Source: Bdellovibrio sp. 22V (lineage in GTDB: Bacteria > Bdellovibrionota > Bdellovibrionia > Bdellovibrionales > Bdellovibrionaceae). From it: 64,000 nt of DNA. The stretch's first letter is position 1, and each line of letters begins with the position of its first letter. The translations under genes were made by a program, and so were the position numbers. Positions 1-64,000 of the stretch are shown piece after piece. The DNA lies in the NCBI RefSeq assembly GCF_030169785.1, contig NZ_CP125854.1:2852001-2916000 (forward strand), in the 5' to 3' direction. Below the pieces are notes generated by a model. That model saw only the letters and a program-made list of their open reading frames with translations, ran no database searches and was not told the DNA's origin.

Positions 1-206
1 CTCCTGGCTATTTTCTCATTTTCTCATCGGAATTTCGCCGGCTCCAGTGAAGGTGGCAATCGTGTCATAATGAGACGTTTAACAAAAAATTCATCGTGTT
101 GTTCTGTGGAATTCGGGCCGCAGTGTTGTTTTTATACATAGGAACTGGACCCCAACTGCGAAGGTGAAGGTCTTTTCCTATGATGGAGTTTTCAAGGAGT
201 TTTAAG

Positions 207-1811
207 ATGGCTACGAGTGCAAAAGTCAGCGGCCCCAACTTCGCGCAAGGAATTTCCGAGGACAGTCTTCTTGATGGCGAAACAATGCTTGGCCACGTTG
301 GTGATGAACCTGTTTTACTTGTTCGCCAAGAAGGAGAATATTTCGCAATCGGGGCCGTATGCACCCACTATGGCGGGCCCTTGGAAAAAGGCACAATCAC
401 GGGCAGGGAAGTACGTTGTCCCTGGCACCATTCCTGTTTTGATATCCGCACGGGGGAAGCGTTGAAGGCTCCCGCTCTTAACCCTGTCGCCGCCTGGCAT
501 GTGGAAGTTTGTGAAAACAAGGTCTATGTCACCGATAAAAAAGCCCCCGTTATCAAACCGCGTTTCGGGACGGAGTTTCACCGTCACGTGATTATCGGTG
601 CCGGGGCCGCCGGGATTTCAGCGGCCGTCATGTTACGGCGTCAGGGATTTCAAGGCACGATTACGGTGGTGAGCGAAGACAAAGCCTTGCCTTACGATCG
701 CCCCAACTTATCGAAAGACTTTATGGCTGGGAATGCCCCGGAAGAATGGATTCCTCTTTATCCGCCAGAGTTTTATCGCGAGAATAAAATTCATCTGGAA
801 CTTGGAGTTGTAGCCGAGAAAATAGATGCTCATCGCAAACACATTCTCTTGTCGAATGGGAAAAGTCTTCTTTATGACAAATGCCTGATCGCGACCGGAG
901 GACATCCTGTAAAACCGCCGATTCCCGGGATCGACAAAGATCATATTTATTTTTTAAGGACTCTGCAGGATTGCCGGCGTATTATTGCTCGCACATCGTG
1001 GGCTGTGCGCGTAGTGATTATCGGAGCCGGATTTATCGGTCTTGAAGTGGCGGCGTCTTTACGCATGCGAAATATGGAAGTGCACGTTGTTGCTCCAGAG
1101 TCGATGCCCTTAATGGGGGTCGTCGGTGTCCATGTCGGAAGTTTTTTAAAAAAGCTGCATGAGGAACACGGAGTGCACTTTCATCTCGGCTATCACGTGA
1201 AGGAAATCCGCGATCGCAGTGTTGTTCTGGATAACGGTCAAAGCCTTGACTGCGATTTCGTCGTCGTGGGCACGGGCATTCGTCCCAACACGTCATTGGC
1301 AGAACAAGCCGGTTTAAAAACGGATCATGGAGTTTTAGTGAATGAATATCTAGAGACAAGCTCCTCGGGTATTTTCGCTGCGGGAGACATCGCCAAATGG
1401 CCTGATCCGCGCAGTCAGCGACTGATTCGTGTCGAACATTGGGAGGTGGCGGAACGGCAAGGGCAAGTGGCGGCGTTAAACATGCTTGGAGACCGAGTTA
1501 AATTTGACGACGTGCCATTCTTCTGGACAACCCATTATGACGTGTCCCTGGGATATATTGGCTTTTCGGACCGCTTTGATCGCATGGATGTGATCGGTGA
1601 CATTGATAAAAGAGATTTTGCCGTCGCTTACTATGAAGATCAAAGAGTCGCGGCTTTGTTGACGGTGGGGCGTGATCTTGAAAACCTGCAAGTAGAAGAG
1701 GCGCTAGAGCATCTTGATGACAAACGTGTGCATGAAATATTTCGGGAGTACGAAAGAAGAGCTTTCATGCAGCACAGGGAACGGCCTAACTATACAGAGC
1801 CAAGTCCTTAG
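207..1811 (+). CDS. Rieske [2Fe-2S] / FAD-NAD(P)H oxidoreductase (AIFM3-like fusion)
   Basis: A predicted soluble flavoprotein passing electrons between NAD(P)H, FAD and a Rieske cluster. An N-terminal Rieske domain (about residues 5-110) has ligands C52-x-H54 and C71-x-x-H74. It is followed by a pyridine-nucleotide-disulphide oxidoreductase with an FAD GxGxxG at 131-136, an NAD(P) GxGxxG at 273-278 and the late FAD motif with GIFAAGD. This order is that of AIFM3/ferredoxin-reductase-like fusions. The ATG at 207 is chosen over an upstream in-frame ATG at 180 because AAGGAG lies at 194-199. The first 206 bases hold no gene I can support. The stop overlaps the convergent membrane-protein gene by 4 nt. 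The physiological substrate is not visible. Confidence 0.9.
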   Translation: MATSAKVSGPNFAQGISEDSLLDGETMLGHVGDEPVLLVRQEGEYFAIGAVCTHYGGPLEKGTITGREVRCPWHHSCFDIRTGEALKAPALNPVAAWHVEVCENKVYVTDKKAPVIKPRFGTEFHRHVIIGAGAAGISAAVMLRRQGFQGTITVVSEDKALPYDRPNLSKDFMAGNAPEEWIPLYPPEFYRENKIHLELGVVAEKIDAHRKHILLSNGKSLLYDKCLIATGGHPVKPPIPGIDKDHIYFLRTLQDCRRIIARTSWAVRVVIIGAGFIGLEVAASLRMRNMEVHVVAPESMPLMGVVGVHVGSFLKKLHEEHGVHFHLGYHVKEIRDRSVVLDNGQSLDCDFVVVGTGIRPNTSLAEQAGLKTDHGVLVNEYLETSSSGIFAAGDIAKWPDPRSQRLIRVEHWEVAERQGQVAALNMLGDRVKFDDVPFFWTTHYDVSLGYIGFSDRFDRMDVIGDIDKRDFAVAYYEDQRVAALLTVGRDLENLQVEEALEHLDDKRVHEIFREYERRAFMQHRERPNYTEPSP

Positions 1812-3016
1812 GGCCCTTCTTCACGTACCAGCTTGTTGATCCATGCATTGGGAAAGAAGCTGGAATATCCCAGTTTGTTTTCACAGACGTCCGTTGCTGA
1901 AACGAGGGGACGCCACTCCTCCGTTCTTTCAGAACGCACTGGGAGCATGAAGTCCACTTGCACGATTTCCGGGTCGTGTTTGACCCACGCACAGATATTT
2001 TCCGTAAGGCGCCAGTACACCATCGCATCACAACGAGTTCTCGTCATCAGCCACGGCGGTTGCAAAGGCAATTGCTCTTGGCTTTGGTTCTTTTTCCAGA
2101 GAGTCAAATGCGGCTGGCACTGCACGCGCCCATCGTACATAATCATGGCGTACATGCGACCCTCGCCCGTCAAAGCCGCGTCGCCTGGAATTAAATATTG
2201 CGGAAGCTGCAAACCGATAAATAGCACTGTTAAAACGACGCTGATCTTGCTGGCAAAGACACGGCGGAAAGTTTCTTTAAAACCTAAAGGCGGCTGGGCC
2301 GGCCGCGTGATAAGCAGAACACCCAAAAGAAGCAACATCACCGAGGGGTAAAAGAAACGCGTTAAATGCCACGAGTACAAGTGAAAAATAACGAGCTGAA
2401 CAAATAGAAAATAAAACCAACGTTCTTTTTTGGCGAAGAGAAGAAAAATCAATCCAAGTTCGAGAACCAGCACATACCACACACCCACGCGTGTAAGGAG
2501 CGGCGGCAAAAGAGTGTCGTTGATCGCGGCCCCACTGAGCCAATTCATATCAAGCTTCAAAAGTCCTGCGGTGAAATAAATCAAAAAAAACACAACGGGC
2601 AGGGCCAGAACTCTTTGCGGCACCAAGAGGAAGCACAGAGTGATTACGGTTGGAAGATAGTGATAGTTTCCGGTCAGGCGGTAGTCCTGCAAAATGATTG
2701 CGACCTTGAATAAAGTCAGCGCCCAAAGCAGAACGACGCCCCAACGAAATTTCTTAAAGGCCCAGCAACCGATAGCAATTACAGCGATAAGTCCGTAAGC
2801 CGAAAGCAGGATATTCAGAACTTGTTCTGAGGGTTTGAATTTCTCACAGGCTGAAAATATCGGCCAGCACACCGAAGGTGTCGAAGGGGATAAAATCCAG
2901 TGCAGGGGACGCTCGCTCAACCAGAAAAACAAAGTGAGCAAGTGCTCGGCGCAAAGAATGGCTCCGACCAAAAACAGTTGCGGAAATTTTTTAAGTTCTT
3001 GCAGAAGGGAATTCAT
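1808..3016 (-). CDS. HTTM-like polytopic membrane protein, copy 1
   Basis: 402 residues with about eight hydrophobic segments and the HTTM (vitamin K carboxylase-like) signature: an aromatic run, AGLLKLD, then W-LSG. A periplasmic-looking C-terminal domain of about 130 residues follows the last segment. It has four cysteines (in VQCQ, RTRCD, NICAW, TDVCE) that are kept in the second copy at 8251-9402, so disulphides are likely. The start at 3016 has AGGAGG at 3021-3026 on the plus-strand complement and overlaps the stop of the pentapeptide gene upstream (ATGA). It is last in a fibre - pentapeptide - HTTM operon. Enzymatic activity is unknown; I see no proof of carboxylase function. Confidence 0.75.
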   Translation of the reverse strand: MNSLLQELKKFPQLFLVGAILCAEHLLTLFFWLSERPLHWILSPSTPSVCWPIFSACEKFKPSEQVLNILLSAYGLIAVIAIGCWAFKKFRWGVVLLWALTLFKVAIILQDYRLTGNYHYLPTVITLCFLLVPQRVLALPVVFFLIYFTAGLLKLDMNWLSGAAINDTLLPPLLTRVGVWYVLVLELGLIFLLFAKKERWFYFLFVQLVIFHLYSWHLTRFFYPSVMLLLLGVLLITRPAQPPLGFKETFRRVFASKISVVLTVLFIGLQLPQYLIPGDAALTGEGRMYAMIMYDGRVQCQPHLTLWKKNQSQEQLPLQPPWLMTRTRCDAMVYWRLTENICAWVKHDPEIVQVDFMLPVRSERTEEWRPLVSATDVCENKLGYSSFFPNAWINKLVREEGP

Positions 3017-3450
3017 AGATCCTCCTGCATTCCAAGGTTGCGGGCTGTTTCTTTGCTGAAGGGAAGTTTGGTTTTTGTATTGAACTTCGCGCCTTCAAGG
3101 CGAGCGCCATATAAAAGTGCCTGGGACAGATCACTACCTTTGAGATTTGTGTCGCGCAGATCAGCGAAACTTAAGTGCGCGTGACTGAGATTCTTATTAG
3201 AAAGGTCCTGACCTTTTAGAACAACAAAAGGAGCAAAAAGTTTTTCCTGCAAGATAATCTCAGAAGCGGGGAACGCCGGAACAACTCCAGGGTTAAGAAT
3301 CGGAATGGCAGGAGTGAAACTTTGTTCTTTTGTGGGGAACTGCAAGTGATTGAATTTAGGCCTTTGAAAAAGAAGCTGACCCCAAGGGGTCAGCTGACTT
3401 ACTAAAACGAGAAGAATGATAGAGAAATAATAGAGGCCCAGTTTCTTCAT
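3013..3450 (-). CDS. Exported/anchored pentapeptide-repeat protein, copy 1
   Basis: 145 residues. An N-terminal hydrophobic segment (about 5-22) would export or anchor the protein. Residues roughly 75-120 contain pentapeptide repeats of the A(D/N)LxX type (LSNKN, LSHAH, LSFAD, LRDTN, LKGSD, LSQAL, LYGAR, LEGAK), which fold as a right-handed quadrilateral beta-helix. The gene begins 3 nt after the fibre stop and its stop overlaps the HTTM start by 4 nt, so the three genes are very likely co-transcribed. A similar pair lies at 8251-9947. The partner bound by the beta-helix is unknown. Confidence 0.8.
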   Translation of the reverse strand: MKKLGLYYFSIILLVLVSQLTPWGQLLFQRPKFNHLQFPTKEQSFTPAIPILNPGVVPAFPASEIILQEKLFAPFVVLKGQDLSNKNLSHAHLSFADLRDTNLKGSDLSQALLYGARLEGAKFNTKTKLPFSKETARNLGMQEDL

Positions 3451-3453
3451 TCT

Positions 3454-5493
3454 TTAGAAGCCGTCTCCGTCGCCATCGCAGCCGACATTTTCGACAGCGC
3501 CGACGTTGTTAATACCGCCGTTAAGGCATTGGTAAAGCGATGTGATACCGCAAGATGGTGATGCCAGATAAACTTGCCCGTGCTGGTAACCACCGCAAGA
3601 AACCCCTGCAGCAACAGCCACGTTATTCACTGCTGTAATACGACCTTGAGCATCGACGTAGAATTGCGGAACGTATTGACCGTTACCATACCACCCAGCT
3701 CCAACACCTGTGTTCGAAAGGCTGAGTGAGACGTCACCAGCTCCGCCGCCGCCCCAAAGACCCGTACCTGCCCAAACCGCCGTGATGTCACCACCCGAGT
3801 TGTTATCGGCTTGCGGCACCCATTGACCGCCATCCCACTTAAGAACTTGGCCGACACCAGGGCCCACGTTAGCAACATAGCGTCCTTGGATTCTTTGTAC
3901 AGACGTAGAACTTTGTCCGCCAGTCACATCTCCTGAAAGAGCGCCGTAAAAGCCCGCCGCATTTCCAGGAATATTGCCAGTCACCTTAGCGCCAGAGACA
4001 GACGCGATTTTTGCGTCGGTCACGTTGCCGTCAGCGATTTTGGCCGTCGTCACGTTTGCATCCGCAATTTTTGCCGTTGTCACTGCCAAGTTTGCGATCT
4101 TAGAAGTTGTTACATTCGAATCAAGAATTTTTGCCGTCGTGACGGCGTTGTCGGCAATCTTTGCCGTGGTCACATTGCCATCGGCAATTTTAGCAGTTGT
4201 CACGTTGCTGTCAGCGATCTTCGCTGTCGTCACATTACCGTCGGCGATTTTAGCCGTCGTCACGTTACTGTCTGCGATCTTTGCCGTCGTGACATTGGCG
4301 TCAGCGATTTTATCCGTAGTGACGTTGCCATCAGCAATCTTCGACGTCGTAATATTGGCATCCAAGATTTTCGCTGTTGTCACGGCATTATTAGCTAAAT
4401 CCGCAGTGACGATTGTGCCATCCAGGATTTTTACTGAGGTGATCGCTGAATCGACAATCTTGTTGGTGCTGATCGCGCCATTGGCGATCTTATTAAATGT
4501 AATCGCACCATCGGCAATTTTTGAAGTGGTGACGGAGTTGTTCATCAGCTTATCTGATGTGACGGCCTCATCGCCTAATTTCGTAGTCGTGATCGCGTTA
4601 TCGGCGATTTTACCACCTGTCACGGCGCCATTTGAAATATCCGCTGTTGTAATCGAACCATCGACAATCTTATCAGAACCAACACTGGAATTATTCGCAG
4701 TCGTTACATCCTGCCATTGGCCGCCGACAGAAACTTGCACGGTTTGTGTCGTTTCATCATATCTCATCAAACCGTCGCGGGCCGGTGTTGCGGAACCATC
4801 CGACGAAGGAATACCGATCGTTCCCGTCGCCGGCGCGCTCGTTGACGGATTCAACATAGAAACCAATCCATCAAAGTTTGCAGGCAGTAAAAGACTTTCG
4901 AGTTTTTCCTGCGTGATGTTTGCAGACTTCATCAGGAAGTCCGCGGCCTTTTTGCCTTCCAAGGCAACGGCATTTTCAGCTTCAAGCGAGTAAGGCACAG
5001 AACGCAGATTAAAGTCAGGAGACAGTGCAACTGTCTCACTGCCGACAGTAAAGCTTACGCGCACTTTACGGCTGTCACCAGCTTGCGGAGCATAACTATT
5101 ATAAGAACTCGCACACTTTGTGAGTCCTGTGATCGCACCGGAATTTTTTAAGACTTTGTTTAAAGGAAGACTGTGGCCTACGGCAACGGAAGTCGCACCG
5201 GCTTCATTCGCGCCAATTACAAAGTTGATCATCCCTTTACTATTGGTCATGTTCACCGTGCGATTTTCTTCAAAAAGCACACAGGCTTCAGGACCGGGCG
5301 AAAGAACTTTGATATTAAAAGAGACGCTGCTGTCTTCTAACGGCAAACCGTCGGGCTGAATAATCCGACCTTGAACCGTGAGGCCTTGGGGAACTTCCGT
5401 AAACGAAACCTGCGCACTCGCAGTACTCGCCACGGCAAGAAGAGCTGTCATCACAACACTATGAAGAGCTATTTTTCTTTTTGTGCCTACCAT
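3454..5493 (-). CDS. Secreted trimeric-fibre-like adhesin with decapeptide-repeat shaft
   Basis: 679 residues from the chosen start (ATG at 5493, AAGGAA about 8 nt upstream; the 45 nt of open frame before it lacks a ribosome site). A Sec signal peptide (hydrophobic stretch ending ASTASAQ) precedes a globular N-terminal region of about 250 residues. Then come 23 decapeptides of the form (N/A)(V/I)TTxKIxDx, and a C-terminal region with the phage-tail-fibre-like pattern GTGL-GGG--GDVSLSLSNTGV and VDAQGRITAV, and a Cys-containing tip. This architecture resembles phage tail fibres and the chimeric 'mosaic adhesive trimer' fibres described in Bdellovibrio prey recognition. The assignment to that family is inferred. 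It heads an operon with a pentapeptide and an HTTM gene, and has a FliA-type promoter candidate upstream. Confidence 0.75.
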   Translation of the reverse strand: MVGTKRKIALHSVVMTALLAVASTASAQVSFTEVPQGLTVQGRIIQPDGLPLEDSSVSFNIKVLSPGPEACVLFEENRTVNMTNSKGMINFVIGANEAGATSVAVGHSLPLNKVLKNSGAITGLTKCASSYNSYAPQAGDSRKVRVSFTVGSETVALSPDFNLRSVPYSLEAENAVALEGKKAADFLMKSANITQEKLESLLLPANFDGLVSMLNPSTSAPATGTIGIPSSDGSATPARDGLMRYDETTQTVQVSVGGQWQDVTTANNSSVGSDKIVDGSITTADISNGAVTGGKIADNAITTTKLGDEAVTSDKLMNNSVTTSKIADGAITFNKIANGAISTNKIVDSAITSVKILDGTIVTADLANNAVTTAKILDANITTSKIADGNVTTDKIADANVTTAKIADSNVTTAKIADGNVTTAKIADSNVTTAKIADGNVTTAKIADNAVTTAKILDSNVTTSKIANLAVTTAKIADANVTTAKIADGNVTDAKIASVSGAKVTGNIPGNAAGFYGALSGDVTGGQSSTSVQRIQGRYVANVGPGVGQVLKWDGGQWVPQADNNSGGDITAVWAGTGLWGGGGAGDVSLSLSNTGVGAGWYGNGQYVPQFYVDAQGRITAVNNVAVAAGVSCGGYQHGQVYLASPSCGITSLYQCLNGGINNVGAVENVGCDGDGDGF
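3997..4686 (-). repeat. 23 tandem 30-bp units encoding the fibre shaft
   Basis: Successive 30-bp units encode decapeptides with the invariant core T-x-x-K-I-x-D/N. The units nearest the C-terminal half are almost identical (NVTTAKIADG / NVTTAKIADS alternating), while the first eight or so have diverged. Recent unit duplication in the distal shaft is the simplest reading. The repeats make a long antisense open frame on the plus strand, which is not a gene. Confidence 0.9.
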
Positions 5494-5560
5494 AAGTCGT
5501 TCCTTTTTTAACAATACGTTCCGGGAAAAAGGGGACACTTTTTAATTTCTGATACCTATC

Positions 5561-5588
5561 TTATCGGGTAATTCCCCGAAAAAATTTA
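5561..5588 (-). promoter_or_regulatory. Candidate FliA (sigma-28)-type promoter of the fibre operon
   Basis: Read on the minus strand: TAAA (5585-5588), 16 nt, CCCGATAA (5561-5568). This matches the sigma-28 consensus TAAA-N15-GCCGATAA in all of the -35 tetramer and 7/8 of the -10. It lies 67 nt upstream of the fibre start, and two other sites in the window share the same 16-nt spacing. Confidence 0.55.
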
Positions 5589-5654
5589 CGGGTACACCGC
5601 CTGATTGCGAGAAATTACTCTTATTGTCTCTGGTTGAAACACCCGCAAGACCTA

Positions 5655-6287
5655 CTAACGCGAGGAAGCCTGTATATTCGCGCGGCAGTTCGCGGAGAGC
5701 TCGGCCATCTTTTTCTTCAAACAGGGAAAGTAATGTCTCAGCTTGGGATCACAAAATCTTTGAATGTCAGAACCGCATGCTTTTCTAAATGTATCTTGAG
5801 CTGCGCGAAGCTGCCCAAAGCAGGCGCCCGAAAGTTCTTGTTTCTTAGCGCGCAGACAAGCCATCGGGTGTTCAGACATATACTGATTTTCCAAACAAAG
5901 TTTTTCATAATCATCACCGCAGGCGGGCACGGCTTTTAATAAAGTATGTTTCGCCTCTTCAGGCTTGATCGGCTTTCTGGCGTCATACTCAGAATCGTAC
6001 TCTTTCGGTGTCAGGTATTTTGCCAAAAGAGCGTTCGCCTCCGCCGGTGTTCCTGTCTTTTGCTGTGGTGGCGCCGCAGGAGGTGGCGGTGGAGGTGGAA
6101 TTTGCGGCTGTCCTTTATATAAGACAGGCGTCTTCGCCATTGCAACCGGCGAGGGCGGCTGTTGTGAGGAAACTGTGTTTTCAACGGCGCTCGGTTCTTT
6201 TTGAAACAAGCGCACGGCAATAAACGCGGATGTCATCGACACCGCGACGGTGAATATACCAAAAAGAAGCACGTTCCGGAAATTCAT
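5655..6287 (-). CDS. Membrane-anchored Cys-rich GLG1-repeat protein
   Basis: 210 residues. A single N-terminal membrane segment (about 5-26) is followed by a Pro-rich linker that includes seven consecutive prolines. The C-terminal half (about 125-200) holds two copies of the cysteine-rich GLG1-type repeat (CGxDxxxLC...PxxCLxxxxxxLSxxC; CGSDIQRFC...PCLKKKMAELSANC). The start ATG at 6287 has a weak AAAGATG-type ribosome site. It is divergent from the lipoprotein gene at 6370. GLG1 repeats are best known from eukaryotic Golgi proteins but also occur in proteobacterial periplasmic proteins. The function here is unknown; a periplasmic, disulphide-rich protein is inferred. Confidence 0.7.
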   Translation of the reverse strand: MNFRNVLLFGIFTVAVSMTSAFIAVRLFQKEPSAVENTVSSQQPPSPVAMAKTPVLYKGQPQIPPPPPPPAAPPQQKTGTPAEANALLAKYLTPKEYDSEYDARKPIKPEEAKHTLLKAVPACGDDYEKLCLENQYMSEHPMACLRAKKQELSGACFGQLRAAQDTFRKACGSDIQRFCDPKLRHYFPCLKKKMAELSANCRANIQASSR

Positions 6288-6317
6288 GACATCTTTATCG
6301 GTCCTTTACTGAAATTC

Positions 6318-6345
6318 TAAAGAAGATGTCGGTTTGGGCCGATAA
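6318..6345 (+). promoter_or_regulatory. Candidate FliA (sigma-28)-type promoter of the 6370 lipoprotein
   Basis: TAAA at 6318-6321, 16 nt, then a perfect GCCGATAA at 6338-6345, ending 24 nt before the ATG at 6370. A GGAGG ribosome site follows in the expected place. It is one of three similar sites in the window, all with a 16-nt spacer. Confidence 0.6.
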
Positions 6346-6369
6346 AGCTCATATTAAACGGAGGCAAGC

Positions 6370-6996
6370 ATGTACCGGTACGTTTTGGCTGTGCTCTCTA
6401 TAACATCAGTCTTTATATTAACAGGTTGCGGTCTGGAAGCTTCGTTGGAGAGCTTAGGTCTCACGAGTCCTAAACTTCCCCCAGGTATTGAACTTCCCAA
6501 ACGACCCGTGACTGGTGTGGTCACTGATGTGAGCAAATCAGATTTTAAAAATACGGAAATCGTCGTGGGCCAACATGGTCTGGCAGACGGCACAACGGAA
6601 CTTTTTGTCGTCATTCGCTTGATGAACTCTGACAATACAGTGATTCAAGGATATCGACCTGACTACTCGATCACCAAAGGCACAGGTGTGATAGAAACCG
6701 ATTGCAGCGTGAGCGACAGTTTCGGCGTTTCAATATGTTCGTTGCGCTCGCATGATGCCGGTATTAAAACGATGGAGCTCAATAACATCGCCGACCATCA
6801 TGTAGAAACAGACTTGGTGTTCGACGCTCCAACAAAAGAACAAACCGTCGTGGACAATTCCGGCGGAGACGTTGGCGAAGCAACAAGTCCTTCGGGCTGG
6901 AAAATGACAGCGACGGTAGGAACGCAATTCGATAAAGCTTCGGCGGAAGGCAACGGCTATAAATTTAAAGCAGGGCCTTTAAGTTCTATTGAGTAA
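6370..6996 (+). CDS. Putative lipoprotein, unknown function
   Basis: 208 residues with a lipoprotein signal ending LTGC (Cys20), so lipid anchoring after signal peptidase II cleavage is expected. The rest is soluble; residues about 55-150 look like an immunoglobulin-like beta domain (alternating hydrophobic stretches, a DSxGVS-C motif typical of Big-1/invasin-like folds). No catalytic motif is seen. The start ATG has GGAGG 6 nt upstream. The last 11 nt overlap the convergent beta-propeller gene. A FliA-type promoter candidate lies directly upstream. The Ig-like reading is tentative. Confidence 0.7.
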   Translation: MYRYVLAVLSITSVFILTGCGLEASLESLGLTSPKLPPGIELPKRPVTGVVTDVSKSDFKNTEIVVGQHGLADGTTELFVVIRLMNSDNTVIQGYRPDYSITKGTGVIETDCSVSDSFGVSICSLRSHDAGIKTMELNNIADHHVETDLVFDAPTKEQTVVDNSGGDVGEATSPSGWKMTATVGTQFDKASAEGNGYKFKAGPLSSIE

Positions 6997-8254
6997 AAAC
7001 CAAAAGGCCGTTGTCGACGGTCGATAATAAAAGATGATTCTTATAGTAAATAGGGGAGGCGGAAAAAGAACTCCCCATTTCTATTTTCTGAAGGACCTGA
7101 CCGGAATTTAAGTCCTGCACGCACAACGCCGTTTCCGCGCAAAGGAAAAGAACAACCTCTTGATTTGCATACTGCAAGATCAGTGGACTTGCTTGCGCGC
7201 GTGATTCTTTGTTTGCAATCGGCGCCGACCAGAGGGTGCTTCCGGTTTTTCTGTCGACAACAAAATTTCTGCGATAGCCGGTAACGGCGATCTTTTGACC
7301 GTCGGCACTCAGCGATGGACAACTCATGGCCCCGTCATCTAAAGCCACTTTCCATTTTTGGACGCCCGAGTTCGCATCCAGTGCATAAAGATATCCGTCC
7401 CAGGAAACGAAGAAGGCTTGATCATCATAAATACTTGCCGCGCACTTAATATCATCCTTCGTGGCAAAGGACCAAAGCGGTTCCCCGTTGGTGCGGGCGA
7501 AGGCTTTCATTTCCCCGGTGTTGGATCCCATCAAAAGACTTTTGCCATCGCTGCTCAACGCCGGAGATGCATGCGGGTGATTGCCGATAAAGGGGGACGT
7601 CCACAACCACGCTCCAGTTCGAGCATCGAGCGCAAGTAAAAATCCATCAGGATCACCAAGTTCTATCCCGACGTAAAGAACACCTTCGTGCATGAATGGG
7701 GATGAACCGACGGTGATTCCGGCTTTGGTGATCCAGCGAATCTCGCCGTTTTCTTTATTGAAGGCATAGATGTAACCGGCGTAATCTCCGACATAGACAG
7801 TGTCTTGATCGGTGAGCGGTGTCGAGTGAAAACCCTTCGCACTGACTTCATCATAAAATTGCCAACGCAAACGGCCTTCCCAATCGTAAGCCCGCAAGAA
7901 TCCGGTGTCGTCGGCGATATAAAATCCGCTTTCATCCGCAGCCGGGGAACTTTTGCTGGCGCGATGAATACCGGTATTTAGATTTTCAACTTTCCATTTC
8001 AACTGAAAATTCTTAAACAGAGGTGCAGAGCTTTGCTCCCAGCCTTGACGTTGCGACCCTCCACGATACGTCGAGAGCGGCGAGCGCGTGGAAAGCTCGC
8101 TGACGGCGTATTCAATCGTCGCGCCTTGGATGGGATGCTGGAGTTTTACAAAGCTAAGATCCGGTTCTAAAAGCGGCAGCGTTTTCAATTCAGCGCGCAC
8201 CAGAAAAGCGACAACAATAAGACAGTAGACGGCGAACAGAGCTTTTATTTTCAT
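6986..8254 (-). CDS. Exported PQQ-type beta-propeller (BamB-like)
   Basis: 422 residues. An N-terminal hydrophobic signal or anchor (KIKALFAVYCLIVVAFLV) precedes about seven PQQ/YWTD-type blades with the recurrent pattern ...VYVG---G-LYALDA-TG---W----. No PQQ-dehydrogenase active-site motif is visible, so a structural or scaffold role as in BamB or other periplasmic propellers is more likely than an enzyme. The start at 8254 (GGAGG upstream) overlaps the stop of the preceding HTTM-like gene by 4 nt (ATGA), so the two are translationally coupled. It is last in a pentapeptide - HTTM - propeller operon. Confidence 0.8.
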   Translation of the reverse strand: MKIKALFAVYCLIVVAFLVRAELKTLPLLEPDLSFVKLQHPIQGATIEYAVSELSTRSPLSTYRGGSQRQGWEQSSAPLFKNFQLKWKVENLNTGIHRASKSSPAADESGFYIADDTGFLRAYDWEGRLRWQFYDEVSAKGFHSTPLTDQDTVYVGDYAGYIYAFNKENGEIRWITKAGITVGSSPFMHEGVLYVGIELGDPDGFLLALDARTGAWLWTSPFIGNHPHASPALSSDGKSLLMGSNTGEMKAFARTNGEPLWSFATKDDIKCAASIYDDQAFFVSWDGYLYALDANSGVQKWKVALDDGAMSCPSLSADGQKIAVTGYRRNFVVDRKTGSTLWSAPIANKESRAQASPLILQYANQEVVLFLCAETALCVQDLNSGQVLQKIEMGSSFSASPIYYKNHLLLSTVDNGLLVFTQ

Positions 8255-9402
8255 AAAACCTCCGCCCATGGCAAGGCACGGGGATCTTTGCTGCAGACGT
8301 CTTTGATAAATAATCTGGTTGTGAACTTATCCGCCGTTGTTCTGCGCGACTGCAACCAGAAATCAAATTTTTCAGAGGAGTCTCGGCAGACGTTGTTAAT
8401 TTGCGCAAGGAAAATAAGCGGATCGCACTGAGTCCGAACGGAAGGCGCTTTGATAAACGGATTGTAGACTTCCATGGCTCTGGCCTGATGACGGATCAAC
8501 AAGGTTTCGCATTCTACGCGGGCATCAAGCATATTCAAAGATAAAATGCGGGGCGCCCCACTGGTTGCGGGATCTCCGGCAATCGCTGTGGGAATGATTT
8601 GCAAAAGTAATAAAACCGCGCATGCGATCGAAACGCTTTTCTTTTGCAAAGTTCCCCCGGACAGAACCGCGTCCCAGGATTCTTTGTAAAGCGGAATGAG
8701 CACGAAGATTCCCAAGAGCAAAAACATTGTCAAGGGATAGAAGTATCCGACGATGTGCCAGGAAAAAATATGAAATAAAACAAACTGAGCCAGCACCGAC
8801 CAGCGAATCCATCTGTTGGCGGAAAATAGGCCAAACACCAAGATGCACTCCAAGACCACTGCATAAAGCAAACTCAGATGCTGTAAAACCGGGGGAAGGA
8901 AGCTGGGAGTGATCAGAGCGACTCCAGAAAGCCACTCCGGATCGAATTTCAAAATGCCAGCGCCCCAATAAAAAATGCCCAGGAAGAAAGGGATGATGAT
9001 TTTCTTGTGCGGTAAAAACAAGAAGGCCACATGCGCGAAGAAACTCATGTAGTGATAATTTCCCATCAAGCCATAGGACAGAGACGTGAAAAAGATTTTC
9101 ACAGCCAGTAAAAGAATTAACGCGATAAAACCCCAGCGGCTTTTATTAAAAAAGAACAGACCTGCGCCAACAACTCCCAAGAGAGCATAGATTTGTAAGA
9201 AGTTGGCGGCGGAAATCGTGTTTGCAAAACGAAGCTCGTTACAAAAAGGAGCCAGGGGCCAGCAAAGGGGCGTACCGATTTCAGAAGCCTTCACGACAAG
9301 ATCCAAAGAACGATCCATCCAGAAGTACGCGCTTAAAACATGTGTGAGGCTTAAAAGACCGCCATAAACCTGCAGAGCTCTCGAAGACAGAATTTCTCTC
9401 AT
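8251..9402 (-). CDS. HTTM-like polytopic membrane protein, copy 2
   Basis: 383 residues from the ATG at 9402, which has AGGAG about 8 nt upstream and overlaps the pentapeptide stop (ATGA); the longer open frame lacks this support. It has about eight membrane segments, the HTTM-like motif WGAGILKFDPEWLSG, and GNYHY in a short loop as in copy 1. The C-terminal extracytoplasmic domain aligns with copy 1 around GDPATSG, RVEC, RTQCD, NVCRD and KDVC, giving four shared cysteines. It is therefore a paralogue of 1808-3016 in the same gene order. Function is unknown. Confidence 0.75.
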   Translation of the reverse strand: MREILSSRALQVYGGLLSLTHVLSAYFWMDRSLDLVVKASEIGTPLCWPLAPFCNELRFANTISAANFLQIYALLGVVGAGLFFFNKSRWGFIALILLLAVKIFFTSLSYGLMGNYHYMSFFAHVAFLFLPHKKIIIPFFLGIFYWGAGILKFDPEWLSGVALITPSFLPPVLQHLSLLYAVVLECILVFGLFSANRWIRWSVLAQFVLFHIFSWHIVGYFYPLTMFLLLGIFVLIPLYKESWDAVLSGGTLQKKSVSIACAVLLLLQIIPTAIAGDPATSGAPRILSLNMLDARVECETLLIRHQARAMEVYNPFIKAPSVRTQCDPLIFLAQINNVCRDSSEKFDFWLQSRRTTADKFTTRLFIKDVCSKDPRALPWAEVL

Positions 9403-9947
9403 TGCGACTCCTGCAGGACAATCACACGGATGTTCCATTTTTTAATTTTTTCAGGATCCAGTTTTGCCGCACTTCGCGCATCCATAGAACAGTTCTGAAA
9501 ACGGCTCGACACAAAATCAGCGCGGCTCAGGTCAACATTTATAAAGTGCACATTCTTGAAAACGCTCGAAACAAACCGAGATCCGTCGAGCTTGCTGTTA
9601 CGAAATTCCACATTGTCCAAAAGACAATGGGAGCATTTGAAACCGGAAAGATTGCTGTCTTTAAACTCGACGTCCAGGATTTCAACGCGTGAACCGCGAA
9701 CACCTTGAAGCTGCGAACGAAGCCATTTTGTATTGCGTAGAGACACTTGAAACCAAGTCCCTTCAAGAAAAGTGCTGTCTTTAAAAGTGGCGTTAATAAT
9801 TTGCGCCATCGCTAAGGGCTTCTCTTTGAAATCGAATCTTTCATGGATCTGGCCGCTGAGAGGGGATGGGCTTAAAGACGCTCCTAAAGTCGTCGGCGGA
9901 GCGAACAAGAGGCTAGAGAAAAGTCCAAAATAAACAAGAATTCTCAT
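9399..9947 (-). CDS. Exported pentapeptide-repeat protein, copy 2
   Basis: 182 residues with a Sec signal peptide (MRILVYFGLFSSLLFA...). The central part (about 50-165) has degenerate pentapeptide repeats (FKDSN-LSGFK, VEFRN-SKLDG-SRFVS-SVFKN-VHFIN-VDLSR-ADFVS-SRFQN). It pairs with the HTTM-like gene downstream exactly as copy 1 does, though here the repeat domain is longer and the third gene is a beta-propeller. A secreted or periplasmic beta-helix that works with the membrane protein is inferred. Confidence 0.8.
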   Translation of the reverse strand: MRILVYFGLFSSLLFAPPTTLGASLSPSPLSGQIHERFDFKEKPLAMAQIINATFKDSTFLEGTWFQVSLRNTKWLRSQLQGVRGSRVEILDVEFKDSNLSGFKCSHCLLDNVEFRNSKLDGSRFVSSVFKNVHFINVDLSRADFVSSRFQNCSMDARSAAKLDPEKIKKWNIRVIVLQESQ

Positions 9948-10022
9948 AATGAAACAATCATGACAGTTTTTTAAGTCCAGAACAATCCAGATTTTCTGTG
10001 TAATTCCGATAAGTAGAACGTG

Positions 10023-13000
10023 ATGCTTGTACGTCTATCTTTGTATATCACAATTCTCGCTCTTACCGGGTGTATGAACGCCCGGCTCGATGTCTTTAGT
10101 TCTGATCTTAGAAGCACGGCTGCGCTGAATCCAGCATATAAATCTTCCGATGTCATTCCGGTACGCTGGCAAACGGCGAGTGGAAACATGTCTCCTGATT
10201 TTCTGCGCTTGGAATACTCCGACGACGGAGGAATGACTTGGACAACAGTAGAGTCGAGCTTATCAAATACGGGCTCTTACGATTGGAACGTGTCGGCTTT
10301 GACTGAACAAAGTTATAAAGTGCGACTTGTTGCGGTTATTCGCGGCACGGAAGAGATCGTGGATCTTGGAAGTTTCATTATTGATGACCAGACTCCTGTG
10401 ATTGGTGCCAATCAAACTATTTCCGTAACTGAAGATACGGTGCAAAATTTTACGTTGAATACGCCGACGGAAAATGACCAGTTTCACATTGTCTTCATGA
10501 CGACGCCGACAAAGGGAACTCTTACGGGATGTATTGCGAATTCGGCGGTCCTGAATTGTACATACACTCCGGATGCAGATAATGAAACGGATGATTCTTT
10601 CACCTATAAAATAGTCGACCGTGCCGGCAACGAATCTGTTGTGGCGACGGTGACTTTAGACATTCAGCCTGTGAATGACGTGCCTGTGATCAATACGCTG
10701 GCGTGTGCGTCTTCAGTCGGAGAGAACATTCTTTATTCGTGCACGATTGCGGCAACGGATATCGACTTACCTTCGCCCTTGACCCTGGCTTATTATCTTG
10801 ATGCCACGACGACGTGCGGAGGCTGGCTGTCAATCAACTCTTCAACCGGAGAAGTCAGCGGGACCCCCACAGCGGCTGAAGTGGGTACTACATGTAATGT
10901 CGACGTTTACGCTGAAGACAATGTCGGTGGTCAGAGTGCACGCTTCTCATGGAGTATTTCGATCACCAACTCTCCGCCAATCATTAATGTCACGGGAGCT
11001 CCTTTTAGTATTTCCGAAGATGCGGCTTTGGCTGTTGTTATTCCTGATGCTAATATCTCTTCTATCGAAGAAGGTGGCGGCAGTGTTTATAGTTTGGTGG
11101 CGCCGACAGTCGCGGGCGACAAGTGTGAAGATCATGCGATGGCTCCGGCTGCGACAAATCTGACTATCGATGCGACAACGGGTGCTATCAGCTTTAGGCC
11201 GGCGGCTGACTATCAGGGAACATGTCAGATTCGTATTGCTCTGACAGATACGTTCCCATCCACGGGTTATGCAGATATTGCGATCACTGTGAATAACGTG
11301 CAGGACGTTCCTGTCGTATCCAGCAGTCTTGCGCCTTGTTCGGCAACGGCGACGGAAGATGTTGCGTATACTTGCACGATTCCTGTGACAGATCCTGATC
11401 CAGAAAATTTAACGGTGACAAGAGACGCTGCGGACACGTGTGCGTGGATCACCGCAACTCCGTCTGCCGACGGACGAAGTGTGGCAATCTCGGGAACGCC
11501 TGTGAATGCGAATTTCGGTCCGTGCACTTTAGCGATCAAGGCGACAGATACTTTGGCTGCTTCCGATACCGAGTCTTTGGTTATCTCTGTGGTGAATGCA
11601 GCACCGACTTTGACGATCGGTGTTCCTGATGAGTTGACGGAAGATGATCCCGCGTTTGCCAGCGCCAGTGTTGAAGTCTTGGCGGATGCGGATGTGACTT
11701 CGCTTGACGAAGGTGATGGAACTTACGCGCTTGTTTTCACAGGTCTATCGGGCACGGCGTGTAATGACGCTTCTGTTGTGGCGACTCCGGCAACGGATAT
11801 CACGATCAATGCGACGACGGGCGCTGTTAGCATTAAACCCTTGGCACAATATTTCGGAAGCTGTTTTGCGAAAATCAGTTTCGATGACGGCAACGGTGAA
11901 CCGAACTCGGTGCTGGAACAAGAAATCGAGATTATCGTAAACCCTGTCAACGATGCGCCAGCGATTACCGCGATTCCGACAAGTCACGAGATTCTTTTGA
12001 ATCCTTCGGGCACGACAAATTCAAATTTCGATTTGACAGTTGACGTGGGGCCGCCGAATGAAAATGCCCAGAATTTAAATTTGGTTTGTACAAATTCAAA
12101 TCCATCGCGGTTGACGGTCGATTGTTCACAATTACGCACAGGTGATGGAACAATGACGGTGTATTTGACTGCGACGGCAGGGCTTGACACAAGTGCGGTT
12201 GTTACGGTGAAAGTTCAAGATGACGCCGGTGGTACGTACGAGTCGACGGTAGCGACCGTCAACGTTACGATGACGGATGCCGTTGTGTTGCCTGCGATTG
12301 CCTCAGATGAAGCGAACTATAATATTTATGCGACGGCGAATGCGCAATATGGCGCGGCCGTTGCTGGATCGACTCGTACTTTCGTGGTCACTGTCAACAG
12401 TGGCGCCAAAGTCTATAGTACAAATCCTGCTCTGCCGGCGATGGAGACTGGAACTCTTGCCACGGGAGCGCGCGTTCGTTTAATCAACAACGGTCAAATT
12501 ATTGGCGCAGCAGGAGCGGGCGGGAGTGCCGCGACGGGAGCGCCAGGCTCTTTACGTCAAGGGCAAACAGGCGGAACCGCGTTTAAAATTTCGAGCATGT
12601 TGGCGAATGTTACGATTCTCAACAATGGCGTGATCTATGGTGGTGGCGGCGGCGGCGGACGCGGTGGAACTAACAACTCCGACGCGGGAGCGGGCGGTGC
12701 CGGAGGCGTGGGTGAAGGCGCCTTCTCGACGGCGCAAAACGGAGCGGCCGGTGTCGGTGGAATTCTTGGTGGTGGCAGCGCGAGCAGTACAGCTGCGGGA
12801 AATACAGAGACGGGCGACTATGCTCCTTCTAATGGTGTTGCGATAATTAACGGAAGCGCAGGCCAAGGTGGTAGCACATGTTTTGTCGGCTCCGCTTTGG
12901 GTAATAATCCAGGTGAGGCTAAATTCGGCCGCGGAGGATTCGGTGCAGGCTTCGGCGGTGGTGCCGGTGGCTGTGCGGTTCAGTATGGCGGCGGCGGCGG

Positions 13001-13355
13001 CGGCGGTTATTTTGGTGGTGGCGGTGGAGCCGGCGGTTTAGCTGATAATAACGATGCGGGAAATTTAAATACAGACACGAACGGATACAACGGAGGACAC
13101 GGTGGGGCCGCTATTGAAGTCCCCAACTCAGTCACTGATCCGAGCGGTATCAATATCGTGATTACTCCTGGCGGAGGCAGTCAGATCGCGGGAGTTGTCT
13201 GGAATGATATTTCTGGATTTTATTTAACGACGATTTCGAATGACTCGGATGTCGACAGTCGCAGTATGGGGTTCTCTCCGACGGGCGCACAAGATGTCAA
13301 TGCTCCCGCCGGTCTGGTTCTGTGGAACAACGGCCGCGGCAAAGCATACCGCTAA
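10023..13355 (+). CDS. Large surface lipoprotein with cadherin-like repeats and Gly-rich region
   Basis: 1110 residues with a short lipoprotein signal ending LTGC (Cys17). Residues about 25-130 resemble an Ig/FN3-like module. They are followed by about six tandem cadherin/dystroglycan-like beta modules (recurrent VNDVPVI or VNDAPAI, EDxxxxxxxP, TIDATTGAISFxP). Residues about 825-1030 (12490-13120) are extremely Gly-rich (GGGGGGG runs), followed by a short C-terminal beta region. Such proteins act as extended surface adhesins or stalks; that role is inferred. A GTG at 10020 precedes the ATG at 10023; the ribosome site is weak for both. The stop abuts the convergent lipoprotein gene with no gap. 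Confidence 0.75.
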   Translation: MLVRLSLYITILALTGCMNARLDVFSSDLRSTAALNPAYKSSDVIPVRWQTASGNMSPDFLRLEYSDDGGMTWTTVESSLSNTGSYDWNVSALTEQSYKVRLVAVIRGTEEIVDLGSFIIDDQTPVIGANQTISVTEDTVQNFTLNTPTENDQFHIVFMTTPTKGTLTGCIANSAVLNCTYTPDADNETDDSFTYKIVDRAGNESVVATVTLDIQPVNDVPVINTLACASSVGENILYSCTIAATDIDLPSPLTLAYYLDATTTCGGWLSINSSTGEVSGTPTAAEVGTTCNVDVYAEDNVGGQSARFSWSISITNSPPIINVTGAPFSISEDAALAVVIPDANISSIEEGGGSVYSLVAPTVAGDKCEDHAMAPAATNLTIDATTGAISFRPAADYQGTCQIRIALTDTFPSTGYADIAITVNNVQDVPVVSSSLAPCSATATEDVAYTCTIPVTDPDPENLTVTRDAADTCAWITATPSADGRSVAISGTPVNANFGPCTLAIKATDTLAASDTESLVISVVNAAPTLTIGVPDELTEDDPAFASASVEVLADADVTSLDEGDGTYALVFTGLSGTACNDASVVATPATDITINATTGAVSIKPLAQYFGSCFAKISFDDGNGEPNSVLEQEIEIIVNPVNDAPAITAIPTSHEILLNPSGTTNSNFDLTVDVGPPNENAQNLNLVCTNSNPSRLTVDCSQLRTGDGTMTVYLTATAGLDTSAVVTVKVQDDAGGTYESTVATVNVTMTDAVVLPAIASDEANYNIYATANAQYGAAVAGSTRTFVVTVNSGAKVYSTNPALPAMETGTLATGARVRLINNGQIIGAAGAGGSAATGAPGSLRQGQTGGTAFKISSMLANVTILNNGVIYGGGGGGGRGGTNNSDAGAGGAGGVGEGAFSTAQNGAAGVGGILGGGSASSTAAGNTETGDYAPSNGVAIINGSAGQGGSTCFVGSALGNNPGEAKFGRGGFGAGFGGGAGGCAVQYGGGGGGGYFGGGGGAGGLADNNDAGNLNTDTNGYNGGHGGAAIEVPNSVTDPSGINIVITPGGGSQIAGVVWNDISGFYLTTISNDSDVDSRSMGFSPTGAQDVNAPAGLVLWNNGRGKAYR

Positions 13356-13871
13356 TTACATTTTCAAATGCAATTGTCCTAAAGCCTGATCAAGATTTTT
13401 AAAGAACAAGCTCAGGCTTTCTTCATAAGCTTTCGTAATGTCCGTGCCCATTTTAAATCCAAAAGGATGGCGGAGTTCATAACAACCGCTGGCTTCGGCA
13501 TTGAGTTTCGCTTTCTTGGGAATAATCAAAGAACCGGAAATACGCACGCAGCCCTCTTTAAACTTATTCATTTGCGTGTCGTGAATGGAAACAACTAAAG
13601 AGTTTGCACCCGATGCTTGAACCGTGATTTTCTCTTTGGCCAGGGCTTCAGTGATAGCTTTATTCAGTTCCGCACGCAGTTCTTCCGAGTTGTTTTTAAA
13701 CTCTGGTTTGCGCTCGTCGATAATACTTAAAGAAAGAGTCCGTCGCTCCAGTCCACTAAAGGGCGGCACCTGAATTTTTGCAGCATCCACTGCGGGAACA
13801 TCTTTGATGGATTTGCCTGTCATCGCACAAGCGGAAAGAAGAAGACACGAAAGTAAAAGAGAAAGTCTCAT
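13356..13871 (-). CDS. Putative lipoprotein (YajG-like)
   Basis: 171 residues with a lipobox LSAC (Cys15). The layout resembles YajG/LptE-like small lipoproteins: an early beta strand with IDER, an N-terminal helix (LRAELNKAITEALAKE), and a Cys pair (GCVRIS...SGCYEL) that could form a disulphide. No catalytic motif is seen. Its stop codon directly abuts that of the convergent 1110-residue surface protein. Function is unknown; outer-membrane or periplasmic location is inferred. Confidence 0.65.
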   Translation of the reverse strand: MRLSLLLSCLLLSACAMTGKSIKDVPAVDAAKIQVPPFSGLERRTLSLSIIDERKPEFKNNSEELRAELNKAITEALAKEKITVQASGANSLVVSIHDTQMNKFKEGCVRISGSLIIPKKAKLNAEASGCYELRHPFGFKMGTDITKAYEESLSLFFKNLDQALGQLHLKM

Positions 13872-13935
13872 GCTGGTTTCCTTAAGAGTGTTTTCCTAAA
13901 GTATGCAGTAAGACCTTCTCTTTTGTAAATAGTCA

Positions 13936-14388
13936 TTAATGAGACGCGCTAGTGCTGTGCAATGACGGATGAAAATCGATATCCAGAGTGATTTCCATAT
14001 TCAACGCTTTTGAAACGGGACAGTTTTTCTTAGCATCCTGCGCGATCGCTTCAAAAGTTTTGGCGTCGACATCGGGAACCTGTGCGCGCAGTTTCAATTT
14101 TGAAGAAGTGATTTCAAAACCTTCGCCTTTTTTTGTGAGGGACACCGTTGCGGAGGTTTCAAGGCTGTCAGCGATAAAGCCTTTTTTTGCTAACGCTCCG
14201 GCAAGAGCCATAGTGAAGCACCCGGCATGAGCCGCACCGATCAACTCTTCCGGATTTGTACCGGGAGTATTTTCAAATCGTGTGGCAAATGAGTATGGTG
14301 TGCTTTTAATTGCGCCACTTTCTGTCGAAAGTTCGCCTCGGCCATTTTGTAAATTTCCTCTCCAGATTGCAGTCGCTCTTCTATCCAT
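13936..14388 (-). CDS. osmC: OsmC-family peroxidase
   Basis: 150 residues. OsmC proteins reduce organic hydroperoxides using two cysteines. Here these are Cys57 (in HAGCFTMAL) and Cys123 (in NCPVSKAL), in the family's normal places, and the N-terminus (RRATAIWRGNLQNG, then STESG) is typical of OsmC rather than Ohr. The ATG at 14388 is chosen because AGGAGG lies 6 nt upstream and it gives the usual length; 60 nt of open frame precedes it. The neighbouring BON and YflT-like genes fit an osmotic/oxidative stress context. Confidence 0.92.
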   Translation of the reverse strand: MDRRATAIWRGNLQNGRGELSTESGAIKSTPYSFATRFENTPGTNPEELIGAAHAGCFTMALAGALAKKGFIADSLETSATVSLTKKGEGFEITSSKLKLRAQVPDVDAKTFEAIAQDAKKNCPVSKALNMEITLDIDFHPSLHSTSASH

Positions 14389-14525
14389 AGTTCCTCCTGT
14401 GAACGGCAATTGTATGACGGCATCCTGGAACAAGAAAGACCGCCGCAAAAATACAAAGATGCAAACTTACATCTAGGGAAAGAACTCGGAGTCGTAATAA
14501 CCTGGCTTAAGAATCGGAGGACAAT

Positions 14526-14927
14526 ATGAAAGTGATGACATTGATGTTGGCATTGCTATTGGTTCCCGCGCTAGGATTTGCCAAAGGGACCAGTCAGACG
14601 TCGCAAACAGGCAGTACGATGAATAAGGCCAGCGATGAAGCCGCCTCCATGGAAAAAGACGCCATGGACAGCTCTCGTAAAACGGCCATGGACCAGGGGA
14701 AAACGGAAAAAGACACCGCGTTGACCCGCACGATTCGCGAGCGCATTAACGCCGATAAATCTTTATCAACGCGAGCGAAAAATATCACCATTATTACAAA
14801 TAATGGAAAGGTGCTGCTGAAAGGAACCGTCGCGTCTGATCAGGAGCAAGCGAAAGTAGAAGAAATTGCGAAGAAAACCGCGGGCGCACAAACCGTGACG
14901 AATCAAACTGATGTAGCAACGGAATAA
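14526..14927 (+). CDS. Periplasmic BON-domain protein
   Basis: 133 residues with a Sec signal peptide ending ALGFAKG, a low-complexity Ser/Met/Lys linker (about 25-65) and one C-terminal BON domain (about 65-130: TIRERINAD, ITIITNNGKVLLKGTV, AxxVEEIAKKTAGAQTVTN). BON domains bind phospholipid and are common in OsmY-like stress proteins. GGAGG precedes the ATG. The next gene begins 13 nt downstream, so an operon is likely. Confidence 0.88.
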   Translation: MKVMTLMLALLLVPALGFAKGTSQTSQTGSTMNKASDEAASMEKDAMDSSRKTAMDQGKTEKDTALTRTIRERINADKSLSTRAKNITIITNNGKVLLKGTVASDQEQAKVEEIAKKTAGAQTVTNQTDVATE

Positions 14928-14940
14928 AACGGAGGAACAC

Positions 14941-15510
14941 ATGCCAAAACAAGGAAGAAAAGTTGTTTTTGGAATTTTCCAAAACAGAATGAGTCTTGAA
15001 AACTGTGTCAACAATTTGAAGGCGGAAGGATTTCGTCCTGAAGACGTTTCGGTGTTGATGCCGGATAAAGGCGACACCAAAACTTTCGCTCATGAAAAAG
15101 GAACGAAAGCTCCAGAAGGTGCGGCCATTGGAGGCGGCACAGGAGCGGTGCTTGGTGGCACATTGGGATGGCTTGTCGGAGTTGGAGCCGTGGCAACGAT
15201 CCCAGCTTTGGGACCTTTGGTCGCGGCCGGACCGATCATGAGTGCGCTTGCCGGGCTTGGTGCCGGAGCCGCCGTCGGCGGAGTCGCGGGTGCTTTAGCG
15301 GGCATCGGTATTCCTGAATACGAAGCCAAAAGATATGAAAAGATGGTCAAGGACGGCGGTATTCTTCTCTCTGTTCACGTGGATGACGAAGAGTGGGAAG
15401 ATAAGGCTGAAAGAGTTCTTGAAAATGCTGGCGCCAAAGATATTTCTAACTCACGCGAGGTGAGTCAGAAATCGGCTGGCAGCAAGACGGATCGCTATCA
15501 TCATCCCTAG
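14941..15510 (+). CDS. YflT/general-stress-like protein with Gly-rich membrane segments
   Basis: 189 residues. The N-terminal part (about 8-45) has the fold signature of general-stress YflT/ActD-like domains (VFGIFQNRMSLENCVNNLKAEGF--EDVSVLMPD). Two Gly/Ala-rich hydrophobic stretches (about 60-120) follow, then GIPEYEAKRYEKMVKDGGILLSV, which repeats the domain's second half. Similar proteins are often labelled ActD-like but lack the rest of the Act complex here. It shares an operon with the BON gene (GGAGG before the ATG) and ends at a terminator. Confidence 0.75.
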   Translation: MPKQGRKVVFGIFQNRMSLENCVNNLKAEGFRPEDVSVLMPDKGDTKTFAHEKGTKAPEGAAIGGGTGAVLGGTLGWLVGVGAVATIPALGPLVAAGPIMSALAGLGAGAAVGGVAGALAGIGIPEYEAKRYEKMVKDGGILLSVHVDDEEWEDKAERVLENAGAKDISNSREVSQKSAGSKTDRYHHP

Positions 15511-15539
15511 TTAGACTTGGGCTGAAGAGAGCGAAGGAG

Positions 15540-15568
15540 GCGGCCAGGAGTCCTGGTCGCTTTTTTTT
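15540..15568 (+). terminator. Rho-independent terminator of the BON/YflT operon
   Basis: A GC-rich inverted repeat (CGGCCAGGA facing TCCTGGTCG) is followed at once by eight T residues, 30 nt past the stop at 15510. The convergent TIGR02147 gene ends at 15575. Confidence 0.85.
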
Positions 15569-15574
15569 AATGTC

Positions 15575-16351
15575 TTAAGGGTCATCCGGAATCGTTTTTG
15601 TGACCGGGACGAAATTGACGTTAAGTAAAAACACTTCCTTTTTAGAGACGTTGGCTCGTCCCAGATACTCCTCGCACTCGCGAACAAACGAAAGAGATTT
15701 GGCCAGGATATAATCTCTATCCTCTTCCGAGGCCGCCACAAGCAAATAACCACACGAAATCTTCTCTAAAGGTAAACTGCTTACGGAATTACCAACAATT
15801 TTGAGAAATTCGTTGTGAGTTCGAAGCATAGATTCACGGCTGCTGTCGTCGGCGAACTTAATCTGGTTACTATGGGTAGGAATGAGTTTGTTAAACTGAT
15901 TTCGTTTAATGGCTTCGATCTTAAGCAAATCTTCAAGGGCTTGCGTCGTCTCTGCAATTGAAATTCCCAGTCTTTTTGCTATCCAAGCCGGGTCTTCACA
16001 AAAGTTCTCGGTCTGCATAAGCTCCAAAATGGCGATGTGAAACCAGCTTGATAGTGGCGCTCTCAAAGCCGAAGTGTCCACGTGAAATGTCGAGAAGCTG
16101 GTGTAATTTTGATTGTCCAAAAGTTGAAGCAGTTCTTCGTTTTGGGCGAAGGCAGCTTTTAGTTTCGCCATAGTCTTCGCCGAGATTCGTCTTTTTCCTT
16201 TGAGAATTTCATTGAGAGTTGTGCTAGTCAGGCCGATTTGATTTGCGAAGGCCCTTTGGGAGAAGCGGGGGTTTTTTTGTTTCTTGTGTTCAATAATACG
16301 AGCAAGAAACTCTTTAATGTCATACTGAAGTATTTTACCAACGTTGCTCAT
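15575..16351 (-). CDS. TIGR02147/DUF4423 transcriptional regulator A
   Basis: 258 residues. The family, expanded in Bdellovibrio and Fibrobacter, joins an N-terminal Cro/CI-like helix-turn-helix to a DUF4423 region. Here the HTH lies at about 28-72 (NPRFSQRAFANQIGL, then TLNEILKGKRRIS). A winged-helix-like middle part (about 100-150: WIAKRLGISIAETTQALEDLL) and a C-terminal domain ending VFLLNVNFVPVTK follow. Two paralogues lie within 2.5 kb. A perfect palindrome at 16437-16459 lies 86 nt upstream, so auto- or cross-regulation is plausible. Targets are not known. Confidence 0.88.
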   Translation of the reverse strand: MSNVGKILQYDIKEFLARIIEHKKQKNPRFSQRAFANQIGLTSTTLNEILKGKRRISAKTMAKLKAAFAQNEELLQLLDNQNYTSFSTFHVDTSALRAPLSSWFHIAILELMQTENFCEDPAWIAKRLGISIAETTQALEDLLKIEAIKRNQFNKLIPTHSNQIKFADDSSRESMLRTHNEFLKIVGNSVSSLPLEKISCGYLLVAASEEDRDYILAKSLSFVRECEEYLGRANVSKKEVFLLNVNFVPVTKTIPDDP

Positions 16352-16436
16352 CTTAGACTTTCTGAAAATTCAAATCGATAGTCAGAAAATTTTTTTACAA
16401 TCTTTCAATGTGGTTTACTAGAGTAGAAAAAATTTT

Positions 16437-16459
16437 GTGTTCTGATTTAATCAGAACAC
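16437..16459. promoter_or_regulatory. Palindromic operator candidate 1 (between KH gene and regulator A)
   Basis: A perfect 11-bp inverted repeat around a single centre base; the 19-bp core is GTTCTGATTTAATCAGAAC. It is upstream of regulator A and 14 bp past the KH gene stop. On the minus strand an A4T6 tract follows, so it could alternatively work as a weak terminator for the KH gene. Confidence 0.65.
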
Positions 16460-16473
16460 CTCTCGAGTCAGTG

Positions 16474-16791
16474 TTATCGATCCTGTCTATAGTAAGGAAT
16501 TTCAATAACTGATCTAAGTCCCTTCTTGGCCATAATTGATGCAATCACGTGTCGAAGACCCATGATGTTTTTTCCGCCGGCTCCGATAAGTCGGCTAATG
16601 GCTTCTTTGCTACAGTCGACAACAAAAACCGTTGTTTTTTCTCCTACAGAAAATCGAACACTGACACTTTGAGGGTCATCCACCATTCTCTTAATGATGC
16701 CTTCCAAAAGAGTTCTTGTTTCTTCTCGCAATTCAGTGGATGGATCCGCGTTTCTTTTGTGGAAGACAGGTATAACTTTCGCCTCTGACAT
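16474..16791 (-). CDS. KH-domain RNA-binding protein (KhpA-like)
   Basis: 105 residues. One type-II-like KH domain fills residues about 25-100, with the RNA-contacting GxxG loop at G70-A-G-G73 (LIGAGGKN). KhpA proteins are usually about 75 residues; the extra here is an N-terminal tail of about 20 residues. It stands alone between two TIGR02147 regulators and is flanked by palindromic sites on both sides, whereas khpA is normally in an rpsP-rimM-trmD context. A post-transcriptional role within this locus is inferred. Confidence 0.82.
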   Translation of the reverse strand: MSEAKVIPVFHKRNADPSTELREETRTLLEGIIKRMVDDPQSVSVRFSVGEKTTVFVVDCSKEAISRLIGAGGKNIMGLRHVIASIMAKKGLRSVIEIPYYRQDR

Positions 16792-17161
16792 GGAATTCTC
16801 CAGTATATGAGTATTAATTTAGTATTACTCTCGGACGAAATTGATTCTTAGAAAAGGTTATTAAAGTAAAGGTACTGTGGCAAAGCGAACAAAACGTTCT
16901 GCTCAAATTAGAATCACGGGCGTCATAATTCTCGAATTACTGTTCTATTTTTCAGAACATCTCTAAGCAAGGCATGACTTTTTCTGAATTGAGATGTTCT
17001 GAAAAAACAGAACAGTAAAAAATCTCATAAAGATTCCGGGTCTCGCTCTCCTTCTTATTTGTCCGCTAAAATATTTATACAGGGGGGTGTTTACGGATTT
17101 GCATTCTCCTGACAAGCACATCTTACTTCGGTTTTTTCTGATCGTTTAAAAGGGGACTTGA
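16792..17161. promoter_or_regulatory. 370-bp intergenic control region between KH gene and regulator B
   Basis: This AT-rich divergent spacer holds no gene. It contains two inverted repeats of the GTTCT...AGAAC type: 16941-16959 (6-bp arms, TGTTCT/AGAACA) and 16995-17014 (7-bp arms, TGTTCTG/CAGAACA, 6-nt spacer). There are also half-sites near 16896-16915, 16980 and 17137. Spacing of the two repeats is 1-2 bp shorter than the 19-bp form seen elsewhere. I could not assign convincing -10/-35 boxes. Confidence 0.55.
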
Positions 17162-17893
17162 GTGGAAGGACTATCGGACGTATTGGATCTAGATATAAGA
17201 GAGTTTCTGCAAAATTTGATTCTTTTAAAACAAAAACGAAATCCAAGATTTTCCCAAAGAGCTTTCGCTCATCAGCTAGGTTTTTCGCCGTCGAGTTTGA
17301 ACGAAATTATCAAAGGTAAGCGGGGGCTTTCCAAGAAAAGCCGCGAAAAACTAAAAGCGGGTTTGGCTGGAGACAAAGATTTTGAACAGTATCTTTTAGA
17401 GCATCGTAAAGACCTCATTGAAATGTGGCATCTTCGCGTGTTTTTAGAGTTGGTCGGAACGGAAGGTTTTCACGAAGACCTCAAATGGATTTCAAGAAGA
17501 CTCGGTGTTACGGAAGACCAGGCGGCCATCATGTTGGACGAATTGCTCCGTGATAGAAAAGTGCAAAGAAATTCTGCCGGAAAATTAGTGGCCGTTGCCT
17601 CGCGGGCATTTTCACCACTCGCGGAGGTGGCTCCCGAATCCGAACAAAAAACACAAGACGAAATCGCAAAGCTTTCACAAGTAGTTAAAGAGGTTCCATC
17701 ACAGGACTGTTTCTTTGGCACCGTCGTCGTTGCGATAGATCCCAAAGACTTTGAATACATTCGAGCGAAGATGGTCGATGTTATGAAAGAACATCAAAGT
17801 TTCCTTAATCGCGACGGGGTGAAGCGACAAGAGGTGTATCAGCTCAGCTTTGGTTGTGTACCGCTCACAAAAAAGGTTTCCGGAGAGGCCTAA
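17162..17893 (+). CDS. TIGR02147/DUF4423 transcriptional regulator B
   Basis: 243 residues from a GTG start (GGGGA just upstream). The HTH is at about 20-62 (NPRFSQRAFAHQLGF-PSSLNEIIKGKRGLS), the middle winged-helix-like part at about 85-130 (WISRRLGVTEDQAAIMLDELL), and the C-terminal domain ends VYQLSFGCVPLTKK. It is full length for the family and co-oriented with regulator C, 214 bp downstream. Two GTTCT...AGAAC repeats lie in its upstream region. Confidence 0.88.
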   Translation: MEGLSDVLDLDIREFLQNLILLKQKRNPRFSQRAFAHQLGFSPSSLNEIIKGKRGLSKKSREKLKAGLAGDKDFEQYLLEHRKDLIEMWHLRVFLELVGTEGFHEDLKWISRRLGVTEDQAAIMLDELLRDRKVQRNSAGKLVAVASRAFSPLAEVAPESEQKTQDEIAKLSQVVKEVPSQDCFFGTVVVAIDPKDFEYIRAKMVDVMKEHQSFLNRDGVKRQEVYQLSFGCVPLTKKVSGEA

Positions 17894-18107
17894 GGAAATA
17901 TACTTCCAGTAAGAGCGTTGGCAGGGAATGCGATCAAAAGCTCGCATGTGTCCTATATATTAGATTTGGTGATCGCTTTTCTCTGGTTCTTTAAAATGGG
18001 AACAGATAATGGTCTTAGAATAAAAAGTCTACTTCCTCCACTCACTGAGTTTATTAAAATAAGTTTAGGCCTCTATATCCCTGCTATACGATGAGGCCTG
18101 AGGGGTT

Positions 18108-18590
18108 ATGGTAAAACGAGGTGAGCTGTATGATCTGGATATCCGGGACTGTCTTGAAAATCTGATAAAGGTCAAAAAAAAGCGCAACCCAAGGTTTTCC
18201 CAGCGTGCTTTTGCAAATCTGTTGGGGTTTTCAGTTTCGACATTTAACGAAATCCTTAAAGGCAAGCGTCGCATTTCGCGCAAGAGTATCGAAAAGATCG
18301 AAAAGGGCTTGTTCGACGATCAAGACTTAAGAGCGTATATCTCTGAATGCACTAAGGCTTCATTTTTGAGATGCTCTGCAAGTGATGGACAAGGAGTTCT
18401 TGCTACGACGCAGTTCTTTGAAACGTTGGTCTTAGCTATGGATCCATCGGAGTTTGAACTGATCCGCTCCCGAATTATGAATATAATAGAAGAATCTAAG
18501 GACTTTTTGCATAGGGATGAAGCGAAACGCCAGGACGTGTATCTGCTGAGCTTTGGATGCGGTCCTTTAACAAACAAAAAGGCTGCTTAA
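18108..18590 (+). CDS. Short TIGR02147 paralogue C lacking the middle domain
   Basis: 160 residues. The N-terminal HTH (about 20-65: NPRFSQRAFANLLGFSVSTFNEILKGKRRIS) and the C-terminal domain (about 100-160, ending VYLLSFGCGPLTNKK) match regulator B closely. About 80 residues between them, including the winged-helix-like segment with its RRLG motif, are absent. The frame is intact, so this looks like an in-frame deletion or a purpose-made short form rather than decay. Its stop overlaps the convergent sulfatase-like gene by 4 nt. Confidence 0.82.
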   Translation: MVKRGELYDLDIRDCLENLIKVKKKRNPRFSQRAFANLLGFSVSTFNEILKGKRRISRKSIEKIEKGLFDDQDLRAYISECTKASFLRCSASDGQGVLATTQFFETLVLAMDPSEFELIRSRIMNIIEESKDFLHRDEAKRQDVYLLSFGCGPLTNKKAA

Positions 18591-21500
18591 AAATATATCG
18601 GGTCGCGATAAAATTTTTCTTTAAACGATATTGCAAACTTTCTTAAGCTTTCCTCATTGAGATCGTCGAGGGGAGGAAAAGCCTTTTGAATGAAGAGATG
18701 TCGCTCGTCTTCCCTCAGAGTTCTTTTGAGTGAGATGCAAAGTTGCTGATTCTTTTTGTCCTTGCATAAAAATTCTTGCAGACGTTTCTTGAAAAATGAA
18801 ACCTCGATGTCATAAACAGGAATCCCAGCAATATACGGGTACTTAAAAAGCAGATTTCGGAATGACAGCAAACTGAGTGATTCAGATTCTCTTGTTAGAA
18901 ATTGCAGGCGTCCCGCAATAGAATAAAAGAAAGAAAATGGCAGAGTTCCTTCGTCCATTCTTTTAATGGCGTCTATAAATACCAGATTTTCAGATTTCCG
19001 CTTAAGAGACATGTAATATGCGTAATAGTAATTCGTAAGCTTGAGAGTCATTTTATATGATATTTCGGCGTGGTAAAGCTGATCCAGCTCTTGTTTAAGG
19101 CGATGTGAATCGGCGAAGTGCAGCTGATAAATTTGCGCTGTTTTAAACATTTGCTCAAAAGACTCTCGAGCCTCATGAGCTGCCATTTTATCCAAGATCA
19201 TGTTTCTTTTCAGTGAATCGGCTTCAAGATAAAAAATTTCATTTAAATGTATGAAGTCCAATCGGCGTTCAGCAAAGTCTTCAGTGATTGTTATTTCGGA
19301 ATCCTCTTGGGATTCCTCTTCAGAGGAGAAAGTCTCCAGTGATTGCTCCAGCTCAATATTGAGTACTTGCGCACACCCTGGATTCATTTCCGGCGTCTTC
19401 ATATATTCGTCTTTAATAAACAACAGGCTTTCAGGAGTTTCAGTGCCGATTTTATTCGAACAAAGAGTAAAGAGCAGCCGGCGCGCCTTTGCCGCGACAG
19501 TAGACGATTCAGGGCTCTCTTTTAAAATTTTTTTTAGAAGTTCGAAGCCAGATCGGTAGTCATGCCATTTGTTTATACAAGTACTTGCGGAAAATAGCAG
19601 ATGCCATTGACGGGATTCCAGATGGCTACCAAGATTTTCGTTAAATAGGTCCGGAGTGTTGCAGGGACCTAAACGGGAGTATCCCGAAAAATCAGCTGTC
19701 ATGTAGAGAAGCATTTCCGATTTCATTTTCGTGGCGATTTTGGGAGATGAGACTTTTATATCCATCGTGCATTGCGGGTCGTTTTTACTGTAACATAAAA
19801 AATCCTGAAATCCATAGAAGGTAGGATACACGATGTATCTGTAATCCCGCCAATTCAAGACGCGTTGTTTTTGCAAGATGATCGCGGGAAGATGCGAATC
19901 TTGAATATAAAGAGTGTCATGTTTTTCATCGTAGGAAAGCATAGGGGCCAGATCCGTCAGCGGTGTCGTAACGAATTGAAGGTTGAAGGTGCGAAACGGC
20001 CATAATCCGGTTTCAGAGTAGTACATTTTTTCGCTCTGTGAGGCTGTTTTTAAAAGTTCCAAAACGGACGTACCATCACCCCGTTCCGAAACGGACGAAG
20101 CGGGGATTTTCAAGTAATCTAATAAAGTAGGAGCAACATCAATCAAACCCACGTTTTGTAGAATTGGCCGTCCCTGCCACTGCGGAAAGCTCATATGAAG
20201 AACGGCTTTTTCAGAATCGGCGCCAAAAAGAAAACTTCCACCATGCTCCGGTTTTTTTTCATAAGGATATGTGCTTGCGGGATTCCAAAAGTTTTCCCCG
20301 TGATCGGAAAGGAGTATGACGACGGAGTTATCAAGAAAACCTTGCTTGTCGAGAGCTGCGAATACCGGATTTAGATATTCCTCGACGAGCATATCGATAC
20401 CTTTTGTATAAATATGCGAATTGTGTTTTGAGCGGGCATTCCACTGTCCCGCCGACATCTGTTCAAGAGTTAAAAACTTGGAGGTGTACGAAAACGGAAT
20501 TTGCGTGACTTGATCTAAATTATCCTGAGGGTAATGCGGATAAGGGAAGATGCCAGGCCAGTGAACCGAGCAGGTATGCAGATAGAGAAGCTGGCTTTCT
20601 GATTGCTGTGCCACTTTCGAGATTTCATCTAAGGTTTTCTTTGTAAAATTGTTTACGTGATAGGCATATGGAAAAGACGTGTTGTCTTTGATCTCAGGTA
20701 AAAACAAATGGCCTAAAGGATTATTAAAAAGAGCAAAGATGGTCTTACTTTTAAAAAAAGTTGAAATGAAAACATTTGCGACCGAGTAGACGGGGGCTTT
20801 AATCGTATCGATGGCTCGCCCTGGACGGTGGTTGCTATACTCCATAACGTCCATCAACATAGTCGTTTGAAATCCTGCATTCTTCAGATCCAAAATAGCT
20901 CCCTGATCCAGAATGTTTTTTCCGGAGGGCGCGGGATGCGACAGATTCGTTCTGATGTGGAGATTGTGCGGGGATTTGCCCGTTAAGATAGAGGTCATTG
21001 CAACATGCGTCTGTGGCAAAGGAGAAATGGCATTCTGAAAATGAAAACTCTTTTGCAAATACTTTCTGAACGACGAATTAATTTTGGCGTGAGCCGGAAA
21101 ATTGACATCCCCGCGAATGGAGTCCGTCGTAATTACGATGATGTGGGGATGCGATGTCTGTTTCAGGCTCGTAGATCCCGCTTGAAGGACCGCCTCGGTT
21201 TTTGCGTCATTGCTATAATTTAGTACAGCGAAAAAAGCGCAGATAAGAGGTATCGTGAAGTAGGCTTTTCGAGAACGGGATTGAGCCAGAATGATGGCCT
21301 TATAAACCAAGAAAAGTCCCAGCAAGTTTGCAAAGGCCATAGGAAGCCATGGATGTTTAAAAATTCTAACGGCTACAATCGCAGTTTGAATTGTAGAGAA
21401 TTCATCGAAAATTTGTGGCGTGCGCAGGGTGAGAAAAATAAAAACATAGATATACAGCGAAATATAAACCCCAAGCCTCTTTTTAAAATCGAAAACATAA

Positions 21501-21733
21501 ACATACAGCTCTGAGAGGGCTCCTAATAGACAATGCAGAACGAAGACGCGAATAAAAAAATAAATAACGATGAGATGAATCGTAAAGCCGGTGTCGGCAA
21601 GAAGGCCACGGAAGCGAACGATGTCTTTAACTCTGTAAAACAGATAAATCACGTCGAGCATTTCGAGCGAAAATGTTATCGTCGCAAAAAGAAGAACAGA
21701 TTGAAGACGGGAAATATTCAATTTAACGGTCAT
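18587..21733 (-). CDS. Large membrane sulfatase/phosphotransferase-superfamily protein
   Basis: 1048 residues. About five N-terminal membrane segments (to about residue 170) precede an extracytoplasmic alkaline-phosphatase-superfamily domain (about 195-590). Metal-site motifs are TTDSIRGD (204-209 for DSIRGD) and LLSDHGENFW. In the place of the sulfatase C/S-x-P-x-R signature stands PQTHVAMTSILTGKSPH, with Thr242 as the likely nucleophile, so a formylglycine sulfatase is unlikely; phosphoryl-group transfer or hydrolysis fits better. A helical C-terminal region of about 400 residues follows. The ATG at 21733 is preferred to a TTG at 21775, but neither has a strong ribosome site. It is divergent from the collagen-like prepilin genes across a spacer with two operator-like palindromes. 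Confidence 0.78.
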   Translation of the reverse strand: MTVKLNISRLQSVLLFATITFSLEMLDVIYLFYRVKDIVRFRGLLADTGFTIHLIVIYFFIRVFVLHCLLGALSELYVYVFDFKKRLGVYISLYIYVFIFLTLRTPQIFDEFSTIQTAIVAVRIFKHPWLPMAFANLLGLFLVYKAIILAQSRSRKAYFTIPLICAFFAVLNYSNDAKTEAVLQAGSTSLKQTSHPHIIVITTDSIRGDVNFPAHAKINSSFRKYLQKSFHFQNAISPLPQTHVAMTSILTGKSPHNLHIRTNLSHPAPSGKNILDQGAILDLKNAGFQTTMLMDVMEYSNHRPGRAIDTIKAPVYSVANVFISTFFKSKTIFALFNNPLGHLFLPEIKDNTSFPYAYHVNNFTKKTLDEISKVAQQSESQLLYLHTCSVHWPGIFPYPHYPQDNLDQVTQIPFSYTSKFLTLEQMSAGQWNARSKHNSHIYTKGIDMLVEEYLNPVFAALDKQGFLDNSVVILLSDHGENFWNPASTYPYEKKPEHGGSFLFGADSEKAVLHMSFPQWQGRPILQNVGLIDVAPTLLDYLKIPASSVSERGDGTSVLELLKTASQSEKMYYSETGLWPFRTFNLQFVTTPLTDLAPMLSYDEKHDTLYIQDSHLPAIILQKQRVLNWRDYRYIVYPTFYGFQDFLCYSKNDPQCTMDIKVSSPKIATKMKSEMLLYMTADFSGYSRLGPCNTPDLFNENLGSHLESRQWHLLFSASTCINKWHDYRSGFELLKKILKESPESSTVAAKARRLLFTLCSNKIGTETPESLLFIKDEYMKTPEMNPGCAQVLNIELEQSLETFSSEEESQEDSEITITEDFAERRLDFIHLNEIFYLEADSLKRNMILDKMAAHEARESFEQMFKTAQIYQLHFADSHRLKQELDQLYHAEISYKMTLKLTNYYYAYYMSLKRKSENLVFIDAIKRMDEGTLPFSFFYSIAGRLQFLTRESESLSLLSFRNLLFKYPYIAGIPVYDIEVSFFKKRLQEFLCKDKKNQQLCISLKRTLREDERHLFIQKAFPPLDDLNEESLRKFAISFKEKFYRDPIYF

Positions 21734-21806
21734 CCTGTTGCCTATCGGCAGTACCTGCAGTTGCTCAAGTATCAATATGGGAAGCTTCGCAGGGGAGGGC
21801 AGATTG

Positions 21807-21827
21807 TGTTCTATATTATCCAGAACA
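21807..21827. promoter_or_regulatory. Palindromic operator candidate 2 (sulfatase-prepilin spacer)
   Basis: The 19-bp core GTTCTATATTATCCAGAAC has 6-bp arms with flanking T and A, and one arm change from the GTTCTG...CAGAAC consensus. It lies about 75 bp upstream of the sulfatase-like ATG. Confidence 0.55.
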
Positions 21828-21856
21828 AAATAGGACGGTCCTCACAGTCCTATTTT
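21827..21856. repeat. 10-bp inverted repeat between two operator palindromes
   Basis: AAAATAGGAC faces GTCCTATTTT across a 10-nt loop. It touches operator 2 on one side and stops 11 bp short of operator 3. Each strand ends in four T residues, so it could be a bidirectional terminator or attenuator insulating the divergent units, or part of the operator architecture. Confidence 0.6.
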
Positions 21857-21867
21857 AGGAGATCTGC

Positions 21868-21886
21868 GTTCTGAATTATTCAGAAC
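21868..21886. promoter_or_regulatory. Palindromic operator candidate 3 (upstream of prepilin A)
   Basis: GTTCTGAATTATTCAGAAC is a perfect 9-bp inverted repeat around one central base. It lies 86 bp upstream of the prepilin A start. A sigma-28-like GTCGATAA occurs at 21951-21958, but with no good -35. Confidence 0.65.
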
Positions 21887-21972
21887 AATAATTTATCCGG
21901 GGACTCTTCTCGCAAACCGAAAATCTGTCGAAGAAACAATATCATTGTTAGTCGATAATAGAGAGGGGAACT

Positions 21973-22773
21973 ATGAATGATCGAGGGTTTTCACTCGTAC
22001 AGGCACTTGTGGTTCTTGGAGTGATGAGCTTGATCAATCTCGGCACCATTACAGTGATGCAGAGAAACAACCGCACCAATCATGAAATCAACATGAAAGC
22101 CAATGTCTTGGCAATGCGCCAGAATATCGTGGCACTTATAGGAAATCAAAACTCTTGGGCACAAACTTATGCCGTGAATTTCAGTATGATGTGTCGCTCC
22201 CCAGGGCAAACGTATTGCAATCCGAACTCAACGCAAGTCACACCTATTAAACTTATGGATTCAGGAGGAAATGTCGTTGTCGATACAGTTCCGACAGCGG
22301 GCTTTACATTGCAAGGAGAACCCTGCAATCAGTATTCGCCCACGGGAAACGACGCTTGTCCGCTGCGGGTTGAGGTTTTTTGGCGCGCAGGGTGTACGCC
22401 AGCCACTTGTTCGAATGCGGTCGTCGCTTCAGGACGGATTCTCGCTGAAGAGTTCGTTTCGCTTAGATTCACGTACTCGCCGTCTTCTTCGGAGAGAAAG
22501 TTTTCCTTTAATTCGTTAAATTATAATCTTGTGGAACAAAGCAGGATGCGTCTGCAAAACAATGCATCTCCGTCAGTTATCTGTGGAGATCAAGGCAAGA
22601 TTTACGTGGGCACGGGACGAACATTCCGAGGTTACTCTTCCGATTCTCTAGGCTGTATTGATTACGCCGCGTTTTTTGGTGATAAGGGCGACACGGGAGC
22701 TATGGGGCCTACGGGACCTATGGGCCCAATGGGGCCGATGGGACCGGCGGGGGCAAGTGTTACATGTCCATAA
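21973..22773 (+). CDS. Type IV prepilin-like protein A with collagen-like tail
   Basis: 266 residues. The N-terminus is a class-III (PilD-type) leader MNDRG|FSLVQ followed by a hydrophobic helix (ALVVLGVMSLINLGTI); the usual Glu at mature position 5 is Gln here. A Cys-rich globular domain (about 50-235) is paralogous to the next gene (shared GxPCxxY...PCxxxxxVFW and GKIYVGTGRTF/PYIFIGFGKTF). The C-terminus is nine perfect Gly-X-Y triplets (22678-22758) ending in VTCP. GGGG precedes the ATG (agagaggggaact). The stop overlaps gene B by 10 nt. A minor pilin or pseudopilin displaying a short collagen-like triple helix is inferred. Confidence 0.85.
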   Translation: MNDRGFSLVQALVVLGVMSLINLGTITVMQRNNRTNHEINMKANVLAMRQNIVALIGNQNSWAQTYAVNFSMMCRSPGQTYCNPNSTQVTPIKLMDSGGNVVVDTVPTAGFTLQGEPCNQYSPTGNDACPLRVEVFWRAGCTPATCSNAVVASGRILAEEFVSLRFTYSPSSSERKFSFNSLNYNLVEQSRMRLQNNASPSVICGDQGKIYVGTGRTFRGYSSDSLGCIDYAAFFGDKGDTGAMGPTGPMGPMGPMGPAGASVTCP

Positions 22774-23828
22774 AGAACCGATCTGGATTTTCTTTAGTCG
22801 AATCGCTTGTGGGACTTTTTATTTTAACGGTTTCCGCTGGGATTATGCTGAGTATCGCCAAGCTGCAGTTTTACAGTCAGAAAGAAAACGTGGATTATGC
22901 TTCCATAGTTTCTTTGCGCGAATCTATTATTGCGACAGTAGCCAGCCAAGAAGCGTGGGATAAAACCAAATCTCTGAATCCGGGAATGGCTTGTTCCCTG
23001 ACTTTTCCTTCCACATGCGCTGACAATCAAATCCGTGAAGTAAATATTTACCGCAGTGATGGCAGCTTGTATGTCGGCAGTTCAAATCCAAGATATGGTT
23101 TTACGGCTGACGGGAAACCTTGCGCGACTTACGGCTCTGCGAATTCTCCCTGCCAAATCAAGGCGCGTGTTTTCTGGAAGAATGTTTGCGTAGCCACATC
23201 CGCGCAAGGCTGCCGATACCCGAGTGATCAGCTGAGTGTTTTATTTTATTCAAGACACGAGAGCTTTAAAAAATATGCGGACGCACAATTTCGCTTACGC
23301 CGTTTTGATGTTTTATCAATGAACCGACACAGTTTCGGCGTCAATAATTCACCCGTTGCGAGCTGCTTGGCAAAAGGTCCTTACATATTCATTGGATTTG
23401 GGAAAACCTTTAATGCTCCCAGCGGAGGCGTTGCCAGAGCAGACGCCGATGGTTGCGTGAACATCAGCTTTTTTAAAGGGGCAAGGGGAGATACGGGACC
23501 ACGAGGACCGATGGGACCGAGAGGACCGCAAGGACCGCCGGGCCCTCCGGGTGTGATATACACGGTGGCGGGTCCACCTTCACCTCCACCATGTACTGCG
23601 TTTGGTTGTCCACCGGCACCGACGCCAGTTCCGACACCAACACCAACTCCAACGCGACCGCCTGGTAAATGGATTTGCCCCGGTAACGATCAGAATAATC
23701 CCAACGAATGGCTTCCATATCCTGAAGATATGCGCCTTTTCCCCTCTCTTTATAGTCAAATTTGTGGCGGAGGACTCGGGGGAGGCGAAGGTGGTGATGG
23801 CGGCGCTGGTGGCGGAGCCGGAAGTTAA
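22764..23828 (+). CDS. Type IV prepilin-like protein B with collagen-like, Pro-Thr and Gly-rich tail
   Basis: 354 residues. The leader MSIKNRSG|FSLVE has the canonical Glu5 and is followed by a hydrophobic helix (SLVGLFILTVSAGIMLSI). The body is a clear paralogue of protein A. Residues 239-262 (23478-23549) are eight Gly-X-Y triplets (GAR GDT GPR GPM GPR GPQ GPP GPP). These are followed by a Pro/Thr-rich stalk (PAPTPVPTPTPTPTRPP), a short WLPYPED-containing segment and a Gly-rich tail. It starts inside gene A (ATG 22764, 10-nt overlap), so translation is coupled. An exposed fibre-like extension on a pilus tip or pseudopilus is inferred. Confidence 0.85.
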   Translation: MSIKNRSGFSLVESLVGLFILTVSAGIMLSIAKLQFYSQKENVDYASIVSLRESIIATVASQEAWDKTKSLNPGMACSLTFPSTCADNQIREVNIYRSDGSLYVGSSNPRYGFTADGKPCATYGSANSPCQIKARVFWKNVCVATSAQGCRYPSDQLSVLFYSRHESFKKYADAQFRLRRFDVLSMNRHSFGVNNSPVASCLAKGPYIFIGFGKTFNAPSGGVARADADGCVNISFFKGARGDTGPRGPMGPRGPQGPPGPPGVIYTVAGPPSPPPCTAFGCPPAPTPVPTPTPTPTRPPGKWICPGNDQNNPNEWLPYPEDMRLFPSLYSQICGGGLGGGEGGDGGAGGGAGS

Positions 23829-23861
23829 GACACGCTAGTGTTAAGTAAGCGTTCGGGATTT

Positions 23862-23882
23862 CGTTCTGGATTATTCAGAACG
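23862..23882. promoter_or_regulatory. Palindromic operator candidate 4 (upstream of Cys-rich lipoprotein)
   Basis: The 19-bp core is GTTCTGGATTATTCAGAAC, with arms that are inverted repeats except for one pair and a further C/G pair outside. It sits 34 bp past the prepilin B stop and 65 bp before the next start, so it could serve either as an operator or as a weak terminator; T-run support is poor. Confidence 0.6.
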
Positions 23883-23946
23883 CTATTTTGCCAAATTATT
23901 CAAATGCTCGACTTCAGTGACCGATACGTTAGTACAGGGGGAAGTT

Positions 23947-25350
23947 ATGCAGATTTTCAAAAAGTCTAAGGCGTTGCTTTTTTCTTCACTCATATCCTCA
24001 GGCGTTCTTGTAACGGTTGTGGCTTTTCAAAACTGCTCGCCTCCTATGCAATTTGCACTTCCCGAAGAACAACTGGAACCTGTCGGCGCCATTGATCCCG
24101 AACAAATCGCTTCGACATGTTCTTTTAATGGTGTGATTTATCAGGAAGGGCAAACTGTCATTGCCTACGAAACCTCATCGGGAACTGCCTGTCGATCTGA
24201 GATCAGAGTTTGTACAAATGGGGCTTTTACCGGCTCGTATCGTTTTGCATCTTGTACTCCCGGATCGTTAAAGAGCTGTCTTTTTAACGGACAAACTATT
24301 CTGCATTCCCAGTCTGTCGTTGCCTATCAAAACTCCACCGTTCCCTATGGTGGGAGCTGTGCATTTGAACAACGCCGATGTCAAGACGGCGTTTTATCAG
24401 GATCGTACGCATACGGTTCTTGTGCCATCGGTGGGGCGGCTAGTTGCTTGTTTAATGGCGCGACAATTAAGCACGGAAGTACGGTAACAGCGTTTCAATC
24501 TTCATCTGCGCCTTTCGGAAACTCATGTAGGTCCGAAGTGCGCAGCTGTAATAACGGTTTGTTGACGGGAACTTATTCCTATTCTTCTTGTAGCGTGGGG
24601 CAGGCAAGCAGTTGTCTCTTCAACGGAGCAACCATTCCTCATGGGCAAACTGTAACAGCCTATTTAACGGCCACGGTTGCATCAGGCAGTTCGTGTTCTT
24701 CGCAAGTGCGGTCTTGTAACAATGGAGTTTTAAGCGGCTCTTATGGATATTCTAATTGTGCTCCTGCACCGGCGCCAACTCCGCAAGCGCCTACGTTTAG
24801 TTGCAATAAAACTGCGTGGACTTGCGGTGAACCCATCATCTGTACAGCGTCAGGCTCTGACAGTAATTTGAAGACGTGTGATTACGCGACTGGAAATTGT
24901 TATCCTCTTATGGGAAGACCGGATTGGACTTACTTGGGTAACGGTAAATTTTCTTACTATAAAATCAATACCAATTCTGGCGGTTACTTCGAGTCTGTCT
25001 CATGGGGAGCGTTGGATTCAAATGGACTTCGTTCCTCTCAAGTGAACGGAACTATCAAAACATGCATGCCGAGATTTAGTTGCAGCAAATCCTATTATGC
25101 CTGCGGAGAAACCGTCTCCTGCTCGGCTTCTTTTGAAGGCGATAGCGGTTTGCAAGTTTGTGCGCCGGGAGTTGGGTGCTTCTCTGCCTTGGGACGTGAA
25201 AACTGGAGTTATCAAGGAAACGGATCGTTTTATTATTCGATGGTTAATAACAACTTGAACACTTCGGATGCGACAATTTATTGGTATTCCAGAAACTCTC
25301 AAGGATATGATTCTCCAACAACAGTTGTACGTTTTGGAGCATGCAAATAA
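23947..25350 (+). CDS. Cys-rich tandem-repeat lipoprotein
   Basis: 467 residues from the ATG at 23947 (GGGGAAG upstream; the longer frame from 23917 lacks a ribosome site). The signal ends VVAFQNC (Cys30), a lipobox form frequent in Bdellovibrio. Four repeats of about 55 residues follow (about 50-270), each with C-x-FNG-x-I--G--V-A(Y/F)----------C-----R-C-NG-L-G-Y-Y--C. Then come two repeats of about 95 residues (FSCNKTAWTCGEPIICTASG... / FSCSKSYYACGETVSCSASF...). All repeats are Cys-rich and so probably disulphide-bonded outside the cytoplasm. It follows the prepilin pair and precedes a truncated prepilin. Function is unknown; a surface or pilus-associated role is inferred. Confidence 0.78.
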   Translation: MQIFKKSKALLFSSLISSGVLVTVVAFQNCSPPMQFALPEEQLEPVGAIDPEQIASTCSFNGVIYQEGQTVIAYETSSGTACRSEIRVCTNGAFTGSYRFASCTPGSLKSCLFNGQTILHSQSVVAYQNSTVPYGGSCAFEQRRCQDGVLSGSYAYGSCAIGGAASCLFNGATIKHGSTVTAFQSSSAPFGNSCRSEVRSCNNGLLTGTYSYSSCSVGQASSCLFNGATIPHGQTVTAYLTATVASGSSCSSQVRSCNNGVLSGSYGYSNCAPAPAPTPQAPTFSCNKTAWTCGEPIICTASGSDSNLKTCDYATGNCYPLMGRPDWTYLGNGKFSYYKINTNSGGYFESVSWGALDSNGLRSSQVNGTIKTCMPRFSCSKSYYACGETVSCSASFEGDSGLQVCAPGVGCFSALGRENWSYQGNGSFYYSMVNNNLNTSDATIYWYSRNSQGYDSPTTVVRFGACK

Positions 25351-25364
25351 TGCCATCTCATTTC

Positions 25365-25405
25365 CCGCTCTAGCCGTTCTAAATCAAACGGAACGGATAG
25401 AGCGG
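25365..25405. repeat. Long imperfect hairpin between lipoprotein and third prepilin
   Basis: CCGCTCTA-g-CCGTTC (25365-25379) pairs with GAACGG-a-TAGAGCGG (25391-25405) across an 11-nt loop: 14 base pairs with a single G-A mismatch. No T-run follows on the plus strand, so it is more likely an mRNA-processing or attenuation hairpin, or a protein site, than a simple terminator. Confidence 0.7.
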
Positions 25406-25460
25406 AGACCATATATAGATCTCAGTTTGTTCCTCCGAAAAGCCATTTGAAGGAGGAGTC

Positions 25461-25496
25461 GTGAAAAATCAAAAAGGTTTCAGCGTCGTGGGAGTT
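25461..25496 (+). pseudogene. Prepilin C, 5' fragment only (cut by assembly scar)
   Basis: A strong AAGGAGGAG ribosome site is followed by GTG and codons for MKNQKG|FSVVGV, the start of a type IV prepilin-like leader and helix. After about 12 codons the sequence turns into homopolymer runs and the frame becomes meaningless. In a correct assembly this is probably an intact third prepilin in the collagen-like pilin operon. I mark it as a fragment only because of the sequence defect. Confidence 0.65.
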
Positions 25497-25575
25497 TTTT
25501 TAAGGAAGGGGGGGGTTGGTTATTTTGGCGCCCCCGGGGGGGCGGCGAGAAAAAAAAAAATTTAAAAAAAAAAAA
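25494..25575. other. Homopolymer-rich scar, probable assembly or sequencing artefact
   Basis: Within about 80 bases there are runs of T7, G8, C5 followed by G7, A11 and A12, unlike anything else in the window. Two real coding sequences on opposite strands both stop making sense at its edges: prepilin C on the left, and the Lys/Glu-rich exported protein on the right. A false join or low-quality read end is the simplest explanation; an unknown length of DNA may be missing here. Confidence 0.75.
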
Positions 25576-25943
25576 TCACGCACTACTTCGTCGTCTTTTT
25601 TTGATTTTTCGACGATGTATTCGCGACGCTCCTTTTCATAAGAAGCGTCGTAAGCTTTCTTAGCAGCCGCATCAGCTTTTGCCTCAGGGCCGTCTTCGCT
25701 CATTTTTTCTTCTTTTTTCGTCTTTTTATATGCTTCAAGATTGCGGAGCTTTTGATTCTCCCACTGCTCTTCTTCCTCGAGATAGGCGCGTTCGCCCTTC
25801 TGGCGAGCGGTTTCGAACTGATTTTGTTCTTTATGATGCCCAGCAAAACCGGAAAGACGCTCCTCTTCGGCATTCTTGGCAGAAACCGTTGTGCTTACAA
25901 GAAGAACAAAAATAATAAGATTCAGACGACGCGGAAGAATCAT
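25500..25943 (-). CDS. Exported Lys/Glu-rich protein, C-terminus unreliable
   Basis: The N-terminus is a Sec signal peptide (NLIIFVLLVSTTVSA). A highly charged, probably helical or coiled-coil region follows (residues about 25-120, rich in Glu, Lys and Ala). The last roughly 24 residues in this frame (FFFLNFFFSRRPP...) are translated from the homopolymer scar and should be discounted, so the true 3' end is unknown; trusted sequence begins near 25577. No family recognised. It converges on the truncated prepilin gene. Confidence 0.55.
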   Translation of the reverse strand: MILPRRLNLIIFVLLVSTTVSAKNAEEERLSGFAGHHKEQNQFETARQKGERAYLEEEEQWENQKLRNLEAYKKTKKEEKMSEDGPEAKADAAAKKAYDASYEKERREYIVEKSKKDDEVVRDFFFLNFFFSRRPPGGAKITNPPLP

Positions 25944-26051
25944 TCTGGCCCCAGTCTATCAGGGCTCTTAATTTTTTTTGAGCAAACAAAAAAGATGCTC
26001 GACCTTTGTCTATTTCCTGAATAACTTAAATCCTTGCATCTAAGGAGCCCC

Positions 26052-27074
26052 ATGGACGCTTTGCAAAATATTGGAATTTTCGCGGCACAAACCTTCATCA
26101 TTTTGTTCGCTATTTTAGCTGTGATCATTGTTATCGCCCTCATCGCATCACGAGCGGCAGGCCCGAAAACGGAGATTCAAGTCGAACTTCTGCACAAAAG
26201 ATACAAGGAATTTCGTAATCTTCTTAAGTCACAAACGATGACTAAGAACGAACGCAAAGAGCTCAAGAAAAAACTTAAAGAAGAACATAAAGCTCAAGAG
26301 ACACAACCACGAGATCACGAGAAAAAAATCTTCGTCCTCGACTTTGAGGGCGACATCAAAGCATCTGCGGTTGAAAATCTGCGTGAAGAAGTGACAGCTG
26401 TTCTTACCATTGCCACACCGGAAGACGAAGTTGTCGTTCGTGTGGAAAGTCCCGGAGGCGTGGTGCACGGCTACGGTCTTGCGGCTTCACAACTTCTGCG
26501 TATCCGCGAAAAACAAATTCCTCTTACGGTTTGCATCGATAAAGTCGCGGCCAGCGGCGGTTATTTGATGTCCTGTACGGCTAATAAAATCCTGAGCGCA
26601 CCTTTTGCGATCGTCGGGTCCATTGGTGTTGTGGCCCAGGTTCCTAACTTCAACCGTCTTCTAAAACGTCATGACGTGGAATACAAAGAGTACACGGCGG
26701 GCGAATACAAACGCACAGTCAGCTTGCTTGGCGAAATCACGGAAAAAGGCGAAGAAAAATTTAAACAACAACTTGAAGAAACTCACGTTTTGTTTAAGAG
26801 CTTCGTTCAAAAATTCCGTCCAAATATGAATATGAGCGAAATCGCAACCGGCGAGTACTGGTACGGCGATCAGGCTTTGACGAAGGGCTTAGTCGATGAA
26901 ATTCGCACCAGCGACGACTACCTCATGGCTCTTTCCGAGAAACACCAAATAGTTAAAGTAAAATTCGAACAACATGAGAGTTTAAGTGATAAACTCACGG
27001 GAATTATCGGAAAGGCTTTTCACAAAGGAAGCCTCTCTATTTTGCAAGAACTTGAAACGCGTCGCTTTCTTTAA
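26052..27074 (+). CDS. sohB: SohB-like inner-membrane S49 serine peptidase
   Basis: 340 residues, close to E. coli SohB (349). An N-terminal membrane segment (about 8-33) is followed by a charged helical linker (about 45-95) and an S49 peptidase domain. The catalytic region reads VCIDKVAASGGYLMSC (Ser of ASGGY), and a Lys in EYTAGEYKR is the probable dyad partner. The ATG at 26052 is preferred because AAGGAG lies at 26042-26047. It precedes the oligopeptide transporter by 16 bp, so degraded membrane-protein peptides and peptide uptake may be co-regulated, though that is inference. Confidence 0.92.
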   Translation: MDALQNIGIFAAQTFIILFAILAVIIVIALIASRAAGPKTEIQVELLHKRYKEFRNLLKSQTMTKNERKELKKKLKEEHKAQETQPRDHEKKIFVLDFEGDIKASAVENLREEVTAVLTIATPEDEVVVRVESPGGVVHGYGLAASQLLRIREKQIPLTVCIDKVAASGGYLMSCTANKILSAPFAIVGSIGVVAQVPNFNRLLKRHDVEYKEYTAGEYKRTVSLLGEITEKGEEKFKQQLEETHVLFKSFVQKFRPNMNMSEIATGEYWYGDQALTKGLVDEIRTSDDYLMALSEKHQIVKVKFEQHESLSDKLTGIIGKAFHKGSLSILQELETRRFL

Positions 27075-27090
27075 GCAGAGGAATTCTTAA

Positions 27091-28059
27091 GTGCAAAATC
27101 AAACCGTTCTTGAAGTTAAAAATCTTGAAACGACTTTCTCCTCCAAAGCCGGGCCCGTCCGCGCGGTCAACAACATCAGTTATAAAATTGATCGCGGGCA
27201 AACTTTGGGAATCGTCGGAGAATCAGGCTGCGGTAAATCCGTCACCTCTTACTCCTTGATGCGCTTAATTGAAAAGCCGGGCAAAATCAGCGGCGGCCAG
27301 GTCCTGCTGAACGGCCGTGATATTTTGAAACTCGCGGAATCAGAAATGGAAGAAGTCCGCGGCGGCGAAATGGCGATGATCTTCCAGGAACCTATGACCG
27401 CACTCAATCCTGTTTTAACCATCGGCTATCAGATGGATGAACAGATTATGAAACACAAAAAATGCTCCCCGAAAGAATCCCGCGAGCGCGCGATCGAAAT
27501 GCTTCGTCTGGTTGGCATTCCATCTCCGGAAGAGCGTTATGAGTCCTACCCGCACCAGCTTTCGGGCGGTATGCGCCAAAGAGCCATGATTGCAATGGCT
27601 CTTTCCTGTGATCCGACCTTCCTGATTGCCGATGAGCCGACGACAGCTTTGGACGTGACGATCCAAGCGCAAATTTTGGAGCTCATCCAAAACCTGCAAG
27701 AAAAATTCAACATGACAGTGCAGTTCATCACCCACGACTTGGGAGTGATCTCTGAGATCTCCGACCGCGTGATGGTCATGTACGGCGGACAAACTTGTGA
27801 ACAAGCCGACACGCAAGAACTTTTCCTGAACCCTCGCCACCCTTATACGGCGGCCTTGATTGCGTCTCGCCCTAAATTTGGCGAACGCGTGAAACGTTTA
27901 ACGACGATCGAAGGCAGCGTGCCCGCTCCGTTTGAACTGCCCAAGGGCTGTCCTTTCGTCAATCGCTGCACACGTGTAAAAAGCGAATGCGCCAGTGCGA
28001 AGCCGCCTTTAGTTGAAATTAAATCAGGTCACACCGTGGCTTGCTTCAATCCTCTTTAA
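27091..28059 (+). CDS. oppD: Oligopeptide ABC transporter ATP-binding protein OppD
   Basis: 322 residues from a GTG start. Walker A GESGCGKS (43-50), signature LSGGMRQR, Walker [12 protein letters not shown] and the switch His (FITHDLG) are intact. The C-terminal oligopeptide/dipeptide ABC domain contains the four-Cys region ([16 protein letters not shown]...VACF) typical of OppD/DppD. It is the first of five contiguous transporter genes (D, F, A, B, C), 18 bp before oppF. The cytoplasmic ATPase pairs with OppF to power peptide import. Confidence 0.93.
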
Positions 28060-28077
28060 GAGTCCGGGGAGTTAGAA

Positions 28078-29067
28078 ATGAACGAAATCATTCTTGAAGC
28101 AAAGAATATTAAAAAGCACTTCCCGATTAAGAAAGGCCTTCTTCTACGCGAAGTCGCGAGCGTCAAAGCCGTCGACGATGTTTCCTTGGTTGTGCGCAAA
28201 GGGGAAACTCTGGGTCTTGTGGGCGAATCCGGCTGTGGCAAATCAACTTTGGGCCGCACCTTGATTCGACTTTATGAACCCACGGGCGGCAGCATTCAAT
28301 TTGATGGACAGGATTTCTTGTCTTTGAAAGGCGATGCTCTTCGCAAGAAACGCAAAAACATTCAAATGATCTTCCAAGATCCTTATGCCTCTTTGGATCC
28401 GCGTATGACCGTGGGCCAAATCATTCGTCAACCGATGGATATTCACGGCGTCGGCACGATGGCCGAGCGCAATCAACGTGTTCTTGAGTTGATTGAACTC
28501 GTGGGCCTTAGAAAAGCTCACGTGAACCGCTATGCCCACGAATTTTCCGGCGGACAAAGACAGCGTATCAGTATCGCGCGCGCTATTGCCCTGAATCCGG
28601 AATTGATTATTTGTGACGAGCCTGTCAGCGCTTTGGACGTTTCGATTCAAGCGCAAATCTTGAATCTGTTGAAAGATCTGCAAGAAAAACTCAAGCTCAC
28701 GTATGTCTTCATCTCTCACGATCTTTCCGTGATTGAACACACGTGCGACCGTATCGCCGTGATGTACTTGGGAAAAATCGTTGAAATCGCCGAGCGTGAC
28801 GAACTCTTTAAAAATCCGCAACACCCCTACACTCAAGCATTGATCGGCGCGATTCCTCGTGTTGGCCAAGGCAAAAAGAAAATGAAAAAGTCTTTGAGTG
28901 GAGAAGTTCCAAGCCCGATCAATCCGCCATCGGGTTGCGCGTTTCATCCGCGCTGCCCGCACAAAATGGACGTGTGTGCGCAACAAGTTCCGTCGTTGAC
29001 GGGAGAAGGCGCCCACAAAAAAGCGTGCTGGTTGACGGCGACACCCTCTTTAGGAAATGAAGCTTAA
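28078..29067 (+). CDS. oppF: Oligopeptide ABC transporter ATP-binding protein OppF
   Basis: 329 residues. Walker [12 protein letters not shown], signature [14 protein letters not shown], Walker [13 protein letters not shown] and switch FISHDLSV are all present. The C-terminal region has the Cys-containing motif [15 protein letters not shown]...KKACW typical of OppF/DppF. It forms the second ATPase of the heterodimer. A spacing of 16 bp to the binding-protein gene suggests a continuous transcript. Confidence 0.93.
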
Positions 29068-29083
29068 TTAACAAGGAGAATGT

Positions 29084-30775
29084 ATGTTGAACAAAATTGC
29101 AAAAGGACTTTTGCTAGCGGCAAGTGTGGGCTTGAGTGCTCAAGCTGTAGCTGCTCCTAGCAACAACGAGCTCAAAATCGGTATCTCTCAGGAGTTCGAA
29201 ACGCTGAACCCTATCATTATGACGATGTCCGCGTCTGCTTACATGCATCGCATGACCGGTCGTTCTCTTGTGGTGCTTACACCAGAAGGCAAATGGGTGA
29301 CTCAGCTTGCGAAAGAAATTCCCTCTTTGGACAAAGGCACTGCTAAAATCATCGAAGACGGCGGCAAGAAAAAAATCGTCGCTCACTGGGAAATCCTTGA
29401 AGGCGCGAAATGGGGTGACGGAAAACCTGTCATTTGCCAAGACTTCATCACAGCTCATAAAATCGCAACAAGCCCGACCGTAAGCGTGGGTGAAAAAGAA
29501 ACTTGGACGCAAGTTGAAAAGATCGACATTGATGCCAAGAATCCAAAAAAATGTACTTTCAAATACGACAAAGCAAAATGGGACTTCTATCAATTGGCGC
29601 AATTTTACCCAGTGCCAACACATCTTGAAGCCGCTGTTTTTGAAAAGTACGCGAAACAAAAAGAGGGTTACGAAAAGAACTCTAACTACGTTCGCAACCC
29701 GACAAACCCAGGTCTTTACAATGGCCCTTACGTGATCACTGACGTGAAATTGGGTTCACACGTTTCTTTCGCTTTGAATCCGCATTTCTACGGCAAACCT
29801 GCTGCGATCAAAAAAATCATCGTGAAGCTGATTCCAAATACAGGAACTTTGGAAGCGAACTTGCGCTCAGGCACGATCGACATGATCTCTGTATTGGGTC
29901 TTGATTTCGACCAAGCTTTGGCTTTCGATAAGAAAACAAAAGCGGAAAATCTTCCCTACGTTGTTCACTTCGTTCCTTCTGTAACTTACGAACACATTGA
30001 TCTTAAATTGGACAATCCGATTTTGAAGGATGTTCGCGTACGTAAAGCTCTTCTTTACTCCATCAATCGCGATGACTTGGTAAAAGCTCTTTTTGAGGGC
30101 AAACAACAAGTCGCGATCCACAACGTTTCTCCGAAAGACCCTTGGTTTACGGCAGATCCTAAAGTTGTGACGACTTACCGCTACTCTAAGCGTGAAGCAG
30201 GAAAACTTTTGGATGAAGCTGGCTGGAAAATGGGCGCTGATGGTTACCGCGCGAAAGATGGCAAGCGTCTTTCTTTGGTATTCCAAACAACGGCGGGCAA
30301 CAAAACTCGTGAGCTTGTTCAGGTTTATTTGCAAAATCAGTGGAAGCAAGCCGGCATCGAAGTTCTTGTTAAGAACGAACCAGCCCGTGTTTTCTTCGGC
30401 GAAACTATGACGAAAAGAAAATTCGACGGCTTGGCGCTTTTTGCGTGGGTTTCTTCTCCAGAAAACAGCCCGCGCTCGACAGTCTCATCTAAAGCAATTC
30501 CTAATACCAATAACGGTTGGTCCGGCCAAAACTTCCACGGTTGGAACAACGCAAACGTTGATAAAAACTTGGATGCTTTGGACGTCGAGTTCAATGCGAA
30601 GAAACGCACAGAACTTGTTCATGACATCTTGAAGGCTTACACAGCGGAAGTTCCGGTTCTTCCTCTTTACTACCGCTCTGACATCTCTGTAACTCCGAAG
30701 AATTTGAAGAATTACAAAATGTCCGGCCACCAGTTCTACGAAACAAACAACGTCGAAGACTGGGTTTTGAACTAA
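29084..30775 (+). CDS. oppA: Periplasmic oligopeptide-binding protein (SBP family 5)
   Basis: 563 residues. A Sec signal peptide (ending AVAAPS) is followed by the family 5 solute-binding fold: EFETLNPIIM near the N-terminus, the DIKL-like strand HIDLKLDNPILKDVRVRKALLYSINRDDLVKAL, and a C-terminal half with AVPVLPLYYR-type sequence (EVPVLPLYYRSDI). The ribosome site AAGGAG precedes the ATG. No lipobox is seen, so it is a soluble periplasmic receptor. A strong hairpin after the gene could raise its level over the permeases. Confidence 0.92.
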   Translation: MLNKIAKGLLLAASVGLSAQAVAAPSNNELKIGISQEFETLNPIIMTMSASAYMHRMTGRSLVVLTPEGKWVTQLAKEIPSLDKGTAKIIEDGGKKKIVAHWEILEGAKWGDGKPVICQDFITAHKIATSPTVSVGEKETWTQVEKIDIDAKNPKKCTFKYDKAKWDFYQLAQFYPVPTHLEAAVFEKYAKQKEGYEKNSNYVRNPTNPGLYNGPYVITDVKLGSHVSFALNPHFYGKPAAIKKIIVKLIPNTGTLEANLRSGTIDMISVLGLDFDQALAFDKKTKAENLPYVVHFVPSVTYEHIDLKLDNPILKDVRVRKALLYSINRDDLVKALFEGKQQVAIHNVSPKDPWFTADPKVVTTYRYSKREAGKLLDEAGWKMGADGYRAKDGKRLSLVFQTTAGNKTRELVQVYLQNQWKQAGIEVLVKNEPARVFFGETMTKRKFDGLALFAWVSSPENSPRSTVSSKAIPNTNNGWSGQNFHGWNNANVDKNLDALDVEFNAKKRTELVHDILKAYTAEVPVLPLYYRSDISVTPKNLKNYKMSGHQFYETNNVEDWVLN

Positions 30776-30789
30776 TTTAGCGGGAAGAT

Positions 30790-30820
30790 AGGGAAAAAGG
30801 TACCAGGTACCTTTTTCCCT
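30790..30820. terminator. Perfect 15-bp hairpin between oppA and oppB
   Basis: A perfect inverted repeat with 15-bp arms (AGGGAAAAAGGTACC) around a single A, 15 bp after the oppA stop and 36 bp before oppB. The 3' arm contains T5, so partial termination or 3'-end protection of the oppA message are the likely roles. Confidence 0.75.
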
Positions 30821-30856
30821 GCTGACACCTCCTTCCCCGATTTTAAGGAGTCATCA

Positions 30857-31828
30857 ATGACTACATTTATTACTCGTCGCATTTTGCAAACACTCGCGGT
30901 GATAGTGATCCTGTCCTACGTGTGCTTTTATCTTATGAGCTTAATGCCGGGCGATCCTGTCGACATGATGGTTGCTTCAAATCCTAAGATCACAGCAGAA
31001 GACGTGGCTCGTCTGAAATCCCTTTACGGTTTGGACCAGCCCGTTTACAAACGTTACTTCAACTGGGTGACATCCATCGGTCAGGGCGATTTGGGTTACA
31101 GCCGTACGTATCGCGTTCCGGTGCAAGAGCTTATGGGGCCTCGTTTATGGAACACGTTCTTGTTGTCAGCCGTTTCTTTGACGTTATCAATTCTGATTGC
31201 AATTCCTTTGGGTGTGCTTTCGGCATTAAAACCGGGAAGTAAAATTGATTACTTCGCGAACTTCTTCTCGTTTGCCGGGATCTCGATTCCCTCCTTCTGG
31301 CTTGCGATTGTTTTGATTATTATTTTCGCGGTGAAATTCCCCATTCTGCCTGCCGGCGGAACTCAAACGATCGGCCTTGAGAATCCGGGATTCTGGGCGG
31401 ATCTTATGGATCGCTCGAAATATTTAATCCTCCCCGTTCTGAGTCTTTCGATTCAGCAGATCGGGCGTTTCTCGCGCTTTACTCGTTCAGCAATGCTCGA
31501 AGCTATGCGCAATGATTTCATTCGCACCGCGCGCGCAAAAGGTTTAGCCCGCAGTATCGTCATTTGGAAGCACGGCTTCCGTAATGCACTTATTCCTCTT
31601 ATTACGATTTTGGCGTTGAGCTTCTCGGGTTTGTTCTCGGGAGCCATTTTGACAGAGACCGTTTTCGCTTACCAAGGTGTTGGTAAACTTGTTTACGACT
31701 CTATCATCGGTAATGACTACAACGTGGCGATGATCTCGTTCGTGATCTCTGTAAGTATGGTTCTTTTAATGAATCTTGTGGCGGATATTCTTTATGGATT
31801 CGCGGATCCAAGAATTTCTTATCAATAG
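30857..31828 (+). CDS. oppB: Oligopeptide ABC transporter permease OppB
   Basis: 323 residues with six membrane segments typical of the OppB/DppB class: N-terminal TM (LAVIVILSYVCFYLMSLMPGDP), then the conserved YGLDQP, and the EAA-type coupling loop MRNDFIRTARAKGLARSIVIWKHGFRNAL. AAGGAG lies upstream of the ATG. It forms the membrane channel with OppC. Confidence 0.93.
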   Translation: MTTFITRRILQTLAVIVILSYVCFYLMSLMPGDPVDMMVASNPKITAEDVARLKSLYGLDQPVYKRYFNWVTSIGQGDLGYSRTYRVPVQELMGPRLWNTFLLSAVSLTLSILIAIPLGVLSALKPGSKIDYFANFFSFAGISIPSFWLAIVLIIIFAVKFPILPAGGTQTIGLENPGFWADLMDRSKYLILPVLSLSIQQIGRFSRFTRSAMLEAMRNDFIRTARAKGLARSIVIWKHGFRNALIPLITILALSFSGLFSGAILTETVFAYQGVGKLVYDSIIGNDYNVAMISFVISVSMVLLMNLVADILYGFADPRISYQ

Positions 31829-31844
31829 GTCGGCGGAGTAAGTT

Positions 31845-33065
31845 ATGAGCAGCAACGAAATCACAATGAACGACGTGCAAATTAGCGAATCCGTCCTTTC
31901 CGCAAAAGAAAGAGCGGAACTGGAAAAAGCGCAACCCATGTGGAAGATGGTGCTAAGCCAGTTCCTCGAGCACAAGCTTGCTGTCGTCGGCAGCATCATT
32001 ATCACGCTTTTTATTTTGATCTCTGTTTTCGCAGGACAGATTCAAAGCTTCACAGGACTTGATCCCGACGCCCAAAACGTCGCAAACCGTTATCTGGCGC
32101 CGATGACGACAGCTCAAGTCGGACAAGACGTGCGTGAAACCGAAGTCGAACGATTCATCACAAACAATCCCGAAATCGCCGATAAAGTTCAAAAGGCATT
32201 GATCGAAAAAGGTATCGTCACAGTCGCCGAGGCCGATGCGATCTATGAACTCGCAGCTCGCGAAGTGAAAGAGTCCGTCGCAGCTTTGCGTTCTTTGCAA
32301 ATCGCCGAAGCGGGCTCGCTGATTTCTCTTTTTTCCGAGTTTGAAACATTCCATCTCTTCGGTACCGACGAATTAGGTCGTGACGTCTTCATTCGTCTTG
32401 TTTATGGAACACGCGTGTCGATGGGCGTTGGTGTTCTTGTCGCTATTGCGTCCGCGCTGATTGGTCTTTTGATCGGCTCCCTCGCGGGCTTCTATGGCGG
32501 ATTGATCGATACGGTTTTGATGCGGGTGACGGATTCACTTTTGTCATTACCGACAATTCCTATTTTGATCGTGATGGCCGCTATTGATATGACAAAACTT
32601 CCACTTCTTAAAGCGGTTGTCAGCACGTCTAATGAGAGCATCTTTAAAATGGTGATCATTCTTTGCATGTTCTCCTGGATGACTGTAGCGCGCTTGGTTC
32701 GCGGCAGTATCTTATCCATCCGTGAAAGAGAGTTCGTCCTTGCCGCTCGAACGCTAGGCGCGAAGGATAGCACGATCATCGTTCGTCATATGTTCCCGAA
32801 CGTGATTGCGCCGATGCTGGTGTCGATCACTTTGGGCGTGGGCGAGTCTATTTTGTTTGAAGCGGCTCTTAGCTTCCTGGGCCTTGGCATCATGCCACCC
32901 ACACCAAGCTGGGGTAACATGCTGAACAACGCCCAAGAGCTTATTTATCAAGCTCCTTTCTTAGCGATCCTTCCCGGAGTTTTGATCTTGATGACGACAA
33001 TGAGTTTTAACTATTTGGGTGACGGCCTTCAGGATGCGATCGACCCTAAAGCTCTTCGTCGTTAA
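31845..33065 (+). CDS. oppC: Oligopeptide ABC transporter permease OppC with periplasmic insertion
   Basis: 406 residues, about 100 longer than typical OppC. The first membrane segment (about 46-66) and the canonical LFGTDELGRDVFIRLVYGTR motif (about 171-190) are separated by an extra, mostly helical and acidic stretch at about 88-168. In ordinary OppC these elements are only about 20 residues apart. The remaining five TM segments and the coupling loop (REREFVLAARTLGAKDSTIIVRHMFPNVI) are normal. The insert would face the periplasm, where the binding protein docks. Confidence 0.9.
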   Translation: MSSNEITMNDVQISESVLSAKERAELEKAQPMWKMVLSQFLEHKLAVVGSIIITLFILISVFAGQIQSFTGLDPDAQNVANRYLAPMTTAQVGQDVRETEVERFITNNPEIADKVQKALIEKGIVTVAEADAIYELAAREVKESVAALRSLQIAEAGSLISLFSEFETFHLFGTDELGRDVFIRLVYGTRVSMGVGVLVAIASALIGLLIGSLAGFYGGLIDTVLMRVTDSLLSLPTIPILIVMAAIDMTKLPLLKAVVSTSNESIFKMVIILCMFSWMTVARLVRGSILSIREREFVLAARTLGAKDSTIIVRHMFPNVIAPMLVSITLGVGESILFEAALSFLGLGIMPPTPSWGNMLNNAQELIYQAPFLAILPGVLILMTTMSFNYLGDGLQDAIDPKALRR

Positions 33066-33066
33066 T

Positions 33067-33092
33067 TCTTATTATGGGGTCTTATTATGGGG
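33067..33092. repeat. Tandem 13-bp direct repeat at the oppC 3' end
   Basis: Two perfect copies of TCTTATTATGGGG, just past the oppC stop and overlapping the end of the convergent binding-protein gene. Probably a small local duplication. Confidence 0.8.
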
Positions 33093-33996
33093 CCGTCGTC
33101 CACGGCCCTTTGGCTCTCTTCTTGTAAAACTCGTTCAAATCTTTTCGACCCGATTTCAACGCCGCGGGTTCCAACCACGACTCGACCACTTTGTGATACT
33201 CCTCGGTCGACGCTAATTCCTGCATGACTTTGTCGACGGCTTTAATAATCTTTCGCCCCCACTCATTTTTCGTGCAGGCGACATAATAAACAAACGACGG
33301 AGCTTCCTCTTTAAGAGTGATACTTAGCAGAGGTTTTTCCGGAAAAACTTCTTCATTAAAGGAACGCACGACAACTGGGAACTCCACCGTGTAATCGTAA
33401 CGACCTTTGTGAATCATCTTAAGAACAGGCCAATAGCCTTCGCCAAACTTTCCGTAAAAGTGATTTTCTTTAAGCAGGCTTTCGTTGTCGTGAATAATCT
33501 TATCCAACAAAGGACCGTAAGAACGATCCTTCACAATCACGGCTTTCCATTTCCGGTTATGCAAAACATCCTGCAAAGATGTGAAAGACCCCAATTCGTC
33601 AAGCATTTGTGGTCGACTGGTAACGAGAACATATCGATGCGGCAGTGAAAAAGCCAAGGCGGTAAAGTAGGCCAGCTTTTCTCTTTCTGCGGTTTTTAGC
33701 ATCGCGCCTCCGCAGACATTTTTTCCCTCGCGCCAAAGATCGACAATACGGGCAGAGTCCGACTTCACGTCTTCAAACGCATAGCCCGGCATTTTGTTCT
33801 GCAACAATCTTTTGAGTCGATCGATAGTTCCCTCTCCGGCGTAGGGTCCTTTCACAATGTAATAAGGCGGCCACTCTGTGATGGCCCATGGAATAACAGC
33901 CGGTTTCGGTTCGGCAGCCGCAGGCCTCAAAGAACCGCCCAGCATTCCTAAAAAAGCCAGGCCTAGAATGAAAAAAGCGGCGGTTCGGGGTTTCAT
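33085..33996 (-). CDS. Periplasmic solute-binding protein, family 3 / TIGR02285-like
   Basis: 303 residues from the ATG at 33996 (GAGAGG upstream); a much longer open frame to 34260 lacks any support. A signal peptide (AAFFILGLAFLGMLGG...AAAEP) precedes a family-3 binding fold: ITEWPPYYI near the start, the central CGGAMLKTAEREKLAYFT, and the C-terminal ASTEEYHKVVESWLEP. The TIGR02285 family is, as I recall, multi-copy in Bdellovibrio. No transporter genes adjoin it on the same strand, so it may be an orphan receptor or ligand sensor. The ligand is unknown. Confidence 0.78.
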   Translation of the reverse strand: MKPRTAAFFILGLAFLGMLGGSLRPAAAEPKPAVIPWAITEWPPYYIVKGPYAGEGTIDRLKRLLQNKMPGYAFEDVKSDSARIVDLWREGKNVCGGAMLKTAEREKLAYFTALAFSLPHRYVLVTSRPQMLDELGSFTSLQDVLHNRKWKAVIVKDRSYGPLLDKIIHDNESLLKENHFYGKFGEGYWPVLKMIHKGRYDYTVEFPVVVRSFNEEVFPEKPLLSITLKEEAPSFVYYVACTKNEWGRKIIKAVDKVMQELASTEEYHKVVESWLEPAALKSGRKDLNEFYKKRAKGPWTTAP

Positions 33997-34204
33997 TTTT
34001 CGCCTCTCAATCTTCTTTAAGTTTATTCCTCTTAATCCCTCATCCTTGCCATGTATTTTGTCTTCTTTTATAAGGCGCCGCTTTGCCGACAAATGTCTGT
34101 TCATCCCTGTAAAAATGACCTGGGCCCCAGGGCCTAAAGTCCTCATTTCTTGCAGCAGAGGCGGCACGAATCTTGTTAATTGCATGGGGTGAAATGGGGT
34201 TCGT

Positions 34205-34687
34205 ATGAAAACTATTCTTTCATTTTTTGCGACTATTTTATTTGCTGCTAACGCTTTCACTCAGACATCAGCAGAACTCACTTGCCGTGCGCAAGCGAAA
34301 GAGATTGCTCTTCAGACCTATTCTTCCTGTGTTACGGAAGCCCGTAACAACCAGGTCGAGGAGATTCGTAAGAATTATCAAAAAGAACTTTCGGATCTGA
34401 AGGCGAAATATGACAAAGAACTCAAAAAAATGGGCGGTGGCGGAGCTAAAAAAGCCGTCAAAAACGGTGCTCCTACAGTCCGTGAAGTTCAAGCGCCTAA
34501 AGCCGTTAAAGGTATCGCGAAACAGCTTCCTGGCCGTGGCTCCGTAAATACGGAAGCGGCTCCTATTCAAGTGGTTTCTGAAGGCACCAAAGTGGTTGCT
34601 GTCGGAACAGAGGATGTCGCTGAAGGTCTTGAAAAAGAAGCCGCTGAGGCGGACCAAGTCGAAATTATCGAAATGCCGGTGGAATAA
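34205..34687 (+). CDS. Exported protein with coiled-coil, unknown function
   Basis: 160 residues. A Sec signal (MKTILSFFATILFAANAFTQ) is followed by a segment with two cysteines (ELTCRAQAKEIALQTYSSC) and a charged helix likely to form a coiled coil (about 45-78). A Lys-rich middle and an acidic C-terminus (about 125-160) follow. No family recognised. Codon use looks like that of the neighbours. The 208 bp between this gene and the binding-protein gene hold no gene I can support. Confidence 0.6.
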   Translation: MKTILSFFATILFAANAFTQTSAELTCRAQAKEIALQTYSSCVTEARNNQVEEIRKNYQKELSDLKAKYDKELKKMGGGGAKKAVKNGAPTVREVQAPKAVKGIAKQLPGRGSVNTEAAPIQVVSEGTKVVAVGTEDVAEGLEKEAAEADQVEIIEMPVE

Positions 34688-34763
34688 CCCAGTCCGGCGT
34701 TGATTTTCCTCCCAGTCGGGTCTAAAAAGTGTAGACTGTTTTAAATTTCTGGGAGGAACCCCC

Positions 34764-35003
34764 ATGGGTGAGTTTAGCCTTACACACATTCTACTTCTTG
34801 CTATTATCGCGTTGATTTTTTTCGGTCCAAGCCGTCTGCCTCAGTTGGGTCAAGGTTTGGGTAAAGCCATCCGCGGCTTCAAACAAGGTCTTAATGAAAT
34901 CGACGTGGATCCAAAAGATATCCGCGATCACCAACAAGTCAGTCACAATCAGCAACAAACAACGACTCAATCGCAAAAACAAAACGAAACACAGCGTTCG
35001 TAG
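34764..35003 (+). CDS. tatA: Sec-independent translocase TatA/TatE
   Basis: 79 residues: one N-terminal membrane helix (LTHILLLAIIALIFFGPSRLP) with the conserved F-G-P hinge, then the amphipathic helix LPQLGQGLGKAIRGFKQG and a polar Gln-rich tail. The start has GGGAGG upstream. tatB and tatC are not in the window. It forms the size-adapting pore of the twin-arginine pathway. Confidence 0.93.
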   Translation: MGEFSLTHILLLAIIALIFFGPSRLPQLGQGLGKAIRGFKQGLNEIDVDPKDIRDHQQVSHNQQQTTTQSQKQNETQRS

Positions 35004-35020
35004 TTTTTCGCAGGTGGCTT

Positions 35021-35821
35021 TTAAGAATCTTGAGAGCCACCCAGAGTATCGCTGATAATACTAAGCGCTCCCGCTTCTAAGTAAGCCAGCGCTTTTTCTT
35101 TATTGTTCACAGTCCACAACGCGACGGGCACTTTTCTTTTCATCCATCTCTTTACTTCGTTCACACTGACAAACTCATGATCCAAGTGCAGGGCGTGCAC
35201 ACGCACATACGGAGCCAGCCACAAGTGGCGCAGATAGATTTTATTCTCCGGATCTTCGGGGTCTTTGGAGGCTAACAGCGCTCGCGGAACCTGCGGCAAG
35301 TGGTAGCTCAATCTCCACAAAGCCAAAGGATTAAAACTTGAAAACAAAACGCGATCTTCCGCTTTGTGTTTAAGAATCAACTCTGCGACTTTTTGTTCAA
35401 GACGCCCATCTAAAATAGCGGACGTTTTTATTTCTATATTGATTTTAGGAGGCACTTCTTTGGAAGTAAGAACTTCCTCTAAAGTGGGAGCTTTCGCTCT
35501 TTCTTTGATTTCAGCAGCGGTGACTTCAAAAACAAACTTTGCCGAATTGCCCAGACGTCGAAGATCTTTATCGTGAAAGACAACGGGAATAAGATCTTTA
35601 GAAAGACGAACATCAAGCTCCACCATCTCAAGACCTTTTTGTGCCGCTGCTTTAAAAGCGTCCATGGTGTTTTCTTTAGCGCCGCCCTTCCAGAAGCCGC
35701 GGTGTCCTTGATAACGCGGCGGTTTCATCGCGTGCGCCGGCCACGGCAACGCTTTCCAGGAGAAGTGTTTGTAGAGGACAAAGCCGACAACAACAAACGT
35801 CGTGATTCCAACGAACATCAT
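35021..35821 (-). CDS. Membrane-anchored glycerophosphodiester phosphodiesterase
   Basis: 266 residues. An N-terminal membrane anchor (about 2-20) precedes a GDPD TIM barrel with the catalytic motifs HRGFWKGGAKENT, VELDVRLSKD and VVFHD, then NIEIKT and a late ALWTVNN strand. It hydrolyses glycerophosphodiesters to glycerol-3-phosphate plus an alcohol. Its start overlaps the stop of the AsmA-like gene (ATGA), so both envelope-related proteins are made together. Confidence 0.9.
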   Translation of the reverse strand: MMFVGITTFVVVGFVLYKHFSWKALPWPAHAMKPPRYQGHRGFWKGGAKENTMDAFKAAAQKGLEMVELDVRLSKDLIPVVFHDKDLRRLGNSAKFVFEVTAAEIKERAKAPTLEEVLTSKEVPPKINIEIKTSAILDGRLEQKVAELILKHKAEDRVLFSSFNPLALWRLSYHLPQVPRALLASKDPEDPENKIYLRHLWLAPYVRVHALHLDHEFVSVNEVKRWMKRKVPVALWTVNNKEKALAYLEAGALSIISDTLGGSQDS

Positions 35822-37797
35822 CTTCTCGCTTTCGAGGAACCTTCCTCAACAAACGACGGTTTTTCCCGAGTGCCGTCAATGGACCATCTGCGATGATTTT
35901 TTCCTTCACGAATCATCACGTGTCCTTTCAGACGACCTTGTTCATCCCAAGAGCCCTCTGTCAGAAGACGTCCCGTTTTTCCCACCTGTCCTTGGAAGGT
36001 TTTCCAGGAAAGAAGTTTTAAACTTTTTGATTGGAATTTTCCCGTCACATCATGAAGCGACAACTGTCCTTGATGCCACCACGCCGGCTCCGTCACTTTG
36101 CGAAGAATTTCCGCGCCCGGAGACGCCGCATTCACAACCATTTTGCGAACTTGCGTATTAAGTACTACTTCACCGTGCGACCAATCGACCGACGCTTTCG
36201 ATTTTGTGAACTGCATTCCCTCTACGTTCATCGCATCCACACGGATAAGACCCTTCATGAAACTCGTCTGCCCTTGCGACATCTTGACGTCGCCGTCAAT
36301 ACTGATAACGCCGATGTCACCTCCGTCCGTCATGAGTTTTTGGACGGAAGAGGCCAGCGATAATTCATCCACGCGCATTTTTACATCGACATCGCGGAAA
36401 TCGCGATCCGCTTTCACGCGCACGTTTCCTAAGAAGAGGCCTCCGCGCGGCTCAACTCGTTTGACTTGAAAATCCCAGGTGTCACCATCCAAAGAAATGT
36501 CACCGACCATCAGGTCAATTGTTTGCAATTCTCTTTGGCCTTTGTTGGAAAAAACAAATTCCAGACCCGAGTGCTCGCCCGTCATACGCATTTTTTTATC
36601 GGAAACGATCTCGGCCCGGCCGGTGAAAAGGCCGAGATGCCCCAACATGCTGGTGTCTTTCGGTCGATTGAGTAAAACCAGAAGTTTATCGATATCCAAC
36701 TTCTTCACGTCGATCTTCATCGGTTGATACGCGAAAGGATCCAACGACATGATATTCACTGTATCAACACGCATCTCTCCCAAATCACCCTCCAAACGGA
36801 GATCGCGAACTTCTAATGGGGCCTTGCGAATCTTGTCGATATCACTCACCATGCGCGCTTTGGACGACAGCCATACCTGACGGCCATTAAGATCTTTTGA
36901 AGCCAGGTCGTACTTCTGAAGAATCGCCAGGATTTGACTCAAAGGAATGTGTTTGAGATCGGTCTCTATCGCAAGCAGACGCTCATCGATCGTGTAGTTG
37001 GCGATAACACTGTAATGACCTTCTCGCCAGTTTCCGAAAAAATGAGTTTGCACGGTTTTTTCCGGAGAGTCTTTGTATTGCACGAAAAGATTTGCGTGCG
37101 AAAGATAATCTCCGACTTGCGCGTCTTTCAAAAAATTGCTCTTCGCCGTGACTTCAATCACTTTTGGCTCAAAAGATTTTACTTTGACGGAAAAATTCAA
37201 AAGCTCCGAGGAAAACTGCGGATATTTTTCGCTGCGAATGTGCAGCTTTTGCACAAACACCGACGAAACATCGTTTTGATATTTCTGCGACTTTTCTGAA
37301 GGTGACAGCGTCACCAACGGTTGTGGCGTTGCGGGCGAAACGGCGATTTCGGCATTTTTTTCTTCACCGTCGCAATCCGTAGGGGCTTCCCGCAAAGTGA
37401 GGTTCACATTATTGGCTTCAATGGCTTGCACAGGTCCTCGCCCGCGAAGCAATCCCCATAAAGAAAGAGGCAGACGAAACTCATCCACTTCAAGAACGGG
37501 CGCACCCCAACATTTTTTTTGCGACTCCATTTTGACATTGGAAATGATCACGGCAAAACGCGGAAGGATGCCGTCATTAAGACTGAATTGAGCCGAACCA
37601 AATGTGACTTTAATGTCTTTATGAATGTGGCTTGCGGCTTTTTCAATTCGCGAAGCCACTCGCGACGGAGACAATAAAGACTTCGTCGTATAGCCTAAGA
37701 AAAAAGCCAGAATCAGCCCGCTCATAAGCACGGCCATACCAGGTTGTTCAGCAATAAGATGTCGATCTGAGGAAGAAGAGCGTCTGCGCGAGTCCAT
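35818..37797 (-). CDS. AsmA-like envelope protein
   Basis: 659 residues. One N-terminal membrane segment (about 20-42) is followed by a long repetitive beta-strand region without enzyme motifs, including VPVQAIEANNVNLTLRE-like and VDTVNIMSLDPF segments. This is the pattern of AsmA/TamB-like bridge proteins that carry lipid between membranes. Assignment rests on architecture and weak N-terminal similarity (GSAQFSLNDGILP-FAVIISNVKM), not on a clear signature. It is upstream of, and translationally coupled to, the GDPD gene. Confidence 0.6.
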   Translation of the reverse strand: MDSRRRSSSSDRHLIAEQPGMAVLMSGLILAFFLGYTTKSLLSPSRVASRIEKAASHIHKDIKVTFGSAQFSLNDGILPRFAVIISNVKMESQKKCWGAPVLEVDEFRLPLSLWGLLRGRGPVQAIEANNVNLTLREAPTDCDGEEKNAEIAVSPATPQPLVTLSPSEKSQKYQNDVSSVFVQKLHIRSEKYPQFSSELLNFSVKVKSFEPKVIEVTAKSNFLKDAQVGDYLSHANLFVQYKDSPEKTVQTHFFGNWREGHYSVIANYTIDERLLAIETDLKHIPLSQILAILQKYDLASKDLNGRQVWLSSKARMVSDIDKIRKAPLEVRDLRLEGDLGEMRVDTVNIMSLDPFAYQPMKIDVKKLDIDKLLVLLNRPKDTSMLGHLGLFTGRAEIVSDKKMRMTGEHSGLEFVFSNKGQRELQTIDLMVGDISLDGDTWDFQVKRVEPRGGLFLGNVRVKADRDFRDVDVKMRVDELSLASSVQKLMTDGGDIGVISIDGDVKMSQGQTSFMKGLIRVDAMNVEGMQFTKSKASVDWSHGEVVLNTQVRKMVVNAASPGAEILRKVTEPAWWHQGQLSLHDVTGKFQSKSLKLLSWKTFQGQVGKTGRLLTEGSWDEQGRLKGHVMIREGKNHRRWSIDGTREKPSFVEEGSSKARR

Positions 37798-37849
37798 GAC
37801 CTATTCTCACAGGTTCAGCCATGGACCGACAATGTCTTTTACAGAAAAA

Positions 37850-38338
37850 TTACTTGTACTCGAAAGAAAGGATTTCGAACTCTTTGTCGCCTTTAGGGCT
37901 TTGTACAGTCACCGTGTCATCGGACTTTTTGCCGATAAGGGCACGCGCCAAAGGAGACAAGATTGAAATCATGCCTTTTTTAACGTCCGCTTCATCCACG
38001 CCGACGATTTGATAACTGAACTCTTCTTCAGTTTCCGTGTCGACGATTTTCACATAAGCACCGAAAACGATGCGGTCTGCTTTGATCAGAGATGTATCAA
38101 CGACTTCAGCACCGGCCAATTTGCCTTGAATTTCAGCAATTCTGCCTTCAATCATCGCCTGGCGCTCTTTTGCAGACTCATATTCCGCATTTTCAGAGAT
38201 ATCGCCTTGCGCACGGGCTTCTTCGATTGCACGGATCACAGAGGGTCTTTCTTCTAACAAAAGCTTCTTAAGCTCTGCTTCAAGCATCGCTTTTCCGCGA
38301 ATTGTCATAGGAAGTTTATCAGTTGTAGGAATAGCCAT
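37850..38338 (-). CDS. greA: Transcript cleavage factor GreA
   Basis: 162 residues. The N-terminal coiled coil has the tip acidic motif ARAQGDISENAEYESAKERQ (Asp and Glu that position the catalytic magnesium in RNA polymerase), and the C-terminal FKBP-like domain includes SYQIVG and SPLARALIGKK. It rescues backtracked polymerase. It is transcribed divergently from the small BFD-type ferredoxin gene. Confidence 0.96.
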   Translation of the reverse strand: MAIPTTDKLPMTIRGKAMLEAELKKLLLEERPSVIRAIEEARAQGDISENAEYESAKERQAMIEGRIAEIQGKLAGAEVVDTSLIKADRIVFGAYVKIVDTETEEEFSYQIVGVDEADVKKGMISILSPLARALIGKKSDDTVTVQSPKGDKEFEILSFEYK

Positions 38339-38466
38339 TTCAGCTCCGTTGTTAGAAGGACACCTGTTTTACAGGATTCCGCCCCAGTTATCAACGCAAT
38401 GTAATGCGCCGCACCTTAGGCTGGCATCCAATACCTTTTTCGGATGCGTGGCATTACAATTACGTT

Positions 38467-38727
38467 ATGGGCGCGAAGAAAAAGACCGAAATTATTTGCC
38501 GCTGCAATAACGTCAGCCGGAAAACCATCGAGGAAGCCATCCTCAATGGCGCTCAGACGTTGAATGAAATCTTCGATAGCACCTCGGCGGGGGTTGGCCC
38601 CTGTGGCGGCTCGTGCCGCAGAAAATTAGGCCCTCTTTTAGAATATTATCTGAAACATGGGACATTCCCCGAAAAGATCACCGAAGACCTTACGGGCAAA
38701 GACGATCCTAAAAAACCCACGTCTTAA
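38467..38727 (+). CDS. Small BFD-like [2Fe-2S] protein
   Basis: 86 residues from the ATG at 38467; the longer frame from 38404 gives an atypical N-terminus. Cluster ligands are C11-x-C13 and a second pair C46 and C50 (GPCGGSC), in a bacterioferritin-associated-ferredoxin-like helical domain (ISRKTIEEAILNGAQTL-type). The second pair is C-x3-C by sequence rather than the usual C-x2-C. Its stop overlaps, by 4 nt, the convergent gene that also carries a BFD domain. An electron-transfer role is inferred. Confidence 0.75.
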   Translation: MGAKKKTEIICRCNNVSRKTIEEAILNGAQTLNEIFDSTSAGVGPCGGSCRRKLGPLLEYYLKHGTFPEKITEDLTGKDDPKKPTS

Positions 38728-39161
38728 GCGGATTTTTTTCCCAAACGATAATTGATAATTTTTTGAACTTCAGGACGACACGTACCGCAGGCGGTACTTG
38801 CCGAGGTCTGACGAGTCACGACTTCCGGCGTGTGGGCGCCGGCTATGATGGCTTGATCCACGGTGTGAGCGGAAACAGTACGGCAATGACAAAGCTCTTC
38901 ATGCGCATAAGGAAATTCCCATTCGCCACGCAGTTTTAAAATCATTTCTTTGAGCAAAAGACTGGAATGATCATGACCTTCGGGCAGCGGCCACTTCGAG
39001 GGATCTTTGCCAAAATTCTTGCGCATGGATTGCATCATGCCCAGGAAGTCAGAGCACCCCAGCAACGAGACTTTTTTAACGGCGCCCGGCGCTTGAGGAT
39101 TATCTCCCTCACACTCCACCTCGATATAGTCTCTGCCTTCAAGTTCCACTTTGATCTTCAT
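38724..39161 (-). CDS. Protein with C-terminal BFD-like [2Fe-2S] domain (NifU-middle-like)
   Basis: 145 residues. The N-terminal ~90 residues (a beta-rich start, a single LLGCSDFLGMM Cys, and the segment GHDHSSLLLKEMILKLRGEWEFP) are not a family I can name. The C-terminal part (about 90-140) has CHC and CGTC (C-x-C and C-x2-C) and VDQAIIAGAHTPEVV, as in BFD and NifU middle domains. The start at 39161 follows the longer frame's TTG at 39200; no good ribosome site is visible for either. It converges with the other BFD gene. Confidence 0.65.
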   Translation of the reverse strand: MKIKVELEGRDYIEVECEGDNPQAPGAVKKVSLLGCSDFLGMMQSMRKNFGKDPSKWPLPEGHDHSSLLLKEMILKLRGEWEFPYAHEELCHCRTVSAHTVDQAIIAGAHTPEVVTRQTSASTACGTCRPEVQKIINYRLGKKSA

Positions 39162-39272
39162 ATAAGAATCTATGTTAAAGCATCGCTCATATACGACCAA
39201 GACCAGTTATTGTTATTAATCAATCCAACCTAGGTCTTGTGTCCGCATAGAAGACGGAGGAGAATAGTTTCT

Positions 39273-40025
39273 ATGAAAGCTCAACGCGTAGAACTCATTC
39301 CTATTTTTGAAGACAACTACGTCTTTGCGATCTTAAACGAAGACCGTAAAGAAGCTTTGATTGTGGACCCAGGCGAGGCGGAGCATGTCGAGGATTACCT
39401 ACGCAAAAACTCGTATGCGCTTAAGGGCATCTTGCTCACTCACCACCATAGCGATCACGTCAATGGCGTGCGCAAACTTATGGAAAAATTCAAAGTCCCC
39501 GTCTATGCTCCGGCGAAAAATAAAAACCAGCTTTCCTTCGCCGATCATTTCGTCAAAGAAGGCGACATTGTTGAACTCGCTGATTACAGATTTACTGTGA
39601 TGGAGCTTCCGGGACACACCTTGGGACACGTGGCTTATTGGAATGAAAGTAAGAAATGGCTTTTTTCAGGCGATGTTCTATTCGGGCTTGGCTGCGGTCG
39701 TCTTTTCGAAGGCACTTATGAACAAATGTATCAAAGCTTGCAAAGAATAAAAGCTCTTCCCGGCGAAACTTTAGTTTACTGCACTCATGAATATACAGAG
39801 ACCAACCTGCTTTTTTGCAAAATGCTTTGTAATCATGATGATTCTCCGATCACGGGTGACAATGAAGATCTTGAACTTTACGAAAACGAACTCGTTAATC
39901 GACGCAGCCTGGATCTGCCCAGCGTTCCCTTGAAACTTGTGATTGAAAAGAAAGTAAATCCGTTTCTTTTAGCGCGCAATGTCCAGCAGTTCACGTATCT
40001 GCGGGAACTGCGCAACAAACAATAA
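39273..40025 (+). CDS. gloB: Hydroxyacylglutathione hydrolase (glyoxalase II)
   Basis: 250 residues. A metallo-beta-lactamase fold with the zinc motif THHHSDH, PGHTLGH, the SGDVLF aspartate and CTHEYT matches glyoxalase II in order and length. It hydrolyses S-D-lactoylglutathione to D-lactate and glutathione in methylglyoxal detoxification. The ATG at 39273 has GGAGGAG about 10 nt upstream. It ends directly against the convergent TIGR01777 gene. Confidence 0.93.
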   Translation: MKAQRVELIPIFEDNYVFAILNEDRKEALIVDPGEAEHVEDYLRKNSYALKGILLTHHHSDHVNGVRKLMEKFKVPVYAPAKNKNQLSFADHFVKEGDIVELADYRFTVMELPGHTLGHVAYWNESKKWLFSGDVLFGLGCGRLFEGTYEQMYQSLQRIKALPGETLVYCTHEYTETNLLFCKMLCNHDDSPITGDNEDLELYENELVNRRSLDLPSVPLKLVIEKKVNPFLLARNVQQFTYLRELRNKQ

Positions 40026-41393
40026 TCATTTTTCTTTCTTAGGCATATCCATCGTCGCGATGTAACGGCGGCGGAACATGAAGATGTTTTCAACGTCTTG
40101 ACGCACCCACTGACTGGCCACCAGCCAGCCGGGAAATCCTCCTGGAAGTTTGTAGCGAACCCGGTCGACCATTAAGGTTCCGCCGCAGAAAGGCTGAAAC
40201 TCGTGCGTGTGATGCCAGAAGCGATACGGCCCACGCACCTGATTGTCGACAAAACGATGCGGTGGTTGCCACTCATCAATTTCGGTTTTCCATTTTACCG
40301 GAACACCACGAATCTTTAAGCGGTAATCAATGACCGCTCCTTTATGCAGATCTTCTTTGGGCATGTTTTCAATCTGAAAATTCAACGTCGGAGGCGTAAT
40401 CATTTCCAGATTCTGCGCATCTTGAAAAAAAGGAAATACTTTTTCAGGAGGCTCGGGAATGAATTGTTCCGCATAAAAAAACTCCTCTTGAACCTTGTAA
40501 GGCGCACAGATTTCAGTGAGCGCTTTATCAAGGGTTGGGTATTTAAACTGGAACCCCAAGCTTTGGGCCTTTTCCGCGGAGCCTCGCAAAGAAGACAGCA
40601 TCACCGTCGAGACTTCCCCGAATAAAACTTTTAAGGCAACAAGCGGAATCGGCGGCCCGAGTTTTCTGCCGACGGCTGCCGCCAACTGCTTGGAAAACTC
40701 TTTATTCGTGACCGGCACAGGTGCGGAGCCGTTTAAAGGTCCCTCGACATTGTTGTTTTCAAGAGCAAAAACAAAAAGATTTGCAATATCGGTCAGGTGA
40801 ATCCAGCTCATCCAATGAGAGCCGTTTCCTAAAGTACCGCCGACACCGGCCCGGAATGGAAATAACATTTCCTCTAAAGCGCCTCCTTGCGGAGCCAGTA
40901 CGACACTTGTTCGAATAAAAACTTTACGCCCGGGCGCTTTCGCCGCTTCTTTCTCCCACTGAATACAAACGCGGGAAAGAAAGTCTCGTCCCGGCTCATG
41001 GGTTTCACTGATAACTTCGTTCCCGGCATGGCCATAATAGCCAATCGCTGAACCGCTAACGAAAACACGTAACGAGTTGGGCAAACTCGCAACCAGATTT
41101 TTTGTGCCAGTGACTCGCGATTCAAAAATTTTCTTTTTCTTTTCTTCACTCCAGCGCTCACCGACAACAGGTTCACCGATCAAATTGATCACCGCCTCAA
41201 CGCCTTCAAGTCGATCATCCCGCAAAGGTCCTTCGCTCAGATCACCCTTGATCACTTCGCAGGGAAATGGCGCCATCTCGCGCGCCTTCGCAAGACTGCG
41301 ACTGACAATCACGATATGATGTCCTTTCCTCGCCAAGATTTTTCCAACCTCACGACCGATCAAACCTGTAGCGCCCGTCATCAGAATTTTCAT
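40026..41393 (-). CDS. TIGR01777 epimerase fused to an SRPBCC domain
   Basis: 455 residues. The N-terminal ~300 residues are an extended SDR with the Rossmann motif GATGLIG (residues 7-13), the family NLIGEPVVGERWS, and SGSAIGYYG, followed by the C-terminal DUF1731-like PxxxLKxxFGE segment. The last ~150 residues are an SRPBCC/START-like cup (FYAEQFIPEPPEKVFPFFQDAQNLE, ending ENIFMFRRRYIA), probably binding a hydrophobic ligand. The photolyase gene lies 9 bp upstream on the same strand; such pairings occur in light-response operons. The substrate is unknown. Confidence 0.88.
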   Translation of the reverse strand: MKILMTGATGLIGREVGKILARKGHHIVIVSRSLAKAREMAPFPCEVIKGDLSEGPLRDDRLEGVEAVINLIGEPVVGERWSEEKKKKIFESRVTGTKNLVASLPNSLRVFVSGSAIGYYGHAGNEVISETHEPGRDFLSRVCIQWEKEAAKAPGRKVFIRTSVVLAPQGGALEEMLFPFRAGVGGTLGNGSHWMSWIHLTDIANLFVFALENNNVEGPLNGSAPVPVTNKEFSKQLAAAVGRKLGPPIPLVALKVLFGEVSTVMLSSLRGSAEKAQSLGFQFKYPTLDKALTEICAPYKVQEEFFYAEQFIPEPPEKVFPFFQDAQNLEMITPPTLNFQIENMPKEDLHKGAVIDYRLKIRGVPVKWKTEIDEWQPPHRFVDNQVRGPYRFWHHTHEFQPFCGGTLMVDRVRYKLPGGFPGWLVASQWVRQDVENIFMFRRRYIATMDMPKKEK

Positions 41394-41402
41394 AAAACAC
41401 CC

Positions 41403-42707
41403 TTACTTTTTTAAAACTTTCGTAAAAGCCTGCAAGCAGCGCCCTCGAGCCTCTGCATGCTCAATCATAGGTGCCGGATACAGTGGCGTATTCCATTCCG
41501 GCACCCATCTTCTTATGTATTCATACTGAGGATCAAACTTTTTCGCCTGGGTTTCTGGATTAAAAATTCGAAAGTACGGAGCGGCATCACAGCCAGACCC
41601 CGCCGCCCACTGCCAATTGCCGTTGTTCGACGAAAGTTCAAAATCCAAAAGTTTTTTGGCGAAGTATCTTTCGCCTTCGTACCAGTGAATCAATAAATGT
41701 TTCGTAAGAAAACTTGCGGTGACCATTCGCACGCGGTTATGCATATACCCGGTGGTATTAAGCTGCCTCATACCGGCGTCCACCAAAGGATATCCTGTCG
41801 TTCCCTCACACCATCGCTGCAAGTCCGCCCGCGAGTTTCTCCAGGAAATTTCGTCATACTCGGGACGAAAACTTTGAGTTTCAACTTGAGGAAAGTGATA
41901 CAGGATCTGCATGAAAAAATCCCGCCACAACAATTCGCTTAACCATGTTGCGGAATATTTTCTGCCTTCGCGCGCCAGCTCCCGGATGCTCAGAGTTCCG
42001 AATCGTAGATGCAATCCCAAATGAGAAGTCCCGTGTTGCAAAGCCGGAAGATCGCGGGTTTGGGCGTAGTTTTTGAGAAGCTTTGTACTAAGTTCTTTAC
42101 CCGGCAGTTCGATCTGTGTTTCCTTAAAACCGATATCATTAAGGGCGATCATTTTCTCCGGTTTTACTTTGGCGTAAGAGCTTTCATACAAGTGATTGGG
42201 ATAAGATTTTAAGTAGAACTCTGACAACGTTTTAAGGACTTTGTTCTTGTAGGGAGTGAAAACCGTGTAGGGCTTGCCGCTGCCATTCAGGATTTCGTCT
42301 TTTTCAAAAAGCGTTTGATCTTTATATGTCTTGAATAGAATTCCCTGTGCTTTCGCCCATTTCTCGACGGCGGCATCGCGTTTTCGCGCGGACGGCTCGT
42401 AATCATGATTGGTATAAATGGCTTTTATTTCCATTTTTTCGTGGAGATTTCTAAAAACCTCGAGGGGCTTCCCGTGTCGCACACACACGTCACTGGATTT
42501 TTTTTGCAACGCCTGTTTGAGTTCCGTCACAGTTTGGTGAATAAAGGTCACTCGAGCATCAGAGGAATCGTCAAGTTTACTCAGGATGTCAGTATCGAAA
42601 ATAAAAAGCGGAAGAACATTTTCATTTTCTTTCAGCGCATAAAAAAGGCCGGCATTATCTTCCAAACGAAGATCCCGGCGGAACCAATACAGCGTCAGCT
42701 TTGCCAT
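41403..42707 (-). CDS. phrB: Deoxyribodipyrimidine photolyase (CPD class I)
   Basis: 434 residues. The N-terminal antenna domain (LYWFRRDLRLEDNAGL) and the C-terminal FAD domain (LLWRDFFMQILY, GTTGYPLVDAGMRQL, MHNRVRMVTASFLTKHLLIHW, NNGNWQWAAGSGCDAAPYFRIFNP) are complete, including the conserved Trp-rich electron path. It repairs UV-induced cyclobutane dimers using light. It heads the pair with the TIGR01777-SRPBCC gene and is divergent from the UbiB-like gene (45 bp apart). Confidence 0.95.
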   Translation of the reverse strand: MAKLTLYWFRRDLRLEDNAGLFYALKENENVLPLFIFDTDILSKLDDSSDARVTFIHQTVTELKQALQKKSSDVCVRHGKPLEVFRNLHEKMEIKAIYTNHDYEPSARKRDAAVEKWAKAQGILFKTYKDQTLFEKDEILNGSGKPYTVFTPYKNKVLKTLSEFYLKSYPNHLYESSYAKVKPEKMIALNDIGFKETQIELPGKELSTKLLKNYAQTRDLPALQHGTSHLGLHLRFGTLSIRELAREGRKYSATWLSELLWRDFFMQILYHFPQVETQSFRPEYDEISWRNSRADLQRWCEGTTGYPLVDAGMRQLNTTGYMHNRVRMVTASFLTKHLLIHWYEGERYFAKKLLDFELSSNNGNWQWAAGSGCDAAPYFRIFNPETQAKKFDPQYEYIRRWVPEWNTPLYPAPMIEHAEARGRCLQAFTKVLKK

Positions 42708-42752
42708 AATAAAAGTTTAACATTTAACAAAGTTCGGGTAAATTCGAAGGGC

Positions 42753-44156
42753 ATGGACGACAAGAAGTCTGTTAAAAAACAAACCAAGAGCATTGAGCGC
42801 ATCAAATCGTCGATGTTTTCCCGTAGTATGTCCATAGCCAAGCTGACTCTTCAGGCAGGAGCGAATCTAGCGCAACATAGTGTTGCATCCGCTCTTAAAA
42901 ACAAAGAAGAGCGCGAACAAAACTGGAAGAAGCTGCTGCAAAATCAAGCATCCATCATCAGTTCTGAGTTGGGTGAATTAAAAGGCAGCCTGATGAAGGC
43001 CGGGCAGATGCTTTCGATGTATGGAGAACATTTCCTGCCTCCTGAGGCCAATCAGCTTTTGAAATCTCTGCAGAATGATTCACCTCCCCTGACATGGGAG
43101 GCTATTGAACCCACTTTAAAGAAACATCTTTCGCCGGAAAAGCTGGCGCAGTTAGAGATTGAGCGCGAAGCTTTGGCGTCGGCTTCGATGGGGCAAGTGC
43201 ATCGCGCCCGCATCAAAACCACAGGCGAATCTATCGTTTTAAAAATTCAGTACCCGAACGTCGATCGCGCCATTGACAGTGATCTTCGCGCCATTCGAAC
43301 TCTTTTAGCGACGTTAAAACTTCTGCCAAAAGATTTTAATATGGATTCTGTTTTTGCGGAAGTTCGCGAGATGTTGGTGCAAGAAACTGACTATGAATTA
43401 GAAGCACGCTTGACCGAAGATTTTCATGATCGTTTGCGAGACGATTCCCGATATGTTGTTCCTCGCGTTGTGCGCGAATTCTCAGGACCCAAAATTCTGG
43501 CGACGACGTTTGAGCGGGGCCTGCGCGCCGACGACCCGTTAATTCAAAGTCTTCCGCAAGAAAGGCGCAATCGTTTAGCTTTGAATTTCTTGGACCTTTA
43601 TTTCAAAGAAGTTTTTGAATGGGGTGTCGTGCAAACCGATCCGCACAGCGGGAATTATCGTATTCGCATTGATCCTCAGGGACGGGATCAGCTTGTTCTT
43701 TTGGATTTTGGCGCGACTCGCTCTTATCCGGAAGAATTTTTAAATCCTTACCGCCGCATGATCAAAGGCTCGTTATTAAATCGCAGTGATATTTTCACCG
43801 CGGCGGCCTTGGACCTGCGTTTTATTCGTGAAAAAGACGACGAAGAGCTGAAACGCCTTTTTGAAGAATTCTGCTTCGAAACGGTCGAGCCTTTTATTAC
43901 CTACGAAGATTCGCGCAATAAGAACAAGCAAATTCATCCTGACGGCACCTATGACTGGAAAAACACGGACTTGCCGCAACGACTTTCGAAAAAAGTGTTT
44001 CAAATTATCCGGCATTTTTCGTGGCGTACGCCTCCCCGTGAGATGATTTTTTTAGACCGCAAAACAGGCGGCGTTTTCATTTTCCTTTCTGTTATGGGAG
44101 CAAAGATTCGCGGGCGCGACGTTCTGACGAAATACATTGAGAGGATCCAAACTTGA
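42753..44156 (+). CDS. ABC1/UbiB-family atypical kinase
   Basis: 467 residues. The ABC1 family signatures are present: KxGQ-type KAGQMLSMYGEHFLPPE, the Ala-rich loop ASASMGQVHRARI with VLKIQYP, a catalytic-loop-like TDPHSGNY, and LLDFGATR. UbiB-type proteins support ubiquinone synthesis or lipid traffic; some ABC1 proteins hydrolyse ATP. The ATG at 42753 gives a normal family N-terminus, whereas the open frame running into the photolyase gene does not. The stop overlaps the thioredoxin-like gene (TTGA). Confidence 0.9.
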   Translation: MDDKKSVKKQTKSIERIKSSMFSRSMSIAKLTLQAGANLAQHSVASALKNKEEREQNWKKLLQNQASIISSELGELKGSLMKAGQMLSMYGEHFLPPEANQLLKSLQNDSPPLTWEAIEPTLKKHLSPEKLAQLEIEREALASASMGQVHRARIKTTGESIVLKIQYPNVDRAIDSDLRAIRTLLATLKLLPKDFNMDSVFAEVREMLVQETDYELEARLTEDFHDRLRDDSRYVVPRVVREFSGPKILATTFERGLRADDPLIQSLPQERRNRLALNFLDLYFKEVFEWGVVQTDPHSGNYRIRIDPQGRDQLVLLDFGATRSYPEEFLNPYRRMIKGSLLNRSDIFTAAALDLRFIREKDDEELKRLFEEFCFETVEPFITYEDSRNKNKQIHPDGTYDWKNTDLPQRLSKKVFQIIRHFSWRTPPREMIFLDRKTGGVFIFLSVMGAKIRGRDVLTKYIERIQT

Positions 44157-44647
44157 GATTTTTATTCGTGATTCTTTGTGGGCTTGCGACTGCCAAAGCA
44201 GCCTTCGCGGAAAATATTCCTAATGTCGACTTTAGGCGCTTCACGGCCGTTCCTTTTAACAAACAGGCACTTCCTTTATCAATGGGCGATCTGAAAGGAA
44301 AGGTCGTCCTTGTCGACTTCTGGGCGTCCTGGTGCGGGCCTTGTAAGGAAGCCCTTCCTCACTACAATCGACTGCAAAAGAAGTATAAAGATCAAGGCGT
44401 TGTTTTTATCGGCATTAACGAGGACGATGATGCGAAAGAACGGGATGCGTTTTTAAAATCTCAAGCCATTGAGTTTGCGCAGTATCTGGATAAAAACAAA
44501 GAGATGGCCAAAGATTTTAAAATCCAGGCTCTGCCTTCGCTTTTTGTCTTTGATAAAAATTTAAAACCTGCGGCTTTGTATCGCGGTTTCGACGACAAAA
44601 AGCCACAGGCTTTAGAGAAGAAAATTCAGGAACTTTTAGCGCGGTGA
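44153..44647 (+). CDS. TlpA/ResA-like periplasmic thioredoxin
   Basis: 164 residues. A signal peptide (RFLFVILCGLATAKAAFAE) precedes an AhpC/TSA-like thioredoxin fold with the redox motif FWASWCGPCKEALP and the cis-Pro region IQALPSLFVFDKNLKP. It most likely reduces periplasmic disulphides, for example in cytochrome biogenesis. It starts with TTG overlapping the UbiB-like stop, and abuts the convergent EF-hand protein gene at its end. Confidence 0.9.
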   Translation: MRFLFVILCGLATAKAAFAENIPNVDFRRFTAVPFNKQALPLSMGDLKGKVVLVDFWASWCGPCKEALPHYNRLQKKYKDQGVVFIGINEDDDAKERDAFLKSQAIEFAQYLDKNKEMAKDFKIQALPSLFVFDKNLKPAALYRGFDDKKPQALEKKIQELLAR

Positions 44648-45901
44648 TTATCTTTGGCTGAGCTTCGTATTCACAGGAGCCAACCAGATATCGACAACCT
44701 GACCTTCACGAACTTTGCCTTTTTCTTTCCACCAGAATTTAGATCTTTCACGCGCTTCAGCTGTTTGACCGATAGGCTGCACAATTCCCTTTTCGTAGTT
44801 TAAGGAAATCTTCATCACCTTTTTAGAAAGCGCAACCAGCTCTTCTTTCTGAGAAACACCGTCACCGTTTTTGTCATTCCAAAGGACTAATTTTTTGAAC
44901 TCTTTATCTTTTTTATCAATAAATCCGTCGCCATTGGAATCGAACTTTTTCAAGACCTCAAATCCGTTTTCTTCAGAAGCATTGTCACCAAACAACTCGT
45001 CCTTTTTATCGATTTTACCCGAGTGATCGCGATCGAGAGCTACGAACCAACCTGGCGCATTGGCTTCAGGCCAAGAAGTTCTTCCCATAGGGTTTAACGG
45101 AAAGTCCGTGGTATTAGCAAACGTAGGACGATTGTCATCAAAGAAAACCATTAAAGGCGACCAGTAACCGCCACAGAATCCCGTTTGTCCTGGGAATGAA
45201 ACGTTGATATCCACGTTGGATTTATCTGGTGAAATCGTCACTCCTCCGAATGTCACAGAAAGAGGACCGTTTTTTCCCATATAGTCACCGCAGTTTGTTG
45301 TCGCAGTGTAAGAGGAATATCCATAAGCGCCATAGACTGCAGGACCTCCGCATTCAGTAACTATTTGCGAGAACGAATAACTCTCCAAGTAAACATCGCG
45401 GTCGGCAGACACGGCGATATTACCCGAAGAATCCACGGTCACACCTGCTGGAATGGGTGTTCTTAAAATGACTGAGTTCCCCCAGATAGCCGCGCTTCCG
45501 CCGCCGTTGATTTTGAACTTGTCAGGGTCCATAGCGCGAATAGGTTCGTTCGACGTCAACCCACCTTTAGCAACCAAGGCCGCGGGATACTCAACACTCA
45601 TCGGATAACTTTTCCCGCCGATATTAACGACAAGATCACCTTTGATGATGGCCGTTGGAGCCACAGGATTTCCGACACCACGCAAGTTCGTTCCAAAGCA
45701 AGAATTGTTAATTTTAACGATTGTTGTCGCCTTCCCTGAGCGGGTCACCAAACCTGTCGCCGGCGCTGAAATAACCGTCTCTCCTGACGTTGTGGAATTC
45801 ACAGACATCGGAAAGTCTTTGTCAGACTCCGCGGCATACGAGGATGAACCTAAAGCAAGTAGCAGCGCGAGCAAGCTTGTCGATTTGATTGATTTCCCCA
45901 T
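44648..45901 (-). CDS. Exported EF-hand calcium-binding protein of the second prepilin operon
   Basis: 417 residues. A Sec signal (STSLLALLLALGSSSYAAES) is followed by a beta-rich region (about 30-280). Three EF-hand-type Ca loops then lie near 285-355 (DRDHSGKIDKKDE, DSNGDGFIDKKD, DKNGDGVSQKEE). Such loops bind calcium outside the cytoplasm; calcium-binding tips regulate some pilus and adhesin proteins. It is last in the operon of the 980-residue pilin-like protein and two prepilins, 16 bp after the second prepilin. Function is inferred. Confidence 0.75.
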   Translation of the reverse strand: MGKSIKSTSLLALLLALGSSSYAAESDKDFPMSVNSTTSGETVISAPATGLVTRSGKATTIVKINNSCFGTNLRGVGNPVAPTAIIKGDLVVNIGGKSYPMSVEYPAALVAKGGLTSNEPIRAMDPDKFKINGGGSAAIWGNSVILRTPIPAGVTVDSSGNIAVSADRDVYLESYSFSQIVTECGGPAVYGAYGYSSYTATTNCGDYMGKNGPLSVTFGGVTISPDKSNVDINVSFPGQTGFCGGYWSPLMVFFDDNRPTFANTTDFPLNPMGRTSWPEANAPGWFVALDRDHSGKIDKKDELFGDNASEENGFEVLKKFDSNGDGFIDKKDKEFKKLVLWNDKNGDGVSQKEELVALSKKVMKISLNYEKGIVQPIGQTAEARERSKFWWKEKGKVREGQVVDIWLAPVNTKLSQR

Positions 45902-45917
45902 AACGTCCCCCTAAAAC

Positions 45918-46916
45918 TTACAGACCTGCCGTCTGTACGTCTTTTTTCTTCTCTACTTTTTTAACTTTAAAATAAATCATTCGTTTAAGTACGGAATCGC
46001 GCTTGAAGCTTAACTCCGCAACCTTATCCGCCATTAAAAATGGTTCACTCCACTGGCCGTTCTCATAAACCGACTTATAGAGATTGGCTGGCGTCGTCTG
46101 CAGGCGCGTGTCCTCGTATTTTTTAATAAAGTACTTCACGATTTTCACAGCACGTAACCGTACAATCGGTTGACCACCACCAATGGAAGGCAGCGTTCTC
46201 AAAAACGCATCCGCGGAGTTGATGTCCGCCTTCGTTTCGGGATGCTTGATATTAAGTAGACTCTTCATCACAGGATCAATCGCTAGAGCCTGCCCCTGAA
46301 CTGCGCCCACAAAAATCGGACTTCGCGGCGCGACCGTCATATTGACGGAACCATTAGATTCCACGGGACGCAAACGAGCCGGCGTATCCAACATCAATGC
46401 TTTGCCGGGCACCCAGAAATTTTTTCGATAGGTCTCCACAGATTTATTTCTATTCAAACTTTGAAACTCTAACGTCGCCGACGTATTGAAATCCGCAGGA
46501 GGATTGCCGATTAAATACGCCATCGGAGGGTCATAGGTCATAATTGCACCCGCCGTCGTATCCTGAGTCATAATAAAAAATTCTGTTCGACCACCCAACT
46601 TTAAGCTGACGTTGCGCTCAGCTTCCGTCGTCAAAATATTCGCAGGAATATCAGGATAGTAATCGAAGAACGGGCGTCCTTCGTCATCCTTCACAGTTAA
46701 ATTATTATAAGAGGGATCCACATTGTTGAGATCTTGAAAGATGATTCGCTCAGCTAAAGTGGTGTCGATCGAATCTTCAAGCTTCTCTTTTAGATTCGCT
46801 TGATCTTTCGTCACCATAAGCTGCGTCGCCACCATAACAGATGTCAGCAAGGCCACCAGGCCCACGCCAACAACAACTTCGACTGCTGTGAAACCTTTTC
46901 TATTTAAAGTCATCAT
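45918..46916 (-). CDS. Type IV prepilin-like protein D
   Basis: 332 residues. The leader MMTLNRKG|FTAVE has Glu at mature position 5, followed by a hydrophobic helix (VVVGVGLVALLTSVMVATQ). The large C-terminal domain (about 60-330) has no Gly-X-Y repeats and few Cys. Its start overlaps the stop of the preceding prepilin gene (ATGA). A minor pilin or pseudopilin is likely. Confidence 0.85.
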   Translation of the reverse strand: MMTLNRKGFTAVEVVVGVGLVALLTSVMVATQLMVTKDQANLKEKLEDSIDTTLAERIIFQDLNNVDPSYNNLTVKDDEGRPFFDYYPDIPANILTTEAERNVSLKLGGRTEFFIMTQDTTAGAIMTYDPPMAYLIGNPPADFNTSATLEFQSLNRNKSVETYRKNFWVPGKALMLDTPARLRPVESNGSVNMTVAPRSPIFVGAVQGQALAIDPVMKSLLNIKHPETKADINSADAFLRTLPSIGGGQPIVRLRAVKIVKYFIKKYEDTRLQTTPANLYKSVYENGQWSEPFLMADKVAELSFKRDSVLKRMIYFKVKKVEKKKDVQTAGL

Positions 46917-47353
46917 TTTGCACTCACCACAAAAATATAATCTTTGGGTTCAGACCACGTTTTATGTGTCATACGCAACGTCACTTTATAAAGTCCCCGA
47001 TAGTCGCCATAAGGCTGAATCGTGTAACCATACGTTCCGGCGCACTCCTTACATTCACTGCGAGGGAGAACTTTACCTACGTCCCACGCCATCGGCAGAT
47101 TTTCCAGCGCTAAGGCATTGGATGTGCCTTCATCTTTGTAGTTAAAGTTAATTTGATAGTTTTCGACGCCAGCTTTAATATTCTCTGCGATATCGTTGAC
47201 TTGTTTTTCTGTTGAAGAAAAATTCACCGTTTTCGCCGTCGTCTTACGAAGTTGCACCATACCGCCCGTAAACGCGAACCCGACGATGGTGATCAAACCA
47301 AGTCCCACAAGGGCTTCTATGATTGTTTGACCTTTATTATTTCCTATTCTCAT
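46913..47353 (-). CDS. Type IV prepilin-like protein E
   Basis: 146 residues. The leader MRIGNNKG|QTIIE has Glu5 and a hydrophobic helix (ALVGLGLITIVGFAFTGGMV); residue +1 is Gln instead of Phe. A short globular part contains a C-x2-C (SECKECAG). The start shares one base with the stop of the 980-residue protein upstream (TAATG), so reinitiation is likely. A minor pilin or pseudopilin is inferred. Confidence 0.82.
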   Translation of the reverse strand: MRIGNNKGQTIIEALVGLGLITIVGFAFTGGMVQLRKTTAKTVNFSSTEKQVNDIAENIKAGVENYQINFNYKDEGTSNALALENLPMAWDVGKVLPRSECKECAGTYGYTIQPYGDYRGLYKVTLRMTHKTWSEPKDYIFVVSAK

Positions 47354-50292
47354 TAGATGCCTCCTTCACGCGATTGCTCGACCACGAAGAAGCGAACAAG
47401 ACGACGCTTACAAGAAGTATTTGAAGCTCCTGGCAACATCCCGCAGTCAGGATCGACAGCAGTCCATTGGAACGGATCCGCTTTCGCACGAAGACTTATT
47501 GTATTACATGTCATACGATCAGCCACTTGCTGTACCGATGGAATCGGATGCCAGATCGGATCTTTAGGGGCCGCATCGCAACTCACACCCGTTTGCGTGG
47601 AAAGAATCGCCGGATTTCCCGCTTTACGCAACTCCCGCGTCGCTTGCGGGTGATAGATGGAACTCCAAGTAATACCGGCTTTAATAGCTTCTTTATCAAT
47701 GCGCGCTTTTGATACGATAAACGTACCGATGATTCTTAATGGAGTCGTGCGTTTTTCAATTTCCAACTCATCGCAGGCAAAGAAACCCGTGATGAAATCA
47801 GAACTGCTTTTAATAACGCATTTTCCAACAATCGAATACACCATGAATGTGGCATTCGCACGCGTGCGATTTTCCAGAATAAGTTCTTTTACTCCCGGAA
47901 TCACACCTGGCTGAGTGCCTCCGGCAAAATTCCAAGAAGTGCGTGTACTTGGCGCGAAGTTCGTCGCCCATCCAGTTCCACCGAAGGATTGAGAACTTTG
48001 CGCATTACGTGCCTTTTCACACTCTTCTTCCAAGGCACCATAGTCCGTGTTGTCTTCTGCCAAGTTCAAGGCTGAAGTGTTCGGAGTTCTTGATACGTTG
48101 TACGGAGCTTCTAAACGCGTCTGAGCCGCATTGAAAGAGAAATTTAAGTAACCCAATAATTTTTTATTCGCCGGATCTGTAATTGATGATGAACGGTAGT
48201 ACGTACCGTCGTAAGCCTGAATCCCCACGACTGGAGCCACCAGATTTCCGTTTTTATCAATCAGATTTCGGGCTCTCTCAACGGTCACGTCAAGATTCAA
48301 CTTATCTTGCAAATAATAACTATATTTACGCACAAGCGACGTTTTGAATTCGATCACTGGCGGATTTGCAACAATGTTCAGATACGAGTTATAAGCCGTT
48401 CTTTTTTCGTCGTACGTTTTAGATGTCGAATTAACGACTGTTTGCTGTTCCGGCAACTTGTTGTTGTTATAGTTACTAATAGCGCTTTGCAAACTCGAAA
48501 TTTCCGCCTTCAGTGCCGCAATCACATCAGGATCTTGATACATGGAAGGATCCGCAGTAGGCGAAGGGCTTGGCGACGCCGTCGGTGTCGGGGAAGCCTC
48601 TGCAACAATCTGGCTTTCCGTTTCTTTAGTCTCTTTACCGCCACCGCTTGGTGACGCTGTTGGAGACGGCGATGGCGAAGGAGACGGCGAAGCTTTTGGT
48701 TTTACAGGCTTAGCTTCCTCTTCTTTCAATTTGTTTTGTGCAATTGAAAGATCTTTGCGAAGATCATCCACGTCTTTAAGCAGCTTATCATAACTTGAAA
48801 CAGCAGCATCATAGGCCGTTTTAGCCGTTGTCACTGCTTTTTCTAAGCTGCTTTTGAGAGCTGCGGATCCAACCTCAGGAACTAGTGTGATCGTACCTGA
48901 TCTAGGAAGCTGGGCTTCCACCCAACGATCACCCAAATCCAGACGAATTTTTACCATCGCATCATTATAGTCAGAGGCGTCTACATCAATTGTTCCACTT
49001 CCCCAGCCTATGGTGTTTGAAGTCAAACGATTGGTTTGGCTCGAGAAATAGTTTCCCCGTGTTAGGAAAAGACGATAGTTGAATTCGCTTTCGTCATTTA
49101 CTGACGTGTATTCCGAATCTAAAAGATTCGCTGCCAGTTCTGATCTATAAAGATTTTCTTTCGAAGCCTTTTGCAAACTCAATTGAATACACCGCGACAT
49201 CAAGTCCGTGCTCGGCTGAGTGGCATTAAGAATTCCCGCAAAGTATTGCAGTCCCAAATCCAAACCGCCGTCATTCTCAATACCTTTAAGGAATCCACCG
49301 AACGTACGATTGTCAGACCAGAAACGATCCGTCATACCACCGGCCGTTCGAGGCGCAAAGTTTTCACCTTTAGAGACAACCCATCCGTTTCCTAAATAAA
49401 CACGGTCGGCGAAAGTGACACCCGCATAAGGCAACGCACTCACGTCGCTTCCCTCAGGCGCTACGTCTTGTGGCAAGTGAATATTGCGATTCACGAAAAC
49501 CGGGCTTTGAAAAATAAGCCCTTGGCTTTTACCCAATTCTTTTTTGCTGTCAAATTTATGCAACGAAATGTCGCCCGGATCCATCTTCGCATCCCACTGT
49601 GTATCCAGATGCAAATCGTTAGGCACAACCAACGCAAAGGAACCCACCTCACGCGGATAAATGACGATTTGTGATTCAAGAGTCAGCTTCGTCGAGCCCA
49701 CTTGCAAAGGGTCTACGATGTCACGGTTGGCTTTAAGAGAGATTTTGACTTTTAAATAAACTTCTTTACCGGCTTTCGGCAAATACGCACCTTCGTCGCG
49801 AGAAATCTCCACAGCAATCCCATCCACCTTCAGAGGATTGCCATCCATTCCTTTTACCATTTTAAGCTGGCGAAGAACCGGAAACATGGGATGTTTTTCC
49901 GTAGCTGCGGAAACGCGAAGGTAGCGATACATTCTTTGCATGCGAATGTCTGGATCGTTATTGCCCAAGCTACGAATAAATTGTTCTGTTTCTTTGGACA
50001 TAATGATGCGCTCGACGTTCCCGTCGTGTTTAAGACCGCATCTTTCGGGAGTATCGTTCAACAACATATCGTCATTCGTGAAGCAGTACTTCTGACGAAT
50101 TCCGAAAATCACATAATCCATAGCACTGTTGAGCGCAAAACGAAGGTTGACCAAGTTGGCCGTTTTCCCTACTTGCTCCTTCTGTCCGATCACGTAGTTC
50201 GTGAGGAAGTAAAAAGAAGTACTCATCACGGCGGTGGCAGCCAAGATTTGCAACAAAACATTACCTGCTGAGTTACGTACCGACTTAAGCAT
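47353..50292 (-). CDS. Giant prepilin-like surface protein
   Basis: 979 residues from the ATG at 50292 (AAGGAA 6 nt upstream; the longer frame lacks support). The N-terminus MLKSVRNSAG|NVLLQ and the hydrophobic stretch ILAATAVMSTSFYFL look like a prepilin leader and helix, but mature residue 5 is Gln. Residues about 510-560 form a predicted coiled coil, followed by a Ser/Pro-rich linker (PSPSPSPSPT type, + strand about 48540-48720) and a large C-terminal region with Cys pairs. It heads the operon with prepilins E and D and the EF-hand protein, and has a FliA-type promoter candidate. A large minor pilin or tip adhesin is inferred. Confidence 0.72.
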   Translation of the reverse strand: MLKSVRNSAGNVLLQILAATAVMSTSFYFLTNYVIGQKEQVGKTANLVNLRFALNSAMDYVIFGIRQKYCFTNDDMLLNDTPERCGLKHDGNVERIIMSKETEQFIRSLGNNDPDIRMQRMYRYLRVSAATEKHPMFPVLRQLKMVKGMDGNPLKVDGIAVEISRDEGAYLPKAGKEVYLKVKISLKANRDIVDPLQVGSTKLTLESQIVIYPREVGSFALVVPNDLHLDTQWDAKMDPGDISLHKFDSKKELGKSQGLIFQSPVFVNRNIHLPQDVAPEGSDVSALPYAGVTFADRVYLGNGWVVSKGENFAPRTAGGMTDRFWSDNRTFGGFLKGIENDGGLDLGLQYFAGILNATQPSTDLMSRCIQLSLQKASKENLYRSELAANLLDSEYTSVNDESEFNYRLFLTRGNYFSSQTNRLTSNTIGWGSGTIDVDASDYNDAMVKIRLDLGDRWVEAQLPRSGTITLVPEVGSAALKSSLEKAVTTAKTAYDAAVSSYDKLLKDVDDLRKDLSIAQNKLKEEEAKPVKPKASPSPSPSPSPTASPSGGGKETKETESQIVAEASPTPTASPSPSPTADPSMYQDPDVIAALKAEISSLQSAISNYNNNKLPEQQTVVNSTSKTYDEKRTAYNSYLNIVANPPVIEFKTSLVRKYSYYLQDKLNLDVTVERARNLIDKNGNLVAPVVGIQAYDGTYYRSSSITDPANKKLLGYLNFSFNAAQTRLEAPYNVSRTPNTSALNLAEDNTDYGALEEECEKARNAQSSQSFGGTGWATNFAPSTRTSWNFAGGTQPGVIPGVKELILENRTRANATFMVYSIVGKCVIKSSSDFITGFFACDELEIEKRTTPLRIIGTFIVSKARIDKEAIKAGITWSSIYHPQATRELRKAGNPAILSTQTGVSCDAAPKDPIWHPIPSVQQVADRMTCNTISLRAKADPFQWTAVDPDCGMLPGASNTSCKRRLVRFFVVEQSREGGI

Positions 50293-50320
50293 AAATGTTT
50301 CCTTACTTTTCCTGGTTTTC

Positions 50321-50348
50321 TTATCGGCAGAAAAGGACGAAAACTTGC
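50321..50348 (-). promoter_or_regulatory. Candidate FliA (sigma-28)-type promoter of the second prepilin operon
   Basis: Read on the minus strand: GCAAGTTT (matching TAAAGTTT in 6/8), 12 nt, then a perfect GCCGATAA (50321-50328), 28 nt before the start at 50292. Counted from the first -35 tetramer the spacer is again 16 nt, as in the two other candidates. Confidence 0.5.
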
Positions 50349-50449
50349 ACAAAATCGAGATTATAAATAATTTGAAATTTAACAGCGTCTCAGAGTGAGA
50401 AAGTGAGGCGCCGTGAAAAACTCATATCTCAAGATGGGACCTTGGCATC

Positions 50450-51388
50450 CTACTTGTGTTCGGGATCGACACAAGAAGCACTGAAAGTTTCAGTTTCGAT
50501 CGTGGCTTCGACGATTCCGAATTCTTTCACCAGATTTTTGACTTGCACCTTCACGCTTTCCATATCTTCGATGGTGGAGCCATCCGCAAGAACAACGTGA
50601 GCCGTGAAAATATGATTCTCACCGTCCAAAGACCATAAATGTCCGTGATGGATATCGACGACCTTGGGAATTTTTCGAACCGCAGCCTCGACCGCGCCTT
50701 CCGCGATTTGCGCCGGAGAAGCCATCAGGAAAACCTTTAGAGCTTCACGCAGGTTTCTGAAAACATTATAGAGAATCCACGCCGCCAAAGCGATCGCCAT
50801 CCCCGCATCGAGCTCGGGGATATCGAAAAACTTCATCACGATCGCGCCGATTAACACCATCACCCAACCCATGACGTCTTCGATCATGTGCCACATCAAC
50901 ATCTTTTCGTTCAAAGATTCGCCCTTGGATACGCGATAAGCGGCAAAACCGTTCACGGCTACACCGAGGAACGCCAAAAGAATCATGCCGTTTGCGTGAG
51001 GCTGCTCAGGCACAAGCAGGCGCGGAACGGATTCGATAAGAATGAAAATGGAGCCCGCGACAAGAATCACACCGGTAATCACCGCCCCTAAGGTGGAGAA
51101 ACGACGGTACCCGTAAGAAAAACTGCCATCACTTTTTTTATGCGAAAATTTCTCGAGGAAGATCGCCAGCAAGACGGCGATCGCGTCACCAAAATCATGA
51201 AGGGCATCACTGAGGATCGCAACGGAGTTGGTCCACAATCCTCCAACAAGTTCGATACAAGCAAATCCCAAATTCAGCGCCAACGCCATCTTCATTCGGC
51301 CTAAAACATCGCCATGACCATGGTGGTGATGGTGACCATGCGAATGTGAATGAGAGTGATGATGCTGGTTTTGTTTTGCTTCTGACAT
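50450..51388 (-). CDS. CDF-family metal cation efflux protein
   Basis: 312 residues. A His-rich cytoplasmic N-terminus (HHHSHSHSHGHHHHHGHGD) precedes six membrane segments with the metal sites SDALHDFGDA and HMIEDVMGW, and a C-terminal ferredoxin-like domain. The D/H pattern (HxxxD and DxxxD/HxxxD) is that of zinc CDF (CzcD/ZitB type). The ATG at 51388 is preferred over a TTG at 51424. It is divergent from the ctaA-like gene. Zinc export is likely. Confidence 0.92.
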   Translation of the reverse strand: MSEAKQNQHHHSHSHSHGHHHHHGHGDVLGRMKMALALNLGFACIELVGGLWTNSVAILSDALHDFGDAIAVLLAIFLEKFSHKKSDGSFSYGYRRFSTLGAVITGVILVAGSIFILIESVPRLLVPEQPHANGMILLAFLGVAVNGFAAYRVSKGESLNEKMLMWHMIEDVMGWVMVLIGAIVMKFFDIPELDAGMAIALAAWILYNVFRNLREALKVFLMASPAQIAEGAVEAAVRKIPKVVDIHHGHLWSLDGENHIFTAHVVLADGSTIEDMESVKVQVKNLVKEFGIVEATIETETFSASCVDPEHK

Positions 51389-51478
51389 AGCGTTATTAAA
51401 CTCTTTTCTGGGATTGGAAGTCAATCAAAGGCCCCTCACATTGACCCCTTTTGACCATCATGATATCCCTTTAAGCCT

Positions 51479-52390
51479 ATGACAAAACCTCAATACAAGA
51501 AACTTGCATTTGGCCTTTTGTTTTACACCCTGCTCGTCATCTTATGGGGTGCATGGGTGCGCATTTCTCATTCCGGAGACGGCTGCGGCGATACATGGCC
51601 TTTATGTCATGGCCAGCTCATTCCGGAAGCGCAACGTGGAAAAACTTGGGTCGAGTACGCTCACCGCTTGATGTCGGGAATTTACGGTTTTGTCGTGATT
51701 TATTTTTGGTGGGTTGCGCGCAAAATCTATCCGAAGACTCACTTCGTACGCAAAGCCGCTCTGGCGACTTTGATTTTTACAATCACGGAAGCTCTGCTCG
51801 GCGCAAAACTCGTCCTCTTTAAACTTGTTACAACGAACGACACTCCTTACAGAGCTTTCGTTATGGCTCTTCATCAGATCAACTCTTTTATGCTCACCGG
51901 GGCCGTCGCTTTAGCTTTCGCTGCGGCGACATTAAAGGAAGATCTTAAAAAACCTTCTGAAGCGGACCGCCGTTATCGGCTTCTTCCTTGGGTGATTGTC
52001 ATAATCGGCATCACTGGAGCTTGGGCGTCCCTCTCGAATTCTCTTTTTCCGACTGACAATCTTTGGGAAGGCTTCATGGCGGATTTCTCCGGCGAGTCGC
52101 ATTTTCTCATTCGCCTGAGAGGCCTTCATCCACTTCTAGCTCTTCTAGGCGGAGGTGGACTGGCGCTCTTTTTCTGGGTGAAAGCGCAAACGGCAGAGTC
52201 TCTTTTAATTCAAAGACGGTCTTATCAAATGGCTTTAACTTTGATCACGGGCATTGTCTTTGGAATTGCGACCCTTTTGCTTCACGCTCCAGTGTGGATG
52301 AAAATCGCGCATTTGGCACTCGCGCACACTATTTGGGTGATTTTGTTGCAATGGGTTTTCTTCGTGCGCAGCGAATCTGTTAGGTTGTAA
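51479..52390 (+). CDS. ctaA: Heme A synthase CtaA/COX15 family
   Basis: 303 residues with eight membrane segments. The paired Cys (C36 and C43 in GDGCGDTWPLCHG) with the His of YAHRLMSG, MALHQINSF, LRGLHPLLA, and a late His pair (LLHAPVWMKIAHLALAH) match the family. It converts heme O to heme A for cytochrome oxidase. ctaB is not in the window. Its end overlaps the convergent Lon-N gene by 11 nt. Confidence 0.9.
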   Translation: MTKPQYKKLAFGLLFYTLLVILWGAWVRISHSGDGCGDTWPLCHGQLIPEAQRGKTWVEYAHRLMSGIYGFVVIYFWWVARKIYPKTHFVRKAALATLIFTITEALLGAKLVLFKLVTTNDTPYRAFVMALHQINSFMLTGAVALAFAAATLKEDLKKPSEADRRYRLLPWVIVIIGITGAWASLSNSLFPTDNLWEGFMADFSGESHFLIRLRGLHPLLALLGGGGLALFFWVKAQTAESLLIQRRSYQMALTLITGIVFGIATLLLHAPVWMKIAHLALAHTIWVILLQWVFFVRSESVRL

Positions 52391-52997
52391 GTTCGTTTGA
52401 TTCCATCAAACGATGAAGGAAATGAACTTTGTCGTTGATGTCGTCGTATTCAAGAACCATCTGTTGCAGATCGTAATCACGCACAAGATAAGAGGCGAAG
52501 CTTCCGACAATTTCTTCGGGATGCACTAAGCTGCGCATGAAAAGATCACGCTGAGCAGGCTCTGGGATATGAGTTTGAATCCATCTTGTAAGAATCTTAT
52601 AAAGCGAATCGAGTTCCGGTTTAAATTCAGGTTCGAGAATTGTTTTTTCCGGAATGATTTGTCCTTCGCAAATAATGTAAGGCGTCCCGCGATCAAGGAC
52701 CTTTCCCAAACGTAACTTGCCTTGCCCCTGCAAAAAGATCAAAAGGGTCCCGTTCACTCGCTCTTCAATGATTTGCGCGTAACCGTATCCTGCGATCTCA
52801 CGCACGAAGGGGACTTTCTCTCCCGGGCGAACGGATGAGACTTTAGACGGGTCTTCAATATATCCGAGAGCAATAGGTGTTTGAGTTTGCACGGCTTCCT
52901 TAATCATAGAAAGGTAGCGCGGCTCAAAAATATTGAGGGGCTTCGTCGTCCTCGGAAACAAAGTCACGTTGACTAGTGGAAAAAGAAAGACTTCCAT
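52380..52997 (-). CDS. Lon N-terminal (PUA-like) domain protein
   Basis: 205 residues from the ATG at 52997 (GAGGAG upstream). It carries only the Lon substrate-binding domain: FPLVNVTLFPRTTKPLNIFEPRYLSM, then GYGYAQIIEERVNGTLLIFLQGQGKLRLGKV. No AAA or protease domain follows. Stand-alone Lon-N proteins are common in proteobacteria; their function is unknown. Confidence 0.88.
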   Translation of the reverse strand: MEVFLFPLVNVTLFPRTTKPLNIFEPRYLSMIKEAVQTQTPIALGYIEDPSKVSSVRPGEKVPFVREIAGYGYAQIIEERVNGTLLIFLQGQGKLRLGKVLDRGTPYIICEGQIIPEKTILEPEFKPELDSLYKILTRWIQTHIPEPAQRDLFMRSLVHPEEIVGSFASYLVRDYDLQQMVLEYDDINDKVHFLHRLMESNELTT

Positions 52998-53054
52998 GCG
53001 AACCAGACTCCTCAACTTGAACCTTTATTATAAAGACTGTAGCCTATAATTGCT

Positions 53055-53465
53055 ATGGAAAAGGTGGACTTAAAAATGAGAAACGTAGTCTTTTTCGACG
53101 GTGTCTGTCACCTTTGCAATGGTTTTGTCGATGCTGTGATCAGCCGGGACAAAGCTCACCTTTTGCTTTTTGCGCCACTACAAGGGACGACGGCCGAAGA
53201 CGTTTTGCCGCAAGAAGACCGGGTCAAACTTGATACAGTGATCTACTTTGAGGCAGGCAAAATTTATTATCGGTCGGCCGCTATTCTCAAAATTCTTACG
53301 AGCCTGGGCGGAGTCTATAAACTCTTTAGCATTGCGTGGATTATTCCCGCTCCCCTGCGCGATTTCCTTTATCGTATTATCGCAAAAAATCGCTATGCCT
53401 GGTTTGGTCAAAGAGAGTTTTGCCGACTGCCGACTCCGGAAGAGCGCTCTTACTTACTCCCTTGA
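53055..53465 (+). CDS. DCC-family thiol-disulphide oxidoreductase
   Basis: 136 residues. The family motif D15-x-x-C18-x-x-C21 (FFDGVCHLCN) and the C-terminal NRYAWFGQREFCRLPTPEE are typical of DUF393/YuxK. A second in-frame ATG at 53076 is an alternative start. The 3' end overlaps the convergent NUDIX gene by 16 nt. Cytoplasmic redox function is inferred. Confidence 0.9.
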   Translation: MEKVDLKMRNVVFFDGVCHLCNGFVDAVISRDKAHLLLFAPLQGTTAEDVLPQEDRVKLDTVIYFEAGKIYYRSAAILKILTSLGGVYKLFSIAWIIPAPLRDFLYRIIAKNRYAWFGQREFCRLPTPEERSYLLP

Positions 53466-53863
53466 ATCATCTGCACAAAAGGCCTGTCGGCCGCGGAGAG
53501 CTCGTCAACGACGATGTCTTCGGACTTGCACCACTTAAAGGCGTCGTGCTCGGTCAGAACAATATCCCCTTGATCGGTTTCAGCCCAATAAACCCGCAAA
53601 CGAATAAGCTTGGTCGGATAAGCAAAATCTTGCTCACCTAATAAATCTCCGACGCGGATAGAGAGCGATAATTCCTCGTCGATCTCACGGATCAGCGCTT
53701 GCTCTGGCGACTCGCCTCTTTCAACTTTGCCTCCGGGAAACTCCCAAAACCCCGCGCCACTTTGTTCTGGCCCACGGCGCACGACTAAGATCTTCTTTTC
53801 GGGGTCCGCATAGCGCCGAATCACTGCAGCAACAACAAGGACGGGTTCGGTCTTCTGAGACAT
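53450..53863 (-). CDS. NUDIX hydrolase (MutT-like)
   Basis: 137 residues. The full Nudix box GX5EX7REUXEEXGU is at 45-67 (GKVERGESPEQALIREIDEEL), with the nucleotide-binding WEFPGG before it. Size and sequence suggest an 8-oxo-dGTP pyrophosphatase. The ATG at 53863 has GGAG about 9 nt upstream. It overlaps the convergent DCC gene by 16 nt. Confidence 0.9.
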   Translation of the reverse strand: MSQKTEPVLVVAAVIRRYADPEKKILVVRRGPEQSGAGFWEFPGGKVERGESPEQALIREIDEELSLSIRVGDLLGEQDFAYPTKLIRLRVYWAETDQGDIVLTEHDAFKWCKSEDIVVDELSAADRPFVQMIQGSK

Positions 53864-53941
53864 GATCAATAACTCCCTATAGACCTAAGTATATAGGTGT
53901 CTTTTGTATTTTTAGAAGAGATGTTTTACTCTATTTGCAGT

Positions 53942-54685
53942 ATGTTTTCCTACTCGCAGACTCTCTCTCACTTCAATCGATCGAATGTTGCAATCTGGCT
54001 CTCGATGGCCTTTCAAGCAGGCGCCATCAATACGGGCGGCTATTTAGCCTGTCATCGCTTCGTCAGTCACGTCACAGGCTTCGGCACGATGGTGGGAACG
54101 GAAGCGGCTCAAGGAAAATGGTTTCATACTTTGGGAGCCCTCTCCGTTCCGGGATTCTTCATCGGCGGCACGATGCTTTCGGCGTTCTTCGTAGATCGCC
54201 GTATTCAAACAGGCCGACGTCCTCTTTACCCGATCGTATTGTTTTTGATTTTAGCACTGACGGGAATGGTTGCCGTTGCGGGAAACATGGGGCTCTTCGG
54301 GAAATTCGGCGAAAGTTTTCTTGCGCGCGATTATTATCTTCTTGCCGCGCTTTGTTTGGCGAGCGGAATTCAAAACGCCACGATCACTTCTGCTTTCGGC
54401 GCGATTGTGAGAACCACCCACTTAACAGGAATTACCACGGATCTGGGGATCGGGGTGGTTCGAGTGATCAGCCACTCCCACAAAATCCAACCGCGCAACA
54501 ATGAGATTCGTGCGAACTGGATGCGTATCGGGCTCATTTCTTTCTTCACTTTAGGATCCTTCGTTTCCGCTTACGTTTATCTTCACGCGCAGTATTGGGG
54601 CTTCCTAATTCCATGTGGAATTGCTACAATTCTTTTCTTTTGGAGCTTAGTACATTTTAACAAAAAGCTGGATAATGCATCATGA
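53942..54685 (+). CDS. YoaK/DUF1275 membrane protein
   Basis: 247 residues with six membrane segments and the family's hallmarks: AGAINTGGYLAC near the start, VSHVTGFGTMVG, and ASGIQNATITSAFGAIVRTTHLTGITTDLG. The start is uncertain (ATG at 53942 or 53921, GTG at 53897), since none has a strong ribosome site. It is followed by the Na/Pi cotransporter gene with a 4-nt overlap. Function unknown. Confidence 0.87.
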   Translation: MFSYSQTLSHFNRSNVAIWLSMAFQAGAINTGGYLACHRFVSHVTGFGTMVGTEAAQGKWFHTLGALSVPGFFIGGTMLSAFFVDRRIQTGRRPLYPIVLFLILALTGMVAVAGNMGLFGKFGESFLARDYYLLAALCLASGIQNATITSAFGAIVRTTHLTGITTDLGIGVVRVISHSHKIQPRNNEIRANWMRIGLISFFTLGSFVSAYVYLHAQYWGFLIPCGIATILFFWSLVHFNKKLDNAS

Positions 54686-56289
54686 TTGACACCCATAACT
54701 CCTATTTCATCATCCTTGTCAGCGGTGTCGCGCTGTTCTTGTACGGGATGGGTTTAGCGTCTTCATCTCTTGAGAAATTGATGGCAGGGAAAATCACAAG
54801 CCTGCTAAATCGTCTGTCGCAGAGTAAATTTTTAGCGATTCTTACAGGCGTTATTCTGACGACTCTGATGCAAAGTTCGGGAGCGGTGACTTCCATGCTC
54901 GTGGGCCTGGGCTCCGCACGCGTTATCAATCTTCGTCAAGTGATGGGCGTGATCATTGGGACCGCGATCGGCACCACACTGACGGTGCAATTCATTTCTT
55001 TAGATTTGGGTCAGTACGCGCTTCCTACGTTTGCGATCGCGTTTGCGTTTTATTTTAAAGCCAAGAAAACGGTTTTCAAAAATCTCTCTCTTGTTTTCAT
55101 GGGCTTCGGTCTTCTTTTCTTGGGTTTGAATCTTATCTCAGTTTCTTCGCATCATTTTGCGGAAAATCCTCTTTTAACAGATTTATTCCAAAGTGTTCGT
55201 GATAACCCAGGTTATTCGTTGCTGATTTCCATCGTGTTCTGCGCTTTTGTTCAAAGCAGTGCCGTGACAATCGGTTTGGCGATGAGCTTGGCCATGGTGA
55301 AGGCGATCACATTCTACGATGCGATGCTGTGGGTTTATGGCGCTAACATCGGAACGACTTCGGTCGCCTTGATCGCTGCCGCAGGAGGAAACTACGTCGG
55401 CCGCCAAGTGGCATGGGCGCACTTCTTTTACAAAACGATCAGTGTGGTGATATTTTATCCCTTCACACAGATTTTTATCGACTTCCTTTTGACGTTCGAT
55501 ACGACTCTGGCGCGCTCGATTGCCAACGCCCATTTGATTTTCAACGTTCTTTCGGCCGTGATCTTTTATCCATTCATCAACAAAGGCGCGGAACTCATTG
55601 AAAAAATGTTCCCCAAAGCCGCTTCCGAAGAGTTTGGGACTGAGTTCGTGAACTTGAATAACTATCAAAGTTCGGCCCTCGCCGTCTCTTACGCCAACCG
55701 CGAGATCATGCGCACCGCTGATATCGTTCTGGGCATGATTAAAGACTCGATCCGTCTTTTCGAGACGAATGATCCGAAAGATTTTGATTCCATCAAAGAC
55801 CGCGACAACAAGGTGGATTTCCTGTATCGCGAGACAAAGATGTTCTTGCTTGATCACGCGAACAAATCCAATACGGTTGTTCACCAAAACGTGATGAATA
55901 TGATCATGTTTTTAAGTGACCTGGAGCGCGCGGCCGACGCTATTGATATCAATATCCTGGCTTTGGCCATCAAGAAGAATGCTTTGAAATTGGAGTTTTC
56001 TGAAGAGGGCTGGTCGGAGATCTGCAATATGCACCAACAGGTGGTTAAAGTTGCGGCGATGGCGATCAACGCCTACCAAAATAAAGAACTTTGTGAAGAA
56101 GCTATTCAGCTTAAGCGCGATCTTGCAAAAACAGAGATCACCCTTCGCGAAAACCATATCAGTCGTTTAAACCGCGGAATGCATACATCTATCAATACAA
56201 GTTCGATCCACTTAGATCTTTTGAGTGAGTATCGCCGTATTGCAAGCTTGCTTTGCAATCACGCCTATAATCAAAGGTCATCCACATGA
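54682..56289 (+). CDS. Na/Pi cotransporter family protein with PhoU-like tail
   Basis: 535 residues. The repeated QSSGAVTS and QSSAVTIG motifs of NptA/YjbB-type Na+/phosphate cotransporters lie in the membrane part (about 10-310). The C-terminal cytoplasmic part (about 340-535) is helical and PhoU-like. Overlaps of 4 nt on both sides couple it to the DUF1275 gene before it and the DUF486 gene after it. Phosphate transport is predicted. Confidence 0.92.
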   Translation: MIDTHNSYFIILVSGVALFLYGMGLASSSLEKLMAGKITSLLNRLSQSKFLAILTGVILTTLMQSSGAVTSMLVGLGSARVINLRQVMGVIIGTAIGTTLTVQFISLDLGQYALPTFAIAFAFYFKAKKTVFKNLSLVFMGFGLLFLGLNLISVSSHHFAENPLLTDLFQSVRDNPGYSLLISIVFCAFVQSSAVTIGLAMSLAMVKAITFYDAMLWVYGANIGTTSVALIAAAGGNYVGRQVAWAHFFYKTISVVIFYPFTQIFIDFLLTFDTTLARSIANAHLIFNVLSAVIFYPFINKGAELIEKMFPKAASEEFGTEFVNLNNYQSSALAVSYANREIMRTADIVLGMIKDSIRLFETNDPKDFDSIKDRDNKVDFLYRETKMFLLDHANKSNTVVHQNVMNMIMFLSDLERAADAIDINILALAIKKNALKLEFSEEGWSEICNMHQQVVKVAAMAINAYQNKELCEEAIQLKRDLAKTEITLRENHISRLNRGMHTSINTSSIHLDLLSEYRRIASLLCNHAYNQRSST

Positions 56290-56630
56290 TGCAAGCAGCG
56301 ACCCCTGTCGGACTTCTTATTCTTTCAAATATCTTTATGACATTTGCCTGGTATGGGCATTTGAAGTCGTTTAAGGATTCGGCCTTGTGGGTCGCGATCT
56401 TGATCAGCTGGGGTATCGCCTTTTTTGAATACGTCCTACAGGTCCCGGCCAACCGCATGGGCTACGGTCAGTTCACGCTGCCCCAGCTTAAAATCATTCA
56501 AGAAGTGATCACCATGGCGGTGTTTGCGGGGTTCTCAGTTCTCTATATGAAACAACCGCTGAAGCTTGATTTTCTCTGGGCGGGTTTATGCCTTATTGGC
56601 GCCGTTTACTTTATTTTTAGGTCCCCTTAA
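56286..56630 (+). CDS. DUF486 (DMT-superfamily-like) membrane protein
   Basis: 114 residues with four membrane segments. LSNIFMTFAWYGHLK, ISWGIAFFEYVLQVPANRMG and QLKIIQEVITMAVFA are diagnostic for the family. It is translationally coupled to the Na/Pi gene by ATGA. Transport role unknown. Confidence 0.93.
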   Translation: MMQAATPVGLLILSNIFMTFAWYGHLKSFKDSALWVAILISWGIAFFEYVLQVPANRMGYGQFTLPQLKIIQEVITMAVFAGFSVLYMKQPLKLDFLWAGLCLIGAVYFIFRSP

Positions 56631-56661
56631 AAAATAATGCATTTTTCATCTCACTTTAAGA

Positions 56662-56667
56662 TATAAT
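56662..56667 (+). promoter_or_regulatory. Possible -10 box for a leaderless message
   Basis: A consensus TATAAT ends only 8 nt before the ATG at 56676. The usual 6-8 nt to the start of transcription would begin the mRNA at or next to the ATG. No ribosome site is visible, and the start lies inside a 7-bp inverted repeat (56666-56686). No good -35 is seen. Confidence 0.5.
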
Positions 56668-56675
56668 GAACTCAT

Positions 56676-58262
56676 ATGAAGTTCATATACGTGCTCGAAG
56701 ATGATGAACGTATACAAAAGGATCTTTTTGAAACTTTAAAAAGCATAGATCCAAAGCTTCATATTCGCTTTTTTCTCAACCTAGCACAATTCCACGAATG
56801 GCTTAAGGTTGCGGTCCATGAAGGCCCGAAGGCTCTCGCGCCCGGTGGCCAAAAATACAAAGATGATACAAGTGAAGATATCGAACCCGCGAGTACGCAT
56901 GAGCTGCGTCTTGTTGTCGCAAAAAATGAATTTTTAGGCGTTCAGAACATCGGCCTGATAAAACGGGCTCAAGAATTCTTTTTGCGAAAGAAAATGTGCT
57001 CCCCCCAGGAGCCAACGGCTTTAGTTCTTACCGCCTTTGACAGCCCGGATTTCGACATCGGACTCGCGGAAGAACGCATCATCAACAATGTGATTTTTAA
57101 GCCATTCGACAAGCTGATTCTTAAACAGCACCTTGAGTACGCCCTGACTGGACATCACCCGGTAAACACATCCACGGTCGCTGCGATGAAAATCCATTCA
57201 ACCATCGAAATGCTTAAGGAAGTTTCCTTAAATAGCATCTCCGAAATCGGCTTTACGACTTTGAACAATCACGAAATCAAACTGGGCGCGATGACTAAGT
57301 ATTACAGTGATTCTTTTAAGAGCGGAAACAAGCGCAGCATCTTCGCCTATTGCAACTCTTGCAAAGAGCTTTCGCCCAAAGAATTCCTGTGTGAGTTTTA
57401 TTTTTTCGGCGCTGACAACGATCAAATCAGCCAAATTCGCCGCACCATTCTTCAAGATAAAAATCACGAAGCCAAAGACGTCCAAAACACGCACGGCAAC
57501 CCTCTAAAAGTTTTGATTTTAGACGAGGACATGCCTTTAAACGTTGAAATGAAAGGTTTTCTTTCGGAAAAATTTAGCAACGTGGAGGTCTTCTCTTACT
57601 CGCATTATGGACAGCTTTTGTCGGATCTTGCGGACAAGGACACTCCCAATAAACAAGAATTACCGGCGCAATTCGATCTGGTGTTTTCGAACTATCAGAT
57701 TTTTGAAATTGAAAAGCAAAGAAGATGGGAACAGATTTGCGAGTACCTGAAAGAACGCGCGAAGAAACACACGACGGAGTATCGTCAGCCGGAACTCTTT
57801 ATTGTTTCCAGAAAAAAGATCCCCATTGATGAAATTAAAAATCTTTCTTTATGGATTAAAGAAATCTTTTTTACGCCTCTTGATAAGGGATACATCTTTA
57901 AAAAAACTCTTTCGCAGTACTCAAGCCTTGTGAACAAAGCGCCCGCTTCTGTCGCCAGCATCAATGATAAAAGCACATTAAAAGTCGCCAACCCCGTCGA
58001 GATCACACAAATCTCTGAAGCAGGACTTGTCCTGAAATATTATCGCGCAATCAGCACCGGCGCTTTTAGAGAGTTCGTTTTATGGCGTCCCGAAGAAGTG
58101 GATACGCCTGAAATCATAGGCACAGTGAATTTCACTGAGAAAGATAAAGGCGCTGATTATTTCCTAAATCACTTCGTTTTTTTCGGTATGAAAGACATGT
58201 ATTTGAAACACATCCGCCTGTGGCTTCGCGAGGCCTACATCAAGGCTAAAGAAAAAGGCTAA
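56676..58262 (+). CDS. Tandem pseudo-receiver regulatory protein
   Basis: 528 residues. An N-terminal CheY-like domain (about 1-165) has the first acidic pair (LEDD) and the late Thr and Lys-Pro (VLTAFD, VIFKPFD) but no recognisable phospho-acceptor Asp. A middle domain (about 175-275) holds two nearby Cys in CNSCKEL and may be PilZ-like. A second receiver-like domain (about 280-425) has LILDEDMP, with SNY where the acceptor Asp is expected and TPLD in place of KP. A short C-terminal domain follows. No output DNA-binding or enzymatic motif is seen. Phosphorylation-independent signalling is inferred. Confidence 0.7.
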   Translation: MKFIYVLEDDERIQKDLFETLKSIDPKLHIRFFLNLAQFHEWLKVAVHEGPKALAPGGQKYKDDTSEDIEPASTHELRLVVAKNEFLGVQNIGLIKRAQEFFLRKKMCSPQEPTALVLTAFDSPDFDIGLAEERIINNVIFKPFDKLILKQHLEYALTGHHPVNTSTVAAMKIHSTIEMLKEVSLNSISEIGFTTLNNHEIKLGAMTKYYSDSFKSGNKRSIFAYCNSCKELSPKEFLCEFYFFGADNDQISQIRRTILQDKNHEAKDVQNTHGNPLKVLILDEDMPLNVEMKGFLSEKFSNVEVFSYSHYGQLLSDLADKDTPNKQELPAQFDLVFSNYQIFEIEKQRRWEQICEYLKERAKKHTTEYRQPELFIVSRKKIPIDEIKNLSLWIKEIFFTPLDKGYIFKKTLSQYSSLVNKAPASVASINDKSTLKVANPVEITQISEAGLVLKYYRAISTGAFREFVLWRPEEVDTPEIIGTVNFTEKDKGADYFLNHFVFFGMKDMYLKHIRLWLREAYIKAKEKG

Positions 58263-58293
58263 GTCCTGTCCCTTAAGATTACTACAACCTTAG

Positions 58294-58863
58294 TTAAGGA
58301 ACGGGGCGCACTTTTTGCGTCGCCGTGACGATGGAAACATACTCGTTTCTAAAAGATGTCATGAGGTCCTCGGCCACACGGCGAGGATCTAATTTTAAAT
58401 CTTCCAGAGACAACGTACGAACCGGCGTTCCTTTATTGGTGATATTCATTGCAAAATGCACCAGCGTAGATACCGGAGACTTCGTCGCAATACTGATACT
58501 CAGTTTGCGATCGCCTAGATAAATATCATCGCCATCCCGATGAAGAGAGGCCTCCCCTAAGCCCGCCTTGGCATTTTTCTGGAGATAGTCTTTGCTGATA
58601 GAAGCAAAAAGTCTTTGCAGCGAAACGCCCGCAAACAAGTCGCGATCAAAGACTTCGATAATAAAATGAAGCATCTCATCGCCTTGAATGACGGCTTTTG
58701 CCAAAAGGTCTTCGCCATCAACCATGTGATCAAAGGAAATAGAGCAAGGCCCACGCCAAGAAACAATCGAAGGTCCCAAAATACCGTGATCCAAATAGCC
58801 AAATAACGAACGCAGCTGAGTTCCGTCATAGGCAAAATTCTTTTCGATAAAATGCGTGTGCAT
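58294..58863 (-). CDS. DUF366 protein
   Basis: 189 residues. The family patterns FAYDGTQLRS, HGILGPSIVSWRGPC, HMVDGEDLL, DEMLHFIIEVFD and LGDRKLSISIATKSPVSTLVHFAMNI are all present. It lies 2 bp after queC on the same strand, in an operon with recJ. Its function is unknown; the constant neighbour in this operon suggests a link with 7-deazaguanine metabolism, which remains inference. Confidence 0.85.
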   Translation of the reverse strand: MHTHFIEKNFAYDGTQLRSLFGYLDHGILGPSIVSWRGPCSISFDHMVDGEDLLAKAVIQGDEMLHFIIEVFDRDLFAGVSLQRLFASISKDYLQKNAKAGLGEASLHRDGDDIYLGDRKLSISIATKSPVSTLVHFAMNITNKGTPVRTLSLEDLKLDPRRVAEDLMTSFRNEYVSIVTATQKVRPVP

Positions 58864-58865
58864 AT

Positions 58866-59561
58866 CTACTCCTTAAAAAGAGAGGCGACATTAATATTGG
58901 CGGAAGCAAAGGCTCGTTTCGATCTTTGACAAGATTCGCACTGCCCGCACCATTGATCGCCCGAGAAGTAACAAGGCCAGATCAACTCCCAAGGAACTTT
59001 CAATCCTTGTCCCAAACGAACAATGTCGGGTTTTTTAAGATGAGCGGTGTAACAACCGACAGTCACGTGATTGGCCGTCGAATACCAAAGAGATTTCGTC
59101 GCCTGCTCCAAAAACTCCCGCGAGTTGTCGGGAAAAGTCGCCGCTTCTTCCGCGTTAAAACCCGGGATAACGGCGTCCGCTCCCAAAGCCTCGGCGAAAG
59201 CCGCCGCAATATTCAAAAAGATCCCATTGCGGTTTGGAACCCACACGGACTTCGCACTTTGTGTGGATTTTTCCATATTGTCGATTTCTACAGCGGCTCC
59301 TGTTGGCACCTCTTCGGACTCAACAAGCAATGACGATTTATTGAAATCTTTAAACCAGGGCAACTCCACAACCTTGTGTGGAATCTTCAGGTGAGCGGCG
59401 ATTTTCGCCGAGCACTCCACCTCTTTTTGCGCCGCTCTTTGACCATAATTGAAGGTCAATGCAAGAACGACCTCATGATGATGTTTGATAGCCTCAAACG
59501 CATTCACCGTCGAGTCTAAACCCGCCGATAAAAGAACGACCACTTTCTTTTTTGGTTTCAT
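58866..59561 (-). CDS. queC: 7-cyano-7-deazaguanine synthase QueC
   Basis: 231 residues. The ATP-pyrophosphatase P-loop SAGLDST is at 12-18 (the usual SGGxDS with Ala as second residue). It has NYGQRAAQKEVE, the late PGFNAEEAATFPDNS, and a C-terminal zinc site (CGQCESCQRSKRAF, with an earlier Cys in WPCYFSG). It converts carboxy-deazaguanine to preQ0 in queuosine synthesis. Its start overlaps the recJ stop by 4 nt. Confidence 0.94.
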   Translation of the reverse strand: MKPKKKVVVLLSAGLDSTVNAFEAIKHHHEVVLALTFNYGQRAAQKEVECSAKIAAHLKIPHKVVELPWFKDFNKSSLLVESEEVPTGAAVEIDNMEKSTQSAKSVWVPNRNGIFLNIAAAFAEALGADAVIPGFNAEEAATFPDNSREFLEQATKSLWYSTANHVTVGCYTAHLKKPDIVRLGQGLKVPWELIWPCYFSGDQWCGQCESCQRSKRAFASANINVASLFKE

Positions 59562-61285
59562 GTTGCAGCCTTTAGATCACGAATAAGAATCTGAACTGTT
59601 TTTTGACCTGCAAAATAGTTCCACTGCAGCTCTCCTAAAATATTATAGAAGCCAGGAACATTCTGCAAAGTTTCTAACTGCCGAGGTGTTGGCGTAAACA
59701 ACAAAGCTTCCGCCGAAGACTTTCCCTCACCGTCAGAAATTTTCAAACGAAGATGACCACCCTTCAGGTCCCTTTTAGAAAGAACCTGGATGTTGGAAAA
59801 ATGAATCAAAGGAATCGAAAAGCCCGCACCAAATGGGCCGACGAAATCGTACCACTTCATCAAAGGTGCTCCCACCTCTGACAGCTGAGCTTCGACGTCA
59901 TAGAAAATTTCCAGCGGCTTCGGTTTTTCCCGAAGATCTGAAAAGTGTCCGTTCAGCTTTTCGATAAAAGAACTCACACGCGTTTCAGCAATTTCAAATC
60001 CCGCAGCGGCCGAGTGCCCACCGAAACGACTTAAGAGCTCTTGTGCTGATGACATGGCCTGAACCAGGCAAGCTTCCTGCCCCTGCGGCAGTCGCGCACT
60101 TCCCACAATCATACCATCGTCACCCAAAGAACCTACAAACGCAGGCTTGTTAAAGACTTGCGTGAGCTTGGTGGCGATCAAGCCAACAACACCCCGATGA
60201 AAGTTTCGCGAAGCCACGAAAACAAAGTCTTTATACTGCCAACCTTTAAGTATTTCTTGAGCTTCCACTTCCGCATCGTTTTGTAGCTGCACGCGCGTGG
60301 AATTGTTCTTCATTACTTCGCGAACCATATCGCGGGCTTTTTTAGGCTCATCCAGCAAGAAAATATCAATAGGCAGAACACCCGACTCCATACGAGAAAG
60401 AGCATTCAATTTCGGAGCAAAACGAATCGCCACATCCTGACTTGTCAAAGGACGATCCACCAAATCCAACTCTTCAAGTAATGCTCGAAGTCCGGCTTTT
60501 TTGGTCTCCGCCAACTTCATAAGACCGTGCTTCACCAAAACGCGGTTGTCGTCCACCAGAGGCACCATATCGGTCAATGTACCAATCGTGAAATAATCAA
60601 GAACCTCTTTTAAATCCCAATTGTTTTTAGGAAGTTGCGGATGATCTTGAAAGTGCCTTTTGAGGCCGCGCAAAAGATAAAACGCCACCCCCGCACCACA
60701 AAGATAACCTAATCCCGAGGGACAATCCCCTTGATTGGGATTCACAACAACATATGCCTCAGGAATAGTATCCGCCGGCAAATGGTGATCCGTCAGAATA
60801 ACATCAACACCGATCTCTTTAGCTTTATTGATCGCGGCATGAGCCGTAATTCCGACGTCGACAGTAATAATTAAAGACACACCCTGCTTTTGCAGCTCTT
60901 CAACCGCCGCCGCATGAAAGCCGTAACCTTCAGAAAGGCGCTTCGGCTGATAGTGCAAAACCTCAGGGAAACCCAAAGCCAATAAGCCTGTCTTCAACAA
61001 AGCCAGGCCCGAAGTCCCGTCCAAATCGAAGTCGGCATAGATACAGATTTTTTCTTTATTGAGATAAGCCTGACTGATGCGCTCAAGGGCTTGAGACATC
61101 CCCTTCATCAAAAGAGGATCTTTCAAGTCCGCGAGCTTGGGGAAGAGAAGTTTTTCTACATCCCCTGACTCTGCGAATCCTCGCGCCGCTAAAATCTTGC
61201 CAATCAGAGGCGGCCACTGACCTTCGACATGCGAAGGAGTTTCCACTTCAGTTGATGAGTCTCGCGGCTTCCATAGAGGATTCAT
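59558..61285 (-). CDS. recJ: Single-strand DNA exonuclease RecJ
   Basis: 575 residues. DHH-family motifs are present: FDLDGTSG, DVGITAH, TDHHLP, NPNQGDCP and the DHHA1 motif FGGHSAAAGFE. It degrades 5' single-stranded ends in recombination and repair. AAGGAA precedes the ATG. It is 10 bp after secF and overlaps queC, so the run secDF-recJ-queC-DUF366 may be one transcript. Confidence 0.95.
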   Translation of the reverse strand: MNPLWKPRDSSTEVETPSHVEGQWPPLIGKILAARGFAESGDVEKLLFPKLADLKDPLLMKGMSQALERISQAYLNKEKICIYADFDLDGTSGLALLKTGLLALGFPEVLHYQPKRLSEGYGFHAAAVEELQKQGVSLIITVDVGITAHAAINKAKEIGVDVILTDHHLPADTIPEAYVVVNPNQGDCPSGLGYLCGAGVAFYLLRGLKRHFQDHPQLPKNNWDLKEVLDYFTIGTLTDMVPLVDDNRVLVKHGLMKLAETKKAGLRALLEELDLVDRPLTSQDVAIRFAPKLNALSRMESGVLPIDIFLLDEPKKARDMVREVMKNNSTRVQLQNDAEVEAQEILKGWQYKDFVFVASRNFHRGVVGLIATKLTQVFNKPAFVGSLGDDGMIVGSARLPQGQEACLVQAMSSAQELLSRFGGHSAAAGFEIAETRVSSFIEKLNGHFSDLREKPKPLEIFYDVEAQLSEVGAPLMKWYDFVGPFGAGFSIPLIHFSNIQVLSKRDLKGGHLRLKISDGEGKSSAEALLFTPTPRQLETLQNVPGFYNILGELQWNYFAGQKTVQILIRDLKAAT

Positions 61286-61295
61286 GCATTCCTTT

Positions 61296-62246
61296 TTAAG
61301 CTCTTGCGGGCTTAGCAGCCTTTTTTAGATTCAACTTGTCCATAAGAAGAACAAGCGGAGCGGCTACGTAAATAGATGAGTAAGTACCGAAGAAGATACC
61401 GATGCAGATAGAGAACGCGATGTCTTCAACAGTTCCATCAGCAAAGATGTACAAGCACAATGCAGAAACGAAAGTCGTTCCTGACGTAATCAATGTACGA
61501 ACCAACATTTCGTTGATGGATTTATTGATGATAAATCCAAAACCTTTACCATGCTCGTGACCTTCCACTTCGCGGATACGGTCAAATACGACGATCGTAT
61601 CGTTCAGAGAGAAACCAATCAAAGTCATGATCGCTGCCAAGATAGATACGTTCACTTCTTTCCCAACAGCCACGAACACAGCCAACGTGATCACAGCATC
61701 GTGGAACAAGCAAAGAACTGCACCCGGAGCAAATTTATAGTCGAAACGAAGAGCCACGTAGATCAAGATAACGAGAAGACAGTAAAATACCGCCAACACA
61801 CCGTTACGCTTCAACTCGGCACCCACTTGAGGTCCCACTGTATCCACGCGGCGGATATCAGGGCCTGCGGCAGCAAAAGCCGTCGTGATTTTTTCACGGA
61901 TTTTAGAAATATCCGCATTCAAAATTTCATTCGTTTCTTTGTCAGTCGCGCCTTGTCTTCCTTGGAATCGCACGATGAATTCGTTGCCTTCACCGAAAGA
62001 CTGAACACCCACGTCACCCAACTTCAATTCGTCAACGGCACCACGAACTTGGTCGATGGTGACCGGTTGAGCGAACTTCACTTGAATCTCAGTACCACCT
62101 TTAAAGTCGATACCGTAAGTGATCCCGTGAACACCCAAGTAAATCAAAGAAGCTACGACCAAAAGCAGTGAAATACCGCCGAAGAACCAAGCTTTACCAA
62201 CAAAATCAAAACGGCCAAAAGATTCTACTTTATTATTGTTAGCCAT
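61296..62246 (-). CDS. secF: Protein translocase subunit SecF
   Basis: 316 residues with six membrane segments: GIDFKGGTEIQVKF after the first, a periplasmic P4-like domain, then RFDYKFAPGAVLCLFHDAVITLA and LIGFSLNDTIVVFDRIRE. It forms the SecDF complex that uses the proton gradient to finish protein export. The ATG at 62246 has AGGTG just upstream. It follows secD by 9 bp. Confidence 0.96.
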   Translation of the reverse strand: MANNNKVESFGRFDFVGKAWFFGGISLLLVVASLIYLGVHGITYGIDFKGGTEIQVKFAQPVTIDQVRGAVDELKLGDVGVQSFGEGNEFIVRFQGRQGATDKETNEILNADISKIREKITTAFAAAGPDIRRVDTVGPQVGAELKRNGVLAVFYCLLVILIYVALRFDYKFAPGAVLCLFHDAVITLAVFVAVGKEVNVSILAAIMTLIGFSLNDTIVVFDRIREVEGHEHGKGFGFIINKSINEMLVRTLITSGTTFVSALCLYIFADGTVEDIAFSICIGIFFGTYSSIYVAAPLVLLMDKLNLKKAAKPARA

Positions 62247-62255
62247 ACTCACCTA

Positions 62256-63950
62256 CTAAACCGAAAGCTTCTTGAAGTTGAATTTATTCACAAGCGTATC
62301 AACGATCACTTTAGATACGAATACGTTCGCGAACATAGAAGTTACGATACCGATCAAAAGAGTCACCGCAAAACCACGCACCGGACCTGTACCGAAGTAC
62401 AAAAGAACCACAGCTGTTGCCGCTGTCGTCACGTTGGCATCGATGATCGCAGACATCGCACGATGGTAACCTTCTTTCACAGCCACCTTAATACTATGTC
62501 CCAGTCTCAGCTCTTCCTTGATACGCTCATTGATCAGAACGTTCGCATCGACAGCAAAGCCGACAGTCAAAGCGATACCCGCAATACCTGGCAAAGTCAG
62601 AGTCGCGCCGAAGCTTGTCAACAAAGCGAAGATTGAAAGGATGTTGATTCCCAACGCCACGCTCGCGATAGCTCCCATAGAACGGTAGTAGATAACCATG
62701 AACAAGACGACGATCAAAGCGCCTACATAAGATCCCATCTTCGCTTTATTGATGGCATCCGCACCCAATGTCGGACCCACACGTCTTTCTTCCAATTGCT
62801 CCAAAGAAGCAGGCAAAGCACCCGCACGAAGAGCCGTTGAAATCATTTTCGCTTCATCCATCATTTGGTTACGGTCACGATTTCCGCCCAAAGTAACAAC
62901 CGCAGAACCACCCGCGATACGATCACGAATGCTTGGCGCTGATTTTACAACTTTATCAAGCACGATGGCCATTTGTTTGCCAACGTTTGCGCCCGTCAAG
63001 TCTGCGAACTTCGCAGCCCCAGCAGCGTTAAAGTTCAAAGAAACTTGCGGCATATTGTATTGGTCGTAACCAACGAAAGCGTCATCAAGTGCGCCACCGC
63101 CAAGATCCGTGTCCGTTTTCAAAAGATAAGGAACTGCGCCTGCTTCCATTGTTGTCGCATTGGCAGACTTCTCGAAATAAACAACCGTTTTTTCCGGCAG
63201 CTTTCCTTTAAGATCTTCGTTCACGCGCGTTACGTAGTCAGAGTACTTCAATGTCTCCATTGAGTAGTTCCCTGCTTTTTCAGCTTCCGCGATCATTGCT
63301 TGAAGTTCTTGCGGAGTTTTTTCCGTAGACACAATCATGAAGTCCAACTTCGCCGTTGTATTGATAAGCTGTTTTGCTTTTTCCGCATCAGCCATACCCG
63401 GAAGCTGAATCAAAATGCGGTTGGCGCCTTGTTGAGAGATAGAAGGCTCCGCCACACCGAATTCGTCGATACGGTTACGGATCGTTTCAATCGCCTGTTG
63501 GATCACGCGATTTTTGTACTCATTCAAGTAAGCATCAAAGTAACGAGCCGTTACAGACGTATCTGTCGTTCCCATCACTTGTAGCACTGTATTGTATTTC
63601 GAAGAAAGGAACTGCTCAATCGCAGCACGATCCGTTGCGTTTGCCACTGTGATCGTCATTTCACCTTGTTCCGGCTTTTCAGACTTGATGTCAGCAAATG
63701 CAACATTTTCCTTTTGCATCTCTGCTTTCATGGAAGTCATCAAACGATTGAGGCTTTCTTTAACAACGCCGTCAACGTCCACGCCCATAACAAGATGCAA
63801 ACCACCTTGGATATCCAAGCCGTAGTTCAATTTTTGCTTAGATGGCCACCAAGATTTTTCACCAAAGTTCACCACGTTTGGCATAACCCAAACTAGGGCT
63901 GCCACAACACCTATAACCGCGAGAGCTGATCTCCAACGAAGTCCTTCCAT
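62256..63950 (-). CDS. secD: Protein translocase subunit SecD
   Basis: 564 residues. LNYGLDIQGGLHLVMGV near the N-terminus, the periplasmic P1 domain with DEFGVAEPSISQQGANRILIQLPG, and the C-terminal membrane half (GFAVDANVLINERIKEEL; AIIDANVTTAATAVVLLYFGTGPVRGFAVTL) are typical. The ATG at 63950 shares its first base with the stop of the preceding gene fragment (TAATG), with GAGGAAAAG upstream. It precedes secF. Confidence 0.96.
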   Translation of the reverse strand: MEGLRWRSALAVIGVVAALVWVMPNVVNFGEKSWWPSKQKLNYGLDIQGGLHLVMGVDVDGVVKESLNRLMTSMKAEMQKENVAFADIKSEKPEQGEMTITVANATDRAAIEQFLSSKYNTVLQVMGTTDTSVTARYFDAYLNEYKNRVIQQAIETIRNRIDEFGVAEPSISQQGANRILIQLPGMADAEKAKQLINTTAKLDFMIVSTEKTPQELQAMIAEAEKAGNYSMETLKYSDYVTRVNEDLKGKLPEKTVVYFEKSANATTMEAGAVPYLLKTDTDLGGGALDDAFVGYDQYNMPQVSLNFNAAGAAKFADLTGANVGKQMAIVLDKVVKSAPSIRDRIAGGSAVVTLGGNRDRNQMMDEAKMISTALRAGALPASLEQLEERRVGPTLGADAINKAKMGSYVGALIVVLFMVIYYRSMGAIASVALGINILSIFALLTSFGATLTLPGIAGIALTVGFAVDANVLINERIKEELRLGHSIKVAVKEGYHRAMSAIIDANVTTAATAVVLLYFGTGPVRGFAVTLLIGIVTSMFANVFVSKVIVDTLVNKFNFKKLSV

Positions 63951-64000
63951 TATTTCTTTTCCTCTGCTGTTGCTGCTTTCTGAGATGTAGCAATTTGGCT
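63950..64000 (-). CDS. yajC: 3' end of the gene before secD, probably yajC (partial)
   Basis: The last 51 bases on the minus strand read as 16 codons and TAA (SQIATSQKAATAEEKK). The stop shares one base with the secD ATG, so the genes are coupled. yajC normally precedes secD-secF and ends in a charged, low-complexity tail; the call rests on position and this tail only, as the gene runs off the window. Confidence 0.55.
   Translation of the reverse strand, partial: SQIATSQKAATAEEKK

Follow-up and report, generated by a model that had tools for sequence, protein, structure and literature searches.

Type IV pilins can be modular: 264 architectures have been described, S74 tails among them (PMC8179133), and CofB and TcpB have been published as trimeric pilins located at the pilus tip (PMC8179133, PMC9565799). 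The preliminary description of the DNA studied here knew of no collagen-like domains at the end of type IV pilin subunits; as these modular architectures and trimers show, extra modules at the C-terminus of such pilins are in themselves nothing unheard-of. Pilins without the glutamate at mature position 5 (Glu5) are placed first at filament tips (PMC9934059), and Tips of the KilLMN type, described in Myxococcus, are also predicted in Bdellovibrio (PMC12075869). Prey contact in B. bacteriovorus involves MAT fibres acting as adhesins, and relatives of Peptidase_S74 in phages and in MAT fibres govern trimer formation (PMC10769870). Prokaryotic collagen-like proteins have been described as homotrimers (PMC8968730). 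In the open literature, the supplementary architecture list of PMC8179133 falling outside the search, we found no report of collagen tails on pilins. This suggests that the new part of the locus described below is the collagen segment carried by modular minor pilins, and that a heterotrimeric collagen would be the surprise.

The window, i.e., the whole stretch of 64,000 nt that was analyzed, comes from a complete genome of 3.6 Mb and contains two overlapping prepilin genes, A and B. Both ORFs, and the PilD-type leader motifs first described for them, were confirmed (a slash marks the end of the leader):

21973..22773, forward strand: prepilin A, 266 aa; leader of 5 residues, MNDRG/FSLVQ, Glu5 absent; Cys-rich body; 9 Gly-X-Y triplets; C-terminus VTCP.
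22764..23828, forward strand: prepilin B, 354 aa; leader MSIKNRSG/FSLVE, with Glu5; Cys-rich body, collagen segment, Pro/Thr and Gly-rich tail.

The 3′ end of A overlaps the start of B by 10 bp, a good ribosome site lies upstream of A, and the Cys-rich bodies are indeed homologous, with 34% identity and the majority of Cys common to both. The class III signal, in which Gly closes the leader and some 20 hydrophobic residues come next, is recognized in B by the Pfam model N_methyl (23.3 bits against a cut-off of 21.2). In A it is assigned by motif and by homology to B and relatives; the curated model gave no match, and the sole Pfam match of A is to Collagen, at 19.8 bits and below the cut-off of 27.2. 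The host genome also encodes a Peptidase_A24, i.e., a prepilin peptidase. Predicted models of the two proteins have a helix followed by strands, at mean pLDDT values of 31 and 42 that, coming from alignments of two rows only, are too poor to read, so that the empty Foldseek result obtained with these models carries no meaning. Judged from their sequences, both proteins belong to the modular minor type IV (pseudo)pilins, an already known kind of protein (PMC8179133).

A prepilin-like leader could also serve for membrane insertion only, in which case A and B would be membrane-anchored surface trimers rather than filament subunits. In favour of this, no pilus gene cluster lies close to the pair (that of the T2SS is at 3268 kb), and A misses the N_methyl model. 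However, B passes it, a profile of B bodies gives N-terminal matches to solved type IV pilins, the leader and helix are kept across the order, and the Glu5 pattern described below is meaningful for filament assembly only. We consider simple membrane anchoring very improbable. A and B were also rejected as core T2SS pseudopilins, the gspE-G cluster with its gspH/I/J-like pilins sitting elsewhere in the genome; they may use the T2SS machine. A second prepilin-like gene group is found on the reverse strand of the window at 45918-46916 and 47353-50352 (leader G/FTAVE, N_methyl just under the cut-off), and a search for a link between this group and the collagen pair revealed no relationship.

The C-terminal parts of the two proteins are laid out as follows:

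22567..22677, forward strand: pre-collagen module of A (SPSVICGDQGKIYVGTGRTFRGYSSDSLGCIDYAAFF), delimited by alignment; two invariant Cys close the module.
22678..22758, forward strand: collagen-like segment of A, 9 triplets; Pfam Collagen 19.8 bits, below cut-off.
22759..22770, forward strand: C-terminal VTCP of A; Cys directly after the putative helix in 6/6 A-type proteins.
23349..23477, forward strand: pre-collagen module of B, delimited by alignment.
23478..23558, forward strand: collagen-like segment of B, 8 strict triplets (to 23549), 9 including GVI.
23559..23825, forward strand: variable tail of B, with 4 Cys, a Pro/Thr stalk and a Gly-rich end; the tail at this position is different in every B.

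The perfect Gly-X-Y tails reported at the outset, nine triplets in A and eight in B, are thus present, as are the extra Pro-Thr stalk and Gly-rich tail of B. One mechanical counting rule, Gly at every third position, gives nine for A and nine for B, the ninth of B being the in-phase GVI. The triplets of A read, in order, GDK GDT GAM GPT GPM GPM GPM GPA GAS, followed by VTCP and the stop. Across all six frames of the 64-kb window, these two exceed every other run with Gly at every third position, the next being an 8-mer in another frame over the collagen DNA of A; with Gly at 7.5%, about 5e-8 runs of nine would be expected by chance in 620 aa. Helices of 6–11 triplets without hydroxyproline are weak alone and would need the pilin heads and Cys for their stability, which counts against the mixed helix proposed below. 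Elsewhere in the same genome, at about 125 kb (L072 3448-4545), a secreted protein of 365 aa consists largely of Gly-Asn-Asn triplets (NGNNGNNGN) and contains repeated SSIVGVAGIVG blocks; it matches Pfam Collagen but is not a prepilin.

We searched 369 genomes of the phylum using A, an A-type alignment, the pre-collagen/collagen stretch of A and a second body type as queries. Cassettes combining prepilin and collagen were found in seven of them: five A/B pairs in tandem, a trio and a few single genes. Tandem pairs are present in G000 (the genome of the window), G018 (two), G029 and G268, the last from a different family of the order, and the trio of prepilin+collagen genes is in G227, from another family; G268 also has an orphan A, G008 and G030 have single prepilin+collagen genes, and G003 has an A-type gene cut by the contig end. 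In all members the Gly-X-Y runs are uninterrupted and comprise 6–11 triplets. Their Pfam Collagen matches all stay below the cut-off.

Within pairs, the A and B genes overlap or are direct neighbours in every case. Most genomes of the same genus are without A/B genes, and this patchy distribution indicates that the set is accessory, so that the link to prey invasion, if understood as a requirement, is not supported. Viral contigs and plasmids yielded no A/B set, and a single-protein scan for more distant relatives found only unrelated collagen proteins. The A-type pre-collagen module is also grafted onto a different pilin body in G030, which implies that module and collagen behave as a unit; by analogy with the non-collagenous domains of animal collagens (PMC8968730), the module may start the zipper. 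Tails following the collagen are variable and include DUF4214-like ones.

Most related pilins end in other C-terminal modules, namely Peptidase_S74 fibre ends, RCC1, LamG-type lectin or thrombospondin repeats (TSP1); the last three are seen as pilin tails at loci L134, L135 and L127. The window's own genome encodes, at about 1397 kb (L043 2713-4449, reverse strand), a prepilin with N_methyl above the cut-off that ends in tail-fibre repeats and Peptidase_S74, a trimeric fibre end of phage-like type. Three tandem prepilins in G351 (L128 4246-9995) each end in Peptidase_S74 and a coiled coil, with D, E and E at position 5. Because an S74-ended prepilin is found in the same genome as the collagen-tailed pilins, trimerization through the pilin tail would, by analogy with fibre proteins, be a recurring trait of the lineage, achieved in at least two ways.

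Alternatively, the Gly-X-Y tails could be single extended spacers of polyproline-II-like form that push the tail of B off the filament. They are short, lack hydroxyproline and score under the Pfam Collagen cut-off, all of which would suit a spacer, and so would a second copy in G030 (L137 8958-10000), where the collagen run is down to two triplets and Gly-Ser and Pro-Gly-Pro-Gln repeats take its place. But A ends directly after the segment, and would thus carry a spacer to nothing; neither the strict Gly phase nor the equal counts of partner chains described next are needed by a spacer; and relatives have trimerizing S74 tails at the same place. We judge a spacer function clearly unlikely.

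The case for a helix built from both chains comes from the number of triplets. When Gly is counted at every third position, starting from the conserved F-x-G, the partners in each of the six multi-gene sets have the same number: 9/9 in the window, 10/10 and 8/8 in the two pairs of G018, 10/10 in G029, 11/11 in G268 and 6/6/6 in G227. For this small sample (n = 6) the exact permutation probability of equal numbers is p = 2/720. The prediction of equal length was fixed before the sets of G268 and G227 turned up. Recent copying does not explain the equality in the five pairs, because the A bodies and the B bodies fall into separate clades (support 99/96) and the X-Y identity within pairs is low, at 0.12–0.39, overlapping the values between pairs. 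On the same grounds, gene conversion is unsupported as the cause for the five pairs; for the G227 trio it is possible. The clades indicate that A and B are the products of an ancient duplication and had already diverged when these genera and families separated, and a parallel change in length after such a duplication would be best explained by chains that lie side by side in one helix. Charge complementarity between the A and B tails, judged by eye, showed no consistent pattern.

The G227 trio (L177 4766-8347, reverse strand) consists of overlapping genes for three different chains with Pro-rich linkers and C-terminal coiled coils. Only one of the three chains has a full S74-type chaperone domain, as if the chains assemble together. 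The stretch after the collagen is nearly identical across the chains, so the equal length may be inherited in this set, which makes it weaker evidence for parallel change. The original proposal of three subunits held by one triple helix thus gains real support from the equal tail lengths in six sets and from a trio of distinct chains, while the helix itself is what we infer from them.

Equal lengths could also be found if A and B formed separate A3 and B3 homotrimers, two modular pilins each with its own collagen helix, and if a shared geometric need or common descent of the tails kept them alike. This would agree with the homotrimers described for prokaryotic collagen-like proteins (PMC8968730), and the single-gene versions in G008 and G030 have very regular GPA/GPQ repeats that suit a homotrimer. 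However, the lengths have moved in step in five pairs despite the old divergence of A and B, the two genes of a pair always overlap or lie side by side, and only one G227 chain keeps the S74-type domain. Separate homotrimers therefore seem unlikely to us, and we lean, from sequence comparison, toward pilins joined by a mixed-chain collagen helix.

The residue at mature position 5 bears on the composition of such a mixed helix. Glu is observed in 5/5 B proteins and 0/6 A proteins (Q, S, N, Q, Q and Q in the latter), and the G227 trio has one chain without Glu and two with it. This is a feature of tip complexes of the GspIJK, KilLMN or CofB type, in which the first subunit is without Glu5 and its partners have it; here A is without and B is with. 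Together with the tip-first placement of pilins lacking Glu5, the pattern points to one A and two B, and the stoichiometry is probably A1B2. The Cys after the putative helix in every A, for which B has no conserved partner, would fit A2B with an A-A disulphide better than A1B2. Many other three-prepilin cassettes of the phylum (L126, L127, L129, L140 and others) seem, by eye, to have one chain without Glu5 and two with it; the pattern is not universal, G233 and G025 being exceptions.

In the mechanism we propose, the type IV filament machinery of the cell, be it T4aP, the T2SS pseudopilus or another, would remove the leaders of A and B and insert both proteins, so that one A and two B, if the stoichiometry is right, would come to lie side by side at the filament tip. 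The disulphide-closed pre-collagen modules would gather the three C-termini, and the matched Gly-X-Y segments would close up into a short triple helix, whose length for nine triplets at the standard rise would be about 8 nm. The A chain would stop at the helix with a Cys cap, and B would run on into its variable tail, held out as the binding part. Expression would be tied, via a palindromic operator, to a TIGR02147 regulator, to lipoprotein C and to MAT-type fibres. The elements in the window are:

15575..16351, reverse strand: TIGR02147-family HTH protein (74.2 bits, cut-off 50), candidate regulator of the palindrome regulon.
16439..16457, no strand: operator-like palindrome, 87 bp before the TIGR02147 regulator gene.
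21808..21826, no strand: operator-like palindrome GTTCTATATTATCCAGAAC, 146 bp before A.
21868..21886, no strand: operator-like palindrome GTTCTGAATTATTCAGAAC, 86 bp before A.
23863..23881, no strand: operator-like palindrome, 35 or 65 bp before lipoprotein C; may serve as the A-B terminator too.
23917..25350, forward strand: lipoprotein-like protein C, with Cys-rich repeats; start GTG 23917 or, more likely, ATG 23947.

The palindrome GTTCTRN7YAGAAC has exactly nine sites in the 3.6-Mb genome, all in two clusters. In the second cluster, at 1207984-1228947, the genes preceded by sites encode a TIGR02147-like protein, a lipoprotein, a MAT-type fibre (assigned by resemblance) and two proteins judged by eye to be Ser/Thr-kinase-like; another prepilin pair lies within this region (1208–1229 kb). 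G018 has the same palindrome before A and before a MAT-type fibre; it is absent elsewhere among the loci that were compared. The sites probably represent an adhesion regulon, for which they are candidates. Since A and B share the palindrome with MAT-type fibres, an adhesive role for them is likely by association, an indirect form of support. A further MAT-like fibre protein in the window, at 3454-5538 on the reverse strand, has many TTAKIAD repeats and is without a palindrome.

In G018 the repeat of protein C also occurs in the B tail, and in G003 it is seen in a protein beside A. As proof that lipoprotein C belongs with B this domain fusion is weakened, the repeat being present in 28/66 genomes of the family; within the window's own genome it is found only at this locus. 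The common operator-like palindrome appears to be the better link of lipoprotein C to A and B. Lipoprotein-like N-termini with a non-standard [FY]QNC or TNC lipobox are seen in protein C (window 23917-25350) and at L035 8219 and 9207, L036 7425 and 9384, L038 7116 and several positions in L039.

Taken as a whole, the picture would be that of a natural bacterial heterotrimeric collagen, in which co-evolving, length-matched Gly-X-Y pilin chains share one mixed helix and form the exchangeable adhesive tip of a type IV filament, controlled together with MAT-type fibres. We put this forward tentatively, at slightly less than even odds. If true, it would provide a minimal heterotrimeric bacterial collagen, of a kind that a review says bacteria do not make, in which chain selection and control of the register are natural. 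It would also give a clear rule, equal length and the Glu5 pattern, for the trimer assembly of accessory pilin sets, and would define for a predatory lineage an adhesive tip and an operator that are open to test, a single regulon covering both pilins and MAT-type fibres. Every new genome allows an immediate check of the equal-length rule.

Among known systems, PilB and PilC of S. sanguinis (PMC8179133, PMC9934059) resemble A and B in that a C-terminal module is grafted onto an N-terminal pilin module and is likely displayed at the tip, and in the Glu5-less partner coming first; in A and B, however, the graft is a collagen segment, divided over two genes and matched in length. In CofB and TcpB (PMC8179133, PMC9565799), C-terminal parts hold pilins as a trimer at the pilus tip, as we propose here, but these are homotrimers with beta-repeat and beta-sandwich domains, without collagen or mixed chains. 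KilLMN of the Kil/Tad system of Myxococcus (PMC12075869) is alike by description, being a predator pilus with interchangeable heterotrimeric minor-pilin tips that expose variable domains; it differs in belonging to the Tad family and in joining its three pilins via folded domains, with collagen unmentioned. The collagen-like adhesins Scl1/SclA and Lcl are likewise surface adhesins with Gly-X-Y segments, and profile matches to the SclA, SclB and Lcl models are weak; these adhesins have long homotrimeric helices and LPXTG or other anchors, and none is described as a prepilin. Finally, the chimeric MAT fibres of Bdellovibrio (PMC10769870) are trimeric surface fibres with exchangeable tips and apparently the same operator-like palindrome, but they are beta-helical and start with a signal peptide and a MAT N-domain, whereas A and B have prepilin leaders and pilin-type bodies.
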